DNA from: Variovorax sp. PBL-E5
GTDB taxonomy: Bacteria; Pseudomonadota; Gammaproteobacteria; Burkholderiales; Burkholderiaceae_C
Reading direction: 5' to 3'
Assembly (NCBI RefSeq): GCF_901827185.1
Contig: NZ_LR594672.1
Coordinates: 682,001-746,000 of the forward strand
Length of the DNA: 64,000 nucleotides
Below the pieces are notes generated by a model. It saw only the letters and a program-made list of their open reading frames with translations. It was not told the DNA's origin and ran no database searches. The translations under genes were made by a program, and so were the position numbers. Positions 1 through 64,000 of the stretch are shown here, one piece after another (within the stretch, counting starts at the first letter, position 1; the number at the start of each line of letters is the position of its first letter).

Positions 1-1
1 C

Positions 2-97
2 TTCATGGTCCGCAAGAGCATCGTTCTGACCCCCGGAATCACCCAAACCGCAGCCTACTCACGGCTGCTGGCTGGTGAGGTGGGCGCATTGCTGTAA
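2..97 (+). CDS. C-terminal end of an unidentified protein, cut by the window edge
   Basis: An open frame enters from outside the window and ends at TAA 95-97, giving 31 residues (ending RLLAGEVGALL). It lies 18 bases before a DUF3150 gene on the same strand. In plasmids and phages, DUF3150 and VWA-like genes usually follow a MoxR/CobS-type AAA+ ATPase, so this is probably the tail of that ATPase. That is inference from gene order; the fragment has no diagnostic motif. Confidence 0.5.
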   Translation, partial: FMVRKSIVLTPGITQTAAYSRLLAGEVGALL

Positions 98-115
98 ACG
101 AACAAGGAATCAAAC

Positions 116-1042
116 ATGGAAATCAAGAATGCAGTGCTCGTTTCGCTGAACATCAGCGTGTGGCAAGCCAACCGCCAAGACAAGAAGATTTCGGAGCAGG
201 TCACCGACGCCCACCAGGTGACGGACCGCCGCCTCGGACGATTCTGGAAGAGCCTTCTGCCGAAGTGCCAGGTGCTGGACACGCTCTACGCGGCCCAACG
301 GGCGGCGCGGACGTTCCACTACGAAAACACCCTGGCGTGGATGCATGACGGCCCGCGCATCTTGCCGACGGCAAACTACGAGTCCTACATGAAGGCGATG
401 CGCGGCTTCAAGCATCAGTTTGAAGTCGCCGTGCTCGGTCTCATCGACCAGTACGACGGTATCCGCGAAGAAGCGCGCAAGGTGCTCGGCCAGCTGTACA
501 GCGAGAGCGACTACCCTGACAAGCAGTCGCTCAAGTACAAGTACGACTTCGACATGAAGGTGATGACGATGCCGGCGTCTGAAGGGATGCTGCATCTGGG
601 CCTGGCCGACAAGGAGGCGCAAGACCTTTGCGCCAAGCTGGAAGCCGACATGCGTGACACGTTCAAACGGGCCAACCGCCGGATGTGGGAAGACCTGCAC
701 GAGCGCCTCGAGCGCCTGTCGGCGAAGCTGATGGACGGGGACGCCTACGTGCGCGAAGAGACGATTGCAGCGGTGCGCGACCTCGCGGACCTTCTGCCTC
801 GGCTCAACGTGACGAACGACGAAAAGCTGGACATGCTGGCAAACCGCCTGAAGGGCTCGTTGACCAACGTCAGCGCCGCGATGGTGAAAAACGACCCCAG
901 CGCGCGCAAGCGCGTCGCGGACGAAGCCAAGACGGTGTTCAGTGTCATGCAGGCGTTCATGGGCCAGAAGCGTGCCCCGCCGGCGCCAATGGCCGCACCT
1001 GCGGTCAACGCGACGGTGATGGAGCTCAAGCGTGCAGCCTAA
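116..1042 (+). CDS. DUF3150 family protein
   Basis: A 308-residue, largely helical, soluble protein. Length and pattern fit DUF3150, a family of unknown function found mostly on plasmids and phages beside a MoxR-type ATPase and a VWA protein. The middle is rich in charged helices (LEADMRDTFKRANRRMWEDL, about residues 180-200) and may form coiled coils. No catalytic motif is visible. The ATG has an AAGGA ribosome site about 10 bases upstream. Its 3' end overlaps the GTG start of the next gene by 11 bases, so the two are probably translationally coupled and the products act together, as chaperone-like ATPase adaptors or targets. The family call comes from recalled pattern and gene order, not from a search. 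Confidence 0.75.
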   Translation: MEIKNAVLVSLNISVWQANRQDKKISEQVTDAHQVTDRRLGRFWKSLLPKCQVLDTLYAAQRAARTFHYENTLAWMHDGPRILPTANYESYMKAMRGFKHQFEVAVLGLIDQYDGIREEARKVLGQLYSESDYPDKQSLKYKYDFDMKVMTMPASEGMLHLGLADKEAQDLCAKLEADMRDTFKRANRRMWEDLHERLERLSAKLMDGDAYVREETIAAVRDLADLLPRLNVTNDEKLDMLANRLKGSLTNVSAAMVKNDPSARKRVADEAKTVFSVMQAFMGQKRAPPAPMAAPAVNATVMELKRAA

Positions 1043-2351
1043 GTCGGCACACGTCAAGCGGGTCATGAAGGCCCGCTCCGACATGCTGGCCGACCAGCCG
1101 TTCTTCGGGTTTCTGGCGCTGCGCCTGAAACTCGCCGAGGACCCGACGTGTGCGGGCATGTGGACGGATTCGGTGACGCTGGGATTCAACCCCCGGTATA
1201 TCGATACCCTGGTCGACGTTGAGCTCAAGGGCTTGATTTCGGCTACCGTCCTGCACATCGTAGCGGGCCATCCCTGGAGGCAAGACAGTCGAGAGACAGT
1301 TCTCTGGAACGAGGCGTGCGACGAGGCCATCCATCCGATGGTCCTGAAATCGGGTTTCCGACTGCCGCAAGGCATGGCAACAGGCAAGGAGCACCTCGGA
1401 TTCTCCGCGGAGTTCATCTACTCGAAGCTTCTCGAAGCTCGGCCGCCGGCGCCGCCGCCCGCGCCCCCCACACCGGAAGGTGGCGGCGGGGACGCGGATG
1501 GCGGGGACGGAGGCAGCGACCCCACCCCCTCACCCGAGGGTCAGGAAGGCCCCGAGCCCCGGTCACCGGACAACGGAAGCGGGTCGGGCGAGCCGGAGAC
1601 CGGCGAGCAGGACGGCGAGGGCGGGCAACCGCAGGCCGCTCCCGTAACGCCGCAGATGCTGGGTGAAGTACGCCAGGCCCCCAAGGAGGCCGAGAACGGC
1701 CAAGGCACCAAAAGCCTGGAGACCGAATGGCAGCTTGCGGTGGAAGCGGCGACGCACATGCAGGGTGACCTGCCTGGCAACGTGATGTCACTAGTCGGTG
1801 AGGCGCTGAAAAGCAGGGTCGACTGGAAGTCGGTGCTGCAAAACTTCGTCGAAACGTCGATGCACGCCCCGGACTACACGATGGCCGTCGTCAATCGCCG
1901 CTACCTGCACCTGGGGTTCATTCTCCCAGGCCTGCGCGGGGCGAGCATGAAGACGTTGGTCGTCGCGCGGGACACCAGTGGCTCGGTGAAGAACGACTAC
2001 CGGCGCCTGTTCAACGGGGAGATTCTCGACATCGTCGAGCGGCTCAAGCCAGAACGGGTTGTGGTTCTGGACATCGACACGCATATCCGCAAGGTACAGG
2101 ACATGGTGGACGACGTCGCAGAGGAGCTGGACCAGACCACCTATGGTGGCGGCGGTACGCACTTCGAGCCCGCGTTCAGCTACGTCGAGGACGAGGACAT
2201 CGAGTGCTGCTGCATGGTCTACCTGACCGATTTGCTGGGAACCTTTCCCTGCGAGGCACCCGACTACCCGGTTCTCTGGGCAGTCCCAGAAGGAAGCAAC
2301 CGAGGAAAGCTACCGCCATTCGGCGAAATGGTTGAACTCGACGTCGACTGA
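1032..2351 (+). CDS. VWA-like metallopeptidase-domain protein (DUF2201 type)
   Basis: A 439-residue protein with three parts. The N-terminal domain (residues 1-130) has a zinc-peptidase-like TVLHIVAGHPWRQ stretch followed by WNEACDEAIHPMV, both typical of the DUF2201 putative metallopeptidase domain; the usual HExxH is altered to HIVAGH, so activity is uncertain. A Pro/Gly/Glu-rich linker follows (about 135-225). The C-terminal domain is VWA-like, with DTSGSV (MIDAS-like), VVLDIDTHI and a GGGGTHFEPAF segment. GTG 1032 overlaps the upstream gene; an ATG at 1065 is an alternative. With the MoxR-type ATPase this domain pair is expected to act as a metal-dependent chaperone or remodelling partner; the target is unknown. 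Confidence 0.8.
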   Translation: MQPKSAHVKRVMKARSDMLADQPFFGFLALRLKLAEDPTCAGMWTDSVTLGFNPRYIDTLVDVELKGLISATVLHIVAGHPWRQDSRETVLWNEACDEAIHPMVLKSGFRLPQGMATGKEHLGFSAEFIYSKLLEARPPAPPPAPPTPEGGGGDADGGDGGSDPTPSPEGQEGPEPRSPDNGSGSGEPETGEQDGEGGQPQAAPVTPQMLGEVRQAPKEAENGQGTKSLETEWQLAVEAATHMQGDLPGNVMSLVGEALKSRVDWKSVLQNFVETSMHAPDYTMAVVNRRYLHLGFILPGLRGASMKTLVVARDTSGSVKNDYRRLFNGEILDIVERLKPERVVVLDIDTHIRKVQDMVDDVAEELDQTTYGGGGTHFEPAFSYVEDEDIECCCMVYLTDLLGTFPCEAPDYPVLWAVPEGSNRGKLPPFGEMVELDVD

Positions 2352-2365
2352 AAACATCTTTTCCA

Positions 2366-2398
2366 ATCCCGGACGCTCACGCGGTCCGGGATTTTTCT
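2366..2398 (+). terminator. intrinsic terminator after the VWA gene
   Basis: A 9-bp perfect stem (ATCCCGGAC at 2366-2374 with GTCCGGGAT at 2384-2392) is followed by TTTTCTT, 14 bases after the stop codon. Confidence 0.85.
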
Positions 2399-2413
2399 TG
2401 GGGTGCGGGTTCC

Positions 2414-2421
2414 GGTATAGG
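2414..2421 (+). promoter_or_regulatory. CTATAG-type promoter-like core
   Basis: GGTATAGG lies just after the terminator and about 210 bases before the gene at 2631. It is a variant of the recurrent TCGCTATAGG core. The rest of the 279-base gap has no convincing ORF. Confidence 0.4.
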
Positions 2422-2630
2422 TCGCTAGACACAGAGCAACAGCCTTGTGCTGGGGTTGCTTCACCTCCCGTTCGCACCTCGCAAGAGGCACGGCAAACGA
2501 AGCGTCTCCCGAGCTTCGGCTCAAAGGACACCTATCTCAACACCCATGACAACTCAACCTAGCGGTTGGCATGTCGGGACAACGCGAACATCTTGAAAGC
2601 AACAGGCCAACTGCCAAACGGAGAAATCTC

Positions 2631-3587
2631 ATGGAAGTTCAAGAACAATCGAATGTCGACCTCTTCAAGGAGTCGGCACGCCGCATGACCGAATTCTTTG
2701 CGTCCAAGGGCGTGAAGGTCAAGAACACCATCGCTCTCGAGGCGCTTTCGACCGCCCTCGGCGCGAAGAACTATCGTACGCTGCTCGCCTCGCTGAATCG
2801 GCCGGCCGCCACGCGCGCCGAGGAGGACCCGAATGCCTGGAAGCCTGGGCAGCCGCGATACACCGTGCACGCCCTCTATGAAGACAACAATCAGCGCTAC
2901 TCGGACGACTTCGGGGGTGCTGACGCGCTAGAGGCCGCGGTCTGCTGTCAAGTTGACCGCAATGCGGACTTCTGCAGCGTCACCATCGCGTCTGTCATCG
3001 ACCGGGTCACCGGAAAGATTGCCGACACCGGCTGGTGCGGGGACGACGAAATCGGAAAGCACGGAGCGGCGGTCCGAGCCATGCTCGACGTTGCGAAGGG
3101 TGTCCTGAGACAGGATACCAAGGTGCCAGAAGACGTGGCCGCAGCGTTTCTCTACCTGAACGTGCAAGTCGACGGAACCAGCACAGAGCTCATCGACGAG
3201 ATGTCTCCGGGCGAAGGCGACATCAAGGAAAGAAAGCCGGTGACGCTCAAAGCCTACGGCCTTGAGCATGTCGTAGAGCCGGTCGAGGCCCTGGAGACCG
3301 TGGCTCGGTACATCCTGGACTGCGTGCATGTGCATGGCTGGGTCAAGCTGACCAACGAGGAGCTTCGCAGCGTGTATCACGCTTCGGCGCTCACGCGGTA
3401 TTTCGAGTACGAGCTTCGTGGCGCATTATTCGACGAGAACGAGCTCGAAATCCTCGATGAAGCACTGCCTGCGGGCAATCTCGCAGGTCACCCGATGGCC
3501 CCAATCACCTGGCTGGCCATTGCAAACGACGAGCAGGTCTTCGCGCAAGGTACGCATTACACCGTCGCCGGGTCAACTCCCGCCTGA
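2631..3587 (+). CDS. hypothetical protein with an N-terminal helical module seen in plasmid proteins
   Basis: A 318-residue soluble protein. Residues 10-50 (ARRMTEFFASKGVKVKN, then IALEALSTALGAKNYRTLL) resemble the short helical module at the N terminus of many plasmid 'glyoxalase superfamily' proteins, where it may bind partners or nucleic acid. Residues 60-318 are mixed alpha/beta with no motif I recognise. I chose ATG 2631 because GGAG precedes it at a good distance; the frame is open from 2571 but that start lacks a ribosome site. The gene stands alone between two terminators. Function unknown. Confidence 0.7.
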   Translation: MEVQEQSNVDLFKESARRMTEFFASKGVKVKNTIALEALSTALGAKNYRTLLASLNRPAATRAEEDPNAWKPGQPRYTVHALYEDNNQRYSDDFGGADALEAAVCCQVDRNADFCSVTIASVIDRVTGKIADTGWCGDDEIGKHGAAVRAMLDVAKGVLRQDTKVPEDVAAAFLYLNVQVDGTSTELIDEMSPGEGDIKERKPVTLKAYGLEHVVEPVEALETVARYILDCVHVHGWVKLTNEELRSVYHASALTRYFEYELRGALFDENELEILDEALPAGNLAGHPMAPITWLAIANDEQVFAQGTHYTVAGSTPA

Positions 3588-3596
3588 CGTCATTCG

Positions 3597-3627
3597 AGCC
3601 GCCATCTTCGGATGGCGGCTTTGTCTT
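3597..3627 (+). terminator. intrinsic terminator
   Basis: A 10-bp perfect stem (AGCCGCCATC at 3597-3606) with a TTCG tetraloop is followed by TTGTCTT, 10 bases after the stop at 3587. Confidence 0.85.
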
Positions 3628-3645
3628 GGCACTGGCCACGCGCAG

Positions 3646-4653
3646 CTACAGGCGATACACCTTGTCCACAACGCCGCGTGCGCCGGCGCCGATGGTCGTC
3701 GGACGAACGAAGGTAATCCGGTCTGGCGCCAGGCGACGGATATGGCCGCGTCGCAGATGTTGCCGGGGCGGATTGCGCTGGCCATCAATTTCGTAGCCGC
3801 CGGCCCGGGCGGGCCCAGCAGGCGCTTTCATGAGGTCCAAGACCCAGCTCTCGTAGAAGGGTGGTCGGCCGTTTTTGATGCGCTTCTTGTTCAGCTTGTC
3901 AGGCGCGGGCATCCGCACACGGCCCACGTTGCTGGCGTTGACCGTCAGGCAGAACCCCAGCGCCGTGCTCGCCTCGTCACGCACATCGATGGATAGACGC
4001 GCGATGGCCTGCTCCATTGAACCAGTCTCTTGGGCCATGAGGGCGACCATCTCCGGGCACAGGTTGACGGTCTGGCACTCGTACGTTGCCGTCGTTGGTT
4101 TGAGGCGCCCCTGGCTCAAGAGAAACTCGCGCTCCAACTGGTCCGAGCCTGGCAGTGGCTCCTCTGCACCTCGCCAGATGCCCGGGTTCAGTGGGATGAA
4201 CGAAGCCAGGGGTGCTACGAGCCAGCGCTTCGCATCGTCGTGGTAGTACACGGACGCAACAAAAAAGCCGGGTCGGCTCATGCCTGTGGGGCACAAGGCC
4301 GGATACCGTTTGGCCAGGCTGCTGGACCAGCAAGCAGCGATTCTCCTGGAGGATGCAGTTTCCTGGAACGCACCTCCGCCGGCGTATACCTCCTTATCCT
4401 GGGGGAAGGGCGCCTCGAGCGCGACGGCGTCGAACGGAAGCCGGATGAATTCCGAGAAGCTGTCCGTGGAGTTTTCCAGCGCAACGAGCTCGCCATGTTC
4501 GGGCAGGTTGAATTTCACGGCTTCGCGCAGGAGTTGGCCAAGTTGCTCATGGACCGCTGCGGTGGTGGTGAAGCCGTTACCTCGCAAGCCTGGCACGCGC
4601 GCTTCGAGTTCCTCGATGGCGGTGGTGGAGTAATTCAGGGCTGTAGGTGACAC
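3646..4653 (-). CDS. phage-type hypothetical protein
   Basis: A 335-residue protein with GTG start at 4653 and AAAGG about 9 bases upstream. The C-terminal stretch (about residues 290-335) has HLRRGHIRRL, then VRPTTIGAGARGVVDKVYRL, a pattern I recall from uncharacterised proteins of large phages and integrated elements. The central part contains several aromatic patches (FFVASVYYHDDAKRWLVAPL) but no recognisable catalytic motif. No signal peptide or membrane segment. It converges on the preceding gene across a hairpin terminator. Function unknown. Confidence 0.75.
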   Translation of the reverse strand: MSPTALNYSTTAIEELEARVPGLRGNGFTTTAAVHEQLGQLLREAVKFNLPEHGELVALENSTDSFSEFIRLPFDAVALEAPFPQDKEVYAGGGAFQETASSRRIAACWSSSLAKRYPALCPTGMSRPGFFVASVYYHDDAKRWLVAPLASFIPLNPGIWRGAEEPLPGSDQLEREFLLSQGRLKPTTATYECQTVNLCPEMVALMAQETGSMEQAIARLSIDVRDEASTALGFCLTVNASNVGRVRMPAPDKLNKKRIKNGRPPFYESWVLDLMKAPAGPARAGGYEIDGQRNPPRQHLRRGHIRRLAPDRITFVRPTTIGAGARGVVDKVYRL

Positions 4654-4689
4654 GCGCGGGCCTTTGCTGGAGTGCGTCCATTTTCTCTC

Positions 4690-4722
4690 ATCAAAAGAAA
4701 AAGGCGCCGGGGGGCGCCTTTT
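4690..4722 (-). terminator. intrinsic terminator, probably bidirectional
   Basis: Stem AAGGCGCC (4701-4708) pairs with GGCGCCTT (4713-4720). Read leftward it is followed by TTTTTCTTTT, so it ends the transcript of the gene at 4764-5078. Confidence 0.85.
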
Positions 4723-4763
4723 GAATCATGAAGAAAGCTTAAGCGATGGACTGGTCCATGTAA

Positions 4764-5078
4764 TTAGGCTTTCGGCATGACCGCTTCACCCACGGGACTG
4801 GATGTTACGGCTTCTGCTTCAGGCTCGACGGCGGCAGCGGATGCTACGCGACGACGACCGGCGTGAGCGGCAGTGGTTTCGACGAGCCCAAGGACGAATC
4901 CGAGGAACGCGACGAAAGAGAAGGCGAAGCACAAGATGAGGTTCAACGAGATGTTGTAGCCAAAAATCGCGTAAATCGGCCAGGGAGCGTCGACGATGAG
5001 TGAACCAAAGGCCAACGCGCACCCGAAAGTGATGAGGCGCTTCGACAGGGGAACCGATTGCTGCATGTTGCGGGACAT
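4764..5078 (-). CDS. small membrane protein, two transmembrane segments
   Basis: A 104-residue protein. A short basic N terminus is followed by two hydrophobic segments (about residues 14-34 and 42-64) and a soluble Ala/Glu-rich tail of about 35 residues starting with HAGRRRV. The ATG has GGAG seven bases upstream. A GCTATACC promoter-like core lies 28 bases before the start and a strong terminator follows, so it is probably monocistronic. No family recognised; the basic residues after the second segment suggest the tail is cytoplasmic. Confidence 0.7.
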   Translation of the reverse strand: MSRNMQQSVPLSKRLITFGCALAFGSLIVDAPWPIYAIFGYNISLNLILCFAFSFVAFLGFVLGLVETTAAHAGRRRVASAAAVEPEAEAVTSSPVGEAVMPKA

Positions 5079-5105
5079 GGATACTCCAAAAAATGGTCTA
5101 TGCGC

Positions 5106-5113
5106 GGTATAGC
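5106..5113 (-). promoter_or_regulatory. CTATAG-type promoter-like core
   Basis: Leftward GCTATACC, 28 bases upstream of ATG 5078. Confidence 0.5.
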
Positions 5114-5150
5114 AACGGCAGGAGGCGGCCCGAGAAAGCTGAATCTAGCA

Positions 5151-5180
5151 AGAAAAACCCGACCTCAAAGAGGTCGGGTT
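5151..5180 (-). terminator. intrinsic terminator of the GHKL ATPase gene
   Basis: A 10-bp perfect stem (AACCCGACCT at 5156-5165 with AGGTCGGGTT at 5171-5180). Read leftward it is followed by TTTTTCTT. Confidence 0.9.
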
Positions 5181-5189
5181 GGAATGACA

Positions 5190-6863
5190 TTACTCGATGC
5201 CGAGCTTCGCCAGGTCCGCGAGCTTGCGCTGCGGAAGCGGCAGGTCTTTCTTCTTGCACTCGTAGACGTACCTGGCCGCGGCGGTTTCAGCAAATTCGCC
5301 GACCGCCGACGTCTGCGTCACCAGCGCAAGCAAAATCTCGTCCACGCGCTCTCCGAGCGGCTCTGCGAGTGCATCGCGCAAGGCCTGCATCAGATAGCTG
5401 ATGACCTTGGCCAGGCCGCCTTCGGCCGCCTTGGTGGCTTCCTTTCGACGCAGCACGAGGCTGCCATCGTCTCCGAGCCACGCGAGGTGGTCGGGCGCAT
5501 CGCCGAACTCGAGGTGCAGGGCCCCCTTCGACAGCGCCAGTCCGCGGGATTCGACGAGCGAGGCAAGGTCCTTGGCGAGGTAGATGGTCGACGTCTTGAA
5601 GGCTGTTTGCGCTGCCTTCTCGGCAGGCTCCAGCTCCGAATGGGCCAGGACAATGCGGTTGCTCACCAGCGAAGGGAAGGTTGCCCGTCCGTCGGCGGTC
5701 CACACGTTATTCTCGAATCGCGCAAGGCGCGAAGGGTCCTGCACTTTCAAGCTTTCGGCGAAGACTGCCTTCAGCTGGCTCGGCTCCGTAAAGCCCCAAA
5801 GCTTGAGGGTGTCCAGGGAGACGGCCGTACCCTTGCGCAGCTTGACAATCCGCTTGCCCAGCTCGTCCCCCTTCGGGGCGAACAGAACGACCGGTGCGCG
5901 CCAGTCCGACACGAGGTCGAAGTACTTGATGCCGCGGCCGAGTACGGACGTCACCAGCTGAGGGTGGTTTTCCAGCGCGGAGAAGAGCGGTTTGGTGCCG
6001 GCCTTCACGGCATTGGCGACTTCCTTCAGCTCTTCCTCGGTGTCCTTTCGGACCTTAGGCTTGTCCTTCTCCTTCGCCACGGTTGCGGGGAAGTGCTTGG
6101 CGATGCGGGGCCAAACAGGGCAGCTCGACATGATGTCGTTGCGAGCAACGTTCAGGCTGAGCGTGAAGTCCGGCTTGGTCACGACCTCGCCGGCACAGGA
6201 GAACCGGTAGCGGCCGAAGTGGTTCACCAGCACGCCGCCGTTGTAGACATCCAGGCTGTAGCCCTTCGGGTCAAATCGGTAGTAAGCCTCGTTGGTCTCC
6301 AGGTCCCAGGCCTCGGTGGCAGGGTCCTTCGTGATGAGCTTCGCGTTCAGATAGACAGCGCCAGGCACGTAGCGCACGAGGCGCTCGAGCTCGGCTTCCA
6401 GCTGCAGCAGCTCCGCGTCGCTCAAGGCCTTGTAGAACTTCCCGAAGATGGAGGTACCTTGGCGAGCTTCAGTCTCCTGCAGCACGTAGTCGAGACCTTT
6501 GGTCTGGACATCGACGTGCATGAGGAACTCGTTGGAGTGCCAGACGTTGCTTGCGTAGGCCCATTGCTGAGCTCTCCCGAGGCCGAATTTTCCGTATATG
6601 CGGTGGTTACCTTCGTCATGCGGAAAGCCCAGGGTTTCAAACCAGGCATAAATTTCTTCGCGCGACAGAAAGCCCGAGCCGTCATCGACGATGGTGTACT
6701 CGGTGCTCGAGACGTTGATGTCGACCCGTGTGGCGCCGGCGTCGACCGAGTTCATCACGGACTCGGACAATGCCTTGCCCATCGAGCCGGCTTGCGCCTT
6801 GATGAAGGTGTGGATGGCCAGCGGATGAAGGGTCAGCTTGCGACTCTCGATAACAGTGCTCAT
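5190..6863 (-). CDS. GHKL (HSP90/MutL/histidine-kinase fold) ATPase
   Basis: A 557-residue protein with an N-terminal Bergerat-fold ATPase domain. The N box is ESVMNSVDAGA (about residues 34-44), the G1 box DDGSGF and the G2 box GKFGLGRAQ; all the expected ATP/Mg contacts (Glu, Asn, Asp and the glycines) are present. After about residue 230 I recognise nothing; there is no HATPase-linked kinase domain, toprim or coiled coil. It resembles HSP90/MutL-like stand-alone ATPases of large phages and is a second GHKL protein beside the rIIA-like protein at 22-24.7 kb. An AAGGA ribosome site precedes ATG 6863. The gene stands alone between its start region and a terminator. The substrate is unknown. 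Confidence 0.8.
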   Translation of the reverse strand: MSTVIESRKLTLHPLAIHTFIKAQAGSMGKALSESVMNSVDAGATRVDINVSSTEYTIVDDGSGFLSREEIYAWFETLGFPHDEGNHRIYGKFGLGRAQQWAYASNVWHSNEFLMHVDVQTKGLDYVLQETEARQGTSIFGKFYKALSDAELLQLEAELERLVRYVPGAVYLNAKLITKDPATEAWDLETNEAYYRFDPKGYSLDVYNGGVLVNHFGRYRFSCAGEVVTKPDFTLSLNVARNDIMSSCPVWPRIAKHFPATVAKEKDKPKVRKDTEEELKEVANAVKAGTKPLFSALENHPQLVTSVLGRGIKYFDLVSDWRAPVVLFAPKGDELGKRIVKLRKGTAVSLDTLKLWGFTEPSQLKAVFAESLKVQDPSRLARFENNVWTADGRATFPSLVSNRIVLAHSELEPAEKAAQTAFKTSTIYLAKDLASLVESRGLALSKGALHLEFGDAPDHLAWLGDDGSLVLRRKEATKAAEGGLAKVISYLMQALRDALAEPLGERVDEILLALVTQTSAVGEFAETAAARYVYECKKKDLPLPQRKLADLAKLGIE

Positions 6864-6978
6864 GGTGTCCTTGAGTTGTGGGAAGACGAGCTTCCGGTTG
6901 TGATATTTCCTTGTCCGTCGTCTAGGAACCGCCAGCAGGTGGTCTGGCGCCGTCCCGTTTAGGCAGGGGCGCCGGCAT

Positions 6979-7008
6979 AAAAAAGCCCGGCTGTGGTGAC
7001 AGCCGGGC
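6979..7008 (-). terminator. intrinsic terminator of the queuosine-salvage-like gene
   Basis: A 9-bp stem (GCCCGGCTG at 6985-6993 with CAGCCGGGC at 7000-7008) is followed leftward by TTTTTT. Confidence 0.9.
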
Positions 7009-7028
7009 GAGAAGCGAGGAGGTGGGGC

Positions 7029-7982
7029 CTAGTAGTTGGTGGTCCGAGTCAGGTGGAATTTCGCGTCGCGTGCCTGGTTTCGGTTGGCCCATAGCCAGAA
7101 GTCCACCGCCTCCACAGAGCACCTGAAGTGTTCGGCAAGTTCATTGACAGCCAGGATGGTTGCCGCACGGATAGCCAGTTCCTCCTGGCTGCCTGCCTCG
7201 ATGAGTTCCTGTCGGTCGATGGCCGCCGCCCACGCCGGCGAGTAGTCGAGCAGTTCCAGCGCGCGCAGGACTTTCGGCAGCTGGTAGTCGGCCGCGGCGG
7301 TCACGTCGAGTCGCACCTCCTGGCCCCCCATGCGTGCGTTCCACTCGCTGGCGGCAAACATGAGGGTGAGCTGGGCCTTCTTCAGGTAGCGGTCGCCGTA
7401 CGCAAGCGGGAACATGTACGCGAGAACCTGCGCGTCCGCCCAGGCAAGTTCGCCGTTCCAGAGCACGCGCCGTGCAATGAATTCAGCCGCGGTGGTGAGC
7501 TTCGAGGGCTCCAGCACCTCGTGAAGGATGCGGGCGCGGGCTTGAGCGGCCGGGATGTCTCCGAAGATGAAGCCAATGCCTTCGTGCGCGATGCGGGAAC
7601 GCAGTTGGCTGGCCACTTCGGTGCACTGCTCGTGGATGGAGCCGTGACCGCCTAGGCCGCCGAGGGCCTCGAGCCAGGCGGCGTGGAATCCTTCCTGCAT
7701 TGCAAGGGCGCCGACCTTGCCATTGTGGGCATAGCGGATGAACTGGCCCTCCGCATCGACGTCCCAGAACTGGAAGTTCATCGTGTTCATGACGATGAAA
7801 TACGGAACGAACATGTGCGGATGCGCAGCCAGCGGGCTGGCACCGAGGGACGAGCCCATGGCGCCGAGGTCAGAGGGTCGTTCGAGGGCGGTAATCGCCT
7901 CCGATGCGACGCGCACCATGTGCGGGGTGTAATCGGCTTCAGCGACGACGAGAACGGGGTTTCGAAGTGGGTGAGGGTGCAT
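7029..7982 (-). CDS. queuosine-salvage (DUF2419/Qng1-like) protein
   Basis: A 317-residue protein. Known members of the Q_salvage family hydrolyse queuosine 5'-phosphate to free queuine base for tRNA modification. The match rests on MNTMNFQFWD (about residue 63), GDRYLKKAQLTLMFAA, and the C-terminal signature DYQLPKVLRALELLDYSPAW, then GSQEELAIRAATILAVNEL and VDFWLW, which mirror the family's DYRVPQ, GS.EE..IRA and D..LW blocks. The DYQLPK Asp corresponds to a catalytic candidate. I chose ATG 7982 (AAGGA nine bases upstream); the frame runs open to 8099 but that extension has no ribosome site. The ribosome site lies in one arm of a hairpin (7993-8017). Unusual on a mobile replicon; the family call is from recalled motifs. 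Confidence 0.7.
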   Translation of the reverse strand: MHPHPLRNPVLVVAEADYTPHMVRVASEAITALERPSDLGAMGSSLGASPLAAHPHMFVPYFIVMNTMNFQFWDVDAEGQFIRYAHNGKVGALAMQEGFHAAWLEALGGLGGHGSIHEQCTEVASQLRSRIAHEGIGFIFGDIPAAQARARILHEVLEPSKLTTAAEFIARRVLWNGELAWADAQVLAYMFPLAYGDRYLKKAQLTLMFAASEWNARMGGQEVRLDVTAAADYQLPKVLRALELLDYSPAWAAAIDRQELIEAGSQEELAIRAATILAVNELAEHFRCSVEAVDFWLWANRNQARDAKFHLTRTTNY

Positions 7983-7992
7983 TCCCTGGTTT

Positions 7993-8017
7993 CCTTTGAG
8001 GTGTGTTGCCTCAAAGG
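7993..8017 (-). promoter_or_regulatory. inverted repeat covering the ribosome site of the queuosine-salvage-like gene
   Basis: CCTTTGAGG (7993-8001) and CCTCAAAGG (8009-8017) form a 9-bp perfect stem with a 7-base loop. In the transcript the right arm contains the AAAGGA ribosome site of ATG 7982, so folding would hide it. It could equally be a repressor operator. Confidence 0.55.
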
Positions 8018-8074
8018 TGTAGGGAGCCCTCTTATCGCTATGGCGGCGATACCTCGCCGTACGGTATACGTGCG

Positions 8075-8446
8075 CTAGGCTGCGCGGCGCGCGCGCCACT
8101 TCAGGAAGTTGACCACAGGTGCTGCGCCGCAGGGGGCGTGCGCCAAATGCGGCTGACCAAGAAGCTCAGCCATCAACAGGCGCTCGGGGCTGCCAGGAGG
8201 CTGCTGCCGCAGGTGTGTGAGGTCGGGGGCACGGAGGTCGGCGTACGGAAGGGCTTTGATGGCAAACGCCGCAAAGTCTTGCCAAGGCAGAGCGACGTAG
8301 GGCGCCCCGAGCGCCGTTTCGAGCGGCGCGGCCAGGGCGTACTGGCCTGCTCGTGTCAACCACACGCGGCCATCCGCGGCCACGAGGACCAGATGCCGAA
8401 AGGTGTTCCAGAATTCCTTGGAGGGTGACGAGGTACGCGCAGCCAT
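8075..8446 (-). CDS. hypothetical protein
   Basis: A 123-residue protein with balanced composition (VLVAADGRVWLTRAG near residue 22, then an Ala/Leu/Pro-rich second half) and a basic end, LKWRARRAA. No family recognised and no clear ribosome site. It sits between ssb and the queuosine-salvage-like gene on the same strand. An overlapping frame on the other strand (8003-8428) is low-complexity and Arg/Cys-rich, so I prefer this one. Confidence 0.5.
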   Translation of the reverse strand: MAARTSSPSKEFWNTFRHLVLVAADGRVWLTRAGQYALAAPLETALGAPYVALPWQDFAAFAIKALPYADLRAPDLTHLRQQPPGSPERLLMAELLGQPHLAHAPCGAAPVVNFLKWRARRAA

Positions 8447-8512
8447 CGGCTGAATCTAGCACGCGGGTTTCACATCACAAAATCCAAGAGAAAACGCGTT
8501 CTCCCCAATGAC

Positions 8513-8536
8513 AAAGGACCGGTGGTCCGGTCCTTT
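8513..8536. repeat. 10-bp inverted repeat, possible weak terminator
   Basis: AAAGGACCGG (8513-8522) and CCGGTCCTTT (8527-8536) form a perfect stem with a TGGT loop, 25 bases beyond the ssb stop codon. No U-run follows in either direction, so termination is uncertain. A run of eight or more G residues lies between it and ssb. Confidence 0.5.
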
Positions 8537-8560
8537 GAGCTTGGGGGGGGAGGGAGGCTA

Positions 8561-8914
8561 TCAGGCGCCGGATGCGGCCTCGTCGCGCTTGCCCAGCAGC
8601 TGGAGCTCGCGGCCGACGATTTCGGTCGTGTACTTCTCCACGCCATCCTTGTCGGTGTACTTGCGCGTGCGCAGCTTGCCCTCGATGTAGACCTGGCGCC
8701 CCTTGGTGACGTATTGGGCCACCACGTCGGCCAGCTTGCCGTACACGGTCACACGGTGCCACTCCGTCTGTTCCTTGCGCTCGCCCGACTCCTTGTCGGT
8801 CCAGCGTTCGCTCGTGGCGACACTGAAGTTCGCGACGGCCTCGCCGGAAGGCAGGATGTTCATTTCCGGGTCGTTGCCAAGGTTGCCGACGATGATGACT
8901 TTGTTGATGGACAT
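8561..8914 (-). CDS. ssb: single-stranded DNA-binding protein
   Basis: A 117-residue OB-fold [22 protein letters not shown] at the start, then [49 protein letters not shown] and [13 protein letters not shown] follow the bacterial SSB order. It coats single-stranded DNA during replication and repair. It ends KRDEAASGA just after the OB fold: the Gly/Pro/Gln-rich linker and the acidic DFDDDIPF-type tail that recruits partners in chromosomal SSB are missing. Such short SSBs occur in phages and plasmids. No strong ribosome site is seen before ATG 8914. Confidence 0.93.
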
Positions 8915-8969
8915 GGAAGGTTCAGTTCGAAGTGAGAGTGAGTTGTGGGAGGAGGGGGTGGGAAAGGGG

Positions 8970-9356
8970 TCAGTGCAGGTGCGCGCTCAGCGCGCCCGAG
9001 GCTTGAAGTTGTGTAGAGAGGCCCAAGCGTTTGAGGGTCAGGGTTGCGACGTTGAGCGCGACGTCATCAGGCCCTGAGAACCGAGCGACATCGACGGCAG
9101 CGGCGAAGGGCGGCAGGAGCGCCGCGGCGTCCTCAATGGGGAGCCCGTCATCCTCGGCAAGCGCCGCAACGAGTTGCAGGAGGTCCTCGACTTGAGCTGT
9201 TGGAAGCCCTACGCAGTGCAGCGCCTCGAGCTGACGCGCGAGAGCATCCAGGACCGGCGGGTCGAGGACGACGAGGAAAGAGCCCAGAGAAGGACGGAAC
9301 CTTGTCTGGCTGCTTGCCTGTCGGTAGACACTGTAGAGGGGGAAGAACCTTCGCAT
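8970..9356 (-). CDS. hypothetical protein upstream of ssb
   Basis: A 128-residue protein ending 55 bases before ssb on the same strand, so possibly co-transcribed. Leu/Ala-rich helices dominate ([20 protein letters not shown] at about residue 60). No family recognised. The ribosome site is weak; a GGCTAAAC-like core (about 9402-9412, leftward) lies about 50 bases upstream. Confidence 0.5.
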
Positions 9357-9543
9357 TGCGGCTCATGCCCGCGGAGCTGTGATGCGACTTGTAGAAAGAC
9401 GAGTTTAGCCCTCGACCTAAAACAATGCTTACGGGATGCATTTTAGGTGTGCTACAATGGCTGCGCTTTAGATTGATGAAAGCGGCTTAAAGTGATTCAT
9501 TCCGCTCCCGTTCCCCTGTAGCTAAGTTGGCGAGGAAACCGCC

Positions 9544-9765
9544 TTGAAAATCAAACCCATGTCCAAGTCCCAAGCAATCTCTCTGGCGAAGCTCTTCGCC
9601 TTGCAAATCTCCGCCCAAGCTATGCTCGTCACCGATGGCATGACCATGGAGCGCGCCTGCCTCGCGGTCAGCGCGGTGATGTTCGTCCTGCCTTTCATCT
9701 CCCGCTCCGTTCGCAGCTTCTACCGCAGCGCGCTCGGCCCGCTGCCGGGGCTCATCCGCCCGTAA
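9544..9765 (+). CDS. small protein with one predicted membrane segment
   Basis: 73 residues from TTG 9544, with GAGGAA about 9 bases upstream (a downstream ATG at 9559 is possible). Residues 42-60 (VSAVMFVLPFISRSVRSFY) could form a membrane helix followed by a basic stretch. The upstream region has a good -10 (TACAAT, near 9455). It overlaps the convergent gene at 9752 by 14 bases. Unknown function. Confidence 0.5.
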   Translation: MKIKPMSKSQAISLAKLFALQISAQAMLVTDGMTMERACLAVSAVMFVLPFISRSVRSFYRSALGPLPGLIRP

Positions 9766-10159
9766 CTCGCGCCCAGACCTGGCTCTCCATCCGCGCGAGG
9801 GCCATGTCCATCAAGGGATGCAGGCGCCTCGTGAGGGCACAGGGCCCAGAGAGCTGGCCGTCGACGTCGGTGCAGGCGAGCTCCGGGCCACCCATCATCT
9901 CAGGGTCGTACTCGTACGCGCAGAGCTGCACCCGTTGCTCGCCGGCGAACAGCGCAAACTGAACCCGAGTGGGGTCGACCTGGCTGAAGAGCACGCGCAG
10001 CTGTGCCTGGGCGCTGCCATCCCTTGCCGACTGCTCGTTGAGTTCGGCCAGCCCGAGCAAAACCGCGTCGACGAGGTGGGCCGACTGAGCGCCTTGCATC
10101 TCAAGGACGGCGAGCGCCTGGCTGCGGCTGAAGGGACGAGGGGTCGTGGTGGTTGTCAT
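9752..10159 (-). CDS. hypothetical protein
   Basis: A 135-residue soluble protein beginning MTTTTTPRPFSRSQALAV, with a mixed alpha/beta body and an acidic middle (YEYDPEMMGGPELACTDVDG). AGGAAG lies about 13 bases before the ATG. No family recognised. Its 3' end overlaps that of the small gene on the other strand. Confidence 0.6.
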   Translation of the reverse strand: MTTTTTPRPFSRSQALAVLEMQGAQSAHLVDAVLLGLAELNEQSARDGSAQAQLRVLFSQVDPTRVQFALFAGEQRVQLCAYEYDPEMMGGPELACTDVDGQLSGPCALTRRLHPLMDMALARMESQVWARVTGG

Positions 10160-10219
10160 GGATGAAAAGTGGCTTCCTGCTCCCGTCTAGAACACGCAGC
10201 CGGAAATCTAAATCCATGG

Positions 10220-10227
10220 GCTATAGG
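10220..10227 (+). promoter_or_regulatory. CTATAG-type promoter-like core
   Basis: GCTATAGG, 55 bases upstream of ATG 10282 on the same strand. Confidence 0.5.
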
Positions 10228-10281
10228 TGAGGCCTCGGCCGTCGCGTGCGCCGCACGCATCCGAGGCTCCGCCTATTCGCC

Positions 10282-10602
10282 ATGACTCAAGCTACACTCG
10301 CCTCGGTCCTTTCGTTTCTCCTGCCGTGCCTGCTGTACGCGCAGGCCATCCTGCGCCTCTTCAAGGCGGCGTCCCTCAAGCGCGCCTGGTACACCGTTGC
10401 TCCTGCCATCAGCTTTGCCTTCACGTCCCTGTGGCTTTCGAGTTCCATCCGGTCGCACTGGGCAGGCGGTCTGCCGGCGGAATCCGTACAGGCACAACTG
10501 AGCATCGGACCGCTCTTCTTCGGCTTCCTGCTGGTGCTGGTCGAGGTCCCATTCCTGGCTGCATGGCTATACACGGCACGAGCACCCAAGCGGCGCGCGT
10601 GA
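10282..10602 (+). CDS. small membrane protein, three predicted segments
   Basis: 106 residues with hydrophobic segments at about 4-24, 36-54 and 74-98, and a basic end (RAPKRRA). I chose ATG 10282 because the first membrane segment starts directly after it; the frame is open from 10246. No clear ribosome site. No family recognised. Confidence 0.6.
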   Translation: MTQATLASVLSFLLPCLLYAQAILRLFKAASLKRAWYTVAPAISFAFTSLWLSSSIRSHWAGGLPAESVQAQLSIGPLFFGFLLVLVEVPFLAAWLYTARAPKRRA

Positions 10603-10670
10603 GTGTTTTTTGCTGACATCCAGAGAGGCCCGCTATCAATCTTCAACCTCAGACCCCTTTTCTCGACCGC

Positions 10671-11063
10671 ATGAGCCAGCTTGCGGCAGGAATGCGTACC
10701 AACTTCATCCAGCTGCAAGGCGCCATCGAAGCGGCCCGCAGCCGTCAACTGACGCCGGGACGCTTCGTCGTGCTGAAAGACACCGACGAGTTGGCCCTTG
10801 TGCTGCGCTACAACGACGCGGAGCTCTCGCTGTACCCAGGCCACGACTACCCCGTGGTGGTGCGCACCGGCCTCGGCGAGCAGGAATGTGCGCTAGAGGA
10901 CCTGCACATGAGCCCCCTCGACCAGGTTGTCGCCGTACTCGAGGACGACCGCCAAGTTTGGGTTCGCGCAGTGCAGACCGGCGCAGGCTGGGTCCTCCAC
11001 GACGCTCAAGGCCGAGCGCTTGCCCTCGACCAGCTGGTCGAGTTGCACGCGGATTCGTTCTGA
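10671..11063 (+). CDS. hypothetical protein
   Basis: A 130-residue protein with a helical start and a beta-rich body in two related halves (GRFVVLKDTDELALVLRYND and VVAVLEDDRQVWVRAVQTGA), suggesting an internal duplication of a small barrel-like unit. No family recognised. A clear terminator follows eleven bases after the stop. Confidence 0.65.
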   Translation: MSQLAAGMRTNFIQLQGAIEAARSRQLTPGRFVVLKDTDELALVLRYNDAELSLYPGHDYPVVVRTGLGEQECALEDLHMSPLDQVVAVLEDDRQVWVRAVQTGAGWVLHDAQGRALALDQLVELHADSF

Positions 11064-11073
11064 CCTTCCTTCC

Positions 11074-11101
11074 AAGTCGCCCCATTGGGCGACTTTCTTT
11101 T
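11074..11101 (+). terminator. intrinsic terminator
   Basis: A 9-bp perfect stem (AAGTCGCCC at 11074-11082 with GGGCGACTT at 11087-11095) is followed by TCTTTT. Confidence 0.9.
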
Positions 11102-11149
11102 GGCTAAACGCGCCAGCTACAGGTTGCGTCTTCGAACCCACAACACGCC

Positions 11150-11890
11150 ATGAATCGTCGTTTCGCCCGCTTCCTCCTACTGCCCGTGTTTGGCGTGCTT
11201 CTCAGCGCCTTGATGGGGTGCACCGGGAAACCGGACCTTGACATCGTCGCTCAGTGCATTGCCGACAAGGCGACGCCAGCTGAAGTTTCGCGGTATGGCT
11301 CCCTGCTCGTGAGCGAGGGCAAGGTGACGCCGGACCGCTGGGCGAGCGTTGGTTGCAAGGGCGGGTGGGCGGTGGCCACGGACAAGGAAGCCCGCCAGAG
11401 CGTTGCGGAGAAGCTCCCTGAACTCCTGGTCCCCGACCCGGAGTTCCGAGCGGGCGCGTTCAGCGCCTTGCTGGGTGACGGCGCGACGTTAGAGCAACGT
11501 AAAGCAGTGGCGTCCCTTGGCCTCAAGCTGGAGGACTTTGCGAACTTGCGAGAAGAAGCCTTGAACTGCATCCAGGCACCGGAGGCGGTGCTCCTAATGA
11601 TGGCGGAAAGCGACCTTCCATTCGCCATCGCAGTGCTCGGGAGTCGCGCTGACATCGGCGAACCCGCGCACGCGAGGGCGCTCGCTGCGGCGCTGCTGAC
11701 CCAGGTCAGCCAGACCGCGAGCCTGAAACGCACCCAGCAGTGCGAGGGCGCTAAGGACACTGAATTTCGCGCGTACGCCGCGGAGCTGGAGAGCTTCATG
11801 GCGGGCACGCATCCGTGGGCGCCGGGGTGCCGCGCTGAGATGGACGACAAGGGCATGACGCTCTCGTGCCGGGGCGTCGACAAGCCGTAG
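11150..11890 (+). CDS. predicted lipoprotein
   Basis: A 246-residue exported protein. The N terminus MNRRFARFLLLPVFGVLL is followed by a lipobox (LMGC, Cys24), so it should be lipid-anchored at the periplasmic face of a membrane. The mature part is helical with six or more Cys residues in spaced pairs that may form disulfides. No family recognised. A TAAACG core (about 11103) lies 45 bases upstream. Confidence 0.75.
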   Translation: MNRRFARFLLLPVFGVLLSALMGCTGKPDLDIVAQCIADKATPAEVSRYGSLLVSEGKVTPDRWASVGCKGGWAVATDKEARQSVAEKLPELLVPDPEFRAGAFSALLGDGATLEQRKAVASLGLKLEDFANLREEALNCIQAPEAVLLMMAESDLPFAIAVLGSRADIGEPAHARALAAALLTQVSQTASLKRTQQCEGAKDTEFRAYAAELESFMAGTHPWAPGCRAEMDDKGMTLSCRGVDKP

Positions 11891-11975
11891 GCCTATATCC
11901 GCGGGCCGCCCGGCCCGGCGGCGCTGCGCCGTTGTAGCTACACGCAGGGTATTCCACCACTAGGACACCTGCACA

Positions 11976-12818
11976 ATGCAAATTCGCACAATCGCTCTCG
12001 ACACCGAGACCACGGGCCTGGACGCCGGCGCAGACCGGCTCATCGAAATCGCAGCGCTCGACTTCGACCCCGAGACCGGCCTGCCCACCGGCAACACCTT
12101 TCACCGGTTCATCAACCCCGAACGGGAAATTCCCCTCGAGGTCTCCCGGGTGCACGGCAAGACCTGGTCCGACCTGAAGAGCGAACCTGTCTTCAAGGAG
12201 GTCGTGAAGGACTTCAAGGAGTTCATCGCCGGGCAACACGTGGTCATCCACAACGCGCCCTTCGACCTGCGCTTCCTCGACGAGGAACTGCGCTTGGTCC
12301 GCGGAGGCAAGATGGATAAAATCGTCGAGCGCACGACTGACACGCTGGCGATGTCGCGGCGGCACACGACGGCCAAGGTTCACACCCTGGACGCGCTGTG
12401 CGACCGCTACGGCATCGACCGCACCAAGCGCGTGCTCCACGGGGCCTTCGTCGACTGCGAAATGCTCGCAGCCGTGTATCCACCCCTTCTGGCAGACGCC
12501 AACCAGCTTGTCGCGCGCCTCAATGCCGTGCTGCCGTTTCCCCTCGGAGATGCGGTGCCTGATTCCATTGAGGGCATGGCCAAGCGCGCGCTGTTGCTGG
12601 CCGACCTCAAGAAGGTCCTGGAAAAGGAGTACGACCGCTATACCGAGCCTGTCAAGAAGCTGACCGCCGGCAAGGACTTTGCGACCGAGCTCTTTGAGGT
12701 CACATACACCCCCAGCACCAAGACCGACTGGAAGAAGGTGCAGGCCAACCACCTCGAAGGGGTGGACCTCAAGCAGTACCAAACGCCGTCGAGTAGCATG
12801 TACATCCGCTACGTGTGA
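11976..12818 (+). CDS. DnaQ-like 3'-5' exonuclease
   Basis: A 280-residue DEDDh-type exonuclease. Motif I is DTETTGLDAGADRLIEIAAL (Asp9, Glu11), motif II HNAPFDLRFLDEE, motif III HGAFVDCEMLAAVY (His and Asp). Residues 1-175 match the epsilon proofreading subunit of DNA polymerase III; the last 100 residues (KKVLEKEYDRYTEPVKKL and so on) are extra and of unknown role. It may proofread or trim DNA or RNA ends. A second, different DnaQ-like gene lies at 25.8 kb, and the DNA polymerase has its own exonuclease domain. A strong terminator follows. Confidence 0.9.
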   Translation: MQIRTIALDTETTGLDAGADRLIEIAALDFDPETGLPTGNTFHRFINPEREIPLEVSRVHGKTWSDLKSEPVFKEVVKDFKEFIAGQHVVIHNAPFDLRFLDEELRLVRGGKMDKIVERTTDTLAMSRRHTTAKVHTLDALCDRYGIDRTKRVLHGAFVDCEMLAAVYPPLLADANQLVARLNAVLPFPLGDAVPDSIEGMAKRALLLADLKKVLEKEYDRYTEPVKKLTAGKDFATELFEVTYTPSTKTDWKKVQANHLEGVDLKQYQTPSSSMYIRYV

Positions 12819-12824
12819 TTCCCG

Positions 12825-12852
12825 AAACCAGCCCTTGCGGCTGGTTTTTCTT
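12825..12852 (+). terminator. intrinsic terminator of the exonuclease gene
   Basis: A 9-bp perfect stem (AAACCAGCC at 12825-12833 with GGCTGGTTT at 12839-12847) is followed by TTCTTTT. Confidence 0.9.
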
Positions 12853-12877
12853 TTGCCCGATGCGGAAGGTCACAATA

Positions 12878-12909
12878 GAAAAGGCCCCTGACACGAATGT
12901 CAGGGGCCT
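12878..12909 (-). terminator. intrinsic terminator of the DHH-like gene
   Basis: A 12-bp perfect stem (AGGCCCCTGACA at 12882-12893) closed by a four-base loop is followed leftward by TTTTCTATT. Confidence 0.9.
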
Positions 12910-12924
12910 CGAATGTTGATGTAG

Positions 12925-13692
12925 TCAGTGGCGGGGTAGGTAGCCACCGGCGAAACCGCGTTGGGGGTCGCCGTAGAGCCGAGCCAATCCACAGTTGTCC
13001 ATCCATGCCTGCACCAGGTGCGCAGGCGCGCTCCTGATGCCGGCCTTGAGCTGCTTCGCATCCTGGCGCCTCACGTAGATGTAGGGCATGCCGAGACGTG
13101 CGGATGCCTCGCTCACTTCCGTGGGCGGCTCCTCGATGAACGCGACCTGCTCGCCGGCCAGCGAGATGCGTGGAGCTGCCTCCAGAAGCTTCGACGCATG
13201 GTCAATCTGGCGATGCAGTTCAACCTCGGTCAGGCCCCTGGCCCGGCAGCGACTCGCGATGCGCCAGGCGGCCAGCTCCTCAGGGGTTACGCCCGGGCAT
13301 CGACCTTGGTAGGCCGAAGTCAGGCAGTGGTCCGCCGCAGCGATGACCAGCTGTTGCTGGGTGGGGTTCACGCCGATGAAGCGCAAGAACTGGCCAAGCG
13401 ACGAACCCTCGAAGTACTGCTCCGGCGGCATCCCGTATCCGGGGTCGCCCGGGTGGTGATGGTCGATGATGTCGTCGGGCCTCAGCCCCATGACGGCGCA
13501 CTCCACAAACACCTGGTGTGCGCCCACGGGAATGAGAGCGGTGACACCATTTGCTTGATAGGCTTCGTGCGAGTGGACGATGTTCCCGCCGACGGTTGCA
13601 AAACCGAAGGCGAGCCCGCGCTCTTCACAGATGCGGGCAATTTCCTGCATTTCGTGGTCCGGAGCGCCGAGTACGAAAAAATATGTTTTCAT
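12925..13692 (-). CDS. DHH-phosphoesterase-like protein
   Basis: A 255-residue protein. The segment VFVECAVMGLRPDDIIDHHH followed by PGDPGYG (about residues 62-88) resembles the DHH metal-binding motif, and IAAADHCLTSAYQGRCPGV (about 117-135) follows it; spaced His/Asp/Cys residues would suit a metallo-hydrolase. DHH enzymes cleave phosphodiesters in single-stranded DNA, nanoRNA or cyclic dinucleotides. No DHHA1 domain is obvious, so the assignment is tentative. A TCGCTATACG core lies 38 bases before ATG 13692 and a terminator follows: a single-gene unit. Confidence 0.6.
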   Translation of the reverse strand: MKTYFFVLGAPDHEMQEIARICEERGLAFGFATVGGNIVHSHEAYQANGVTALIPVGAHQVFVECAVMGLRPDDIIDHHHPGDPGYGMPPEQYFEGSSLGQFLRFIGVNPTQQQLVIAAADHCLTSAYQGRCPGVTPEELAAWRIASRCRARGLTEVELHRQIDHASKLLEAAPRISLAGEQVAFIEEPPTEVSEASARLGMPYIYVRRQDAKQLKAGIRSAPAHLVQAWMDNCGLARLYGDPQRGFAGGYLPRH

Positions 13693-13729
13693 GTTGACTC
13701 AACGTTCAAATAGTTAAATGTTCCTGGGC

Positions 13730-13739
13730 CGTATAGCGA
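13730..13739 (-). promoter_or_regulatory. CTATAG-type promoter-like core
   Basis: Leftward TCGCTATACG, 38 bases upstream of ATG 13692. Confidence 0.55.
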
Positions 13740-13891
13740 GCGGCCCGAACGTCTGCGGCGTTTAAGGGCCCGCGGGCGGAACGCGTTTAGGTACGAGAGC
13801 TCGGACTCCGCATCGCCCTCCAGGGAAGGCGCAACAGGCAGGCTGGCCAAGCTTGACGTCCACGCGGCTAAAACCGGACGCTAAATAGGCC

Positions 13892-14131
13892 ATGACCCGT
13901 TCGTATGCAACCGACCGGCCAGCACAGCATGTTTGGCACATCACGTATTCCAGCAAGAGCGGGCAGCCGCTAGTGCCGGTTGCGGACGCCCACTTGCAGG
14001 CCGAGTCGTTGCACCTGGAGGTACTCGCGCTTCGCTTGCTGTACGCGCAGCAGCGCGAACGCATCGCGCAGCTCGAGGCGCAGTTGCAGGCCCGCTCGAG
14101 CGGGTCGATTTCCCTCACTTCCCCCCAATGA
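13892..14131 (+). CDS. small hypothetical protein
   Basis: 79 residues: an N-terminal part (HVWHITYSSKSGQPLVPVAD) and a helix likely to form a coiled coil (about residues 37-68, LHLEVLALRLLYAQQRERIA). The stop codon overlaps the next ATG (ATGA at 14128-14131), which supports both genes being real and coupled. No ribosome site; GCTAAATAGG sits directly before ATG, so the transcript may be leaderless. Confidence 0.6.
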   Translation: MTRSYATDRPAQHVWHITYSSKSGQPLVPVADAHLQAESLHLEVLALRLLYAQQRERIAQLEAQLQARSSGSISLTSPQ

Positions 14132-14358
14132 CCGATTTAGCAAAGCCCGATTTCGAATACCGCGTGACGTACGCGGTTGTGCCTTCCGACTTTCCGGACC
14201 ACGCTCGCGTGGCTGAGGACATGTCAAGGATTTCGCCCAAGCCGCCCAAGGGCGGGGGCTGGCAACTGGCTGGGTCGACGCCGGTTCAGAACGCGAAGGG
14301 CTGCGTCATCTTCTACCAGTGGGAGCGCCCGGCCCGCGAGCGCGCTCCGGCCGGCTGA
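14128..14358 (+). CDS. small hypothetical protein
   Basis: 76 residues, coupled to the upstream gene by an ATGA overlap. Its layout (FEYRVTYAVV, then GGGWQLAGSTPVQNAKGCV) is reminiscent of short DUF1737/DUF4177-type beta-alpha-beta proteins, but I am not confident of the family. A membrane-protein gene follows 6 bases later, so three genes form one small operon. Confidence 0.6.
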   Translation: MTDLAKPDFEYRVTYAVVPSDFPDHARVAEDMSRISPKPPKGGGWQLAGSTPVQNAKGCVIFYQWERPARERAPAG

Positions 14359-14364
14359 GGCGCC

Positions 14365-14793
14365 ATGGACGCCGAGCTCCGTTCGCTTGCGGTGGACGTG
14401 CTGTTGCCAGCCTGGGGCTGGCGCTGGGCGTTCATCATCGGGGTGGGCGTCCTGCCCTTTGCACTGCCCGCCATACTCCCCCTTCAGTGGAAGGACGTTG
14501 TCAAATCCGAGCTCCAGCACATCTGCGGTGTTGTAGGGTTGATGCTGTGCTTTCTCAGTTTTGGACTTGCTGTGGATACGGTCTTGGTCGAAGCGAGAAG
14601 CTCGCTGGCGCTTGTGGAGACGCAGTGCAAGGTTGCGCAGGCCCCTGATAGCCGGTGGAGCCGGCTGCAGTGCGACCCGGGCGGCTTCTACTTCGTTGAG
14701 AAGCCCATCGACGCCGCCCCCGGCGAGACTCTTCTGGTCACGCACCTGAGGATGTCGGGTTGGGCTCTAAAGGCTGAGCGCATCGCGCCTTAA
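14365..14793 (+). CDS. membrane protein, two segments
   Basis: A 142-residue protein with membrane segments at about residues 17-40 and 50-72, and a C-terminal soluble domain of about 65 residues with two Cys (about residues 89 and 105). If the N terminus is cytoplasmic, so is this domain. It closes the three-gene operon 13892-14793. No family recognised. Confidence 0.6.
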   Translation: MDAELRSLAVDVLLPAWGWRWAFIIGVGVLPFALPAILPLQWKDVVKSELQHICGVVGLMLCFLSFGLAVDTVLVEARSSLALVETQCKVAQAPDSRWSRLQCDPGGFYFVEKPIDAAPGETLLVTHLRMSGWALKAERIAP

Positions 14794-14825
14794 AAAAGCC
14801 GCGGTGCCTGCAAGGCCCGAACGGC

Positions 14826-15350
14826 TCAAAGGCAGGCGAGGGCGAACCACCCGTCCGTGGGCCGGCCCAGGAGCCGGTCGACTGCCTGGCGAGCTTCCTC
14901 CGGCGTTCGAGCAAAGCCTGCGAGCAGCAGGGAAACGGCGCCCGCGCGGCGCGCGGCGAGAAGCTTCAGACAGGTAGTACGGCCCGGGCGGAAGGCCAGC
15001 TCGAGTGCCAGTCTCTCGACGCCCCGCTCGGCGAACAAGTCCAGGCGGCCCTCAATGACCCGTCCCTCGTGAAAGTACTCCTGTTTGGCGGTGCGAGTGA
15101 CGCGTGCGCCGTTTTTCTCCAAGACCCAAACAAGGAGGTCAAGCATCCGCTCAGTCTGCTCGCGTGCGAGCCGTCGGTCTGCGCGTGCCTTGGCCCATAG
15201 GCTCGGTGCAGCATTGCGCACCAAGCGGGCGAGCGATGGCCCGGCGGCCGCAGAAGCCACGTGTGCCGGAAGCAATGTGCCCTCCGAACCGGGCTCCCTG
15301 AGCGCCGGTGCGGAAGACGGGGCCTGAAGGTCGGTGTCGGAGGGCGGCAT
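14826..15350 (-). CDS. hypothetical protein, possible nuclease-like fold
   Basis: A 174-residue protein. The N-terminal 45 residues are Pro/Ala/Ser-rich and probably disordered. The rest has EYFHEGRVIEGRLDLFAERG, then RLALELAFRPGRTTC and GAVSLLLAG, an order (E, then D, then ExA followed by a basic helix) that recalls restriction-endonuclease-like folds but lacks a clean ExK. I treat that as a suggestion only. ATG 15350 has a weak AGG site. Confidence 0.55.
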   Translation of the reverse strand: MPPSDTDLQAPSSAPALREPGSEGTLLPAHVASAAAGPSLARLVRNAAPSLWAKARADRRLAREQTERMLDLLVWVLEKNGARVTRTAKQEYFHEGRVIEGRLDLFAERGVERLALELAFRPGRTTCLKLLAARRAGAVSLLLAGFARTPEEARQAVDRLLGRPTDGWFALACL

Positions 15351-15373
15351 TGTGGAGCCTCAGAGAAGGTTGG

Positions 15374-15481
15374 TCAGCTCTTCAGATGGAGCAGGTAGAT
15401 GAGGGCGCCGCCCAGGACGACGCTTAGGAGAACGCAGATTCCCGTGATGAGCTCTGCGTTTTGACGAAGCCAGCGTGTCAC
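15374..15481 (-). CDS. 35-residue single-pass membrane peptide
   Basis: GTG 15481 to TGA 15374. The product begins MTRWLRQNAELI, continues with a hydrophobic stretch (TGICVLLSVVLGGALIYLL) and ends HLKS. AGGGAG lies seven bases before GTG and a CTATACG core about 75 bases upstream. It sits alone between two larger genes on the same strand. Composition, ribosome site and promoter core support a real microprotein; function unknown. Confidence 0.6.
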   Translation of the reverse strand: MTRWLRQNAELITGICVLLSVVLGGALIYLLHLKS

Positions 15482-15553
15482 AGCGAGGCTCCCTGATGGG
15501 ATGAATTGTGGAATGGTCCGGACATGGCAAATGGGGTTAGAAAGTTGACAGCG

Positions 15554-15561
15554 CGTATAGG
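15554..15561 (-). promoter_or_regulatory. CTATAG-type promoter-like core
   Basis: Leftward CCTATACG, about 73 bases upstream of GTG 15481. Confidence 0.45.
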
Positions 15562-15568
15562 TAGCCGC

Positions 15569-15982
15569 TCAATTGAACGTGTTGAGCGGTTTCGTGTTGA
15601 GGAGCGTCAGGTACGGCCGCTTGAGCTGGTTGTGCTTGCTCGCGCTGAGGTATGTCGCGCCGTAGGCCACGGGCGGGGAGGCGAACGTGCGCTTGGGACC
15701 CGGGGTTGCGACTGCGACGTCAGTGACCTCGCCCAGGACCGCTTCATAGAAGGCTTCGTCCTGCTGGACCTGGGCGGTCGAAGCGGCCGCGGGGTCTCGC
15801 TTGCGGGTCATGCGCCTGGTGATGTAGGCGTTTACGCGCTTTGCTGGCTGGAGATAGGCCATCAGCAAGCCAGCAACGCCAAAGGCGACTAGTACCCAGT
15901 TTTGAAGAAAAAGGCCTACGGCCACGGTACCTGCCGCCAGAAGCCAATCCAGGGCGCCGAGATAACGAATGAGTTTTTCCAT
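15569..15982 (-). CDS. membrane protein, two segments
   Basis: 137 residues: two adjacent hydrophobic segments (about 10-28 and 29-46), a basic turn (RRMTRKRD) and a soluble tail ending NTKPLNTFN. No family recognised. It lies downstream of the DNA polymerase terminator and has no obvious ribosome site, so the start is tentative. Confidence 0.6.
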   Translation of the reverse strand: MEKLIRYLGALDWLLAAGTVAVGLFLQNWVLVAFGVAGLLMAYLQPAKRVNAYITRRMTRKRDPAAASTAQVQQDEAFYEAVLGEVTDVAVATPGPKRTFASPPVAYGATYLSASKHNQLKRPYLTLLNTKPLNTFN

Positions 15983-16047
15983 GATTCTGTTGGGGAGGGG
16001 TCCGCCTTGTAGAGAGGTGGTTTAGCCGGAGCCGCTCGTCGCGGGCG

Positions 16048-16080
16048 AAGAAAAAGAGCGTCGACGAATCGACGCTCTTT
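16048..16080 (-). terminator. intrinsic terminator of the DNA polymerase gene
   Basis: A 12-bp perfect stem (AAAGAGCGTCGA at 16053-16064 with its complement at 16069-16080) and a CGAA loop, followed leftward by TTCTTC. Confidence 0.9.
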
Positions 16081-16100
16081 GAAAATGAAGCCTTTTAGGC

Positions 16101-18530
16101 TTATCCCTTCAGCCAGACCTCGCCAGCTTCGGGTTCGCAGCCGGCCTTCACCCCGTAGGGACGAAGGAAGTGCTCAGCTGCATCGGTCATGACCCGTCCG
16201 ATGATTTCGTTGTACTCGTCCAGCACCTCGTCGGGCACCTCGAAAAGCACTTCGTCGTGGACCTGGTTGATGATGGTGTCGAAGACCTTCGGGTACTTGC
16301 GAAACTCCTCCATCACCTTGCCCAGAATGTCGGCGCCGGTCGACTGGTCTTCGTAGCTCAGTGCCGCGTTCAAGCCGAACGCATAGATGAGCCGGTTGCC
16401 CAGCGTGTAGGAGGCGTAGACAGCCTTCTTGCCGAAGCGGCCGCCACGGTCCTTGTCCGGAATCATCACCGTTTCCTGCGGGTTCAGCTCGGTCCACTTG
16501 TGCCAGAGGTCGATTTCGACGTATGCCGCAAGCCATTGCGCGCGAACTTCCGTGGCCTCTTCCAACGTCCAGTGGATATTGTAGTTCTTGGCAGCAGCGT
16601 CCATCAGGCCGCGTGCTTGCATCGCGTACAGGAGGGAGAGGTTGCCGACCTTGCCGGTTTGACGGACGTCGCCCAGCTCAGCCTTCCACTTCTTCAGCTC
16701 CTTGGCCACATCTTCGCCCTTCAGGCCTCCGAAGAGAGCCTTGGGGTTGCGGCCTGTCATGTCCAGCGCGGTCCACGTGTGGATGTCCATGCCTTCAATT
16801 TCGAACGCGTCGCGCAGGGAGCCCCAATCGGCGGTGCCGGCGGCGTCCGCGCGCATCCGCACTTCGGCCAAGCAGCGCTGGAAGCCCGAAAGCAGCTGCG
16901 TACGCTGCAGCTTGCGGTACTTGTCCCAGAACGCCTTGCTCGCATCTTTGCCTGCTTCCATGGCCGCTTCGCGACCCAGCTTCCACTCCTCGAAGTCCTT
17001 GACGGCCTTCAGCTCGAGCGCTCGCGCGTCTTCGTAGGTCACCCGGCCCTCAAGCACCCGGCTGATGCACAGGAACACATCGTTCTGCACCACATGGTCG
17101 CCCATGTAGGTCTCGACGATTTGCCTCTGAGCGCGAATCGCGAGCGCCGCGCCCACCCGCATGTCCAGTGCCGAATAGTCGGCGGAGACAATCTTGTGGC
17201 CAGGCCGAGCACGAACGCAATTTCGGAACTTCTGGTCCCGCGGAAACTGCTGGCAGTTCGGCTCCGACGAAGACAGGCGCCCTGTCACGGGGCCGTGCCC
17301 CGTGTTTGGATGCAGCCGCCCATCGTGCGACCGCCCCGCGTACGAGGAGACTTCCTTGGCCATGCCGCCGGCCTTCTTGGCACGGTTGAGTGCGGTCCAG
17401 GTGTCGAACAGGGCCTTGGCTTCGGGCGTGATGGCCGCGCGAACGCGCCGCAGGTCCTTTTCGCCAATCTTGAAGGCGCCGGTCTTCTCGGTCATCTCCA
17501 GCTCAATGCCGCGGCTCGTGAACGCCGTCCCGATAGCCTCTTTCAGCTTCGCGTTGACCCCGGTGGTCGGGTCGCTCAGCGCAGGCAGATAGTCCTTGAG
17601 CGCAGGCTCGAGTTCCGCCATCTTCGCAGCGTGCTCGCGCACCTTTTCCCACTGGGCCGCAACGTAGCCTTCGGATTCCTCCAGGTTCCACGGCATGCCC
17701 GTCTCGCGCATCCGCACGATGTCCCAGACCTGGGGCTCGATGATGCGCAGGGGAGCGTGCTCCTCGCGCAACTCGAAATAGCGCTCCAGCAGTTCCGCCG
17801 GGTCGTCGATTTCGAAGAACGACATCAGGAGCTCCAGGAGCACCTTCACGTCGTCCGTTGCGTAGTCGTACGCCTTCTGGGTCAGGAACGGCTCGCACCA
17901 GTTCTTCGGGCCTTGCATCTCCTTCGGAAGCACCTTGCGCAGCCGGCTGACCGCCAGGTCGGCTAGCGACCAGCCCGACTTGCCGCCCATGAACATGGAC
18001 ACGGCTTCGGCCTGCAACGTGGGGTCTTCGTCCTCATCCTGGCACATGCGCGCCATGACAACGGGCTGCTCGGGGTAGAGGACCCGTGCGATGAGCATCG
18101 AATCCAGGAGCAGCGACGGCTCGGTTGTCGCGTAGGTGCGGGTCCAGTAGGCGTCGAAGCCCGCGTTGTGCGCGATGACGACGTTTGTGAAGCATGCAGA
18201 GCACACGTCCACCTTCTCAGCTTCGGTGAGCTGGTCCAGGTCGAAGGATTCGACGAGGAACTTTGAGGTGACTGGAAAGCCGCAAGGCGTCGGGTAGAGA
18301 ACCGACATCACCCGCAGCCGAAGCTCCGAGTCGACGCCGCGTTGATACTGCTTGCCGGAGAACTTCTGCTCCTTGCTCGCCGGGTTGAGGCCCGTTGTTT
18401 CAACGTCGATGATTTTCCACGGCGCCGCCGTGATGCGCGCCAGGAGCAGCTTTTCAGCTTTTGCCCATGGCACTGCTACGTGGGTGACCGGGTCGACGTA
18501 GTCGAGGTCGAAGCCCATTTGTTTGTTCAT
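16101..18530 (-). CDS. family A DNA polymerase with 3'-5' exonuclease domain
   Basis: An 809-residue replicative-type polymerase. Residues 35-230 form a DEDD proofreading domain (IDVETTGLNP with Asp42, IAHNAGFDAYW, YATDDVKVLLEL). The polymerase domain has motif A DYSALDMRVGAAL (near residue 454), motif B RQTGKVGNLSLLYAMQARG, and motif C QVHDEVLFEVPDE (near residue 759). There is no 5'-nuclease domain; a separate FEN-type gene lies at 39 kb, as in T7-like and jumbo-phage systems. An insertion between motifs A and B (about 480-640) makes it longer than T7 gp5. AAGGA precedes ATG 18530, a TCGCTATAGG core lies 62 bases upstream, and a strong terminator follows. Likely the replicon's own DNA polymerase. 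Confidence 0.95.
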   Translation of the reverse strand: MNKQMGFDLDYVDPVTHVAVPWAKAEKLLLARITAAPWKIIDVETTGLNPASKEQKFSGKQYQRGVDSELRLRVMSVLYPTPCGFPVTSKFLVESFDLDQLTEAEKVDVCSACFTNVVIAHNAGFDAYWTRTYATTEPSLLLDSMLIARVLYPEQPVVMARMCQDEDEDPTLQAEAVSMFMGGKSGWSLADLAVSRLRKVLPKEMQGPKNWCEPFLTQKAYDYATDDVKVLLELLMSFFEIDDPAELLERYFELREEHAPLRIIEPQVWDIVRMRETGMPWNLEESEGYVAAQWEKVREHAAKMAELEPALKDYLPALSDPTTGVNAKLKEAIGTAFTSRGIELEMTEKTGAFKIGEKDLRRVRAAITPEAKALFDTWTALNRAKKAGGMAKEVSSYAGRSHDGRLHPNTGHGPVTGRLSSSEPNCQQFPRDQKFRNCVRARPGHKIVSADYSALDMRVGAALAIRAQRQIVETYMGDHVVQNDVFLCISRVLEGRVTYEDARALELKAVKDFEEWKLGREAAMEAGKDASKAFWDKYRKLQRTQLLSGFQRCLAEVRMRADAAGTADWGSLRDAFEIEGMDIHTWTALDMTGRNPKALFGGLKGEDVAKELKKWKAELGDVRQTGKVGNLSLLYAMQARGLMDAAAKNYNIHWTLEEATEVRAQWLAAYVEIDLWHKWTELNPQETVMIPDKDRGGRFGKKAVYASYTLGNRLIYAFGLNAALSYEDQSTGADILGKVMEEFRKYPKVFDTIINQVHDEVLFEVPDEVLDEYNEIIGRVMTDAAEHFLRPYGVKAGCEPEAGEVWLKG

Positions 18531-18591
18531 GAAAGTGGTTCCTTAAAAGCACGAGGTTTGGTTTCGCCACCCTCGCTGGTGGCCTCACCCG

Positions 18592-18601
18592 CCTATAGCG
18601 A
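18592..18601 (-). promoter_or_regulatory. CTATAG-type promoter-like core of the DNA polymerase gene
   Basis: Leftward TCGCTATAGG, 62 bases upstream of ATG 18530; an exact copy of the consensus. Confidence 0.6.
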
Positions 18602-18783
18602 ACAGCGCCTACCGTGCTTTGCTGAGACCTTAAATCGCGCAGCTTCATGGCCGCACCCCGGGCTAAAGGGCATGGCTATCCCCTGAGACCGACCTCAATT
18701 TCGTGCTCACCAGACCTCACGCGGTTTACGTGGAGACCTGATATCGCTTCGCCCGGGCATGCGTTTGCCGTCAACTAGTCGTG

Positions 18784-18792
18784 CCTATACGA
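18784..18792 (+). promoter_or_regulatory. CTATAG-type promoter-like core
   Basis: CCTATACGA, 37 bases upstream of ATG 18829. Confidence 0.5.
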
Positions 18793-18828
18793 GCTCGTTA
18801 GGTCAACTAGAAGAAACCAGTTCTCGAT

Positions 18829-19464
18829 ATGTACAAAGCAACTTTTGAAATCCCTGCCATCGTTCAAGTCGAGGTTTACGTCGATGGCGTCACCAATCAG
18901 GTCGACGCGCTTGCCGATGCGTTCGACCGGCTCGGCGACGCCGCCGCGCGAAAAGCCACGGTCGTGTCGCTGAGCACGGACCAGGCACGCAATGTGGGCC
19001 TGGAGCGCCTGCCCGAAACAGGCGAGCGTACTTTCGCGCAGATTCCGACACCGGAGAGCGTGATTGGTGCACGCCGCGACGGGTACACGCTTCACCTATA
19101 TCGCGGGGAGCTCAGAGGCATCGACCGTCCAGGCGACCTCGTCCTTGAGCATCCCGGCTACCAAGAGGCCCGCGACACGCTTGTGGACCAGGTGGAGAAG
19201 AGCGGCCGCGAGTACGGCGCTGGCCGCATCATCAACACGCTGACCGGCAACACCATGCTCACCTCACGCAACCCGCGCGGCGGGTGGGAGGTCGTAGGTC
19301 AGTCCGCGAGTGGTGAAGAGCGCCACAGCGAAAGCTGGCTCGACAAGGCAACGGCGCTCAGCACGGCCAGGAAGCTCAGCGTCCGGGACGACATCGCTGT
19401 GGTCGTCGTGAACGACTTCACGGACCGCGCTGCGGGCCCGAAGGTTTTCAAGCGAATCGCATGA
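18829..19464 (+). CDS. hypothetical protein
   Basis: A 211-residue soluble protein beginning MYKATFEIPAIVQVEVYVDG with mixed alpha/beta composition. No family recognised and no export signal. Its stop overlaps the start of the next gene (ATGA at 19461-19464), so the pair is co-translated. A promoter-like core lies 37 bases upstream. Confidence 0.65.
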   Translation: MYKATFEIPAIVQVEVYVDGVTNQVDALADAFDRLGDAAARKATVVSLSTDQARNVGLERLPETGERTFAQIPTPESVIGARRDGYTLHLYRGELRGIDRPGDLVLEHPGYQEARDTLVDQVEKSGREYGAGRIINTLTGNTMLTSRNPRGGWEVVGQSASGEERHSESWLDKATALSTARKLSVRDDIAVVVVNDFTDRAAGPKVFKRIA

Positions 19465-19706
19465 AGCCAGACGTAGTCGGACAGCTGGAGCGTGACGGCA
19501 AGGTTCTGTACGCCGGCGAGCCCGTCGGAAACTTCGAACCGGATGCGTCAAACTTCACACTCACCCTAGGCATTGACGGCAACGAGGTCTCGCTGGACCT
19601 CTGCGGTCTGCGGCAAGCCAAGCTCCTCATCCAAGAAGGCGAACGTCGCTTGCTCCTGCGTCAGGAGCAAGCCATGAAACGCCGGAATCTCAGCCTCGAT
19701 TTCTGA
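19461..19706 (+). CDS. small hypothetical protein
   Basis: 81 residues: a beta-rich first half (GKVLYAGEPVGNFEPDASNF) and a helical basic second half (LLIQEGERRLLLRQEQAMKR). ATGA overlap with the preceding gene implies coupling. A terminator follows. Confidence 0.6.
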   Translation: MKPDVVGQLERDGKVLYAGEPVGNFEPDASNFTLTLGIDGNEVSLDLCGLRQAKLLIQEGERRLLLRQEQAMKRRNLSLDF

Positions 19707-19732
19707 CGGCCCCGGTCGCCAGCATTCCATTC

Positions 19733-19770
19733 AGACCCTGCATGCCAACAAGCGTGCAGGGTCTTCTCTT
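19733..19770 (+). terminator. intrinsic terminator
   Basis: A 10-bp perfect stem (AGACCCTGCA at 19733-19742 with TGCAGGGTCT at 19755-19764) is followed by TCTCTT. Confidence 0.8.
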
Positions 19771-19837
19771 GGCGCGACGCCTAAACGGTTGCGCTAGACA
19801 GGGCTCACCCTCGCCGCGAAGCCGCTTAAACCCGCCC

Positions 19838-20707
19838 ATGTCCATTTTCCCGACCCTGCAGCAGTACGCCACTGACATCCACCTGTTCTTCACCGGAGAA
19901 ATTGGCCGTGTTGCTGCGACCGTCCTTGTCATCTTGGCTGCGGTCGCGGCCCACCGGCTCAACCTGCGCTACGTGGGGATGTCGACGCGACGAGAGGGCA
20001 GCCAGGACGGGTTGCGGCACCGCGTCGTTGCCATCAAGAACGTGCTGTTCCTCGCCGCCAGTCTTGCCATCGGGACCATCTGGGCCACCAAAATCGCCGG
20101 AGTTGCGCTTTCGCTGGCTGCCTTTGCTGGCGCGCTGGTTCTGTCGGCGAAGGAGCTCATCATGTGCGCGACCGGCTATCTGCTGTTCACGGTCTCCCGG
20201 CCATACCGGGTAGGGGACTTCGTCGAGGTCGCAGGGGTGGCCGGGCGGGTGACCGATGTCGACATGCTCTGTACGACCCTTGCCGAGACCTCCTCGGCGT
20301 ACCAGCTCACAGGGCGCACCGTCTTGTTTCCCAACAGCTTCCTCCTGTCCACCTCAGTGCGCAACCAGTCGGCCACCGGGGGCTTTGTCATCAACCTCCT
20401 GCGCCTTGCGGTGCCGTACAGTGCAGACATCGACGCCTACGAGTCCGCAGCGGTCCGCGCCGGCGATGCGGTGTGCGCACCTTGGCTCGGAACGGCCGAC
20501 GAGCACTTCCGCCGCATCGAGAAGACCGATTTTGTCGACCTGCCCTCATCGCGGGTGCGGGTGCTCTGGGAGTCTCACGACATCAAGCAGCACTGGCTGG
20601 TCATTCGCTTCGCCTCGCCGGCCTCCGAGCGCGTCAATGCACAGCAGGCGGTGACGCGCCTCTTTTGGAAAGAGCTGGGCTCGGTGCCCACAGCCTCGCA
20701 GGACTGA
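19838..20707 (+). CDS. MscS-type small mechanosensitive channel
   Basis: A 289-residue membrane protein. Hydrophobic segments lie at about 20-40, 60-78 and 80-105; the last, Ala/Gly-rich one (VALSLAAFAGALVLSAKELI) corresponds to the pore helix. The soluble beta domain follows (RPYRVGDFVEVAGVAGRVTDV, then RTVLFPNSFLLSTSVRNQS), a clear MscS signature. MscS channels open under membrane tension; here it may protect the host or assist lysis or envelope control. I chose ATG 19838; the frame is open to 19742 but that part overlaps the terminator. No ribosome site: CTTAAAC lies seven bases before ATG, suggesting a leaderless transcript. Confidence 0.85.
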   Translation: MSIFPTLQQYATDIHLFFTGEIGRVAATVLVILAAVAAHRLNLRYVGMSTRREGSQDGLRHRVVAIKNVLFLAASLAIGTIWATKIAGVALSLAAFAGALVLSAKELIMCATGYLLFTVSRPYRVGDFVEVAGVAGRVTDVDMLCTTLAETSSAYQLTGRTVLFPNSFLLSTSVRNQSATGGFVINLLRLAVPYSADIDAYESAAVRAGDAVCAPWLGTADEHFRRIEKTDFVDLPSSRVRVLWESHDIKQHWLVIRFASPASERVNAQQAVTRLFWKELGSVPTASQD

Positions 20708-20745
20708 GGCGACACGCCTGCGCGCAGGGACGCAGAGCCGGCCAA

Positions 20746-20776
20746 GAAAAAGGGCCCCGCGAGGATGCGGGGCCCT
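20746..20776 (-). terminator. intrinsic terminator of the rIIB-like gene
   Basis: A 10-bp perfect stem (AGGGCCCCGC at 20751-20760 with GCGGGGCCCT at 20767-20776) followed leftward by TTTTTCTT. Confidence 0.9.
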
Positions 20777-20792
20777 GAATGATGGTGAGCGC

Positions 20793-21971
20793 TTAGCTGA
20801 GCGTCTTCACCGTGTTGCCAAGACGGTCCAGAATGCGAATCTCTGCGTAGCCGGTCTCGTCATCGAGCGCGAACGCGACTGCATCCTGCACGCTGTCGAA
20901 CACGCCTTCCTCGCTGGTGCCGCCGCCATGGTCGTCTTCCAGTTGAACCGTGACACCGTCGTGCTGCACGCCGTGCACCGTGAAGCCTTCCAGGTCGTCC
21001 TGGTGGGCGTCGTTGTCCAGTTCGCGGTCGCCGCGGTCGATGCCATTGCGCTCGTCGATGGTCACATCGCTCACGCGGTTGCGCAGGCGCACGGAATTCA
21101 CGTCACCGTTCTCCACCACGTCCTCGAACTCGGCCGCAGCGTCCGACAAGCGGTCGAAGGCCTCGTGCTCGCGCCAGCCGGAGCCATAGTCGACCTCGAC
21201 GATGAACGGCATGTCTGCCGCCACCGTCGCCGCGGTGAGAATGTTGTTGTCGGCCTTGTACGCGTCGGTCAAGTCGCGAGTCACCTCGTACCTGCACACG
21301 CGCATCTTCGTGTTGTTGTAGTCGCGGGGGATGGCCACCACGTCGGCCGGATTCACCTTGCATTCCACGATGCGGCCGTTGGCGTTCGCGAAGTGCGGCA
21401 GGTAGTCGTACGAGCACACGTGGAGACCCCGGCTGCAGGTGCGGTCCGGATTCTCGTCGACCTTGTTGCGCAGCATGGTGGGCGTCTGCCCGATGCTGTT
21501 GTCGATGCTGCGGGTGTAGATGTCGAGCCAGTCCTCGGTGATTGCCTTGTAGGCGACGAAGCAACCGTCTTCGGTCAGCGCAAGCTTGCCAACCTCGAGG
21601 AATTCGTACAGGTGTTCGACCACGCGCAGCGACGGGTTGAGCATCAGGTTTTCCAGGAAATTGGCAGACGGCGTGAGGTCGAAGCCCTCTTCCAGCATGT
21701 CGAGCATGCGTTGGACGATGACGCCGGCCACCGGTTCACCCTTGTACAGGACCTGGCCGCCCTTGACCTCGACGTTCGGCGTGAGGAGCACGGCGGCTTC
21801 GAGCCGACGCTTCTCGCCGTCCAGGATTTCAAGGATGTCTTCGGGCTTCTGTTTCTCGACCAGGGCCTTTCGGACCGCTTCATAGTGGTCGCTGTTCTTC
21901 GCGACCATGATGGGGCGACCGTCGAAGACCATGTGGATTCCGCCGGGCAGGTGCATCATGCTCATTTGCAT
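20793..21971 (-). CDS. rIIB: rIIB-like protein
   Basis: A 392-residue protein matching the phage T4 rIIB family by an ordered set of motifs: an N-terminal beta region, FLENLMLNPSLRVVEHLYEF, LTEDGCFVAYKAITEDWLDI, IGQTPTMLRNKVDENPDRTC, SRGLHVCSYDYLPHF and VVAIPRDYNNTKMRVCRYEV. The last 120 residues are acidic and extra. In T4, rIIA and rIIB are membrane-associated early proteins needed under superinfection or lambda-rex exclusion; their biochemistry is unresolved. It follows the rIIA-like gene with its own promoter core and terminator. I chose ATG 21971 because GGAG precedes it; ATG 21986 (five residues longer) lacks a ribosome site. Confidence 0.85.
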   Translation of the reverse strand: MQMSMMHLPGGIHMVFDGRPIMVAKNSDHYEAVRKALVEKQKPEDILEILDGEKRRLEAAVLLTPNVEVKGGQVLYKGEPVAGVIVQRMLDMLEEGFDLTPSANFLENLMLNPSLRVVEHLYEFLEVGKLALTEDGCFVAYKAITEDWLDIYTRSIDNSIGQTPTMLRNKVDENPDRTCSRGLHVCSYDYLPHFANANGRIVECKVNPADVVAIPRDYNNTKMRVCRYEVTRDLTDAYKADNNILTAATVAADMPFIVEVDYGSGWREHEAFDRLSDAAAEFEDVVENGDVNSVRLRNRVSDVTIDERNGIDRGDRELDNDAHQDDLEGFTVHGVQHDGVTVQLEDDHGGGTSEEGVFDSVQDAVAFALDDETGYAEIRILDRLGNTVKTLS

Positions 21972-22034
21972 TGGGTGTTTCTCCATAATTAAAAAAGGTG
22001 CCTTACAGAGCGCAGAACAACCGCGCTACTGAGA

Positions 22035-22044
22035 CCTATAGCGA
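22035..22044 (-). promoter_or_regulatory. CTATAG-type promoter-like core of the rIIB-like gene
   Basis: Leftward TCGCTATAGG, an exact copy of the consensus, 49-64 bases before the two possible starts. A second core (leftward GCGTATAGG, 22062-22070) lies 27 bases further upstream. Confidence 0.6.
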
Positions 22045-22071
22045 GTGCGGCAGTGAGGAGGCCTATACGCG

Positions 22072-22106
22072 AAAAAAAAGAGCGCTCCAAATGAATGGAG
22101 CGCTCT
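22072..22106 (-). terminator. intrinsic terminator of the rIIA-like gene
   Basis: An 11-bp perfect stem (AGAGCGCTCCA at 22079-22089 with TGGAGCGCTCT at 22096-22106) followed leftward by at least seven T residues. Confidence 0.95.
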
Positions 22107-22127
22107 CGAATGAGAACTTGCCGAGGG

Positions 22128-24752
22128 CTACGCTGCGAGTAGCATGGCTTCGGCGGTGACTTCGGCGGCAGGCTCGGGAGCACCGTCGCTGTTGGCAGCT
22201 TCGGCGGTCACATCGACTTGGGTGTCCGATGAGTCCTCGGCGACGTCCGGCTCGTCTGCATCTTCCTGCACAGCGTCTTCTGGCTCTTCGGCTTCCTCCA
22301 ACTCCACCCTTTCTCCGGGCAGGGGGTCAAGCGCGAGCGCCGTCACGAGCATGGTGGCCGCCTTTTCAGGCGATTCGGCCATGACCTTCAGCAGGGCGTC
22401 GTCGTCGAAGATGCTCGATGCCAGGGGGTAGCTCTTGCCGACTGACTGACTCACCTCATACGGCGTCTTGCGCTTGCACTCGGTCACGTCGAGATACGCG
22501 CCGTCGATGTGTGACTGCAGGTACTTGAGCTCCGTTGCCAAGTCGTCGTCCCCGAGCGCTCCGTTCACCTTGAACGCAAAAGCTGCAACCTCCTCCAGCA
22601 AGGGATGCCCGGCGAGCCGAGGCTCAAGCGCTTCCCATGCAGGGGTACGCTTCAGCAGATGCATTGCCAGGATGCCTAGCAGCGAGTACTGCTTCGCGAT
22701 GTAGGGCTGCGCCAGGTCTGCCTTGGGCGTGCGGTCGATGCTTGCGACCAAGCGCTTCCAGTTGCTTCCCGATTTCAGCTTGCCGACTGTCCAGGTCATC
22801 AGCGGGCGGTAGCCCAGTTCGACCAGTTTCAGCCGACGCACTGTCGCCTCGCTTTCCACCATCACGGCGCCGGCAACCTCGTGGCCGAGGCGCTTGAGCA
22901 CCCGTTGCATGGTCCGCATCGTGCTGCAGAAGTCCCGCTCGCGCGGGCCAACCCAGCCGGTCGAGCCATGATTCATGAACCGGTCGCGGCGTCGGATGAC
23001 GTAGAACTTCTCGGCTTCTTCCTCAATGTCGCCCAGCGTCGTCTTCGAGGTGCCACCCGCGGCAAAAGTGGTGAAGGTCACCTCTTCGCCGGCGGTCAGC
23101 TCCTCTAGCGTCATCGACTTGCGCATTCTGCGTCGTTCGAGGTCCGAGGCGTAACTCGGAGACACCGGCAGCGTCGAGGTCCCTGCACACGGCAGGCCTT
23201 CGATTCCGTCCGGACCGCAAATCCGCTCACCCAATGCCTTCGCGTGAACGGCGTCCACGCCCCGGCCAGCTACGACTAGGAAGAATGCATCGGTCGGGGA
23301 GCCCGACTGCCTCAGCGCGTAGCGGATACGCGCGTCAGCGGACTTGCTGTCCGAGTAGTAAACCCGGGTGTCCGAGAGCACCGGCACGGTGGTCAGAACC
23401 GGCTTGTCCTTGGTGAAGTCCTGATAGCCGTTGACGACTTCCTTCTTGCGGATACCGGTTTCGGTGGAGCGATACAGCCACACGCGGCAGCTGTTGTTCT
23501 GCCAGGTGGCGTCGACGACCGGATTTCCGGCGACGTCGCGAATCCAGTCGCCATCTGCATCCTTCTGGTAGGGCTGCTGCTTGCCCATGATGCCGTCGCC
23601 GACCTTGGGGAAGGTGAGCGCGCTCTCGTTTGCGACCTGTCGGATGTGCTCGATGTCGTCCTTGCCCACGCCGGCCTCCTTGAGGAAGCTGATGAGATTC
23701 ATGCGGATGCTCGAGGGAAGCGTGCTCACGTAGCTATGGACCTTGCGATACCAGGCCAGCTTCGTCGGCTCCTTGGTCATCACGTCGGCGCGTACGCGCT
23801 CCGCGACTTCCTTCACCGCCTGGTCCAGCCGCGCCATGATGGCGCTGCGAGTCTTGTCGGTGTATTGAAGTGCTTCCCGCGACACGGCCATCAGAACTTC
23901 GCCGTTGTCGACGAAGAGATGGATGCCGCCGTCCAGCAGCGCCTGCATGTTCGGCGTCAGGTCGCGCAGCCGAGCCTTTTCGATGGGATAGCGCACATTG
24001 GCCATGACGACCGCGGGCACCCGGTGGAACGTTTCGCCACTGGTTCCGAAAGGAGCGCCCATATTAAAGAAGCTGCCCTCGAAATGGAACTCTGGCTTCT
24101 TGAGAGGCTTTTCCATCCCGAGGATGCGCGGGGGTACCGTGAACCACTGGAAGATTTCCTGCGCCTTGGCGTGGAATTCAGCGATGTCCCGGTCCTGGAC
24201 CGGGAAGGTCACCATCACGCCGCTTTGCCAGTCCGGGTCGGCGTCGAAGACGCCCATGTCCGTCACTGCCGGCGAGCCGTTGTCGTCGAGGTGGCACACG
24301 TAGACGCGCTTCTTGCCTTCCTTGACCGCGACGACCGTGAAGCCGTCCTCGTTCTCGGGGTCGAAGAGCGTGTACGCAAAAGGCGATTTCGAGCCGAGAC
24401 CGAAACCACCAGTTTGGTCGTTCGATTGCTGTTTGGTCGAGACACCGTAGACGGTGTAGATGCCTTTGACTTCCTCGTCGCTGAGCCCCGGGCCCCAGTC
24501 CTTGATGTAGAACTGAAGGTCGAGCTTCGTGGGAAGCTTGACCTCGATGGGGCGGGTGGGCATGCGCCCGAAGATGTGGGCGTCCATCGCGTTGCAGCCG
24601 ACCTCGCGCTCCACGGCGCCAATCTTGTCCCCGTACAGCCCGGAGGACAGCACGTTGAACATGTGGGCGTTCTGGGCGATGCCGAAAGTGGCGGTCTGGC
24701 CGACACCTTGCTTTGCTACGACCGAAGTCGAAGAGCTTTGTGAAACCTGCAT
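22128..24752 (-). CDS. rIIA: rIIA-like GHKL ATPase
   Basis: An 874-residue protein with an N-terminal Bergerat-fold ATPase domain: N box EREVGCNAMDAH, G1 box KDWGPGLS, G2 box GGFGLGSKSPFAY (about residues 47-135). The size, ATPase domain, long unassigned C-terminal part and position directly upstream of an rIIB-like gene fit the phage T4 rIIA family. The last 100 residues are acidic (LEEAEEPEDAVQEDADEPDV) and end in an Ala-rich tail. T4 rIIA protects late infection from exclusion systems; the ATP-dependent action is unknown. Its own terminator separates it from rIIB, so the two are separate units. A promoter-like core lies 46 bases before ATG 24752. Confidence 0.85.
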   Translation of the reverse strand: MQVSQSSSTSVVAKQGVGQTATFGIAQNAHMFNVLSSGLYGDKIGAVEREVGCNAMDAHIFGRMPTRPIEVKLPTKLDLQFYIKDWGPGLSDEEVKGIYTVYGVSTKQQSNDQTGGFGLGSKSPFAYTLFDPENEDGFTVVAVKEGKKRVYVCHLDDNGSPAVTDMGVFDADPDWQSGVMVTFPVQDRDIAEFHAKAQEIFQWFTVPPRILGMEKPLKKPEFHFEGSFFNMGAPFGTSGETFHRVPAVVMANVRYPIEKARLRDLTPNMQALLDGGIHLFVDNGEVLMAVSREALQYTDKTRSAIMARLDQAVKEVAERVRADVMTKEPTKLAWYRKVHSYVSTLPSSIRMNLISFLKEAGVGKDDIEHIRQVANESALTFPKVGDGIMGKQQPYQKDADGDWIRDVAGNPVVDATWQNNSCRVWLYRSTETGIRKKEVVNGYQDFTKDKPVLTTVPVLSDTRVYYSDSKSADARIRYALRQSGSPTDAFFLVVAGRGVDAVHAKALGERICGPDGIEGLPCAGTSTLPVSPSYASDLERRRMRKSMTLEELTAGEEVTFTTFAAGGTSKTTLGDIEEEAEKFYVIRRRDRFMNHGSTGWVGPRERDFCSTMRTMQRVLKRLGHEVAGAVMVESEATVRRLKLVELGYRPLMTWTVGKLKSGSNWKRLVASIDRTPKADLAQPYIAKQYSLLGILAMHLLKRTPAWEALEPRLAGHPLLEEVAAFAFKVNGALGDDDLATELKYLQSHIDGAYLDVTECKRKTPYEVSQSVGKSYPLASSIFDDDALLKVMAESPEKAATMLVTALALDPLPGERVELEEAEEPEDAVQEDADEPDVAEDSSDTQVDVTAEAANSDGAPEPAAEVTAEAMLLAA

Positions 24753-24797
24753 TGGGGGTCCCGTTTCCTGAGTGAGTTGATAAATGTTCCTGTGAGT

Positions 24798-24807
24798 CGT
24801 ATAGGGA
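24798..24807 (-). promoter_or_regulatory. CTATAG-type promoter-like core of the rIIA-like gene
   Basis: Leftward CTCCCTATACG, 46 bases upstream of ATG 24752. Confidence 0.5.
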
Positions 24808-24920
24808 GCTCGCAGGGCCAGCTAAAGCGGCTGGCATCAAATCAGGGGAAGGGGACTAGGCCGACATCGAGCAGTCGGCGAGATGGGTCGCACGCGACCC
24901 TCCCGAGGCGGACCGCGCTC

Positions 24921-25550
24921 TTAGGCGGCCAGCATCGTCTCCTCGTCAAGGCTCGAAGCGTAGAAGCGCTCGATGAGGCGGAGGTTGAGTTCCTGCAGCA
25001 GTTCGCCATCGCCGAAACGAACCGGCAGATTCCATACCACGCAGTCGCTGGCCTCACGCCGAACCTCTTGCACCAGAGCATCTGCGGCTGCCTCCGCCTG
25101 GTCTAGAAGATTCATGAGCGCCGCCTCCAGGACCTCCGTTTGGACAGCCAGGCCCGCCGTGTGAACCACCGGCAGCCCAACGCGCAGGCGGGCGTAGCTG
25201 GCCTCCGGCGTCGTGACCCGCTCGGCGTGCATGGACAGGTGGACCAGGGCGACGCCCGCCACTCGTCCGCTCGGGCGCTGGACGGTTGCCACTGCGCGAA
25301 CCAGAATGCCGGCTACATCGTCCTCGTTGACCGTCAGCTCGCCAGCTTGCTGGTTGGCCAGACGCCGAGCGGCCTGGGCCGTGAACGGGCCTTGCTCGGT
25401 GGCCAGCGAGTCGACCACCATCTCTGACCAGGCAAGGGCTTGCTGCTCACTGGGGAAATCGGGCAGGACCATCACCAGGTCCGGATTTCCGGGCGCAGAG
25501 GGAGAGGGCAGTTGAAGTTCGGTGCGAAAGGCGAGCACGGTGGCGGTCAT
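24921..25550 (-). CDS. hypothetical protein
   Basis: A 209-residue, Ala/Leu/Glu-rich, probably helical soluble protein. No recognised motif. ATG 25550 has a weak GGACC site. It precedes rIIA on the same strand; the rIIA promoter core between them suggests separate transcription. Function unknown. Confidence 0.65.
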   Translation of the reverse strand: MTATVLAFRTELQLPSPSAPGNPDLVMVLPDFPSEQQALAWSEMVVDSLATEQGPFTAQAARRLANQQAGELTVNEDDVAGILVRAVATVQRPSGRVAGVALVHLSMHAERVTTPEASYARLRVGLPVVHTAGLAVQTEVLEAALMNLLDQAEAAADALVQEVRREASDCVVWNLPVRFGDGELLQELNLRLIERFYASSLDEETMLAA

Positions 25551-25784
25551 GATGAGGTCCGTTGTGGGTTTTTTTGGATGTCGCGGGGCTTATTCCCCGC
25601 AGTGCCGAAAGTCTAAAAGTCATCGCTAACCATCCCAACGGCTTTCGCTACCCAGTTGTGAGCATCCTCACATCCGCCTGCAATCCGCTCGGGCTAACCC
25701 CGTGACGCATTTCACGGTTCCGAGCTGACGCTACACAAAGTAAGACCAACTAATTAACCAGAAACCATGAAGCAGGACACCAAC

Positions 25785-26765
25785 ATGCAATCTGTCAGCA
25801 CCACTCTGCAGGACATCCTGAAGAGCCCCGAAAACGAGCAACCGGCGCTTCTGGCAGCCGTGCTCGACAAGTTCCCGCAGCTCTTTCGCGTGTTGCGCTC
25901 CCTGAACGTCGACGAGCTGATAATTGCGCCGGCCGAGGTCCCCGAGGGCGCCGGCTTCCTGGTGGTCGCCGACACAGAGACCACCGGAACGGACAACACG
26001 ACGGACGACATCATCGAGCTCGGCATGGTCGAGGTCGCCTACGACCGTGAAATCGGCTACATCTATGGCGTGACCCGCGTCTTCAACGAGCTCGAGGACC
26101 CGGGCCGGGCGATTCCGGCCCAGGCGGCCGCGGTCAACGGCATCACCGACGAGATGGTCGCCGGCAAGCGCATTTCCGACGCGGAGGTCGACGCATTCGT
26201 CAAGGACGCTGACCTGGTCATCTGCCACAACGCGAAATTCGACCGCACGATTCTCGAGCGACGTTTCCCCGTGTTTACGACGAAAGCATTCGCCTGCTCT
26301 CAAAGGCAGGTGGATTGGCAGGCCGGAGGCATCACCGGCACGAAGCTGGACTACATTGCGATGTGCCTGGGCTTCTTCTTCGAAGGTCACCGTGCCTCCG
26401 TGGACTGCCTGGCACTGGTGAAGGTGCTGAACACGCCCATGGCCGGCTTCGACGGCCAGACCCCGCTGCAGCGGATTCTCGAGACCTACAAGCTCGAGGC
26501 GCGCCGTATCTGGGCCACCGGGGCGCACTTCGACTTCAAGGACCTGCTCAAGAAGCGCGGCTACCACTGGCATGACCCCGCGAACGAACCCGGTGCCGAA
26601 AAGGCCTGGGCGATGGACGTGGCTGTCGAGGACTTCGCGGCTGAACTCGACTGGCTCAAGGCCGAATGCCTGTATGGCAAGGGGCTCAGCATGCCGGTTG
26701 ACCGAATCGACGCTTACAACCGCTTTACGTCGCGGCGCACTCCGATGGAGCGCGCGTACCGCTGA
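25785..26765 (+). CDS. DnaQ-like 3'-5' exonuclease
   Basis: A 326-residue DEDDh exonuclease. Motif I VVADTETTGTDNTTDDIIEL (near residue 60), motif II ICHNAKFDRTILERRF, motif III FEGHRASVDCLALVKVL. An N-terminal extension of about 55 residues and a C-terminal extension of about 90 residues flank the domain. The closest recalled relatives are stand-alone exonucleases of large plasmids and phages. It may proofread or degrade host nucleic acid. I prefer ATG 25785 (AGGA seven bases upstream) over ATG 25767. It differs clearly from the DnaQ-like protein at 12 kb, so the two are not recent duplicates. Confidence 0.88.
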   Translation: MQSVSTTLQDILKSPENEQPALLAAVLDKFPQLFRVLRSLNVDELIIAPAEVPEGAGFLVVADTETTGTDNTTDDIIELGMVEVAYDREIGYIYGVTRVFNELEDPGRAIPAQAAAVNGITDEMVAGKRISDAEVDAFVKDADLVICHNAKFDRTILERRFPVFTTKAFACSQRQVDWQAGGITGTKLDYIAMCLGFFFEGHRASVDCLALVKVLNTPMAGFDGQTPLQRILETYKLEARRIWATGAHFDFKDLLKKRGYHWHDPANEPGAEKAWAMDVAVEDFAAELDWLKAECLYGKGLSMPVDRIDAYNRFTSRRTPMERAYR

Positions 26766-26770
26766 TTAAA

Positions 26771-26800
26771 AAAGGGCCGCTTCCATGCGGCCCTTTTCTT
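26771..26800 (+). terminator. intrinsic terminator
   Basis: A 10-bp perfect stem (AAAGGGCCGC at 26771-26780 with GCGGCCCTTT at 26787-26796) is followed by TCTT; the A-run on the other side makes it possibly bidirectional, also serving the convergent HAD gene. Confidence 0.9.
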
Positions 26801-26823
26801 GTGCGCAGGCGACTGGAAAGGCC

Positions 26824-27249
26824 TCAACCCAGCCTCAGCCTTCGGTCGAGCTCGTCTAGGTGCTCGGCCGTGAGTGCAATGCGGGGGTCCGTTCTGACCA
26901 GGAACGGGCAGCTGGGCGCGAATAGGCTGCCGTCGTCGTCCAGCGCAGCGAAGGGTCTCCGGACGCGCGCGCTCTCGCGCAGGTAGTGCTCAATCTCCGC
27001 TTGGCGCTGGTACCGGAGCGCGTCGGGCAGGTCTGGCGTCACGCCGACCACGCGCGGGTGGAGCTGCTCGCTCGCGAAACAGTCCCGAAGCTGCGCCAGG
27101 CTGCTTTCGAGCCGCCAACTCGACGAAATCACGATATCGACGCTCGGTCGTGCGAGGAGCCACGCTTCGAGCAGCGGCATGCGCTCAAACGTGCCATTCA
27201 TGTTGCGGTGCACGACACCGTCGAAGTCGAGTAGGAGAGTTGAATTCAT
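26824..27249 (-). CDS. HAD-superfamily hydrolase-like protein
   Basis: A 141-residue minimal HAD protein. Motif I LLLDFDGVVH (Asp8 nucleophile, Asp10), motif II VISSSWRLES, and a final acidic motif AALDDDGSLF. The pattern matches small HAD proteins often linked to nucleic-acid end repair ('HAD in Swiss-army-knife repair proteins'), where they act as 3' or 5' phosphatases. No cap domain. The ATG follows a CTATAGGAGG stretch that combines the promoter-like core and a ribosome-site-like sequence, too close for a normal leader. Confidence 0.75.
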   Translation of the reverse strand: MNSTLLLDFDGVVHRNMNGTFERMPLLEAWLLARPSVDIVISSSWRLESSLAQLRDCFASEQLHPRVVGVTPDLPDALRYQRQAEIEHYLRESARVRRPFAALDDDGSLFAPSCPFLVRTDPRIALTAEHLDELDRRLRLG

Positions 27250-27253
27250 TCCT

Positions 27254-27262
27254 CCTATAGCG
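27254..27262 (-). promoter_or_regulatory. CTATAG-type core directly before the HAD gene
   Basis: Leftward CGCTATAGG ends five bases before ATG 27249. If it is a -10 element, transcription would begin at or next to the start codon. Confidence 0.5.
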
Positions 27263-27325
27263 TTCCGCGCCTGGCTAACGATGGCTAAACAACATGCCTA
27301 GATTCAGGCATTCCAGGAGCATCGA

Positions 27326-27991
27326 ATGCGCGTTTTCGCCCTGGCCGTACTGTCGGCCGCCCTTTTCGCCAGTCCCGCCTTCGCGTCCGACGACGCCGAC
27401 GGCAAGCCTTTTACGCTGAAGGTGGAGTCCCCGGGCGTCCCTGAGCGCGGCACCATTCAGACCGATGTTGCTGCCAACCTGGACGGCAGCGCGGCAACCC
27501 CGCGGTCCGCCCAGCCACAAGTGGCAACGGCTCCGGTCACTCCTGCGCCGCAGGATGTGGCTCCCGCACCATTGGGTCTGCCGCAGATTGCTGGCACCGT
27601 AGGGGCACCGGGGCAACCTGCCCCCGTCCCGGCCCTCCCGGCCGCCACGGCCGCCGCGCCAGCGCCTGCTTCCGAGGCCCAGCCTGGCGGCGTACAACCG
27701 CCCGCTGCGGCGCCAAGCCACACTGCCCTGATTCCGGGTCAGCCTGCCAAGGTCTACACCACGCTCGCGGCTGCGGCCGAGGCGGGCGTGGACCCCTTGA
27801 ACGAGCGGACGCTTACCGTGACTAAGCACCGTGATGCCGAGGAAGACGACGTCGAAGCCGGCTTCAACTGGCGCGACGCCAATGCCTACCTGACCGTCCT
27901 CAGAGCGAACGAGCAACTCGCCAAGCTGTGCGGCCTTGGTTTCTTGGGCGCCATCCTGCTGTTGTGGATGGTGCGCCGTCGTCGAGGCTGA
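27326..27991 (+). CDS. exported membrane-anchored protein of the TonB/ExbBD-like operon
   Basis: A 221-residue protein with a cleavable signal peptide (MRVFALAVLSAALFASPAFA), a long Pro/Ala-rich region (about 50-145), and a C-terminal membrane segment (about 198-215) followed by RRRRG, so it should span the periplasm with a cytoplasmic tail. First gene of a tight five-gene unit with TonB-, ExbB- and ExbD-like products. No family recognised; possibly an adaptor of the complex. GGCTAAAC lies about 45 bases upstream. Confidence 0.7.
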   Translation: MRVFALAVLSAALFASPAFASDDADGKPFTLKVESPGVPERGTIQTDVAANLDGSAATPRSAQPQVATAPVTPAPQDVAPAPLGLPQIAGTVGAPGQPAPVPALPAATAAAPAPASEAQPGGVQPPAAAPSHTALIPGQPAKVYTTLAAAAEAGVDPLNERTLTVTKHRDAEEDDVEAGFNWRDANAYLTVLRANEQLAKLCGLGFLGAILLLWMVRRRRG

Positions 27992-27998
27992 GCCGGCT

Positions 27999-28730
27999 GT
28001 GCTGCTGACGCGCGACTACCTAGTCAAGCTTGGCGCTGGCTTTGCCGGCGGCGCGCTGTCGCTCGCGCTTGCGCACTTCATGGCCCCCAGCGTGGCGCTG
28101 ATTCTCCCCAAGCCGCCTACGCCCGTGCGGGTGTCCGTGAAGGCTCCCTCCGCGGCACCAGTGGCCGCCGCGCCAGCCCCGGCACCCAGCTCGGAGAAGG
28201 AACTGAGGCTGAAGTCGGACAAGCCTGTCGAGGCACCGAAGCCGAAGCTCAAGCCGCGGCCGAAGCCGCCCGCCCCGAAGCCCGCGCCAAAGGTCGCGGA
28301 GGACGCTCCTCCCGCCCCCAATGTGGCCATTCCGCCCTCGGACCTACCCACGCTGTCTCAGCCCGCATTTCCGCAGGCCGTGCCGATTGCAGCCCTTCCC
28401 AATCTGCCGGCCATGGCAGCAGCGCTCGAGGAAGCCCCTGAGGCGCCTCCAGAGAGCCTGCCTGAAGGTCCGCGCGCCAAGATGTATCCAGAGGAGCAGG
28501 GCGGCAACGTGTTGGTGCTCGGGTTGCTCGTGAACGACCAGGGCGTCGTCATCGACTCCGACATCCTTGTCAGCTCATTCAAGCCTCTGTCCGATATCGC
28601 CGTCGCCTGGGCGTCCATCGGCCAGAAGTGGACGAACTTGCAGCCGCCGCTCAACCCTGGCGAAACACGCTGGATTGAGCTGCGCATCCCCTTTGTGCCG
28701 GACACAGACCGGCTGAAGACCCTTCCCTAA
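27999..28730 (+). CDS. TonB-like energy transducer
   Basis: A 243-residue protein from GTG 27999: an N-terminal membrane anchor (about residues 8-32), a Pro/Lys/Ala-rich spacer (PKPKLKPRPKPPAPKPAPK, about 85-105), and a C-terminal domain (about 170-243) in which NVLVLGLLVNDQGVVIDSDI and the end IELRIPFVPD resemble the beta-strand pattern of TonB/TolA C-terminal domains. It would carry ion-gradient energy from the ExbB/ExbD-like proteins across the periplasm. Eight bases after the preceding stop; GAGG precedes GTG. The anchor lacks the clear SHLS motif of classic TonB, and no TonB-dependent receptor gene is nearby. Confidence 0.65.
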   Translation: MLLTRDYLVKLGAGFAGGALSLALAHFMAPSVALILPKPPTPVRVSVKAPSAAPVAAAPAPAPSSEKELRLKSDKPVEAPKPKLKPRPKPPAPKPAPKVAEDAPPAPNVAIPPSDLPTLSQPAFPQAVPIAALPNLPAMAAALEEAPEAPPESLPEGPRAKMYPEEQGGNVLVLGLLVNDQGVVIDSDILVSSFKPLSDIAVAWASIGQKWTNLQPPLNPGETRWIELRIPFVPDTDRLKTLP

Positions 28731-28748
28731 ATCCAATCCGGAAAATCC

Positions 28749-29192
28749 ATGCAACACCTCGCCGCTTCCATCGACTACCTTCTGTATGCACTTGTCGCAT
28801 TGACGTTCGCGGTCATCATTTACAAGGGCGCTATCCTCTATGCGCCAGGCTTGGCGGGCATGAAGGCGCCCGCAAGTGCTGACAAGGCGGACATCGATGA
28901 ACACGTTGAAACGCTGGAAAACGGCATGGCTCTGCTGGCTGTGATGGCCAGCGCGGCGCCGTTCGTCGGCCTCGCAGGTACCGTGTTGCACATCATGCAG
29001 GCGCTGTCGCGTCTGTCTTCGGCCGCCATCGACATCACGCTCATCAGTGGTCCCATCGCGACCGCGTTGAACTCCACCTTGGTCGGGTTGTGCGCGGCCG
29101 TTCCGGCACTTGTCGCGTACAACCTGATGCAGCGCCGCATCCAGGTGCTGCACAACCGCCTGCTGCGCGCCGCCAACGAGGAGGCAAGGTGA
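28749..29192 (+). CDS. exbB: TolQ/ExbB/MotA-type proton channel subunit
   Basis: A 147-residue membrane protein with the family core LLAVMASAAPFVGLAGTVLH (about 58-77) and IATALNSTLVGLCAAVPALV (about 101-120); the Thr residues of GLAGT and NSTLVGL match the channel threonines of ExbB/TolQ. It is short (ExbB is usually 210-240 residues); most of the loop after the first membrane helix is missing. It forms the proton path with the ExbD-like protein encoded two genes later. Overlaps the next gene by GTGA. Confidence 0.85.
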   Translation: MQHLAASIDYLLYALVALTFAVIIYKGAILYAPGLAGMKAPASADKADIDEHVETLENGMALLAVMASAAPFVGLAGTVLHIMQALSRLSSAAIDITLISGPIATALNSTLVGLCAAVPALVAYNLMQRRIQVLHNRLLRAANEEAR

Positions 29193-29554
29193 GCGTGGCT
29201 GATACCGTCGTTCTCCCTCCCGTAACCGTTGCCGGCTATGAGCTGAACTTCTTTTGCGACTTGGCCGGGGAAGGCGCCGCGCGCGATGTCGTTGCGACCC
29301 TGCAGGCCTGGTGCCGCCTGCACCGCCTCGAGAGCGCCGAGGTGGCCAAGCTGGGCGTCGCAGATGAGGACGGCTGGTACGACCTGGCCCGCCAGTGGAT
29401 GCTGGAAGCTCGGCGCGACCTGACGTCGTGGAATGCCTGCACCCGAGCCATCGCCGCAGCTCGGGAGCCCATCGACCGGATGGGCGCCGCCGGCGGCCAG
29501 CTGCGCTACTTCCTCGCCACCTACGGCTGGATTCAATTCACCCCCGCCAGATGA
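29189..29554 (+). CDS. hypothetical protein between exbB and exbD
   Basis: A 121-residue soluble protein, GTG start within a GTGA overlap, GGAGG upstream, and an ATGA overlap with exbD downstream. Largely helical with many Trp and Arg (WYDLARQWMLEARRDLTSWN). It has no membrane segment or export signal and should be cytoplasmic. No family recognised. The fixed position between the two channel genes suggests a dedicated regulator or assembly factor. Confidence 0.7.
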   Translation: MSVADTVVLPPVTVAGYELNFFCDLAGEGAARDVVATLQAWCRLHRLESAEVAKLGVADEDGWYDLARQWMLEARRDLTSWNACTRAIAAAREPIDRMGAAGGQLRYFLATYGWIQFTPAR

Positions 29555-29919
29555 CTTCCAACCGCCAACAACTCGCCGCTATCAACGTCACGCCCCTGGT
29601 GGACGTGCTGCTCATCCTGCTTGTCATCATGATGTTGGCGATGCCCATGTTCGTGAAGAAGCTCCCCGTGGACCTCCCACAGACGAGCCTGAGCGGTGCC
29701 CCCTCAGTTGCCCAAAGCCTGTCGGTGTCGCTCCAGGAAGACGGCAGCCTGATGCTGGACAGCAGTCCCACGACGCTGCAGGAGCTGAAAGCGCGCATTA
29801 CGCCCACGGTTTCAGTGGAGCTCTCGGTGGACCGCGCAACCACCTACGAGAAGATTGCAACGGTGATTTCCGAGCTTCAGGCGGCGGCGCCAAAGGACAT
29901 AGCCCTCCTGACCCGATGA
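29551..29919 (+). CDS. exbD: ExbD/TolR-type protein
   Basis: 122 residues. LAAINVTPLVDVLLILLVIM (residues 8-27) is the ExbD/TolR signature, with Asp18 in the place of the essential membrane aspartate, followed by a periplasmic domain of about 85 residues. Overlaps the preceding stop by ATGA. With the ExbB-like protein it should form a proton-driven motor that energises the TonB-like product of the same operon. Confidence 0.88.
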   Translation: MTSNRQQLAAINVTPLVDVLLILLVIMMLAMPMFVKKLPVDLPQTSLSGAPSVAQSLSVSLQEDGSLMLDSSPTTLQELKARITPTVSVELSVDRATTYEKIATVISELQAAAPKDIALLTR

Positions 29920-29929
29920 GGGCAGGGCC

Positions 29930-31906
29930 TTATCTGGCAGGCTTTAGGGGCTTAAAGCCGAGCCGTTCCATCGGAGTGGAAAGCAGTTGCGGGGTAGACC
30001 AGTAGTCGCTCCACGGGTCCTTCGTCCTCGTCGATAGCTCGTCCGCTGCGTTTGCCACCGTCCAATGGGCGCCACTCGTCAGAAGTGGCAGGTCATCCCA
30101 GTCCACAGTCATCGAGACGCCCAATCCTGGCCGGGCCCTTGCCGAAAACGCCGCTACGGTGGTGGCCGCGCGATTGTTCCGGAGGTAGTCGACAAAGAGC
30201 CTGCCAACGCGATTGGACGGGCCACTCTTGCTCACGAAACGCGAGGGAATCGCGCGAGCAAGGTGCTCGACGATGGCTTGGGAGAATCCCTTGACGACAG
30301 CCACCTCATGGACCGGGGCGAGGGGCACGAGGAGGTGCAAGCCTTTCCCGCCACTTGTTTTCAGCCAGCTTTTTAGCCCCAACTCCTGAAGCATCAGCCG
30401 AACCAGGGATGCGTCCTCCTGCACGTGCTCCCAGCTCGTTCCCTCACCGGGGTCGAGGTCGAAGACCATCTGGTCTGGCCTGTCGATATGGCCGCTTCGG
30501 GAATTCCAGGTGTGAAGCTCGATGACATTTGCGCGCGCAGCGCTCCACAACGCTGCCTCGCTGTTGACGACCATCAATGGGGCATGGCCTGGCCACAAGC
30601 TCGGCTCGAGGAGGGTCAGGCCCCGGACTGCCGCGGTATCGGCATGCTTCTGAAAAAATAGTTCTCCAGTTACCCCTTTCGGCCCCCGAAGGAATGAGCA
30701 GGGCCGGTCTGCCAGGTGAGGCTGCATCCAATGTGAAACGCGTTCGTAGTGGAGGACCAAGTCCAGCTTGGTGAGCCCCGTCGTGGGGTCGATGATTCGG
30801 CCAGGATGGCTGACCGGGCCACCCCTCACCGTAGCCTTTGACGGGCTCCCCGCGGCATTGGGCGAGTTCGCGGCGCCCTGGGGCTCCCGGACGACCTCTC
30901 GAGCGGGTTTGTCATCCCGCAGCCCACGATAGGACGCGTGGCGGATTTGCCCGCCCGGCGTCCATTCGGCGAACTCTACCTCGGCGACCAGCTCCGGGCT
31001 CACCCAGCTGACCTTTCCAGTGGACGAGTTCTTGGACCATCGGTCTGGCTTGGGCGCGCCGCCGACAAATGCAACCTTGGGCGTCACCAGCTTGCTTAGC
31101 CGGGCCCGAAGTTTCACGGCCTCCTTCGCCGACCAGCCCGTTCCCACGCCCCCGGCGGACTTGAAGGTGCCGTCGGGGCCGTAGACGCCAAGCAGCAGCT
31201 TGCCGACCTGAGAGGCGTCATCCGTCCTGGGTATAAAGCCGGCGATGACGAATTCCTGGCGCAGCTTGCATTTCAGCTTCAGCCAGGTATCAGTCCGGGC
31301 GGAAACATACGGGGAGTCCAGGCGCTTCGCTATGAGGCCCTCCAGCCCAAGGCCGCACGCCGATGCGAGGATTGAGGAAGGGTCGCCTGGGAGGCTCGAA
31401 CAAAGTCGCACGTGCTCCTGCTCGTTCGTCTCGAACAATGCGGCCAAGGCCGTGTATCGGTCCTCGTGGCGCGCCGCTCGAAAGTCCCAGCCATTCAAGA
31501 ACGGCAGCTCGAACACGAAGTACACCAGGTTGGCGGACTTTGCGCCTCGGTCAAAGGAGTTCTGGAGGGCGTTGAAATCCGGGGTCCCCTGGGCGTTCAA
31601 GCTGACGACCTCGCCGTCCAGCCAGGCGCTCCCGATGTTCATTGCTTCCAACTCTGCGATGAGGGCCGGCATCTTGGCGCTCCAGTCGTGACCACCCCTC
31701 GTGATAAGTTTTGCCCTGCCGTTTTCGACGCGCGCCATCATCCGGTAACCGTCCAGCTTGATGGAGTAGCTCCAGTGAGCCCCCGGGGGAATGCGAGTGG
31801 CGAGAGTAGCCAACTGTGGCGCCAGCGAGGGCGGAAGCTCGGAGGCAACTGCGCCTTCGATTGGCGGCCGGTCGGGCTGGGGCCTGGTTTTGCGGGCGGC
31901 GGGCAT
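29930..31906 (-). CDS. ligD: ATP-dependent DNA ligase D with ligase and polymerase domains
   Basis: A 658-residue two-domain enzyme. The ligase domain (about 20-340) has the nucleophile motif YSIKLDGYRM (Lys50) with GLEGLIAKRLDSPY, then an OB fold. The primase-polymerase domain (about 370-658) starts HPGRIIDPTTGLTKLDLVL and contains MVFDLDPGEG, TSGGKGLHLLVPL and LFVDYLRNNRAATTVAAFSA. The 3'-phosphoesterase domain of Pseudomonas-type LigD is absent. LigD repairs double-strand breaks by end joining, usually with Ku, but no Ku gene is in the window. I prefer ATG 31906; GTG 31963 would add 19 residues. It converges with exbD, with ten bases between them. Confidence 0.9.
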   Translation of the reverse strand: MPAARKTRPQPDRPPIEGAVASELPPSLAPQLATLATRIPPGAHWSYSIKLDGYRMMARVENGRAKLITRGGHDWSAKMPALIAELEAMNIGSAWLDGEVVSLNAQGTPDFNALQNSFDRGAKSANLVYFVFELPFLNGWDFRAARHEDRYTALAALFETNEQEHVRLCSSLPGDPSSILASACGLGLEGLIAKRLDSPYVSARTDTWLKLKCKLRQEFVIAGFIPRTDDASQVGKLLLGVYGPDGTFKSAGGVGTGWSAKEAVKLRARLSKLVTPKVAFVGGAPKPDRWSKNSSTGKVSWVSPELVAEVEFAEWTPGGQIRHASYRGLRDDKPAREVVREPQGAANSPNAAGSPSKATVRGGPVSHPGRIIDPTTGLTKLDLVLHYERVSHWMQPHLADRPCSFLRGPKGVTGELFFQKHADTAAVRGLTLLEPSLWPGHAPLMVVNSEAALWSAARANVIELHTWNSRSGHIDRPDQMVFDLDPGEGTSWEHVQEDASLVRLMLQELGLKSWLKTSGGKGLHLLVPLAPVHEVAVVKGFSQAIVEHLARAIPSRFVSKSGPSNRVGRLFVDYLRNNRAATTVAAFSARARPGLGVSMTVDWDDLPLLTSGAHWTVANAADELSTRTKDPWSDYWSTPQLLSTPMERLGFKPLKPAR

Positions 31907-32069
31907 GCGGAGAATTTTCCACCCCGCGCGGTGCCCCAGGTTCACTCCGGTTGCTCGCGTCACCGTCGGACCGCGCCTTCAGCCGACTTGGCCATTGGCC
32001 GGCGGCGCGCCCTCTGGGGGCGGGCACTATGTGTGGTGGGCACCGTGCCCGTACGCCTGGAGACAAGTA

Positions 32070-32255
32070 ATGGCTGACGACAAGACGAAGACTGGCGGCC
32101 AGGACCGCAGTCGGATTAACGTAAACGAGGACTATGAGCTTCGTGACTGGTCCGCCAAGTTTGGGGTGAGCCCCGAGCAGCTCAAGGAAGCCGTGAAGGC
32201 GGTAGGCCCCATGGCCCAGGACGTGGAGCGCCACCTGAAGGGGAAGGGCGGCTAG
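32070..32255 (+). CDS. DUF3606 protein
   Basis: 61 residues: MADDKTKTGGQDRSRINVNE, then YELRDWSAKFGVSPEQLKEA and VKAVG, a near-textbook DUF3606. The family is common in proteobacterial chromosomes and plasmids; its function is unknown, although the second half looks like a small helix-turn-helix. GGAG lies nine bases before ATG. Confidence 0.88.
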   Translation: MADDKTKTGGQDRSRINVNEDYELRDWSAKFGVSPEQLKEAVKAVGPMAQDVERHLKGKGG

Positions 32256-32273
32256 GCAGACTCGCGCTGCCAA

Positions 32274-32307
32274 AAAGAAGCCGCTCAAACCAGAAGGTTT
32301 GAGCGGC
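32274..32307 (-). terminator. intrinsic terminator
   Basis: A 12-bp perfect stem (GCCGCTCAAACC at 32280-32291 with its complement at 32296-32307) followed leftward by TTCTTTTT. It may also serve the convergent DUF3606 gene. Confidence 0.9.
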
Positions 32308-32320
32308 CAGCAGAATCACC

Positions 32321-32563
32321 TCAGGAGAGGTGTGCGCGCAGCTGCGTCAGACGCATGCGGCACATGTCGAGCAGAGGATTGCGAACATCCCCGAACTCGC
32401 GTACCTTGTTTTCGAGGTTCGTGCGCAGCGTGAAGAGTTCACGTCGGCTCGAAAGACGAAGCTTGTCGAAAAAGTCGCCTTCTTTGGCGATTTCCTTCAG
32501 GAACGGCTCGGGTTGGCGAGCGTTGTTGTTGGCAAACGGGAATTTGGCAATGGCGTGGCTCAT
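32321..32563 (-). CDS. small hypothetical protein
   Basis: 80 residues, helical and charged (FFDKLRLSSRRELFTLRTNL), with GAGGAG about seven bases before ATG, a TCGCTATAGG core 67 bases upstream, and a strong terminator: a clear single-gene unit. No family recognised. Confidence 0.7.
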   Translation of the reverse strand: MSHAIAKFPFANNNARQPEPFLKEIAKEGDFFDKLRLSSRRELFTLRTNLENKVREFGDVRNPLLDMCRMRLTQLRAHLS

Positions 32564-32629
32564 GGGGTCGCTCCTCAGATGTTGACAGTGGTCCTAGGGG
32601 TGACTGAAGGGGAAGTACTTCAGACAAGA

Positions 32630-32639
32630 CCTATAGCGA
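32630..32639 (-). promoter_or_regulatory. CTATAG-type promoter-like core
   Basis: Leftward TCGCTATAGG, exact consensus, 67 bases upstream of ATG 32563. Confidence 0.6.
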
Positions 32640-32697
32640 CCCACTTGAAACAGCCTCGCCTGCCGTTTAAACTCGCGCCCCGTTCACCAGGAGGCCC

Positions 32698-33096
32698 ATG
32701 CTTTTTCACCGCCGCGTCTTTTCACTAGGCTCCCACGACGGCATTCCTGTGCTTGTGCGCCGCGCCCTTGTAGACGGGCGGCTGCCGTACGTAGTGTTCA
32801 GGGAAGAGGTGGAGAGCCCGTTCCGCGGCGCGCTGCGCGCGAACTTCGAGAGCGTGGCGACGCAGTACTACCTCGAACTCATCGTCCGCGGGCAGCAGCG
32901 GCTAGGGCCGCACCTGCATTTCGTGCACGAGCGGCCGCTTTGGTCGAACGGGGTGGTGACGTTCTCAGCCGAATGGAACGAAGTCAGCATGGAGCTAACC
33001 CCGACTGGGTACCGGCGTGGCCGGTGGGAACCGGTCCCGCCTGAAGTACTGGCTCAGCTCAGTGCAGAGCTCCAGCCACCGCGTGTCGTGAGCTGA
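32698..33096 (+). CDS. hypothetical protein
   Basis: A 132-residue soluble protein with alternating short strands (DGIPVLVRRALVDGRLPYVV) and an acidic C-terminal half. AGGAGG sits just before ATG and GTTTAAAC lies about 30 bases upstream. No family recognised. Its 3' end overlaps the convergent gene by 38 bases. Confidence 0.65.
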   Translation: MLFHRRVFSLGSHDGIPVLVRRALVDGRLPYVVFREEVESPFRGALRANFESVATQYYLELIVRGQQRLGPHLHFVHERPLWSNGVVTFSAEWNEVSMELTPTGYRRGRWEPVPPEVLAQLSAELQPPRVVS

Positions 33097-34102
33097 ACCT
33101 GCCGCCCGCGAACGGCAGGCCGATGTCGGCGCACATCCCCTCGACGACGCGAAGCAGTTCGGAATCGGCCTCGAAATAGGTGAAAGGCGGGATGAGGATG
33201 ATGTGACCGTCGTCTTCGTGGGGCAGCTTGCCGACAATTTCTGCGTAGCCCGAGACGTCGAAGCGCACGCCGACCTCCACATTACCGTAGGCCTTGCGGC
33301 TGTTGGCGAGATTGGCCTGCAGCTCGACGAGTGCCGGGCCATTGCAGCGAAGGTGCATCTCGGTAATCGTGTGCGGGATGTGGCTCACCACGGACTCCAC
33401 TTGGACACCTTGGGACACCATCGAAGCCTGCACGACACGCGCAAAGGTTTCGCCCGGCCACAGTACGGTGCGGTTGAACACGGAGGTGGTGCCCACCGGC
33501 AAGCGGCAGGAGACCAGCATGAACATGGTCACGCTGCGATACGCGTCCAGCTCGGAATCCAGCATGAGCGGCAACGGCTCGAGCCGGTCTTCACCGCTTT
33601 GCTCGGCCTGGAGGACCATCCTTCCGAGCTTTCTCGGACCAATGACCTGGAGGTCCTCCCGCTTGAAAAGCTTTGTCGACGCGCGCAGGATGCCGTGGGG
33701 GTTGCAGTAGCCAATGGCGTCCAGTTCGCCGATGAGCGCCTGAGCGTCGATAACCTGGCCCTTGAAGGATACGTGCTGCGCGAGCGCCTCGGGGGCGAAG
33801 GTCACGGTGAAGGGCACCGCAAACAGCCACAGGAACTCGGGGAAGCTGCCATCCTCTGCTGGCAAAGGAATCTTGTCGTAGATGGCGCTGGTGCAGAACT
33901 CCAGCGTGCGCAACCTGCGCAGGTCGCCCTTGCTCGCCTCCAGGGCCTTCTCGACCAACCCGTCGAATCGGTCTGCCGAGTGCAGCATTTCCGTGTGCAG
34001 CGCGTCGTAGCAGGCCTTGATTGCTCCCATCTGTCGTCCCCCGTTTCGAGCCGTGGCGGCTTCATCGAGGTGGTACAGGAAATCGGGACGGGACGAACGC
34101 AT
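33059..34102 (-). CDS. hypothetical protein
   Basis: A 347-residue soluble protein with balanced composition. Segments include RRLRTLEFCTSAIYDKIPLP and FLWLFAVPFTVTFAPEALAQ; neither points to a family. It has its own consensus-like promoter (34139-34167), with a palindrome over it, so it may be regulated. Function unknown. Confidence 0.7.
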   Translation of the reverse strand: MRSSRPDFLYHLDEAATARNGGRQMGAIKACYDALHTEMLHSADRFDGLVEKALEASKGDLRRLRTLEFCTSAIYDKIPLPAEDGSFPEFLWLFAVPFTVTFAPEALAQHVSFKGQVIDAQALIGELDAIGYCNPHGILRASTKLFKREDLQVIGPRKLGRMVLQAEQSGEDRLEPLPLMLDSELDAYRSVTMFMLVSCRLPVGTTSVFNRTVLWPGETFARVVQASMVSQGVQVESVVSHIPHTITEMHLRCNGPALVELQANLANSRKAYGNVEVGVRFDVSGYAEIVGKLPHEDDGHIILIPPFTYFEADSELLRVVEGMCADIGLPFAGGRFSSRHAVAGALH

Positions 34103-34137
34103 TGACTTTTCTTTCTGATGGACCTAACTGCGGCGTG

Positions 34138-34167
34138 CATTTTAAGTCCATAGTTTAAAATGGTCAA
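34138..34167 (-). promoter_or_regulatory. sigma70-like promoter with overlapping palindrome
   Basis: Read leftward: TTGACC (34162-34167), 17-base spacer, TAAAAT (34139-34144), 37 bases before ATG 34102. An inverted repeat CATTTTAA (34138-34145) / TTAAAATG (34155-34162) spans the core and could be an operator. Confidence 0.7.
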
Positions 34168-34961
34168 TGCGTTTTAGGCTCACGTGCAAGCAGCGCCGCC
34201 GCGAGACGGTCCGCGCCGTCGTTGAACGCGCGCGGAACCAGGCGCACCTCGAGGTGATGGAATTCCCCGGCCATTCTGAGCAGCTGCGCCTCCAGCACGC
34301 AGAATTTGAGGGCAAGCTTGCCCTGGAAGGCGCGCAGCACGCCGAGCGCATCGACGTGCAGGCGGGCCCTGCGGATGCCCGCGGCAAGCATGGCGTCCAG
34401 GCACAGCAGTGCCGCCTCCAGCTCTGCTTCCAGTGCGTTGGTGGTGTGCGAAGCCTGAGCTGCCTGGAGCGCTGGCGTGCCGACAGCACCGTGCACGAGG
34501 AAGGCAACCGCTGCGCGACCACCGCGCACAGCGCCGTCGCTCCACGCAAGATGCGCGGGCTGTGCGTCGGGCGAACCAAACCGCACAAAGGGGACATTTT
34601 CGGCCGAGCGCATGCCCAGTCGCTCCCGCAGTTGCATTCGGACCAGGTGGAAGCCTTCCTTGGCCAGCGCCCGTTGGTGGCGGCCGGCCGCCCCCGCTTG
34701 TCGCAGCTTTATCAACGTGAAGGCCTGGGCGAGCTTCGCGCCCAGCACCACAGCGTCATAGGGTCTTCCGCCCACAATGCGCTCGTACAGGTCAGTGGTG
34801 AGCTGCTCGACACTGGATTCCGTCATTCCGCGCCGGGCTGTCCGCCGGCAAGCACGGTAGGCGGACCAGACATGTGGCTGGTCAAGGTCGTTGAAACGAA
34901 GTAGCTTGCCGAGGAGCTGGGCAAGAGGGTGGGCTTGAAGCGCGCGTGGGAGCCGCGCCAT
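34164..34961 (-). CDS. RNase H-fold protein
   Basis: A 265-residue protein. The C-terminal half has an RNase H-like order of acidic motifs: AWSDGAVRGGRAAVAFLVHG, LEAELEAALLCLDAMLA, RLHVDALGVLRAF and AFNDGADRLAAALLA, as in plant-type and bacterial RNase HI relatives (Asp, Glu, Asp, Asp). The N-terminal 120 residues are unassigned. It could remove RNA primers during replication of this element. I chose ATG 34961 (AAGGA six bases upstream); the frame is open far upstream but crosses the neighbouring promoter and terminator. Its stop lies inside the promoter of the downstream gene. Confidence 0.7.
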   Translation of the reverse strand: MARLPRALQAHPLAQLLGKLLRFNDLDQPHVWSAYRACRRTARRGMTESSVEQLTTDLYERIVGGRPYDAVVLGAKLAQAFTLIKLRQAGAAGRHQRALAKEGFHLVRMQLRERLGMRSAENVPFVRFGSPDAQPAHLAWSDGAVRGGRAAVAFLVHGAVGTPALQAAQASHTTNALEAELEAALLCLDAMLAAGIRRARLHVDALGVLRAFQGKLALKFCVLEAQLLRMAGEFHHLEVRLVPRAFNDGADRLAAALLAREPKTH

Positions 34962-35007
34962 GGCAATCCTTGTGGATGAGAGAAAGGGCAGGGCGTTGCG
35001 CCCCTCT

Positions 35008-35016
35008 CGTATAGCC
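35008..35016 (-). promoter_or_regulatory. CTATAG-type promoter-like core
   Basis: Leftward GGCTATACG, 47 bases upstream of ATG 34961. Confidence 0.5.
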
Positions 35017-35036
35017 AGGAGTCCGAGGCGTCCAAA

Positions 35037-35063
35037 AGAAAAAGAGCACCAGGAGGTGCTCTT
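35037..35063 (-). terminator. intrinsic terminator of the 56-residue basic protein gene
   Basis: A 9-bp stem (AAGAGCACC at 35042-35050 with GGTGCTCTT at 35055-35063) followed leftward by TTTTCTTTT. Confidence 0.85.
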
Positions 35064-35073
35064 AGGAAGAAGC

Positions 35074-35244
35074 TCAGGCGAAAGCGTGAGCCTTGTGCTT
35101 GGCGTAGCCGCGCTTGTGCAGGGCCTTACGGTTGCGTTCAACGCGAACACCAGGCTTCATGGACATGGTCTTGGGAGAGAGACCTTGTTCACGCATGGCG
35201 GCGTCGCGGACTTGGGCTTGGGTGAGCCTGATTTGCAGTTGCAT
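35074..35244 (-). CDS. 56-residue basic protein
   Basis: ATG 35242-35244 to TGA 35074. Sequence starts MQLQIRLTQAQVRDAAMREQ and ends in a Lys/Arg/His-rich stretch (RNRKALHKRGYAKHKAHAFA). GAGG sits five bases before ATG, a TCGCTATAGG core lies 32 bases upstream and a strong terminator follows. Promoter, ribosome site and terminator together make this a convincing gene. The basic tail suggests nucleic-acid or ribosome binding; family unknown. Confidence 0.7.
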   Translation of the reverse strand: MQLQIRLTQAQVRDAAMREQGLSPKTMSMKPGVRVERNRKALHKRGYAKHKAHAFA

Positions 35245-35275
35245 AGGGGCCTCGAAAAACGTAGTTGAACTCAGC

Positions 35276-35285
35276 CCTATAGCGA
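35276..35285 (-). promoter_or_regulatory. CTATAG-type promoter-like core
   Basis: Leftward TCGCTATAGG, exact consensus, 32 bases upstream of ATG 35244. Confidence 0.6.
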
Positions 35286-35370
35286 CGATGTCGGAACAGG
35301 GACGCGGGCCTAGGAACTCCGACGCATGGGCGGGGCGCGCGGCGCGGTCTGCGGTATTTGAGGGCGCCGC

Positions 35371-35932
35371 TTACTTTTCCGCCTTCGGGGGAGCGGTGTC
35401 GGCCAGCATGGCCGTACACCAGGGGGTTGGAACTGCCTCCCGGTAGCATGCCTTGCCGGCGGGGAATGACAGGGCCGCGAGGAACAGCCCCGCCCAGAAG
35501 GCGGTGTGCTCCCAGTAGGTCCACTTTCTCGCCTTGCCGTTGAGCCACGTTGCGCCCCAGGGGCCAATTTCTGACTCGAGGAACGCGGCGGACGTACCGC
35601 TCGTCACCTGCGTCAGGCTGCTGGCGATTACGCCGCCAGCCATCCCGGGCCATCCCGGCGATGAGAAAGCAAATGACTGCGAGCGAGGCCAGGGTGCCGG
35701 ACAGCGGTAGCACCGGCCCGCCCGCGAAGGTGAGCCCAACTGCGGTGAGGTATGACGCTGTGAGCGTCAGATAGGCGCCGATATGGAACTTGGTGTAGTC
35801 GTACAGCCGGTCGAGGCTCTTGTTAGGGTCAAGGTCTACGGCGGCAGCTTGCAGTGCTGAGGAGGGCGCCGCCGGACCCAAGGAGAGCGCGGCAGGACTC
35901 GAGGGCGTGGGAGCAGTTCCGGTTGGGGACAT
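35371..35932 (-). pseudogene. membrane protein gene split by a 10-base tandem duplication
   Basis: From ATG 35932 (GGAGG five bases upstream) the protein runs through SLDRLYDYTKFHIGAYLTLT and LAVICFLIAGMA, then shifts frame. The direct repeat GCCATCCCGG occurs twice in tandem at 35639-35658. Removing one copy restores IAGMAGGVIASSLTQV, FLESEIGPWGATWLNGKARK and YWEHTAFWAGLFLAAL, ending at 35371. The repaired product would be about 187 residues with four membrane segments, resembling small phage/plasmid membrane proteins. The duplication could be a real inactivating mutation, a phase-variation-like switch, or an assembly error. Confidence 0.75.
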
Positions 35933-36022
35933 CGGGCCTCCGTGGCTAGGGTAGTGGCGGCGCTCGCAACTGTGCCTTGGGTTCGTGGGTTCGACAATCC
36001 CCTACCAGGAACGATGCGAGCT

Positions 36023-36451
36023 TCAAGGGCCAGCGCGCCGGCGCTCTCCCCGCTCGATGCACTGTCCCCGCTCGCAGCAGTGACTCGCAAACCGCAGAAA
36101 GCGCCGCACCAGCAGAAAGGGAACACCGAGTGCAAAGACCAGGCCGCTCAGAACACCGAACCCCATGCTCACGTCCGCCACGGCCGAGCTCCCGGCTGCG
36201 GTCATCCCTGCCACTAGGGTGGGTGCCAGCAGGGGCACCATCACTGCAGCGAGGAGGATGAAGGCAGGAATGGTAAGGGCCAGCCACCAGAGCGACGCGG
36301 CGGTGGGGCTGCCTGACTTTGCGGCGGCCGCGCCAGGCGCCGGGCCATAGATGCGTTCCATCAGCCAGTCGCGGTAGCCGAGCCAGAAGAAATGGAAGGT
36401 GCAGGCGATGAAGGCGGTTTCCCGGGCATTCGCTTTATGGGTTTTCAACAT
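36023..36451 (-). CDS. membrane protein
   Basis: A 142-residue protein with three to four hydrophobic segments (about 14-28, 55-75, 94-112) and a Cys/Arg-rich C terminus (SHCCERGQCIERGERRR). ATG 36451 chosen; TTG 36460 is possible. No family recognised. It diverges from the primase gene; their shared upstream gap holds a CTATAG core facing the primase. Confidence 0.6.
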   Translation of the reverse strand: MLKTHKANARETAFIACTFHFFWLGYRDWLMERIYGPAPGAAAAKSGSPTAASLWWLALTIPAFILLAAVMVPLLAPTLVAGMTAAGSSAVADVSMGFGVLSGLVFALGVPFLLVRRFLRFASHCCERGQCIERGERRRAGP

Positions 36452-36463
36452 GATGTGCAAGGC

Positions 36464-36473
36464 TCGCTATAGA
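36464..36473 (+). promoter_or_regulatory. CTATAG-type promoter-like core of the primase gene
   Basis: TCGCTATAGA, 27 bases upstream of ATG 36500; TTCAAC lies 18 bases before TATAGA as a possible -35. Confidence 0.55.
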
Positions 36474-36499
36474 AGTCAGGTCAACTGAAATCTTTAGCG

Positions 36500-37603
36500 A
36501 TGAGCATTCATACCCTCAATCCAATGAACGAACGCCGATACAAAACCTTCCAAGAGCTCAAGGCGAAAGCCGACGGCGACTGGCCGTACATCCTCCAAGA
36601 GCTGGCCCCTGAACTGGCCGACGCGATGGACAAGGCGCCGCACCACGTGTCGTGCCCTATCCACGGGGGCACGGATGGTTTTCGGCTGTTCAAGGACTAC
36701 CCGAAGACTGGCGGCGGCTACTGCAACACGTGCGGCCCCCAAGCGAACGGGTTCGCCATGGTCGCATGGGTGCGAGGTATCTCGTACAAGGACGCAGTCC
36801 GTGAAGTCGCCCAACTCCTGGAAGGCGAAGCCGCGGCACCCGTCGTGGTACGTCGCCCGCCGCCTCCGAAAATTCCCGACCTCGTCGACCCCCGAAAGGC
36901 GTATGGCCGCATCCGGCAAACCTGGATGGCCTCCACGACCCTGAAGGACACGCCGGCGGAGAAGTACCTCGCCGCGCGAGGCATCTGGCTGCAGAACATG
37001 CCAAACACGCTGCGTGCGCATCCGCGTATGCCGTACTACGACAAGGTCGCGAAGGCCATCACCGGCTGGCATCCCTGTCTCTTGGCCCCCATCAAGGACA
37101 GCCAGGGGCGCATTGCTTCGCTGCACCGAATCTTCGTCAGTCCGACAGGCGGCAAGGCCGACGTGCCCGAAGCCAAGAAGATGATGTCCGCCTGCCATCC
37201 TCTGCCCGGGGCAGCCATCAAGTTGTTCCAAGCAGGCGAAGTGCTGGGAGTCGCCGAAGGCATTGAGACCGCACTGGCAGCTCACGCCATCTCGCGCATG
37301 CCTGTGTGGGCCTGTGTGTCGGCCACGTTGATGGAATCGGTCGAAATCCCGGCGTCCGTCAGGAAGGTCGTCATCTGGGCTGACCTGGACCGCAGCGGTC
37401 GCGGCATCAAGGCTGCAGAGAAGCTGTCGGCCCGTCTGCGCACCGAAGGCAAGGAAGTCGAAATCTGCGTTCCGCAGGGCCCGATTCCTGAGGCCGTCAA
37501 GGGCGTCGACTGGCTCGACGTCATGCTGACGGCCGGACTGGAAGGCTACCCACCTCAATGGCAGAAGTGGTCTCCGCCGCCGGAGTACCGCAAGGCCGCT
37601 TAA
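36500..37603 (+). CDS. zinc-finger and Toprim DNA primase
   Basis: A 367-residue primase-like protein. Residues 50-78 hold a CHC2-type zinc ribbon (CPIHGG, then GGGYCNTCG); residues 245-320 hold a Toprim domain (VLGVAEGIETALAAHAIS, then VVIWADLDRSGRGIKAA). It makes RNA primers for replication of the element. It is shorter than DnaG and has no helicase domain, like plasmid and integrative-element primases. No ribosome site: CTTTAGCG lies directly before ATG, so translation may be leaderless or begin at ATG 36524. Terminator downstream. Confidence 0.88.
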   Translation: MSIHTLNPMNERRYKTFQELKAKADGDWPYILQELAPELADAMDKAPHHVSCPIHGGTDGFRLFKDYPKTGGGYCNTCGPQANGFAMVAWVRGISYKDAVREVAQLLEGEAAAPVVVRRPPPPKIPDLVDPRKAYGRIRQTWMASTTLKDTPAEKYLAARGIWLQNMPNTLRAHPRMPYYDKVAKAITGWHPCLLAPIKDSQGRIASLHRIFVSPTGGKADVPEAKKMMSACHPLPGAAIKLFQAGEVLGVAEGIETALAAHAISRMPVWACVSATLMESVEIPASVRKVVIWADLDRSGRGIKAAEKLSARLRTEGKEVEICVPQGPIPEAVKGVDWLDVMLTAGLEGYPPQWQKWSPPPEYRKAA

Positions 37604-37613
37604 TCCATTCTTC

Positions 37614-37643
37614 AAGAGCTCCCTCCCGGGAGCTCTTTCTTTG
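37614..37643 (+). terminator. intrinsic terminator of the primase gene
   Basis: A 10-bp perfect stem (AAGAGCTCCC at 37614-37623 with GGGAGCTCTT at 37628-37637) followed by TCTTT. Confidence 0.9.
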
Positions 37644-37660
37644 CCAGGCGCGGGAGCGCT

Positions 37661-38215
37661 TCAGGCCAGGCCGGCAGCCACTGCTGCTGCAGCCACCTCG
37701 GGGCGCAACGTCCATACCCACTCGGCGCCCTGTCGCTCGCCGTCCGCAAGCGCAAAGGTGTAAACCGGCAAGCCCTCTCGGGGGCTCTCTGGCAGGTCCG
37801 TCGGCACCTCGCCGTACAGCAGCCAGCCCAATCGCCCATAGTGAAGATTCGCTGCCTCGTGGCCCTTGTATTCAGCGGCAGCGGCAAGCTCGGTCGCGGT
37901 TATCCGGCGGTCCTTTGCCTTCACGTGCGCTCGCAGCATGGCTCGCTGACCATCATGCACGCGCGGTTCGATGCGGCGGAACGCGGCGGTGAGCTCGCCT
38001 ACTTCCGGGACCAGTCCGTTGCGTGCTCGAGCCTTCTCAGCCAAGCGCTGGGACGTCCAGGCCTGTACCTGCGCGAAACAATCGTCCAGGTTGGCGCCCT
38101 TGACTGTGAGCGCCTTGGCTCCGTTGGTGTACACCACGCCGAAATACTCGCCCTCGTAGAGCAACGCAACGAGCCTGTAGGGACCCACCTCGTCACTCTT
38201 TGCGGTCTCGTTCAT
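37661..38215 (-). CDS. hypothetical protein sharing a domain with its upstream neighbour
   Basis: A 184-residue soluble protein. Residues 92-140 (MLRAHVKAKDRRITATELAA, AANLHYGRLGWLLYGEVP) match, in order and spacing, a stretch of the neighbouring 38254-38871 product (MLERHFRAHNRTVTFTELGN, LANVLYGKLARKLGE). The shared block looks like a helical DNA- or partner-binding domain (E-L-..-A-A...N..YG.L). A 38-base gap separates the genes on the same strand, so they may be co-transcribed. Function unknown. Confidence 0.65.
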   Translation of the reverse strand: MNETAKSDEVGPYRLVALLYEGEYFGVVYTNGAKALTVKGANLDDCFAQVQAWTSQRLAEKARARNGLVPEVGELTAAFRRIEPRVHDGQRAMLRAHVKAKDRRITATELAAAAEYKGHEAANLHYGRLGWLLYGEVPTDLPESPREGLPVYTFALADGERQGAEWVWTLRPEVAAAAVAAGLA

Positions 38216-38253
38216 GCGTAGCTCCTCTGTAAAAAACTTCTTCTGTCAGGCTA

Positions 38254-38871
38254 TCAGGGCCTGAACCAGCCGAGCAGGTCGAACGCCTTCGCCAGTTCGT
38301 GGTGCATCACCAGCTGAAACTCCCCGCCCTTGGGCTGCATGGGGTTGGCCAGACCGATTGCACTGCTGTAGAACGGCTCGGAGCTTCCGGGATTCGGGGC
38401 AAAGCTCATCTTCAGCGACTCCCCCAGCTTGCGAGCAAGCTTGCCATAGAGCACGTTGGCCAACCGGTACGACTTACTCGTCCGTGCTCCCTCCTTGACC
38501 TGGGCGGCAGCATTGCCGAGCTCCGTGAAGGTGACCGTCCGGTTGTGCGCCCGGAAGTGCCTCTCAAGCATGGCTCGGCCCATTGCGCTGACGCCCCCTT
38601 CCTGTTCGAGCTGGAGGAGGGCTGAGGCATAGCGGTCCGCGCTGGGAACCTCGAACCTCATCACCTCGGCCTCGACCTTTTCACGGCGGGTCGCCAGTCG
38701 GAACACCTTCGAGTGGTCGGTAGGCACCCCTCGCTCTGTAAGGAACGAAGCGATTTCGCGCCAGGTGTGACCCTTCTCTCGGAGCGCTTCGATAGCTTCC
38801 AAGTAGAGCTCAAGCCCCTCCTTCGGGGCGGCGGCCAGGGCGTCGTTGAGTATGGTGGTAGGGCTGGGCAT
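38254..38871 (-). CDS. putative DNA-binding protein with helix-turn-helix
   Basis: A 205-residue protein. Residues 18-60 (LELYLEAIEALREKGHTWRE, IASFLTERGVPTDHSKVFRL) look like a helix-turn-helix of a type I recall from plasmid regulators and mobilisation-linked proteins. Residues about 105-155 carry the block shared with the downstream protein. Two 22-base direct repeats lie immediately upstream (38883-38933), which would fit autoregulation. Start ATG 38871 lacks a clear ribosome site, but upstream extension of the frame is low-complexity. Confidence 0.6.
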   Translation of the reverse strand: MPSPTTILNDALAAAPKEGLELYLEAIEALREKGHTWREIASFLTERGVPTDHSKVFRLATRREKVEAEVMRFEVPSADRYASALLQLEQEGGVSAMGRAMLERHFRAHNRTVTFTELGNAAAQVKEGARTSKSYRLANVLYGKLARKLGESLKMSFAPNPGSSEPFYSSAIGLANPMQPKGGEFQLVMHHELAKAFDLLGWFRP

Positions 38872-38882
38872 CGCGCACAGCT

Positions 38883-38933
38883 TACACCAGGCCGAACAGA
38901 ATGCAACAGCGTAAACCAGGCTGCAACAAAATG
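38883..38933 (-). repeat. direct repeats upstream of the helix-turn-helix gene
   Basis: TACACCAGGCCGAACAGAATG (38883-38903, 21 bases) and TAAACCAGGCTGCAACAAAATG (38912-38933) are near-identical and 29 bases apart, about 3 helical turns. They lie in the gap before ATG 38871, where operator or promoter repeats would be expected. Confidence 0.55.
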
Positions 38934-39039
38934 GACTTCCTCGCGGGGCTCCCGGGCGGCCTGGGCGGAAAGCGCCAAGCACAGCCGCGCGGCTAAAGCC
39001 CGTGACTACAGGCCAGGTCCCCTCAACCGCTACCAGCCA

Positions 39040-40011
39040 ATGCAAGTCCGTCTCATTGACGCCAACGCGCTGGGCTTTGCCCAGTATTTCATCGGGAAGA
39101 AAGCAGGCCACCACGACACGCACGCAGTTCGTGGCTTCCTGGAGCACGTGCGCTCCCGCCTGCACTTCTCGCAGGGCGTAGTGAACCTTCTCCTGTGGGA
39201 CGGCAGGGCGCAGTGGCGCTACGACCTCCTGCCGGCGTACAAAAGCTCGCGGCACAAGACGCCTGAGCAGCGCGAGGCGCGCGAGACCTACGAGCCACAG
39301 CGGCCGCTCATCCAACGTGCGTTGAACTACTTCCCCGTGATTCAGCTTCTGCATCCTGGCGCGGAAGCGGACGACCTGGCATTCGGCCTTGCGGGACAGC
39401 TGGCGGCGCAGGGGCATCTGGTCGACCTGTCGACCTCGGACACGGACTGGCTGAGCCTCGTGGCAAACCGGGTGCGCTGGGTGAACGCCAAGAAGTTGAC
39501 GCAAGTCATCGAGCTGGATGGGTTCTTCAAGGCAACCGGCGTGAGTTCGCCCCAGCTCTACGCCCACGCAAAGGCGATGGCCGGGGACACGACCGACGAC
39601 ATTCCTGGCGTCGAAGACGTGGGCCTCAAGCGGGCGGCGGCGCTCCTCGCGAAATACGGAAGTCTGGAGGCCGCGCTCACCGCGGCGGAGGACCTGCTCA
39701 CCTTCGGCGCGGAAGCGAAGTACTACCAGGGCCTGACCGACGCGGACGTGCGTGAGAGCGTCCGCCGCAACGTCAAGCTGGTCGACCTATCGGCCGGCCC
39801 GGTGCTCCAAGGCTCGGACATCCGAACTACGGTCGGCCAACTCGACGAAATGGAGCTCGCAGGGCTCTTCGACGAACTGGGCTTTGCAGACTACCTGACC
39901 AACTGGAGCTACTGGGGTCGCCCCCTGTCCAAAGAGCTGGAGAAGGCCGATGTACTTTCGGTTCAACGCGCCATCTCCAACATCCACTTTAGCTGGACCG
40001 CGAAAAGATAA
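39040..40011 (+). CDS. 5'-3' exonuclease (FEN/T5-exonuclease-like)
   Basis: A 323-residue nuclease. The N-terminal PIN-like domain has MQVRLIDANALGFAQYFIG, LLLWDGRAQWRYDLLPAYKS, GAEADDLAFGLAGQLAAQG and STSDTDWLSLV (the acidic metal ligands). The helix-3-turn-helix follows as MAGDTTDDIPGVEDVGLKRA, ALLAKYGSLEAAL. This is the flap/5' nuclease activity missing from the DNA polymerase at 16-18.5 kb, needed for Okazaki-fragment processing. ATG 39040 begins at the family's conserved N terminus; there is no good ribosome site. GGCTAAAG lies about 45 bases upstream. Confidence 0.9.
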   Translation: MQVRLIDANALGFAQYFIGKKAGHHDTHAVRGFLEHVRSRLHFSQGVVNLLLWDGRAQWRYDLLPAYKSSRHKTPEQREARETYEPQRPLIQRALNYFPVIQLLHPGAEADDLAFGLAGQLAAQGHLVDLSTSDTDWLSLVANRVRWVNAKKLTQVIELDGFFKATGVSSPQLYAHAKAMAGDTTDDIPGVEDVGLKRAAALLAKYGSLEAALTAAEDLLTFGAEAKYYQGLTDADVRESVRRNVKLVDLSAGPVLQGSDIRTTVGQLDEMELAGLFDELGFADYLTNWSYWGRPLSKELEKADVLSVQRAISNIHFSWTAKR

Positions 40012-40059
40012 ACGGCTGGACTAGACCGTATCACCCATTATTTGCCCCTTGGAGCACAC

Positions 40060-40383
40060 ATGAAACAAATGCCCGGCTTGCTGAGCAAACTTTCCCAAAT
40101 GCAAAAGCGCATGGAAGCCGCTCAAGCCGAAATTGCCGCGATGACCTTCGAAGGCACCGCAGCCAACAACCTGGTCACCGTGACCATCACCGGCGCCGGC
40201 GAGCTCAAGCGCGTGAACTATGACGCCAGCCTGAAGAGCGAAGACCTCGAGACCCTGGGCGACCTGGTCGTGGTGGCTGTGGCCAATGCCAATGCGAGGA
40301 AGGAAGAAGCGTCGAAGGCCAAGCTGGGCAGCCTGGCCGCCGGCCTGATTCCCTTTGGCATGAAGGTTCCAGGCCTGGGCTAA
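40060..40383 (+). CDS. ybaB: YbaB/EbfC nucleoid-associated protein
   Basis: 107 residues matching YbaB/EbfC: MPGLLSKLSQMQKRMEAAQA (helix), GTAANNLVTVTITGAGELKR, and a C-terminal helix with ANARKEEASKAKLGSLAAGL, then PFGMKVPGLG. The family binds DNA non-specifically and is often next to recombination or replication genes. ATG 40060 has GGAG seven bases upstream. A GACCGTATC stretch about 25 bases upstream is a distant relative of the CTATAG core. Terminator downstream. Likely compacts or organises the element's DNA. Confidence 0.9.
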   Translation: MKQMPGLLSKLSQMQKRMEAAQAEIAAMTFEGTAANNLVTVTITGAGELKRVNYDASLKSEDLETLGDLVVVAVANANARKEEASKAKLGSLAAGLIPFGMKVPGLG

Positions 40384-40408
40384 ACCAAGGGCTAGAAGTC
40401 CTTTGAAG

Positions 40409-40434
40409 GCCCGCTTCGGCGGGCTTCTTCATTT
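40409..40434 (+). terminator. intrinsic terminator
   Basis: GCCCGC (40409-40414), TTCG tetraloop, GCGGGC (40419-40424), then TTCTTCATTT. Confidence 0.8.
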
Positions 40435-40542
40435 GCCTGAACGAAAAGGGGAGAGCCGGAACTGCGTTATAAACCCATCCCCTTTACTAAAGACTAAACT
40501 CTACGTAAAATGCATTGGCGCATGCCGGCGTTTTAAGGTTCG

Positions 40543-42780
40543 ATGGCCAGTCCTTCTTCTTCCCAGCCCACCGAGCAACTGAGCGGTGTGGTCAAAATCC
40601 TCACGTACGTGAACCCCGAGAACGGCTATTTCGTCGCAAAAGTCGATGTGCCGGGAAAGGGCGAGCGCACGGTGCTCGGTACCGCCCCTGTCATCAACGT
40701 GGGCGAGCTCATCAGCGTGCGCGGGGCCTGGGGAAGCTCGAAATGGGGCCCGCAGTTCAAGGCGGTGGAGGTAACCCTTTCGCAGCCCACGATGCTCGAA
40801 GGCATCGTCAAGTACATGTCCAATGCCATCCCCGGCATCGGCAAGGGGTTCGCCCAGAAGCTGGTCGACGCGTTCGGGGAAGACGTTTTTGACGTCATCG
40901 AGAACCACCCGGAACGCCTGAAGGGCGTCAAAGGCATCGGCAAAAAGCGCATCGACTCGCTCATCGAGTCGTACGCCGAGCAGAAGGCGACGCGCGAAAT
41001 CATGGTTTTCCTGCACAAGGCGGGCCTGTCTACCCTGCGAGCAAAGCGCATCCTCGACAAGTACGGCGCCTCGGCGGTCGAGAAAATCAAGGCGAACCCG
41101 TACATCCTCTGTCAGGACATCTGGGGCATCGGGTTCAGAACGGCCGACGAAGCAGCCTTCAAGCAAGGGATTCCGCGGAACAGCGAGTACCGCATCCGTG
41201 CCGGCGTGCACTACGTCCTGCGCGAGGCCGAGGGGCAGGGCAGTTGCGGTCTGCCGGTGGAAGTCGTTCGCGAGAAGGCGAGCGAACTCCTGGGTGTGGA
41301 CTACGACGTTCTCAGCACCTGCTTCGAGCAGGAGGTTGAATCCGAGAGCCTGATTCGCGATTTCTCAGGCGGGGTGGAGTGCCTGTTCTCCCCGCGAACC
41401 TACAAGGCCGAGAAGGCGGTGGCGGACCTACTCCTGAAGCACGCCAAGCGTCCGCTGGCCCATACGGTCAAGGACATCGACGTCTCCATCCTCTCCGTCG
41501 AGATGGACATGCACATCACGCTGGAGGACGCTCAGCGCGATGCGGTTCGTGCGGCGCTGCTGTCTCAGGTATGCGTCATCACAGGGGGTCCCGGTACCGG
41601 CAAGACGACCATCACCCGGGTCGTTATGGAGTGTCTCCAGGCGGCCGGCATGAGCCCGCTGCAGCTGTGCGCGCCCACCGGCAAGGCAGCCAAGCGCGCG
41701 GCCGAAGCCACGGGTTTCCCCGGCCAGACGGTGCACCGCACGCTGGAAGTCCAGCGGGACGGTACGTTCAAGTTCAACGAGAAGAATCCGCTCGATGCGG
41801 ACGTCCTCGTGGTCGACGAATCTTCGATGGTGGACATCTACATGTTCCTGTCCATCATCCGCGCGCTCGCGCCGCACACGCGCCTCATCATCATCGGCGA
41901 CGTCGACCAGCTGCCTTCCGTGGGTCCGGGCAAGGTGCTGGGCGACATCATCGACTCGGGCGTGCTGCCCACGGTGATGCTGCGCCAGGTATTCCGCCAG
42001 GCCGCGAAGAGCCAAATCATCCGGAACGCGCACGCCATCAACCGTGGCGACATGCCGGAACTGAGCTATCTCCAGGACTCGGACTTCCACTTCTCTAGCA
42101 TCATGCCGCGGGACCCGAAGAGTGAAACCGACAAGGAGAAGGCGCGCTCGGACATCGAGAAGGAAATCCTTCGCCTTGCCCGCGACATGTACAAGCTCGG
42201 CTACGACCCTATCCGTGACGTCCAGATTCTGGCGCCAATGCGGCGCGGCAAGCTCGGCGTGCTGGCCCTGAACGTTCAGTTGCAGGCATTCCTGAACCCG
42301 ATGCCTGAAAAGCAGGTCGAGTTCAACGGGACCAAGTGGTGCACTGGCGACAAGGTCATGCAGCTGCGCAACAACTACGACAAGAACGTCTTCAATGGCG
42401 ATATCGGCTACATCTCAGACGTCGATGCCCAGACCCGAACCGTCATGGTGGAGTTCGACGCGGTTCCGGTCGTCTATAGATTCCAGGACCTGGACGAGCT
42501 GGCGCTTGCCTACGCGTTCACCATCCACAAGAGCCAAGGCTCGGAGTTTCCGGTGGTCATCATGCCGCTCGATACCAGCCACTACATGATGCTTCGACGT
42601 AACCTCGTGTACACCGGCGTGACCCGAGCACGGAAGTTGTGCGTGGTCGTCGGCCAGCCAATGGCCATGAAGCTGGCGGTGGAGCGCGCTCAGAAGGATG
42701 AGCGTTGGACGCGCCTAAAGGAATGTCTCATGAAGGGGCTGCCCGCAGAGATGCGGCGAGAAGAAGCGCTTGCTGCATAA
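40543..42780 (+). CDS. recD2: RecD2-type 5'-3' DNA helicase
   Basis: A 745-residue superfamily 1B helicase. Residues 1-85 form an OB-like N-terminal domain; helix-hairpin-helix units follow (IPGIGKGFAQKLVDAFGED, VKGIGKKRID). Helicase motifs: Walker A ITGGPGTGKTTITR, motif Ia LCAPTGKAAKRAAEAT, DE motif VLVVDESSMVDIYMF, motif III IIGDVDQLPSVGPGKVLGD, motif V/VI YAFTIHKSQGSEFPVVIMPL and NLVYTGVTRARKLCVVVG. RecD2 unwinds DNA 5'-3' from single-stranded ends in repair and replication. No RecBC partner is present. No ribosome site; GCGTTTTAAGG lies directly before ATG, suggesting a leaderless transcript. Confidence 0.95.
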   Translation: MASPSSSQPTEQLSGVVKILTYVNPENGYFVAKVDVPGKGERTVLGTAPVINVGELISVRGAWGSSKWGPQFKAVEVTLSQPTMLEGIVKYMSNAIPGIGKGFAQKLVDAFGEDVFDVIENHPERLKGVKGIGKKRIDSLIESYAEQKATREIMVFLHKAGLSTLRAKRILDKYGASAVEKIKANPYILCQDIWGIGFRTADEAAFKQGIPRNSEYRIRAGVHYVLREAEGQGSCGLPVEVVREKASELLGVDYDVLSTCFEQEVESESLIRDFSGGVECLFSPRTYKAEKAVADLLLKHAKRPLAHTVKDIDVSILSVEMDMHITLEDAQRDAVRAALLSQVCVITGGPGTGKTTITRVVMECLQAAGMSPLQLCAPTGKAAKRAAEATGFPGQTVHRTLEVQRDGTFKFNEKNPLDADVLVVDESSMVDIYMFLSIIRALAPHTRLIIIGDVDQLPSVGPGKVLGDIIDSGVLPTVMLRQVFRQAAKSQIIRNAHAINRGDMPELSYLQDSDFHFSSIMPRDPKSETDKEKARSDIEKEILRLARDMYKLGYDPIRDVQILAPMRRGKLGVLALNVQLQAFLNPMPEKQVEFNGTKWCTGDKVMQLRNNYDKNVFNGDIGYISDVDAQTRTVMVEFDAVPVVYRFQDLDELALAYAFTIHKSQGSEFPVVIMPLDTSHYMMLRRNLVYTGVTRARKLCVVVGQPMAMKLAVERAQKDERWTRLKECLMKGLPAEMRREEALAA

Positions 42781-42788
42781 GTTAGCTG

Positions 42789-42796
42789 GCTATACC
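42789..42796 (+). promoter_or_regulatory. CTATAG-type promoter-like core
   Basis: GCTATACC, 28 bases upstream of ATG 42824 and 9 bases after the RecD2 stop. Confidence 0.45.
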
Positions 42797-42823
42797 GAGG
42801 GCAACTACCAGCCCCGGAAATCC

Positions 42824-43741
42824 ATGACCTCCAAGCGAAGCGGCAAGCTCAAAATCATCAACCTCTTTGGCGCACCAGGAGTGGGCAAAAGCTCCGTCGC
42901 TGCCGGCATCTTCTGGCTGATGAAGGCCCAGCACTGCAGCGTGGAGCTCGTGAGCGAGTATGCGAAGTATCTGGTTCTATCCGGGCGAAAGTGGCAGTTG
43001 ACCGAGGAACAGGTCTACCTGTTTGCCAAGCAACATCACAAGCAGTTCGTCATCGAGCGCTCGGGTTACGAGTTTGGGGTGACGGACAGCCCGTTGCAGC
43101 TCTGCCAGTTCTATGCCCCGAGCAAGTACTTTGGCAGTTTTGAACCCCTCGTCGACGAGGCATCGGAAGCCTTTGAAAACATCAACTTCTTCGTTACCCG
43201 CGACCTGGAAGCGGGCCATTTCGAGGAACGCGGGCGGACGCAGGGTCGCGCCGAAGCGCTAGAAGTGGAGCGACAGATGCGAGCCTTCCTGGCACGGAAG
43301 AACATCCCCTACACGGAGCTTCCTGTCGACATGCTGGCGCCGTGGCGCGTTGTGAGCAGTTTGAACATTGGCCAGCCGCCGGTGCCAGAGTTTGCCGCCT
43401 TTGGGCTGGAGACCTCCTGCATGACGGAACATAAGCCGCTCTTGGTCATGACCTACCTGTTGGCTGTCGACGGGGACGGGTCGCCCTGGGCCACGCTGGA
43501 GCGCTGCACCAGACGAAAGAGCGCTCAGCCGGACCGTTGGGCCGTCCGAACGCCCTGGGGCGGCTGTCTGAACAAGGACGCCATCTTCGAGTACGAGCCG
43601 TCGAGCTCGAGCCGAGATGCCGCGTTTCTCGCCCGGGCCAGGTTTGACACCCCTGAGCAAGCCTTAGACGTTTGGCTAAAACACTATGCACATGAGCGCA
43701 TGCAATCCGAATATGACATCCGAGGTATCCGCCTTGTCTGA
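42824..43741 (+). CDS. P-loop NTPase/kinase-like protein (AAA_28/NadR-like)
   Basis: A 305-residue protein. Residues 8-190 are a P-loop domain: Walker A LFGAPGVGKSSVAA, then VELVSEYAKYLVLSGRKWQL, a stretch reminiscent of the EYaR segment of NadR-type ribosylnicotinamide kinases, and YEFGVTDSPLQLCQFY as a second acidic motif. The C-terminal 110 residues (TEHKPLLVMTYLLAVDGDGS onward) are unassigned. Its 3' end overlaps a small PnuC-like membrane protein gene, an arrangement used for NAD salvage in some large phages. The kinase substrate cannot be told from the sequence. Confidence 0.6.
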   Translation: MTSKRSGKLKIINLFGAPGVGKSSVAAGIFWLMKAQHCSVELVSEYAKYLVLSGRKWQLTEEQVYLFAKQHHKQFVIERSGYEFGVTDSPLQLCQFYAPSKYFGSFEPLVDEASEAFENINFFVTRDLEAGHFEERGRTQGRAEALEVERQMRAFLARKNIPYTELPVDMLAPWRVVSSLNIGQPPVPEFAAFGLETSCMTEHKPLLVMTYLLAVDGDGSPWATLERCTRRKSAQPDRWAVRTPWGGCLNKDAIFEYEPSSSSRDAAFLARARFDTPEQALDVWLKHYAHERMQSEYDIRGIRLV

Positions 43742-44051
43742 CAAAAAGCCGCTCCTAGAGCGGCTCTTTTCACTCGAAAACTTCCTGCAACTGGTGGGCG
43801 TGGTCGGCGGACTATGGGGCAACTACCTAATCAACCAGACCAACGCCGCAGGATTTGTACTGTGGCTACTGTCCAACACTGCGCTCACCTGCCTTCAGTT
43901 TCGGACCCGTCTATTTGGACTGGTTGCGTTACACATGGCCTATGTTTATTTATGCTTTCAAGGTATCGCTAGTTGGGCCGAAAAAGCGCCGGCGTCCCTC
44001 TCAGCTTGGGTGCCTGCGTGGCTTATTTTCGTCTCGCGGTTTGTCGCATAG
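43686..44051 (+). CDS. small PnuC-like membrane protein
   Basis: A 121-residue protein with three hydrophobic segments. FLQLVGVVGGLWGNYLINQT, NAAGFVLWLLSNTALTCLQF and LVALHMAYVYLCFQGIASWA follow the repeated pattern (GN...N, G...W...N, Y....G...W) of PnuC-type nicotinamide transporters, but only about half their length. It overlaps the P-loop gene by 56 bases. GGCTAAAAC precedes ATG 43686 with no ribosome site; ATG 43713 is an alternative start. The similarity is by pattern only. Confidence 0.55.
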   Translation: MHMSACNPNMTSEVSALSDKKPLLERLFSLENFLQLVGVVGGLWGNYLINQTNAAGFVLWLLSNTALTCLQFRTRLFGLVALHMAYVYLCFQGIASWAEKAPASLSAWVPAWLIFVSRFVA

Positions 44052-44130
44052 CCGCGGCGGCGATAATCTCAGGTTAAGTTGAGTTGCCGGGTACTGCCCG
44101 TTTAGAGTGTTCGCTTGCTAGGTAACATAT

Positions 44131-45096
44131 TTGAGCCAAATATCCGCTTCGGAACTACTGCAACTGGCCCGACTAGGGCTCAGCCCGGGCCCCGAAGGTG
44201 GGCGCCAGGACGCATTCGCTCTGCTTGCAGAGTGCGTCGAAGACTTTGTTGTCAACGACCGCGACCTCGCCTATGTCGTGTTGAAGGCGCGCTCAGAAAA
44301 TGTGATTCTTGCACAGTATCTCCAGCGCGTTATCCGGACGGTCTCAGCCGAGGAAAACGTCCCGGCGGCCACAGACAGCTGGCGATTGATTCTCGGCGGC
44401 ATCGGCGTGCTGCTGCCGCCCGGCTTCGACTTTCAGGTCGACCAGTGGGCGAGGGCCATCGAAGGGTTGGAGTCCAGCCTTTCAACCCTGTGGGCTGACC
44501 AGACCCACAACGTGACCGTCATGCCGGAGGCGAGCCCCGTCGAAAGCTTCTACAAGCTACGGCCTAAGGCTATTCGCTCCGGCCTATTGCAACTTTTCAG
44601 TGACAAATGGGCTGACGCCTTCCACCTGGGTGACGTGGCACCTGCTGAGGCGTGGTCCGCCTTCGTGCTTCCGTTCGTTGTCGCCGTGGAAGTTGAAAGT
44701 GCCCAGAGCTTCGTACGTAACGAACTTGCGCCTCGCGCGCCGACGCTCGCGCTATCCGGGATAAAGCACCGGTTTGAATCCCATTTTGACCTTGGCTCTC
44801 CGGGCGCCAAAACCCCCTTTCTGTTGCCTCCGGTGGATTGGGCGAACCTGTTCTCCTTCGTGCGCGGGATGCACTTTCGCAAGGCCGTGCGCGAGCTGGT
44901 GACCGACCGCCCGGAGGCCTCCAACGATTGGGTGCTGAAGTTCGACGCCCCGACCCTGCGTTTAACGAACTTCAAAGCGCGGATAACCAAAGAGTTCCTT
45001 TTCCCTGAGGAAACACCGGCGGATGTTCGGCAGATTGCAGCTGCGCCTGCAAGCCAGCTAGGCATCCCGTACGTGGACGGCACCAAGGCCGACTAG
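44131..45096 (+). CDS. hypothetical protein
   Basis: A 321-residue soluble protein from TTG 44131 (AGG eight bases upstream; GTTTAGAG about 30 bases upstream). Helical N-terminal half, mixed C-terminal half; no signal peptide, membrane segment or recognised motif. A 140-base gap with no gene separates it from the CCA enzyme. Function unknown. Confidence 0.65.
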   Translation: MSQISASELLQLARLGLSPGPEGGRQDAFALLAECVEDFVVNDRDLAYVVLKARSENVILAQYLQRVIRTVSAEENVPAATDSWRLILGGIGVLLPPGFDFQVDQWARAIEGLESSLSTLWADQTHNVTVMPEASPVESFYKLRPKAIRSGLLQLFSDKWADAFHLGDVAPAEAWSAFVLPFVVAVEVESAQSFVRNELAPRAPTLALSGIKHRFESHFDLGSPGAKTPFLLPPVDWANLFSFVRGMHFRKAVRELVTDRPEASNDWVLKFDAPTLRLTNFKARITKEFLFPEETPADVRQIAAAPASQLGIPYVDGTKAD

Positions 45097-45236
45097 CTCC
45101 GTTTAAGCACAAAAAAGCCGCGCATCTCCCGACGACAGCGCCACGGCTGCGGCCTCGGGGCGCTCAAAAACCTCAGCAGTTCTAGGCCTTTGCTCCGACC
45201 CTGGCTACACGTGTCAGGACAATAACTGGAGCAGAC

Positions 45237-46316
45237 ATGCAGACCTTTCTCGTTGGAGGCGCAGTGCGCGACCTCTTGCTCGGCCTTACTCCCAAGGACC
45301 GCGACTATGTGGTGGTCGGCGCGACCGCCGAGTACATGCTCGACTGTGGATTTCGCCCCGTCGGCAAGGACTTTCCGGTCTTTTTGCACCCCCTGACGCA
45401 GGATGAATACGCGCTCGCGCGCGTGGAGCGCAAGACGGCAGCCGGCCACACGGGCTTCACGGTCTCTACTGAGAACGTGACGCTCGAGCAGGACTTGAGC
45501 CGTCGAGACCTGACCATCAATTCGATGGCGATGGCGCTCGGGGGCGACCTCATCGACCCCTTTGGGGGCAAACGCGACCTTGAGATGAAGGTACTTCGCC
45601 ACACGTCGGGCGCCTTCCTGGAAGACCCCCTGCGTGTGCTGCGCGTGGCACGATTCCAGGCTCGGTTCGGCCCCGATTGGTGTATCGAGAACAGCCTGCT
45701 CATGACGATGCATGGGATGGTCGCCGCAGGCGACCTGGCGGAACTGCCGTTCGAGCGAATCTGGGCGGAACTCAAGCGCGGCCTCATGGAGCCACATCCC
45801 GACTGCATGGTGACGACTTTGCTTGGGCTCGGGCTTCTAAGTGGCCCGAATGCGTTCAAAGGCATCAGCGTCCGGCCGGACTACGTGGAATCGCTTCGGC
45901 GCGCGGTAGCCAGCGAGGCAGCCCTCGAGGTTCGCTTCGCATGCGCCTTCCGGCTCGACAGCGACCAGGTTTCGGGCAAGCTGCCAAAAGACGTGACGGA
46001 CTTGGCGCTTTGCGTGCAGCGTGCCGAGCAGGCCGAGCTTCGCCAATTCGACAGCCTAGTCGCCCAGCGCCAACTGGCGTTGCTCGAGGGGCTCGACGTG
46101 CTGCGCCGCCCGCAACGGGTGGAAGCTACGGTGCAAGCGTTGCAGTTGATGCACACGTTCGGTGCCGACGGCTTTCGCGCGTCTTGCGATGCACTCAGGA
46201 ACATTGACTTCCAGGGCTTGGCCCAAGGGCTAGCCGGACCTGCAATCAAGCACCGCATCGAGCAGGAGAAGCTCGCCGTGTTGATTGCTCGCAAGGCCAT
46301 GGCCGCTGCCGCCTGA
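45237..46316 (+). CDS. cca: tRNA nucleotidyltransferase (CCA-adding enzyme)
   Basis: A 359-residue class II CCA enzyme: FLVGGAVRDLLLGLTPKDRD (nucleotide-binding and metal-binding DRD), YALARVERKTAAGHTGFTVS, LSRRDLTINSMAMALGGDLI, DPFGGKRDLEMKVLRHTSGA and EDPLRVLRVARFQARFG. It adds or repairs the 3' CCA of tRNA. The phosphohydrolase (HD) domain of the E. coli enzyme is absent; the C-terminal part is shorter. No tRNA gene is in the window, so it presumably acts on host tRNAs or tRNAs elsewhere on the element. Terminator follows. Confidence 0.93.
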   Translation: MQTFLVGGAVRDLLLGLTPKDRDYVVVGATAEYMLDCGFRPVGKDFPVFLHPLTQDEYALARVERKTAAGHTGFTVSTENVTLEQDLSRRDLTINSMAMALGGDLIDPFGGKRDLEMKVLRHTSGAFLEDPLRVLRVARFQARFGPDWCIENSLLMTMHGMVAAGDLAELPFERIWAELKRGLMEPHPDCMVTTLLGLGLLSGPNAFKGISVRPDYVESLRRAVASEAALEVRFACAFRLDSDQVSGKLPKDVTDLALCVQRAEQAELRQFDSLVAQRQLALLEGLDVLRRPQRVEATVQALQLMHTFGADGFRASCDALRNIDFQGLAQGLAGPAIKHRIEQEKLAVLIARKAMAAAA

Positions 46317-46330
46317 AAACTCGTTCTTCG

Positions 46331-46366
46331 AAGCGTCCGACCCCTCCGTCGGGCGCTTTTTCTTTG
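46331..46366 (+). terminator. intrinsic terminator of the CCA gene
   Basis: An 11-bp stem (AAGCGTCCGAC at 46331-46341 with GTCGGGCGCTT at 46348-46358, one G-U pair) followed by TTTCTTTG. Confidence 0.9.
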
Positions 46367-46375
46367 CCTAGGCCA

Positions 46376-46407
46376 GAAAAGGCGACGCCGGTTGAGCACC
46401 GGCGTCG
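46376..46407 (-). terminator. intrinsic terminator
   Basis: A 10-bp perfect stem (CGACGCCGGT at 46383-46392 with ACCGGCGTCG at 46398-46407), followed leftward by CCTTTTCT, 29 bases after the stop of the membrane protein gene at 46436. Confidence 0.8.
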
Positions 46408-46435
46408 TTGAAAAGGGGAGAAGAGGAGAAAGGGT

Positions 46436-46927
46436 CTAGCCGAACAGGGACGTGCGCATTTCGAGGTCTGGCTCGCGATAAGCCGCTGACTCGCGCACCA
46501 CGCCGGCGCCGAACAGGCCTGTAAGGACCTCGAACGCGACGAATCCATGGTGGTTGAAAGGGAAGCCGCTTGCCGCTGCGTAAGCCACAGTGATGCACGT
46601 GACCAGCGTCGGCAAAACGAGGCGCCGGAATACCTGCAGGCTGGGGCGTGTGAAGACGGCGCGGCCGCCCCTCAAGTAGATGAAGAGCAGGCCGACCAGC
46701 ATCACGACCGTTGTGTGGCCCGATGCCTGGTAGCCGCAACATACCGCACTAGCCCCCCACAACGCGACGGCGGGGTACCACTGTAGCCGAAGCAGCCGGC
46801 TTGCGAGCTCATACCGGGAGTGAACGGAGGCCATGCGGTCATCGCCAACCATTTCACCGGTCGCCGCGATAACAGCCAACACCGTCGCCAGTATGAGGAA
46901 GGTGCCTGGAGACAGAAATGTGTTCAT
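46436..46927 (-). CDS. membrane protein, four segments
   Basis: A 163-residue protein with hydrophobic segments at about 5-22, 48-66, 70-86 and 105-122 and a soluble end (YREPDLEMRTSLFG). I chose ATG 46927 just before the first segment. A TCGCTATACC core lies 33 bases upstream. No family recognised. Confidence 0.65.
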   Translation of the reverse strand: MNTFLSPGTFLILATVLAVIAATGEMVGDDRMASVHSRYELASRLLRLQWYPAVALWGASAVCCGYQASGHTTVVMLVGLLFIYLRGGRAVFTRPSLQVFRRLVLPTLVTCITVAYAAASGFPFNHHGFVAFEVLTGLFGAGVVRESAAYREPDLEMRTSLFG

Positions 46928-46959
46928 CGTAAAGTTTTCGTTGAATGTTGTCCTGCACC

Positions 46960-46969
46960 GGTATAGCGA
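46960..46969 (-). promoter_or_regulatory. CTATAG-type promoter-like core
   Basis: Leftward TCGCTATACC, 33 bases upstream of ATG 46927. Confidence 0.55.
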
Positions 46970-47110
46970 CCGAACGGAACCCACTGGCAGTTGAGAATAG
47001 TGGGCACAAACGCTTTAGAGTTTAGAGCAACGTATGCTAAAATGCAACGCACCGACGGATGGGATTTAGCTTTTTGGCTCGCCAATTCAGGCGCGCGAGC
47101 AGGGGCAGGT

Positions 47111-47119
47111 GGCTATACG
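47111..47119 (+). promoter_or_regulatory. CTATAG-type promoter-like core
   Basis: GGCTATACG, 82 bases upstream of ATG 47201. The rest of the 46928-47200 gap holds no convincing gene; TATGCTAAAATG at about 47032 is another -10-like candidate. Confidence 0.45.
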
Positions 47120-47200
47120 TCGAACGCCCTCTAGGGCGGTATCCTTCAATCCGGCTCTTCCGCGTCTCATCGCCAGCAAGAGCCATCGACAGAGAGTTCC

Positions 47201-48388
47201 ATGAACACGTCGCTCCCGACTCCCAGCAAGAAGTTCGACCTCCTGGTGCAGAGCGCCATCCTTCGAGGCGAGAAGCCTACCAAGGGCCTTGACGCCCAGC
47301 TTGCGCCCAACGAAAACCAGATGCATCGACTCACGGCTTTCATGGCCGACGGCCGCCAGGTCGTGGTCGCTCAACGTCACGGCCGAGGCGGGATGGACTT
47401 CAACAAGCTGCTGGGCGGCAAGGTTTACGCGGTGGCGGCCGACGCACTGTCGCCGGTGTTCGAGAAGGAGAACAACAAGCCGACGAAAGTTCAGAAACAG
47501 GAGGAGGGCAAGCCCCTTTTCTCGTCGTCGGGCTTCTACCTGCTCTCGTCGAAAGACTATCCCGCGCTTCGAATCGCGGAGGGCTATACCCGCCTGTTTG
47601 CGGATGGAGCGAAGGTCATGCTCCTCACCGCGGAGCAGCTTGCGGCCAAGGAATCTCTCTCGATGACTTCGGACATGGACTGGGAGATGGCCCTTGCGTT
47701 CCTGGGCGCGGCTTTGGGCGATGACCGAAACATGGTCACGCCGTTTGACGCAGACATCAACCGCAAGCGCCGCCGCGGCATCGAGACGGCAAAGGGCGTA
47801 GCAGAAGACGACCAGGAGACGTACACCGGCGTCGAGTTCACCGAGTTGGGCGCGAGCAAGAAGGACGGAAACCCCTTCGTCCTCTACACGTGGCGCATCG
47901 ACGGCGGTGCAGCCCGGACCGGAACGCTCATGCGTGAGTTCGAGGCGACCGACGACAACGACCGACCCATCACGAAGTACGACGACGCGGACGCCACGGT
48001 CGCGCGCTTTGCGGACAGCGCCGAGGGTCGTGAGATTGCAGCCGCCTGCGAGGCAGGCAGGACCGTGGACTTTGCCTTCGTCCAGGGCCACGTGATGCGC
48101 ACGAGCGTTTCGTTCCGCCGCAAGGTCGAGAACGTTCGTGCTGCGGGGAGCGACAAGCCCGCGTACGGCGACGCCGTCTACATCTGGGGCGCGCTAGGCG
48201 GTTGGGTGAAGGGCTTGGTGAGCGTGATGCAGTCGATGCACCCCAACTTCCCGGCGAAGGATTACGACGCCCACCACTACGTCGCGGCCTGTCGCCAAGC
48301 CGAGGTCGGGATGACGAAGAAGCCGGACGGCAGCGGCTGGCTACCGCCGCAAGCCGTTACCTACGACCTGTCGGCAATGTTGGTCTGA
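47201..48388 (+). CDS. hypothetical protein
   Basis: A 395-residue soluble protein with GAGAG before ATG. The N-terminal 100 residues are basic; the middle (SMTSDMDWEMALAFLGAALG) and C-terminal parts have balanced composition, and the product ends PPQAVTYDLSAMLV. No recognised motif, export signal or membrane segment. Its stop lies two bases before the left hairpin of the TnpB element, so that element landed exactly at its 3' end and the gene seems intact. Function unknown. Confidence 0.7.
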   Translation: MNTSLPTPSKKFDLLVQSAILRGEKPTKGLDAQLAPNENQMHRLTAFMADGRQVVVAQRHGRGGMDFNKLLGGKVYAVAADALSPVFEKENNKPTKVQKQEEGKPLFSSSGFYLLSSKDYPALRIAEGYTRLFADGAKVMLLTAEQLAAKESLSMTSDMDWEMALAFLGAALGDDRNMVTPFDADINRKRRRGIETAKGVAEDDQETYTGVEFTELGASKKDGNPFVLYTWRIDGGAARTGTLMREFEATDDNDRPITKYDDADATVARFADSAEGREIAAACEAGRTVDFAFVQGHVMRTSVSFRRKVENVRAAGSDKPAYGDAVYIWGALGGWVKGLVSVMQSMHPNFPAKDYDAHHYVAACRQAEVGMTKKPDGSGWLPPQAVTYDLSAMLV

Positions 48389-48389
48389 A

Positions 48390-48416
48390 CGACAGTTCTC
48401 GCCTAACATACTGTCG
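48390..48416 (+). repeat. left-end inverted repeat of the tnpB element
   Basis: CGACAGT (48390-48396) and ACTGTCG (48410-48416), a 7-bp perfect imperfectly spaced hairpin directly before the tnpB start; IS200/IS605-type left ends carry such subterminal hairpins. Confidence 0.55.
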
Positions 48417-48420
48417 ACTC

Positions 48421-49924
48421 GTGCCCGTGCCTGTCGCTCCTTCCCCCGTTCTACTGCAGTCCGGCGTGCGGTTTCGCGCACGCCCCGACGCAGCCATGGC
48501 GCAGCGCCTGCGCCAATGGGTCGGACACCAGCGGTGCATCTATAACGCAAAGGTCGACGAAGACCGCTACTTCGCCGGCATGCGCCTCTCGATGCTGGCG
48601 CGCGGCAGGACCGCGGCCGAGGCGGCCACGCCGCTGGACCGCGCGTACGCGCAGTTCCGGGGCGAGACGACGCCCTGGCTCGGTGAAGTTCCCTCGCAGG
48701 TCCTGCGCATCGGCGCCGAGCGCTGGTTCGAGGGCAAGCAGCGCCAGCTCAAAGGGTTGGCCCGGGCGCCGCGCCGGCGCAACCGCCTCAACTTCGACAG
48801 CGTGCGCGTCTCCAGTGAGCTCTTCGAGTTCAGGGAGCTCGATGAGCCTCAAGGCGACCTGCGCCACGAGCTCGTCCTCGGCAACGACAAGTTCGGGTTC
48901 GGCAGCCTCCCGTTCACGGCGCACCGTCCATATGAAGTGCCCAAGTCGCTGACGCTGCGCTGCACCGGTGGACAGTGGTTTGTCAGCTTCAGCTACGAGC
49001 ACGCCGCGCCGAAGGGCTTTGTGGCGCGCAATGAGGAAGAGCTCGCCTACGAGCTCGACCTGCTCGACGGCCCCGCGCTCGAAACGCGCACGCTCGGCCT
49101 TGACCGCAATGTCGCGGACAACTGTCTCGCGACCTCCGACGGACGGTTCTACGCCCTGAGCGCCGTGCAGAAGGCGCGCATCGCCCGAAAAGCTGTCGGC
49201 GCGAAGCGCCACCAGCGCCGGCTCGCCCGTCAGGAGAAGGGCAGCGCCAACAGCCGCAAGACTCGAGACCGCCTGGCGCGCAAGCTCGCCTACAAGCGCG
49301 AGGTTCTGCGGGACTTCAGCCACCAGACCAGCCATGACCTGCTCGAATCCAAAGCGAACGACGCCGGCGTGCCGCAACTGCTGGTGCTCGAGGCGCTGAA
49401 GGTGGGAAACATGACGGCTCGGCCCAAGGCCCGGCAGGACGAGACCGGGCGGTGGCTTCGTCAACGGCGCCGCGAGCAAGGCGGGTTTGAACCGGGCCAT
49501 CCTCTCGAGCGCCTGTGGGCGCATTGCCGAGCAGCTGGGCTACAAGGCGGCCCGGCGCAACGTTCTCGTGCTGCAGGTGCCTGCGGCCTATTCATCCCAA
49601 GAGTGTTCCCGGTGCGGGCACACTCACCCAGGCAACCGCGACGCACAGCGGTTTGCCTGTCAACGCTGCGGACTCGAAGCGCACGCCGATACGAACGCCG
49701 CCCGCATCATTGCGGGCCGAGGTATCGGGATGGTGCGCGACCAAAAGGTCGTCGTGAAGGCCAGGAAGCGTGTCGCCTATCGACGGCGCGCAACAAAGGC
49801 AGGGCTGGAATCGCCCGATGTGCCTGTGGAGGGTGGTGTAAGTCGCGACGAAGCGAAAGCCGACATCGCGCAGTGCCCGAGGAAGCAGGAAGGTGCCACG
49901 ACTACAGCGCCGTCAGGCGTTTAG
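48421..49924 (+). pseudogene. tnpB: tnpB, RNA-guided nuclease gene with a one-base frameshift
   Basis: From GTG 48421 the product follows TnpB: an N-terminal GVRFRARPDAAMAQRLRQWV, RuvC-I GLDRNVADNCLATSDG, RuvC-II LLVLEALKVGNMTARPK, zinc ribbon CSRCGH and CQRCGL, RuvC-III EAHADTNAARII. All three catalytic acids and four zinc cysteines are present. One extra base in the GGG at 49447-49449 shifts the frame between RuvC-II and the zinc ribbon; deleting it gives a continuous 500-residue protein through GGGFVNGAASKAGLNRAIL. Either the gene is inactivated or the base is a sequencing error. No tnpA. TnpB proteins cleave DNA guided by an RNA from the element's right end. Confidence 0.85.
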
Positions 49925-49939
49925 TCGCGGGAGATTCAC
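49899..49939 (+). ncRNA. predicted 3' end of the TnpB guide RNA (omega/reRNA) at the right end
   Basis: CGACTA (49899-49904) and TAGTCG (49922-49927) close a hairpin over AGCGCC/GGCGTT with a GTCA loop, overlapping the tnpB stop codon, then CGGGAGATTCAC. In IS200/IS605-type elements the guide RNA covers the tnpB 3' end and the right end; its guide is the flanking DNA, here starting GGTGGCCCACATATC at 49940 inside aer. Confidence 0.5.
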
Positions 49940-50152
49940 GGTGGCCCACATATCTCGGAAAGCTTCGGAGGGCATGTCGGGGTGGCGAACGACGTTGTGC
50001 GGCTGACCGACGAGCTCATCCTCACTGTAGCCGCTCGCCTCAACGAACGCAGGATTCACGTAGGTGATGATGCTGTTCAGGTCGGTCATCGAGACAAGGG
50101 TCTCGCTGCCGAGTTGATATTCGCGATGGGTACCAGGGAGATTGCGCTTCAT
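49913..50152 (-). pseudogene. aer: truncated aerotaxis receptor (Aer-type PAS domain fragment)
   Basis: 79 residues. MKRNLPGTHREYQLGSETLV, then ITYVNPAFVEASGYSEDELV and GQPHNVVRHPDMPSEAF, RDMWATV are the N-terminal FAD-binding PAS region of Aer-type chemoreceptors. The match ends after MWATV (at 49940), where the right end of the tnpB element begins; the last residues NLPRLNA and the stop come from the element. The rest of the PAS domain, membrane part and signalling domain are gone and are not found on the left side of the element. Confidence 0.75.
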
Positions 50153-50191
50153 GGTTTGTCTGGTTTCGGGTGGCCAGCGAACGCCGGGCCT

Positions 50192-50223
50192 AAAAAAGAC
50201 CGCCCCCTGTGTGGGAGCGGTCT
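50192..50223 (-). terminator. intrinsic terminator of ligA
   Basis: AGACCGC (50197-50203) pairs with GCGGTCT (50217-50223), extended by CCC/GGG inside; leftward it is followed by TTTTTTA. Confidence 0.85.
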
Positions 50224-50242
50224 GGAATGAAATGGAGTGGCT

Positions 50243-52269
<2,027 letters not shown>

Positions 52270-52381
52270 GATTGCATGTAAAAGGGTTCTAGCACTAGTT
52301 GTTTAGATACCGGGGGTGTCTGGACTAAGTTTTAGTTTAAACGTCCTGGCTAGACGGACAAAGCTCCCGCAATTGCAGCCA

Positions 52382-52912
52382 ATGTTTCAACTCATCCTGA
52401 CCGTCATGGCCATCGCACTCACATCCGCGCTTGTGATGGTCTCAATCAACTACCTGCCGGCCTGGCGGGGGGCTGCACGTGACGTGGAGCAGCAGGTGCG
52501 CACCGCTCTTCCGCAGCTTGAGGAAGCCTATGACGCGGCGACCCGCGCAGCCGGCGGCGTGCCGCCCGCCGTCCTTGCGGCCAGTGATGGCGGCTTTTCC
52601 GCGCAGTTCCTGCCCTTGCTGCGCTTTGCGCCTGCTGCCCCCGCAGGCTACGTGTGGACCTACGGCCAGCACGGTGACGATGGCAGCCGGTACGCAAACC
52701 TGAACTATTTCTGCCTGGCCCCCACCCGGGCCGGGCTTCAGGGAGTCGGGCGAGGCCTCTACCGCGGCGTGAGCGCCTTCTCGCGCGACCAGGCGTTCGT
52801 GAACACGAGTTGCGGTGCGACGGTCACACAGGCGGCCCCCTCCAATTGGAACGCTGCGCCGGCTCGCGCGGTGACCTTCTACGTGGCGTATACCCCTGGC
52901 GTGAATCGATGA
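52382..52912 (+). CDS. membrane-anchored protein, possibly pilin-like
   Basis: A 176-residue protein with an N-terminal hydrophobic helix (LILTVMAIALTSALVMVSIN, about 4-24) and an extracytoplasmic domain with two Cys near the end, as in minor pilins. The prepilin peptidase site (G|F..E) is not obvious, so the pilin comparison is weak. Its stop overlaps the next start (ATGA), so the pair is co-translated. GTTTAAAC lies about 50 bases upstream. Confidence 0.6.
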   Translation: MFQLILTVMAIALTSALVMVSINYLPAWRGAARDVEQQVRTALPQLEEAYDAATRAAGGVPPAVLAASDGGFSAQFLPLLRFAPAAPAGYVWTYGQHGDDGSRYANLNYFCLAPTRAGLQGVGRGLYRGVSAFSRDQAFVNTSCGATVTQAAPSNWNAAPARAVTFYVAYTPGVNR

Positions 52913-53781
52913 ACCGCCGCCTGCGCACCACCGTCGCAGTCCTTGCCGTCGCGTTCGCTGCGCCTTGCCTGGCCGCCGAACCGATGTTGAGCGCAACGTC
53001 TGTCGGCGCGGAGGTCGCGCGCGCAGCCAAAGACGTGAAAAACGCGTTCTATCGACGCGCCGCCGTCTTCAGTCCTGGTACGTACGACCAGTTGCCCGCG
53101 GCCGCTTCTGCCGCAGACCTTTTCCCTGCGTATGGATTCATGCCCCGTGGCCACAAGGTTTCATGGGGGCTCTCGGCGGTAGACGAGGACCAGTCGAAGC
53201 TCTGCCTGACAGCCACCCTAAACAGCACGCAGGACTGGATTGACTTCGTTCGAGGCGCCCAGGGCGCCCACTTGACCCCCGCAGACGGCGGGTGCACGGG
53301 GGCTGCGCAATGGGTTGCACCCGCGGCATATCCCGTGGGCGCCTCGGCCATAGTGCCCTTGGACCGGAGGCTGGTTCCTACGCCCACCGCGATGGACGCT
53401 GGGCTGGAAGTGACTGGGACGCTTCAGGATGAGGAGCCGGCGGCGGTGCTGCCAGGGCATGCACAAGTGGCTGCCGTGCTCCAGGCGCGGGCAGGGCAGC
53501 TGAGCGCTCCCTGGACTCTCACCGTGACCAACCGGCTGCCAATGCAATCGCTGGCCATCGCCGGCGCGGCGGCTACGCCGGGCTTCAGCCTTGGTGATAG
53601 CAGCTGCGCGGTGCTCCTGCCCGGCGAAAGCTGCTCGGTCGCCGTGCGGTTTCAGTCGTCGGCTCAGTTGCCTTCGACGCCCGGGCGAGTCCGCCTCGAG
53701 TTCCGGCAAGAACTGGAAGGCCTGCCAACGGGAGGCATGAGCGCACTGAGCGTCACGCTCTACGGCGAGCAGGTACGTTGA
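52909..53781 (+). CDS. secreted protein with an Ig-like C-terminal domain
   Basis: A 290-residue protein with a signal peptide (MNRRLRTTVAVLAVAFAAPC, cleavage near LAAEP). The C-terminal 90 residues (WTLTVTNRLPMQSLAIAGAA, FSLGDSSCAVLLPGESCSVA, VRFQSSAQLPSTPGRVRLEF) match the beta-sandwich pattern of choice-of-anchor/ASPM-SPD-2-like domains of bacterial surface proteins. ATGA-coupled to the membrane-anchored protein upstream; together they may form a surface structure. Confidence 0.65.
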   Translation: MNRRLRTTVAVLAVAFAAPCLAAEPMLSATSVGAEVARAAKDVKNAFYRRAAVFSPGTYDQLPAAASAADLFPAYGFMPRGHKVSWGLSAVDEDQSKLCLTATLNSTQDWIDFVRGAQGAHLTPADGGCTGAAQWVAPAAYPVGASAIVPLDRRLVPTPTAMDAGLEVTGTLQDEEPAAVLPGHAQVAAVLQARAGQLSAPWTLTVTNRLPMQSLAIAGAAATPGFSLGDSSCAVLLPGESCSVAVRFQSSAQLPSTPGRVRLEFRQELEGLPTGGMSALSVTLYGEQVR

Positions 53782-54211
53782 GGAGCGCGTCGAGGTCGGG
53801 CGCGAGCTCCGGGGCTACTGCCAGAAACGGGGCAAGCCAGGCGTGCACGTGGGACGCTCGCTGCTCGGGGAGCGAACCGCCTTTGAGCAGGGTGTCCATG
53901 GCGTCCAGCATTGGGCTTAGCGAGGACTTGCGCAAAAGAGGCGGGCGCGCGCGCCATTCAGTCGTTGGCACCGGGAAGACGATGTCGCGCTGCTCGATAA
54001 GGAACCGGACAGGGTCCTCGGTCGTACGGAACCGCGCGCGCAGGGTCAGCTCAGGGTCCGGCACCGTGCGGTCAACGGCGAAAGTGGCCGCAGCGAGAAG
54101 GACCGCCTTGGCGTCGTCAGCGCGGGCTGCGTGGTGCAGCTGCTGAAAGCGCCCAGCAAAGGCCAGGGCGACCGCCTGGTAGGCGCTCCGGCTGAGCGTG
54201 CCGAGGCTCAC
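53753..54211 (-). CDS. hypothetical protein
   Basis: A 152-residue soluble protein. GTG 54211 overlaps the preceding stop (GTGA), which fixes the start and implies coupling. Helical with hydrophobic patches (PFLAVAPELAPDLDALL); no family recognised. Its 3' end overlaps the convergent gene by 29 bases. Confidence 0.6.
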   Translation of the reverse strand: MSLGTLSRSAYQAVALAFAGRFQQLHHAARADDAKAVLLAAATFAVDRTVPDPELTLRARFRTTEDPVRFLIEQRDIVFPVPTTEWRARPPLLRKSSLSPMLDAMDTLLKGGSLPEQRASHVHAWLAPFLAVAPELAPDLDALLNVPARRRA

Positions 54212-54531
54212 GAGCGGGCTTCCTGGAGCCAGTTGACGTTGACAGGGACGCTGACCATCCCGAGCTGGACCTGGCGCTCGAAGAGCAACCCATTGTGCAG
54301 TTCGGTCAAGGACGGGTATTCGGAGCAGACCGCCATGCATTCAAAGCTTTCGAGCTGGCTCTGAATCATGGTCTTGGCACGTACGGCGGCTTCGCGATAG
54401 AGGCGGGGCGACAGCACGAGCCGGCGGCTGTCCGCAGCATCAAGCATCATCCCATAGCGGCCAAGCTCGACGCGAACTTCTTCCGGCGTGAGGGCGGCGA
54501 GGCCGGGGGCTGCAGCTTTGATGTTTGTCAT
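54208..54531 (-). CDS. hypothetical protein, first gene of a leaderless operon
   Basis: 107 residues, helical, no recognised motif (MTNIKAAAPGLAALTPEEVR at the start). A consensus-like promoter places transcription start at the ATG itself. GTGA overlap with the next gene. Function unknown. Confidence 0.65.
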   Translation of the reverse strand: MTNIKAAAPGLAALTPEEVRVELGRYGMMLDAADSRRLVLSPRLYREAAVRAKTMIQSQLESFECMAVCSEYPSLTELHNGLLFERQVQLGMVSVPVNVNWLQEARS

Positions 54532-54537
54532 GCTTAA

Positions 54538-54567
54538 AGTATACCATCAGAACCACTTTACGGTCAA
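54538..54567 (-). promoter_or_regulatory. sigma70-like promoter giving a leaderless transcript
   Basis: Leftward TTGACC (54562-54567), 18-base spacer, TATACT (54538-54543). The -10 ends seven bases before ATG 54531, so the mRNA would begin at or next to the start codon. Confidence 0.7.
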
Positions 54568-54712
54568 CCAGTATCGCTTCATTAGCAGCGGCGCTGGGGC
54601 AGATTTAGCATAGCGCCTATACCATAGCAAGCGACTAGGTCGCAAAACTCCGAAGTGATGAGCGGAATTTGACGGAGGGGCCCGCCTGATGCGGTCTCCT
54701 CCGTATTTCGTC

Positions 54713-56740
54713 CTAAGCCGCCGGCGCCTGGCCGAAGAGGTCGCCCAGGGCGTCGAGCATGCCGGCCCCGTTGGATTCCGGAGCGATATACACCGCCCCC
54801 GGTTGCCTTCTGGCCGCGTCAGTCACCCGCGTGGCTGCCTGCACGACCTCGGTCCATGTGGCCGGGCCGGGGCCGAAGGCGAGGACCCCGACGCTGACCT
54901 GCGGAGCGGTTTGGGCGTCCGACGCGCGCAGCTTCCCCAAAACGTCCTCCGCGAGGAAAGCGGCCTCCGGCAGGTCGCAGTTCTTGAGAACGAGGAGGAG
55001 GCTCGCCTCCGTCCAGCGGAACCCCCTGTCGCCCATGCGAAGGGTCTCGCGAACCGCCTTGCCCGCATTTCTCAGCTGCCCAAGGTTCGGACCCTGGTCC
55101 CCGCAACCTGCCATGTCCATGGTGATGACGGCGTGGTGCCCGTCGGCGGGCCCATTGGCGTTGAAGAGCTTTGTCAGAACGGACTGCAACTCGCAGTGCC
55201 GCCGCAGCCCCGTGGTTTCGTCTCTGAGGTGCACCCCTGCCACGGCGGGCACCTCGGCCGCGCTTGGACCTCGGATGACGATGACGGCGCCGGCCGTGCT
55301 TCCGTCCGCAAGGAAAACTGGGACAGACGCTTCCGAGAGGGGTACCGCCTTGCCGTCACGGCTCACCGCCTCCAAAGTGTTGACTCGTCTTAGCGCAGTC
55401 TTGGCGCTCAGCAGCGCAGGATGCAGGCTCGGCATGGTTTCCCCCGAAGCCCGTAGCCGCGGTTGGTAGACCTGGTCCAAGGGCCGGTTCAGCGCGTCGG
55501 AAACTCGCCAGCCCAGCAGCCTCGCCGCCACCTGGTTGATGGTAGTGATTCGAGATTCGCAGTCGACGACGAGGACGCCGGCGTCGACGTTGTGCAGGGC
55601 TGTTCGCAAGCGCGTGGTCTCCGCCTCCTCGACGGAGAGACTTTTTGTACTCGCGCGCGAGATGGTGCGCACCGCCTCCGCGAGTTCCAGCTCATCAGAG
55701 GTGTGCAGTCCGGACGTGTCCATGGCTGGGACAGTATTGCCAAGGCTCACCGCCGCCACCTGGCGGTGGAGAACGCGCAACGGCTGCAGCACCGCGCGGA
55801 TGGTGAGCCAAAGCAGGGGGAGAAGTGCGGTCCCCGCGGAAAGCACGACCAAGAAGTGCCATCTAAGCTCAGCTTCGTCAGTGAAGATTTTAGACACCGG
55901 GGCCTCCATGACCAGTCGCCAGGGGCTGGACGGGCCCGAGATGGTGGTTACGTACATTAGGCTCGGCACGCCATCCGCATTCATGCCGTAAACGAGACCG
56001 CTTGGGGCCTCAGCTTCCGTAAAGAGCTTTGCCATCGGGCCCAGCGTGCGCACGGATTCCCCCATCCGGTCGGCGTTCCGTTGGGCAATGATGGTTCCCT
56101 CCTCGGAGGCGACGGTCACCAGGGACGCAGGGCCACCTGCGAAGTCGCCAAGGCCGGCGGTGGCGGCAAGCGCGATATTCTCGATAGACCCCACGACCAC
56201 GCCGACCACCTTGCCTTCTGCTCCGTAAATGGGCGAAGAGAAAATCGTGACGTGCGTGCGAAGGGACCGACTGAGCACCGGACCCACGATGACTCGCGAT
56301 TGTGTGGCGAGGACGCCGCTGAAGTAGCTCCGGTCGGCCACTGAAGCGTCGGCCTGTGGTCCGGTGGTCGCTGGCACCCATGCGAGTGGGTATCCGTTCA
56401 AATCCGTGACGCTCAGCGTCCTGAATGCGTGCGGGGCAACCAAGGTCAGTTGCGCAAGCCGCTGTTGAAGCCGGGGCTTGTCACGCAGGGCTGCCTCGTC
56501 GAGCGACGCTGCAACGCCGTCTGCAAGCTCGCTTAGCGCTTGCAGGCGGTCTTCGAACACGGCAGCAGTGCGCTCAGTGAGCCGCGCGTGGTGCCTCTCC
56601 ACTGAGGCGCGAAGGGCGACACGGGAGCCCTGGTACTGAACAAAGAGCAAGGCGGCGACCAATGATGCCGCGACAACCGTGCATACGGTCGTGAGGCGAG
56701 CAGTAAGGCTCTGCCGGAAGGGAGGGGGAAGGCGGCTCAA
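54713..56740 (-). CDS. membrane receptor with Cache, HAMP, PAS and degenerate GGDEF domains
   Basis: A 675-residue protein from TTG 56740. Membrane helix (about 15-35), periplasmic double-Cache sensor (about 40-290, with LSVTDLNGYPLAWVPATTG), second membrane helix (about 295-315), HAMP region, PAS domain (LHNVDAGVLVVDCESRITTI, about 385-490) and a GGDEF-like domain (about 510-655, starting DETTGLRRHCELQSVL). At the active site the GGDEF loop reads GFRWTEASLLLVL, so cyclic-di-GMP synthesis is unlikely; it may bind nucleotide or act by protein contact. No EAL domain. An in-frame TGA just upstream rules out a longer start. Confidence 0.8.
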   Translation of the reverse strand: MSRLPPPFRQSLTARLTTVCTVVAASLVAALLFVQYQGSRVALRASVERHHARLTERTAAVFEDRLQALSELADGVAASLDEAALRDKPRLQQRLAQLTLVAPHAFRTLSVTDLNGYPLAWVPATTGPQADASVADRSYFSGVLATQSRVIVGPVLSRSLRTHVTIFSSPIYGAEGKVVGVVVGSIENIALAATAGLGDFAGGPASLVTVASEEGTIIAQRNADRMGESVRTLGPMAKLFTEAEAPSGLVYGMNADGVPSLMYVTTISGPSSPWRLVMEAPVSKIFTDEAELRWHFLVVLSAGTALLPLLWLTIRAVLQPLRVLHRQVAAVSLGNTVPAMDTSGLHTSDELELAEAVRTISRASTKSLSVEEAETTRLRTALHNVDAGVLVVDCESRITTINQVAARLLGWRVSDALNRPLDQVYQPRLRASGETMPSLHPALLSAKTALRRVNTLEAVSRDGKAVPLSEASVPVFLADGSTAGAVIVIRGPSAAEVPAVAGVHLRDETTGLRRHCELQSVLTKLFNANGPADGHHAVITMDMAGCGDQGPNLGQLRNAGKAVRETLRMGDRGFRWTEASLLLVLKNCDLPEAAFLAEDVLGKLRASDAQTAPQVSVGVLAFGPGPATWTEVVQAATRVTDAARRQPGAVYIAPESNGAGMLDALGDLFGQAPAA

Positions 56741-56894
56741 AACTCAGCAATGCGTGTCCTGCGTAAGCGGGTTATCGGCATCCCGCAGCAGTCTTGAAGT
56801 CCGCGCGCTGCGTATCGCAATTTCTTGAAGGCGCCTTAGGCACGCGTCAAAACCTTGCTCCCTACACCTCCTGGACACAACCAAGGAGGTAAAT

Positions 56895-57674
56895 ATGTGG
56901 AGGAACGTACTACTGGGCGGCCTGCTGGCCACCGCGCTGGCGTCCACCGGTGCGGCGCAGCCAGGCTTTGCGGCTTGCCCGCAGTTCTTTGTCGGCGGCA
57001 AGGTGCCAGTCGTCTCCCGCGCGCCCGAGTTGCGACGGGAGCTCTGCTTCGATTCATTCGCAATCCTGCACTCCGGGCAGTCCAAGACCCCGCTCTTTGG
57101 CGCGGAGAGGCTGAACCGTAGCCTGCTGCTCGACGCCAAAGGCGAGGAGCGAACAGACCGGTTCTACGAAGAGGCGCGCTTGCCTCGAGCGGAGCGGGCC
57201 GCGCTGGAGGACTACAAGGCAGGGTTACTCGTCCAGGACCCGGACGACTCGACCAAGCAGGTCCGAGTTAAGGTCGACCGCGGGCACGTGATTGCGGCAG
57301 GGGACATGCCCAACGCCCGAGCGATGGCTCAAAGTTTCAGCTTAGCGAACATGATGCCGCAGGCGCCGCAGAACAATCGCAGGACTTGGAAGGACATCGA
57401 ATCCGCGACGCGGAAGTACGCCATGCGCGCGACCGGTGATGTATTCGTCTTCACCGGGCCCGTCTTCGCCGGCCCTGTTCGGACGTTAGCGACGGGGCAG
57501 GTTTGGGTTCCGAGCCACCTATACAAGCTAGTTTATGACCAGACGTCTAACCGGGCATGGGCACATTGGCTGGAGAACACCGACACCGCGCGTGCCGGCC
57601 GGCCAATCTCCTACGAGGAGCTTGTCAGGCGCACCGGCATCGACTTCCTGCCAGGCGTTCGACCTTCCAGCTAA
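56895..57674 (+). CDS. secreted DNA/RNA non-specific endonuclease (NUC family)
   Basis: A 259-residue nuclease with a signal peptide (LLGGLLATALASTGAAQPGF). The catalytic motif DRGHVIAAGDM (about 117-127, family consensus DRGHxxPAxD) and SLANMMPQAPQNNRRTWKDI carry the general-base His, the metal-binding Asn and Arg. The Pro of the consensus is replaced by Ala. It should degrade DNA and RNA in the periplasm or outside, for nutrient salvage or to destroy competing DNA. A very strong ribosome site (AAGGAGG) precedes ATG. Terminator follows. Confidence 0.9.
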   Translation: MWRNVLLGGLLATALASTGAAQPGFAACPQFFVGGKVPVVSRAPELRRELCFDSFAILHSGQSKTPLFGAERLNRSLLLDAKGEERTDRFYEEARLPRAERAALEDYKAGLLVQDPDDSTKQVRVKVDRGHVIAAGDMPNARAMAQSFSLANMMPQAPQNNRRTWKDIESATRKYAMRATGDVFVFTGPVFAGPVRTLATGQVWVPSHLYKLVYDQTSNRAWAHWLENTDTARAGRPISYEELVRRTGIDFLPGVRPSS

Positions 57675-57688
57675 GAACGTGCTTTTAC

Positions 57689-57722
57689 AAGCCCCGGGGA
57701 TTTACCCGGGGCTTTTTCTTGA
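57689..57722 (+). terminator. intrinsic terminator of the nuclease gene
   Basis: A 10-bp perfect stem (AAGCCCCGGG at 57689-57698 with CCCGGGGCTT at 57705-57714) followed by TTTCTT. Confidence 0.9.
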
Positions 57723-57802
57723 CTGGCGAATCCCGCGCGGCCGCTGTTTAAACGCCCGTGCCTGTACGAGGCACACGCTCCCGCAACTCTTCTGTGTCTC
57801 AA

Positions 57803-58438
57803 ATGAACCTCTTCAACGGACGTCTCGCCCGTCAGCCTGTCAACCGCACCCTGGACGCCTACGCCGCTACTGCCGGTGTTTATGCACAGCGCACTGCCGG
57901 GGTCGACATGTCCCGCGAACGGGGGTTCTTCGTGCAAAGACTTCCCAACGGCATCGCAGGCAGCACTGTGCTCGACGCAGGGTGCGGTAGCGCGCGGGAC
58001 GCATTGGAGTTCCGCCGGCTTGGCCTGGAGGTCGTGGCATTCGACGGTTGCAAGGAGATGGCGGAGCTCGCCAGCGCGACTTGTGGCCAGGAGGTCCTGC
58101 ACCTGCGCTTCGACGAGGTCGTCTGGCAGGGCGCATTTGACGGTGTCTGGGCATCCGGCAGCCTGCTCCACCTCGATGACTCGGCCCAGGTGGATGCGCT
58201 GCAGCGCCTCGCGCGCAGCTTGAGGCCTGGCGGTGTGCTCTGCGCGGTGATGGAGCGGGGAGAGGGCACGTCCGTCGCCAGTGACGGCAGATTCTTCAAC
58301 TACACGACGACTGAAAAGTTCGCTCGCGTGGTCGCCCGGGCGGGTCTCGGCCAGTTCGAGAGCTTCGCTGCGGACAGCTATCTGGCGGCAGACGGTACGG
58401 TGTGGCTCACGATGTGTGCACGCAAGCCGTACTTATAA
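57803..58438 (+). CDS. class I SAM-dependent methyltransferase
   Basis: A 211-residue Rossmann-fold methyltransferase: motif I VLDAGCGSARDALEF (about residue 54), acidic post-I residue VVAFDGC, motif IV-like FDGVWASGSLLHL, post-motif LARSLRPGGVLCAVM. Substrate unknown; it lacks the NPPY/DPPY motifs of DNA adenine methyltransferases and resembles small-molecule or tRNA-tailoring methyltransferases of the UbiE/Tellurite family. GTTTAAAC lies about 50 bases upstream. ATG 57803 chosen; the frame is open to 57758. Confidence 0.8.
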   Translation: MNLFNGRLARQPVNRTLDAYAATAGVYAQRTAGVDMSRERGFFVQRLPNGIAGSTVLDAGCGSARDALEFRRLGLEVVAFDGCKEMAELASATCGQEVLHLRFDEVVWQGAFDGVWASGSLLHLDDSAQVDALQRLARSLRPGGVLCAVMERGEGTSVASDGRFFNYTTTEKFARVVARAGLGQFESFAADSYLAADGTVWLTMCARKPYL

Positions 58439-58459
58439 TCGCGACGCTTTGTCGCGGCG

Positions 58460-58515
58460 ACAATTAAACAATCGTAGCCGGATACAATTACTTTAGTTGC
58501 ACTGCTGTCACCTAT
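58460..58515 (+). promoter_or_regulatory. control region of the S24 repressor gene with direct repeats
   Basis: ACAATTA occurs at 58460-58466 and 58484-58490, 24 bases apart, the second inside a -10-like TACAAT; a second -10-like TATATT lies near 58511. The spacing suits operator sites for the repressor encoded downstream. Confidence 0.5.
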
Positions 58516-58558
58516 ATTGCTACCATCAGCGGTTCGATAACCCTTCACGAACGAACCG

Positions 58559-59323
58559 ATGAGCGCCGGAGATTCAAAGTCACCAGAACAGAAGCTTGCA
58601 ACGTTTGGAGGTCGCTTGGACTTTGCGCTCGACGCGTTAGGCGTCCGCAATCGCGCGGCACTTGCGCGGCGTGCTGGTCTCCGGGAGGCCCAGAGCCTTT
58701 TAGCGGCGCTCCGTCGCGGCAGTGCGCACAGTGAGTACTTTGAGCCCGTTCTCTCACTCCTTCCAGACCACCTCGTAAGCCATAGCTGGGTGCGCTTGGG
58801 AGAGGGGCGAGGCTTCCCGCGACCCCAGAAACAAGCAACAGCGTTCGACTTCGACAGCGAAGCTTCGCCAACCACTACGGAGGCCCCAGCTGCTTCCAGC
58901 CAGAGCCCATCGCTCAGCATCCCTCCGATTGCACTCAAGACGACCTTCAGCGGCGGCACAAAGCTCGAGGTTTGTCCCGACCTGAGCGGCGAACGAAGGG
59001 AGTTTGGAGCGTTGCGTAGCCCGTCAACTGGCGGCAGCGCCGGCAGCCTTGTCTTCGCCGAGATGCCGGACGGGTCAATGTCTCCGTACCTGATGCCCGG
59101 GGAGGCCTTCGCCCTGAACTATCGAGATACGGCCCCGGAGGAGGGGAAGCTCTACTGCCTGTGGAGAGCTGGTCAGCTCACAGTGCGAAAAGCACAATGC
59201 AAAGGTGACTCCGTTGTGCTGTTGGTCTCGCCTATCGAAGCAAAGGATGTCATCGACCTGGCAGAGAGCGCGAACGTGCAGGTACTCGGGCGGGTGGTTG
59301 GGCGCGCCGGCGCTGAGCTCTAG
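58559..59323 (+). CDS. CI/LexA-type repressor with S24 peptidase-like domain
   Basis: A 254-residue protein. N-terminal helix-turn-helix (ALARRAGLREAQSLLAALRR, about residues 34-53), a Ser/Pro/Thr-rich linker (about 100-125), and a C-terminal S24 domain with FAEMPDGSMSPYLMPGE (Ser173) and LTVRKAQCKG (Lys211), the serine-lysine pair at normal spacing. Family members repress lytic or SOS genes and self-cleave after RecA activation. The only Ala-Gly nearby (161-162) is 12 residues before the serine, not about 35 as in LexA, so cleavage is not assured. Direct repeats upstream may be its operators. It marks the element as phage-like. Confidence 0.82.
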   Translation: MSAGDSKSPEQKLATFGGRLDFALDALGVRNRAALARRAGLREAQSLLAALRRGSAHSEYFEPVLSLLPDHLVSHSWVRLGEGRGFPRPQKQATAFDFDSEASPTTTEAPAASSQSPSLSIPPIALKTTFSGGTKLEVCPDLSGERREFGALRSPSTGGSAGSLVFAEMPDGSMSPYLMPGEAFALNYRDTAPEEGKLYCLWRAGQLTVRKAQCKGDSVVLLVSPIEAKDVIDLAESANVQVLGRVVGRAGAEL

Positions 59324-59383
59324 CCGTAGCGTCGAGCGATGAGCCCCCGACGTAGCCGGCCGGGGTCGTGCCACCGGCCCTGG

Positions 59384-59506
59384 TCACGGCTTCAGCAGCA
59401 TCACTGCCAGTGCGCCAACCGAGGCGCCAATGGCGGTGACGGCCCAGGGGAACCACCAGCGCGCGTCGATGGGCGGATTCTTGACGAGCTGCGCCTGCTT
59501 TTGCAT
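59384..59506 (-). CDS. tail-anchored small membrane protein with no canonical start
   Basis: The leftward frame ending at TGA 59384 is open from 59680 and reads convincingly as protein: a charged first part (PTNDEEFQALAREVSYLQMQ), then WWFPWAVTAIGASVGALAVM, ending LLKP, i.e. a soluble segment and C-terminal membrane anchor. The only ATG is at 59506 (40 residues). The protein-like part starts earlier, where no ATG, GTG or TTG exists, so either a CTG-type start is used or the 5' end was lost. Confidence 0.4.
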   Translation of the reverse strand: MQKQAQLVKNPPIDARWWFPWAVTAIGASVGALAVMLLKP

Positions 59507-59686
59507 TTGCAGGTAGCTGACCTCCCTAGCCAGCGCCTGGAACTCTTCGTCGTTGGTCGGCAGTGGAACGGCGGCTTTGTTAATGCTGTCATCGTAGCGG
59601 ATGTGGGTGGATTCGTCCTGCCACCCCGCCGCCTTCCTCAGCCGCTGCGTTCTGACGCCAGAGCAGTAAGGCAGTATCCTTTAGCC

Positions 59687-59965
59687 ATGAAGGCGGAACC
59701 GCCGAGAGAGCTCGCCCAGGTGAACTGCGTAACCTGTCTTGATAGCGGATGGGTCTGCGAAGACCACCCTGACCGGCCATCAGCGCTCGTAAGCGACAGC
59801 GGCTGCGAGTGCGGAGGCGCCGCCGTGCCCTGCGCATGCAACCGTGATGCGGTCTACGTGTTCGCGGAGGTGTATGCAGCTGTCGACCCGAGGTTGGGTA
59901 GCCGCTGGGTAGCCGTCCGGTCACAAACGCGGAAGCCAGGAAAGGTGCCAAGCCGGCGCTCCTGA
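59687..59965 (+). CDS. small cysteine-rich protein
   Basis: 92 residues with CVTCLDSGWVCEDHPDRPSA, then CECGGAAVPCACNRD: eight Cys in CxxC, CxC-type pairs, likely zinc-binding. This C..C..GWVC..HP.RP pattern is frequent in small proteobacterial proteins of unknown function. CTTTAGCC sits directly before ATG with no ribosome site, as at the primase gene, suggesting a leaderless transcript. Confidence 0.75.
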   Translation: MKAEPPRELAQVNCVTCLDSGWVCEDHPDRPSALVSDSGCECGGAAVPCACNRDAVYVFAEVYAAVDPRLGSRWVAVRSQTRKPGKVPSRRS

Positions 59966-60030
59966 GCGTCGCCTTGGCCGCCCCGACCCTCCGATTACCC
60001 GCGGGCTGGTCCTCTTCCCCCGCCAAATGA

Positions 60031-60064
60031 GAAAAAGGAGCTCCAGCACAGTTGGAGCTCCTTT
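60031..60064 (-). terminator. intrinsic terminator
   Basis: A 12-bp perfect stem (AAAGGAGCTCCA at 60034-60045 with TGGAGCTCCTTT at 60053-60064), followed leftward by TTCTCATTT. Confidence 0.85.
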
Positions 60065-60067
60065 GAA

Positions 60068-60418
60068 TTAGATGTTCTGACGCAGCTGTACAGGAACAAC
60101 CCAGCGACGCTGCTTAACCCGGACGGGTGTGCCCGGGTAGCTCGACGTGTGCCCACAGCAGTCGTGCTCGCAGCGGCAGCCAGTAGCGAAGTTGTCGCGC
60201 AGAACCTGCGCAACGATGTCCGCGGAGACGGCACGAGGGGCACGTACGGTGATGAAGCTTTGGCCGCCGGACCCGTACTCGGCCTCATGGTCCGATGGCG
60301 CCTGGTGGCGCACATTCAGGACGCGAAACCGACCCACGTGCTCATGTTCGTCCTCGGAGGCCCAGCCTTGGCGGAACCGATGGGTGAGGCGCTTGTATCC
60401 TTCGAAGTCGTAGCCCAT
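60068..60418 (-). CDS. hypothetical protein
   Basis: A 116-residue soluble protein; about residues 80-95 read CRCEHDCCGHTSS, a possible metal-binding cluster. I chose ATG 60418 because AAGGA precedes it by eight bases; GTG 60448 would add ten residues. A CTATACG core lies 29 bases upstream and a terminator follows. No family recognised. Confidence 0.65.
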   Translation of the reverse strand: MGYDFEGYKRLTHRFRQGWASEDEHEHVGRFRVLNVRHQAPSDHEAEYGSGGQSFITVRAPRAVSADIVAQVLRDNFATGCRCEHDCCGHTSSYPGTPVRVKQRRWVVPVQLRQNI

Positions 60419-60446
60419 TGAGATGTCCTTTGTGGTGAAAACTGCC

Positions 60447-60455
60447 ACGTATAGG
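60447..60455 (-). promoter_or_regulatory. CTATAG-type promoter-like core
   Basis: Leftward TCCTATACGT, about 29 bases upstream of ATG 60418. Confidence 0.45.
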
Positions 60456-60582
60456 AAGTCTCGCGGGCGAAGCGTTCATACTTAAAACCACGCAACCTAC
60501 CCAGCTGACCTGCGCGATTGTCACCAACCGCGATGCCATCAAGGCCCGGAGCCTGCGCAAGTTCGGAAGCCCTGCAATCCAG

Positions 60583-60855
60583 ATGTTCCATGACTCGGCG
60601 GACGTGCGGGAAGTGCAGGAGCTGCGGCTGTTCCCGAGCGGAACCGCATGTCTCGAAACCCGCCGCCTGGGGGACTTCGACGCCAAGCGCAACGCGTGGA
60701 CGACCGAGCTGGGCGTGCGGATGGACGACATCGACGACGCGCGTGCCGCCAACCGGGCTGCGGCCGCCATGCTCGCCGAGATTGCCGGCAGTCTGCATCC
60801 CTCACGTCACAACACTTCGAAAACCGAGTTCTTCTATCCGACGCCTGACCTTTAG
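60583..60855 (+). CDS. hypothetical protein with an uncertain, probably earlier start
   Basis: At least 90 residues from ATG 60583. The frame is open upstream without ATG, GTG or TTG, and the preceding 26 codons from CTG 60505 read naturally (LTCAIVTNRDAIKARSLRKF, then GSPAIQ), so a CTG start is likely. Helical second half (ANRAAAAMLAEIAGS). No family recognised. Confidence 0.55.
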   Translation: MFHDSADVREVQELRLFPSGTACLETRRLGDFDAKRNAWTTELGVRMDDIDDARAANRAAAAMLAEIAGSLHPSRHNTSKTEFFYPTPDL

Positions 60856-60939
60856 CGCGTCGCGCGGCCGGCCCGTGCTGGATGCGGCACGCCGCCGTCT
60901 CAGGCCGCCTAGAATCCGGCTCACCAGGAGGCGCCCAGG

Positions 60940-61731
60940 ATGTTGGTTGCAACGGTGCAGGGGTCCCGACTACAAGCCGCCAAGGCCTCGAAGAGCCAGG
61001 CGCCGTTCCTGTGCCCAAATTGCCAGGAAACGGTGATTCTTCGCCAGGGCACGGTCCGCGTCGCTCATTTCGCACACCGCTCGACCATTGCGTGCGCCTG
61101 GACGGTCGGAGAGTCGCAAGCTCATCTGCAAGCCAAGCAGGCGATGGCGGACGCCCTGAGAAACTCGGGCTATGACGCGGAGCCAGAGGTCCCACTGGGC
61201 GCGCAGCGCGCCGATGTGTACGCGGAACGGGATGGAGAGCGCTTCGTCGTAGAACTCCAGCACACGCCCATCGACCCGAGGGAAATTGAGCGGCGCACGC
61301 GCGGGTACGTCGACATGGGTCTGCACGTGGCTTGGGTCAGCCTGGTGGACATCGACTACCGTTGCTTTCTGCGGCCGAGCGATATTCCGATACCGATGCG
61401 GTATTCGCCGCGGCCTTTCGAGCGGTGGATTGAGGTTTTCAGCTTCGGGCAGGTGCCCATGTTCAACCCCCTGCTCGGGGGAGTGCTCTGCGGAAAGCTA
61501 CGTGCTTATAGGACGTCTGTGCCCGTGAGCGAGTGGACGGAGCGCGGAGGCGCCCAACGGTCCGCTGGCGGCTATGAAAAATCCTCACGGAGGTATGCAG
61601 ACCTGTTTTGCGAAGCCTATTTACCTTTGGAGTGCCTGCAGCTGGAGCGCAGCTGGCGCTCCGTTGAACTGCGTGTAGGTGGGATGTCGTTTCCTCGGGG
61701 AGGACTGGCTAAGCTTACGGTTCGCCGCTAG
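60940..61731 (+). CDS. CoiA-like competence/nuclease protein
   Basis: A 263-residue protein following the CoiA family: an N-terminal zinc-ribbon-like part (FLCPNCQETVILRQG and VRVAHFAHRS), an S-H-K segment (SQAHLQAKQAMADAL), and a PD-(D/E)xK nuclease core (GAQRADVYAERDGERFVVEL, then QHTPIDPREIERRTRGYVDM and LHVAWVSLVD). CoiA proteins promote transformation and recombination of incoming DNA in competent bacteria; on a mobile element it may process recombination intermediates. ATG 60940 has AGGA seven bases upstream. Its 3' end overlaps the convergent gene by four bases. Confidence 0.78.
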   Translation: MLVATVQGSRLQAAKASKSQAPFLCPNCQETVILRQGTVRVAHFAHRSTIACAWTVGESQAHLQAKQAMADALRNSGYDAEPEVPLGAQRADVYAERDGERFVVELQHTPIDPREIERRTRGYVDMGLHVAWVSLVDIDYRCFLRPSDIPIPMRYSPRPFERWIEVFSFGQVPMFNPLLGGVLCGKLRAYRTSVPVSEWTERGGAQRSAGGYEKSSRRYADLFCEAYLPLECLQLERSWRSVELRVGGMSFPRGGLAKLTVRR

Positions 61732-62483
61732 GCGCGCCGCGCCTTCCGCGGACAGGTGCCACCCATCGTGGTCTTGGAGCTCGGCAAAGGAATAGCGCCT
61801 GCCTTAAGCAGGGCATCCACCTTCTTCTGGAAAGCGGCCCTGTGCTCGTCGCTTCCGGCGTCGACAGCATACGAGAGCTCGACCATTCGGCTCTTTGTAG
61901 GGAGAGTCCACTCTTCGACCTTCCAAGCAACTTTCTTTGACACGTCCTCCTTGAGCCGGCTCACGAGGTTGGAGCACGGCTTCGGCACCATGTTGAAGGA
62001 CCTTGGATAGGCTGCGCTTGCGGGCGCCGCGACCGAGCAGCTGTAAGAAATCGCTTCGCGGATGACGGGCGGAAGATGGGGCTTCGTTTCGTCCTCCAGG
62101 ACCCATGCGACGTCGACTTCCACCTTCGCATCCTGCGTACCTTGCAGGGGGCATTGCCAGTTCGGTAGCGTCTGCCTCGCCGTGGGGGTGTTAGGTCCGC
62201 GCAGCTTGTACATGGCCTCTGGTCCCTTCTTGTCGGTGCGCTCTCGAGCAATGACCTCGAAGCCCGGGCCCGGCAGCCCGGGCGGCTGCTTGACGGTCAG
62301 GTAGCGCACCTCGAACTTCTTCGGTTTGTCATCATCGATTTCCAGCTTGGTCGCCGCATCTGCAGCCGACTGGGGCCCCCCTTTGTCCGGGTCCCAGCGC
62401 ACCGCGTATTCGGTCGCCTCGGCGAATACGGAAGCACTTGCCCCAAGCGCGCAGAGGGGCAAGAGGAGGGTGGCTGTTCTCAT
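61728..62483 (-). CDS. exported hypothetical protein
   Basis: A 251-residue protein with a signal peptide (MRTATLLLPLCALGASASVF, cleavage near AEA), so periplasmic or secreted. The mature part has beta-rich stretches (FEVRYLTVKQPPGLPGPGFE) and about four Cys. AAGGAG precedes ATG 62483. No family recognised. Confidence 0.75.
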   Translation of the reverse strand: MRTATLLLPLCALGASASVFAEATEYAVRWDPDKGGPQSAADAATKLEIDDDKPKKFEVRYLTVKQPPGLPGPGFEVIARERTDKKGPEAMYKLRGPNTPTARQTLPNWQCPLQGTQDAKVEVDVAWVLEDETKPHLPPVIREAISYSCSVAAPASAAYPRSFNMVPKPCSNLVSRLKEDVSKKVAWKVEEWTLPTKSRMVELSYAVDAGSDEHRAAFQKKVDALLKAGAIPLPSSKTTMGGTCPRKARRA

Positions 62484-62754
62484 GGGGTTCTCCTTGTCAC
62501 GCAGGACTCGAAGGCAGGGCAGACGTCGCAAAGTGTCGAGCGCAAGCTAGGTCCCCGTCAATGCTTGCTGACGTGATTTGTGGCGCGCATTCCAGGGCTG
62601 GGGAGGAGGGTGCCACCGAGGCGCCGTACCGCGGAGCGGCACATCGGCGGGCACAGGGCGGCAACAGCTGTCGCCAGAAAGGCGACAGATGGCGTTCTGG
62701 ACCTCCTCGCGGAACCTGGACTCCCTGCCACGTGCAAGCCCTCGGAACTCTGCC
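62484..62754. other. 271-base gap without a convincing gene
   Basis: Short frames on both strands are Arg/Cys/Gly-rich shadows with no ribosome site. No hairpin terminator was found for the leftward ATPase gene ending at 62755. Confidence 0.5.
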
Positions 62755-63906
62755 CTAGCGCTTCTTGACAGGGGTGTCGTCTGCCCGCGTCTCCACCCAT
62801 CGCTTGAAAAGGTGGTCGTCAAACTCGTAGGGTCCGCGTGGCGATTTTGAGAGCAGGTTGCTGTCATCCAAGGCGCGCATGACTGACTGCAAAGTCGATA
62901 GCGGCAGCTGCTTGAGCCCCAGCTTCGCCGCGATTGCGTGTGCGGTGGCACGCGCGAATGGCTTGAAATCGGGGGCCAGGCTCAGCTTGAGCACTTCGCG
63001 CTGAAGCTCGGTGAGGCTGCGCCAGGTGCCCTCGTAGTCATCCTGCCCGGCAGCCGCTTTGACAACATTTTCTGCAGCTTGCTCGAGCGTCAGCTCCGGC
63101 GTGGCCAGCAGGTGCATCACCGCGGTCAAGAAGGGCTCGGGACGGTGCTGCATCCTGTCGAGCACTGCGACGCCCGCTTCGATGTCCAACACCCGCGTGC
63201 CACCTGTCGCCGCGATGAATTTGGCAGCGGCAAACTCCACTAGGTCCCGGCCCAGTAGGGGGAAGTCGATGATGCCGAGTCCCGGGGCGTACAGCGGCGC
63301 TTGGGGGTCGGAGAACATGTGCGACAGGCGTGACCGGGAGGAGCCCGTGTAAACAACTCGCACGCAGTCTCGGTGCTTCGTCAGTGCGGTACGCAAGCTC
63401 TTGGCCACGTCTTCATTCGCCTCGGTGCGGGCGAGTTCTTGTGCTTCGTCCACCAAGAGCAGCAGCGGGTGCTTCGACGACAGCTTCCCCACGAGCTCGT
63501 CAATGCGCAGCCCTAATTCGGCCGTGGCCGTCTTCGCATCGGCGAACTCGAGCTCCGCCTCGCCCTTGAGCTCTCCAACGCTGCCCTTCATCTTCAACTT
63601 CTTGATAGGCTCGCGCAGCTTCGCAGCGGCGCGCTCGCGCAGGCTCTTGGGCTCGTGGGCCTCCTCCAGACCCCTCACGATGGCGAGCGCCGGCGAGACC
63701 GTGGTTTGCCAGAGGTCGACGTAGGCGACGCGGTATCCCGCCGCCTGAGCGGCCGGCGTCAAGTCCTTACGCAAGAAGACGGTCTTTCCCGTACGACGGG
63801 GCGCAAAGATGGATGTGCTCGTGACGACGCCAGCCCCCAATTGGGCCAGGTAGGCTTTAGCGAGGTCTGGGCGCGGGCAGTGCCAAAGGGGTTGAAGTGG
63901 TGACAT
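62755..63906 (-). CDS. AAA-type ATPase (P-loop, winged-helix C terminus)
   Basis: A 383-residue protein. Walker A IFAPRRTGKTVFLR (about 33-46), Walker B LLLLVDEAQELART (about 148-161), sensor-like VVYTGSSRSRLSHMF, and a C-terminal winged-helix region (about 290-375). The pattern fits the archaeal-type/AAA_16 ATPases common on mobile elements, some linked to transposition or defence. No partner nuclease is next to it within the window. ATG 63906 chosen (TTG 63915 possible). CATAAT lies about eight bases before ATG, so the transcript may be leaderless; CGTAAT repeats upstream (near 63933 and 63950) may be regulatory. Confidence 0.75.
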   Translation of the reverse strand: MSPLQPLWHCPRPDLAKAYLAQLGAGVVTSTSIFAPRRTGKTVFLRKDLTPAAQAAGYRVAYVDLWQTTVSPALAIVRGLEEAHEPKSLRERAAAKLREPIKKLKMKGSVGELKGEAELEFADAKTATAELGLRIDELVGKLSSKHPLLLLVDEAQELARTEANEDVAKSLRTALTKHRDCVRVVYTGSSRSRLSHMFSDPQAPLYAPGLGIIDFPLLGRDLVEFAAAKFIAATGGTRVLDIEAGVAVLDRMQHRPEPFLTAVMHLLATPELTLEQAAENVVKAAAGQDDYEGTWRSLTELQREVLKLSLAPDFKPFARATAHAIAAKLGLKQLPLSTLQSVMRALDDSNLLSKSPRGPYEFDDHLFKRWVETRADDTPVKKR

Positions 63907-64000
63907 TATGGTCAATTATGTCGTGCTTGCGTAATTGTACTTCTTCTACGTAATCGGACGTAGTCTTGCGGCGGGCGGAGGGGTGGAGAGGCTACCGACC

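Follow-up and report, generated by a model that had tools for sequence, protein, structure and literature searches.

Plasmid genes are usually assumed to follow the promoter rules of their host. The housekeeping -10 element of Caulobacter and other alphaproteobacteria is GCTANAWC, in a class that has a -35 element, and its G-C-T-A-N-A core is shared by the motif described here, the hosts of which are a beta- and a gammaproteobacterium. The extended -10 promoters of sigmaS, as given in the excerpt of PMC5650638, follow KCTAYRCTTAA, with a K-C-T-A-Y-R-C core in common with our motif and a -35 element that is not always required and often dispensable. Compared with them, the plasmid motif has a G at -7, an A eleven bases after the core C and an extra upstream T, and the chromosome sample hardly uses it. 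The early promoters of jumbo phages that encode an RNA polymerase, in the part of PMC7598289 that deals with them, are likewise element-specific, lie near -10 and precede many operons; in contrast, the carrier of our motif has no recognised polymerase and is conjugative with Tra, Rep and Par genes, and AT-richness is not a feature of the motif. The megaplasmid review PMC8628078 uses none of the terms promoter, RNA polymerase and sigma factor. From the comparisons below, slightly more speaks for than against a reading of the motif as the core of a -10-only promoter class dedicated to a giant conjugative plasmid family, with a phage-like two-tier wiring.

The window, i.e. the whole stretch of 64,000 nucleotides, maps to the reverse strand of contig C2 at bases 54,536-118,535. 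C2 has a length of 839,194 bp, and the rest of the 6.87-Mb genome consists of a 5.99-Mb chromosome and a 42-kb contig. C2 is an 839-kb conjugative megaplasmid of a Variovorax. Because a DNA polymerase encoded in the window is 100% identical to copies on plasmid 2 of Variovorax sp. WDL1 and on a plasmid of SRS16, we take C2 to belong to their type of megaplasmid. For WDL1 plasmid 2, the gene table in PLSDB, which is incomplete and was inspected for all but about 200 bp, lists F-type conjugation genes, RepB, ParAB, RecA, topoisomerase IV, LigA, LigD/Ku, SecA, SmpB, thymidylate synthase and a type I-E CRISPR system. On C2, 907 genes with predicted starts were called by our own hexamer-based caller; in one stretch compared by eye with the WDL1 table, the stops agree and some starts differ. 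Chromosomal upstream regions came from 1.02 of the 5.99 Mb, and exact strings were counted over the whole chromosome.

The initial annotation had described TCGCTATAGG as a promoter-like element that recurs before genes. This recurrence was confirmed and is larger than described. CGCTATA[GC] occurs nine times in the window (eight copies intergenic, one touching coding DNA) against a mean of 0.81 and a maximum of 3 in 100 dinucleotide shuffles. TCGCTATAGG itself has all 11 of its genomic copies on C2 and represents one sub-type of a broader megaplasmid consensus, TNGCTANACGN4A. A motif search of the gaps on the complete element recovers it: de novo expectation-maximisation (EM) on 714 upstream regions of C2 converged in 10 of 15 random starts on the gene-oriented T-N-G-C-T-A-[TC]-A-C-G-N4-A, with a posterior weight that puts the motif in about 39% of the regions. 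Model-free hexamer counts gave the same core as CTATAC, CTACAC, CTAGAC and CTAAAC, and an EM run on the antisense strand of C2 converged simply on the reverse complement of the motif. The aligned C2 sites (sets of 136 sites and of 130 strong sites) carry a T three bases 5' of the core C and a G or C directly before it; a G follows the core, and an A stands eleven bases downstream of the core C. In the EM matrix the core positions are K 0.70 (G 0.59, T 0.11; C 0.27), C 0.97, T 0.99, A 0.96, Y 0.75, A 0.97 and C 0.75, followed at -7 by G in 64% and T in 0.02 and at -6 by T in 0.22, so that the final T of a -10 box is missing, as had been noted.

With a position weight matrix (PWM) trained on C2 and also used for chromosome and shuffles, 223 of the 714 regions score at least 10 bits, where 20 dinucleotide shuffles gave 6.9 such regions on average and 10 at most; prevalence is 30-47% of upstream regions depending on the threshold, and these C2 fractions are optimistic because the PWM was trained on C2. 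Strand-aware counts of CTATA[GC] over the whole of C2 gave 1.52 per kb between genes (227 copies) and 0.116 per kb in coding DNA (80 copies), a 13-fold difference in density that bears out the remark that almost no copies lie in coding DNA. From CTATA[GC] to the next same-strand start on C2, distances cluster at about 26-40 nt; for the motif as a whole the distance to the start codon is usually 25-40 nt with a mode of 25-34 nt, within the 25-80 nt given earlier. Among backbone genes, the motif precedes 3 of 132 that lie less than 40 bp behind a co-directional neighbour and 103 of 219 with a gap of at least 100 bp, and the tRNA and tmRNA genes of C2 mostly do without it (2 of 44 have it). The leader turns G-poor a few bases after the conserved A, and since the G-poor leader begins there, the transcription start is predicted near this A, either at it or at one of the next two bases. 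Strand, distance, position in the gaps between genes and conservation in a distant relative (see below) thus support the earlier view of a promoter belonging to the element. It is very unlikely that the motif is instead the operator of a plasmid-wide regulator overlapping the promoters: one global regulator can mark hundreds of sites and the CTATAG sub-type is palindromic, but the full motif is not, it is strand-specific and lies at a promoter-like distance, and no separate promoter is visible beside it.

Nineteen positions had been listed for the window. Fourteen of them carry a motif of at least 8 bits with a same-strand start 27-82 nt away by our own gene calls, one of these (15554) preceding only a 35-aa ORF that is not in the WDL1 plasmid 2 table. 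The copy at 42789 fits (27 nt) with the WDL1 plasmid 2 start but not with our own, and that at 35008 is a motif with the next start 182 nt away. The remaining three positions disagree: 27254 is 5 nt from its start, the best site near 2414 is shifted and 200 nt away, and for 22062 the next same-strand start is 3.7 kb away. The sites in the window are collected in the table. The site of finding precedes the DNA polymerase gene, the Agitococcus orthologue of which has TAGCTATACG at 66 nt before its start.

Table. Motif sites, one host-type promoter and the DNA polymerase gene in the window (window coordinates; distances are to the next same-strand start)
Feature	Position	Strand	Remark
Motif	5101..5115	-	28 nt before start 5078
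Motif, CTAGAC type	6914..6928	-	56 nt before start 6863
Motif, CTACAC type	8011..8025	-	34 nt before start
Motif, CTACAA type	9383..9397	-	32 nt before start
Motif, weak, 8.2 bits	10218..10232	+	55 nt before start
Motif, CTAAAC type	11101..11115	+	40 nt before start
Motif, CTACAC type	11935..11949	+	32 nt before start
Motif TCGCTATACGGCCCA	13725..13739	-	38 nt before start
Motif, 9.3 bits	15549..15563	-	Precedes 35-aa ORF missing from the (incomplete) WDL1 plasmid 2 table
Motif, CTACAA type	16001..16015	-	24 nt before start
Family A DNA polymerase gene, 809 aa	16101..18530	-	Pfam DNA_pol_A; motif 18587..18601 upstream
Motif TCGCTATAGGCGGGT, site of finding	18587..18601	-	62 nt before DNA polymerase gene
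Motif, divergent from polymerase site	18782..18796	+	38 nt before start
Motif, CTAGAC type	19791..19805	+	38 nt before start
Motif	22030..22044	-	64 nt before start
Motif	24793..24807	-	46 nt before rIIA-like gene (RIIA PHROGs)
Motif, CTACAC type	25728..25742	+	30 nt before start
Motif, CTAAAC type	27282..27296	+	35 nt before start
Motif	32625..32639	-	67 nt before start; Agitococcus orthologue 66 nt
Motif	35003..35017	-	182 nt before next start
Motif	35271..35285	-	32 nt before start; Agitococcus orthologue 29 nt
Motif	36464..36478	+	27 nt before primase-like (toprim) gene
Motif	42787..42801	+	27 nt before AAA ATPase start as annotated in WDL1 plasmid 2; start of our own caller falls upstream of motif
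Motif, CTACAC type	45202..45216	+	26 nt before PolyA_pol-head gene
Motif	46955..46969	-	33 nt before start
Motif	47110..47124	+	82 nt before start
Motif, CTAGAC type	52347..52361	+	26 nt before start
Host-type promoter TTGACC-N18-TATACT	54538..54567	-	6 nt before own-called start of 107-aa gene (54208-54531); coordinates derived from distance; WDL1 plasmid 2 start lies upstream of promoter
Motif, CTACAC type	56859..56873	+	27 nt before start
Motif, CTGTAC variant	57759..57773	+	35 nt before start
Motif	60443..60457	-	30 nt before start

The earlier statement that no common -35 element is visible holds on the whole megaplasmid: of 243 C2 sites, 15 have TTG at -35 spacing and 16 have it at a control spacing. 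Upstream of the motif, no position from -60 to -4 exceeds 0.07 bits in the 136 sites, nor about 0.12 bits in the 130 strong sites. TTGAC shows no sense preference on C2 (80 sense, 90 antisense). On the chromosome it occurs 51 times in sense and 34 times in antisense in 522 regions (TTGACA 16 and 7); in a smaller sample of 112 regions the counts were 8 and 1, a bias that shrank in the larger sample.

The motif is concentrated on the plasmid. CGCTATAS has 48 copies on C2 (0.84 Mb) and 39 on the 5.99-Mb chromosome, and a PWM score of at least 10 is reached by 29.7% of the 714 C2 regions, an optimistic value for the training element, versus 0.3% of 324 chromosomal regions (Fisher p = 3e-38). This supports the motif as a putative signal of the element itself, hardly used by the host chromosome as sampled. 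Within C2, the stretch at 460-540 kb has the motif in 0 of 50 upstream regions; with a longer upstream reach it was found in 6 of 61 regions in 455-545 kb versus 254 of 567 outside 455-655 kb. This motif-free block is taken to be accessory because of its analogy to the IS1071-rich catabolic block of WDL1. A Fisher value for accessory versus backbone regions was set aside, as two upstream lengths had been combined in it.

At E<=0.001 the C2 DNA polymerase has 665 homologues, with contigs of up to 1.5 Mb among the 120 listed. It was found in 2 of 100 Variovorax genomes, that of the window included, and in 1 of 399 genomes drawn from the family, again that of the window, and the viral contigs scanned gave no relative. 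The single distant relative compared as DNA is a syntenic 108-kb contig (47% G+C) in a metagenome-assembled genome (MAG) of Agitococcus, a host assignment that rests on MAG binning; 85 of its 115 called genes have a homologue on C2, in largely the same order. An independent de novo search of this contig returned TnGCTATAc, with the same core TNGCTATAC, and T.GCTATA precedes 18 of its 79 genes (antisense 4 of 79) versus 1 of 211 on other contigs of the MAG (p = 2e-10). EM site fractions of 0.9 and above for the contig were set aside as overfitted on 79 regions. Unlike on C2, neither the G that follows the core nor the A eleven bases on is conserved. Where orthologues have a site in both elements, the distances to the start codon agree (rho 0.90, p = 1e-5, n = 14, one C2 gene being paired with two Agitococcus genes): 9 of 14 differ by at most 5 nt, against a mean of 3.2 and a maximum of 9 in 2000 re-pairings, with p of 1e-4 or less at four threshold choices. 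Only the distance correlates; the presence of the motif across orthologue pairs shows no significant correlation (p = 0.07-0.24).

The motif might be read by the sigmaS (RpoS) of the host, which would place most plasmid genes under an extended -10 promoter lacking a -35 element and have them transcribed in slow growth. Its G-C-T-A-Y-A-C indeed fits the published KCTAYRC in a row, and RpoS-family genes are present in both hosts (439.7 bits in Agitococcus, over the cut-off; 366.1 in Variovorax, just under the cut-off of 378.7). An attempt to exclude sigmaS by absence of RpoS from the second host failed, RpoS being present in Agitococcus. In sigma70 holoenzymes the T at -7 is flipped and bound by sigma domain 2, according to the excerpt of PMC7598289, but T stands at -7 in only 2% of C2 sites, where G predominates, and at -6 in 22%. 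The chromosomal look-alikes keep this T (CTAYACT 7 sense and 2 antisense; CTAYACG 1 and 5), with a T:G ratio at -7 of 7:1 compared with 14:100 in C2 (p = 1e-5), and the quoted sigmaS consensus lacks the T that is conserved three bases 5' of the core C. The -7 argument is drawn from C2, because in the Agitococcus element T (0.34 at -7, 0.30 at -6) is neither enriched nor avoided. Given G at -7 on C2, T in the look-alikes and no conservation of -7 in Agitococcus, we consider sigmaS a serious but rather unlikely reader, and regard as about evenly balanced the reading that host core RNA polymerase acts with a plasmid-encoded factor unrecognisable as a sigma factor.

The initial annotation had also proposed an element-encoded sigma factor or RNA polymerase, which is not supported so far, profile searches having recognised none on C2. 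Sigma70_r2 (Pfam) had no match on C2 even at E<=10, with 15 matches over cut-off on the chromosome, and in a profile comparison of C2 proteins of 80-700 aa with 15 host sigma factors, region 2 reached a probability of at best 7.4%, against 99.2% for the control. Higher C2 hits to the full-length sigma profile cover its C-terminal part only and were read as helix-turn-helix matches. No sigma family was found when 33 conserved C2 proteins of unknown function were compared with PHROGs and Pfam, and neither a sigma factor nor an RNA polymerase is named in the incomplete PLSDB table of WDL1 plasmid 2. The least probable reader appears to be a complete RNA polymerase encoded by the plasmid that has diverged beyond recognition. 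The early promoters of jumbo phages, roughly 10-nt, phage-specific motifs near -10 in the portion of PMC7598289 that describes them, offer a parallel, but RNA_pol_Rpb1_2 (PF00623) at E<=10 matched the chromosome and nothing on C2, T7-type RNA_pol (PF00940) had no match in the genome (nor in the control genomes), and catalytic-motif patterns found no convincing DxDGD loop among the called C2 proteins. Likeness to T7-type promoters (CACTATAGG) was considered and set aside; the upstream half is absent and PF00940 was not found.

Host-type promoters were scored on C2 as TTGACA-N15-19-TATAAT pairs in upstream regions, with textbook frequencies. At a score of at least 12 they occur in 36 of the 714 regions, and the motif (at least 8) is found in 1 of these 36 versus 273 of the other 678 (p = 4e-7). 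They are also shared between orthologues in 5 of 6 versus 4 of 42 pairs (p = 4e-4, the best of three thresholds; p = 0.003-0.004 at the other two). Conserved host-type promoters precede five genes, which encode a 106-aa protein, a 107-aa protein, RNase HI, LigA and a helicase. The predicted start of the 107-aa gene is uncertain, our call and that of WDL1 plasmid 2 being different; in its Agitococcus orthologue, TTGACA-N16-TATAAT lies 41 nt upstream of the start. This separation bears on the proposal, also made in the initial annotation, that host sigma70 reads the motif with the help of an activator; another co-factor might equally stand in for the -35 contact. Sigma70 is never missing from the host and the T-A-N-A core resembles a -10 box, but the reading is weakened because nothing conserved, neither activator site nor -35 element, lies upstream of the motif; the normal-looking host-type promoters of the plasmid moreover avoid it, and we regard this reading as improbable. 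We infer that the two nearly exclusive classes would match a host-then-element programme, although they could instead reflect independent strengths or timings.

In the preferred reading, host core RNA polymerase together with a plasmid-encoded specificity factor, not sigma-like in sequence, would read the motif. After plasmid entry, the host-type promoters would turn on their genes first, and the remaining genes would then be expressed through the private motif class, a phage-like two-tier control on a plasmid. The wider claim, that a giant-plasmid family brings its own specificity system, with a few host-type promoters acting first and hundreds of genes following through a private -10-only promoter, is tentative and leans towards doubtful. 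If true, a plasmid-borne core kept across beta- and gammaproteobacterial hosts that differ in G+C content would explain how a plasmid of 800 kb escapes cross-talk with the regulation of its host and functions in unrelated hosts. With roughly 220-270 candidate target promoters, the search for an RNA-polymerase specificity factor becomes a well-defined problem, and an orthogonal promoter set would be on offer if the factor were found.

One weak lead for this factor is the 106-aa basic protein (C2 797697-798017), a candidate whose counterpart in the Agitococcus element shares 65% identity with it over 69 residues. Its gene has the only region on C2 with both promoter types at the above cut-offs; its host-type promoter is TTGACT-N17-TATAAT in C2 and TTGACT-N17-TACACT in Agitococcus, and repeats that look operator-like lie next to it. 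The protein has 31 protein-database matches, itself included, and no known domain, and fold prediction gives a likeness to sigma domain 2 at scores that are not significant. Conservation of TNGCTANAC together with one small protein across polymerase-bearing contigs, if found, would point to the factor.

The plasmids pMPPla107, pBASL58, FeN3W and those of Bosea and Alteromonas share a distant AAA-family ATPase with C2. TNGCTAYAC was not enriched over a reversed control in any of the seven giant-plasmid records searched. Other giant plasmids may carry private signals too. A 100-kb sample of pMPPla107 has TATATTG with a T-rich stretch upstream in 20 intergenic and 2 coding copies, and in a 100-kb sample of the Alteromonas plasmid a palindromic TATGCATA, perhaps an operator, precedes many genes.

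Outside the window, mainly at 763-775 kb, C2 encodes 49 tRNA genes (one without an assigned type) that cover all 20 amino acids, and a tmRNA. In the WDL1 copy this load is accompanied by SmpB, CysRS and a class I tRNA ligase. The window encodes a Poly(A) polymerase head domain protein (45237-46316), possibly a tRNA nucleotidyltransferase, which fits the tRNA load of the plasmid. We also detected a rIIA-like gene (RIIA PHROGs, window 22128-24752) on this conjugative plasmid, and one strong rIIB match among the 33 conserved C2 proteins of unknown function.
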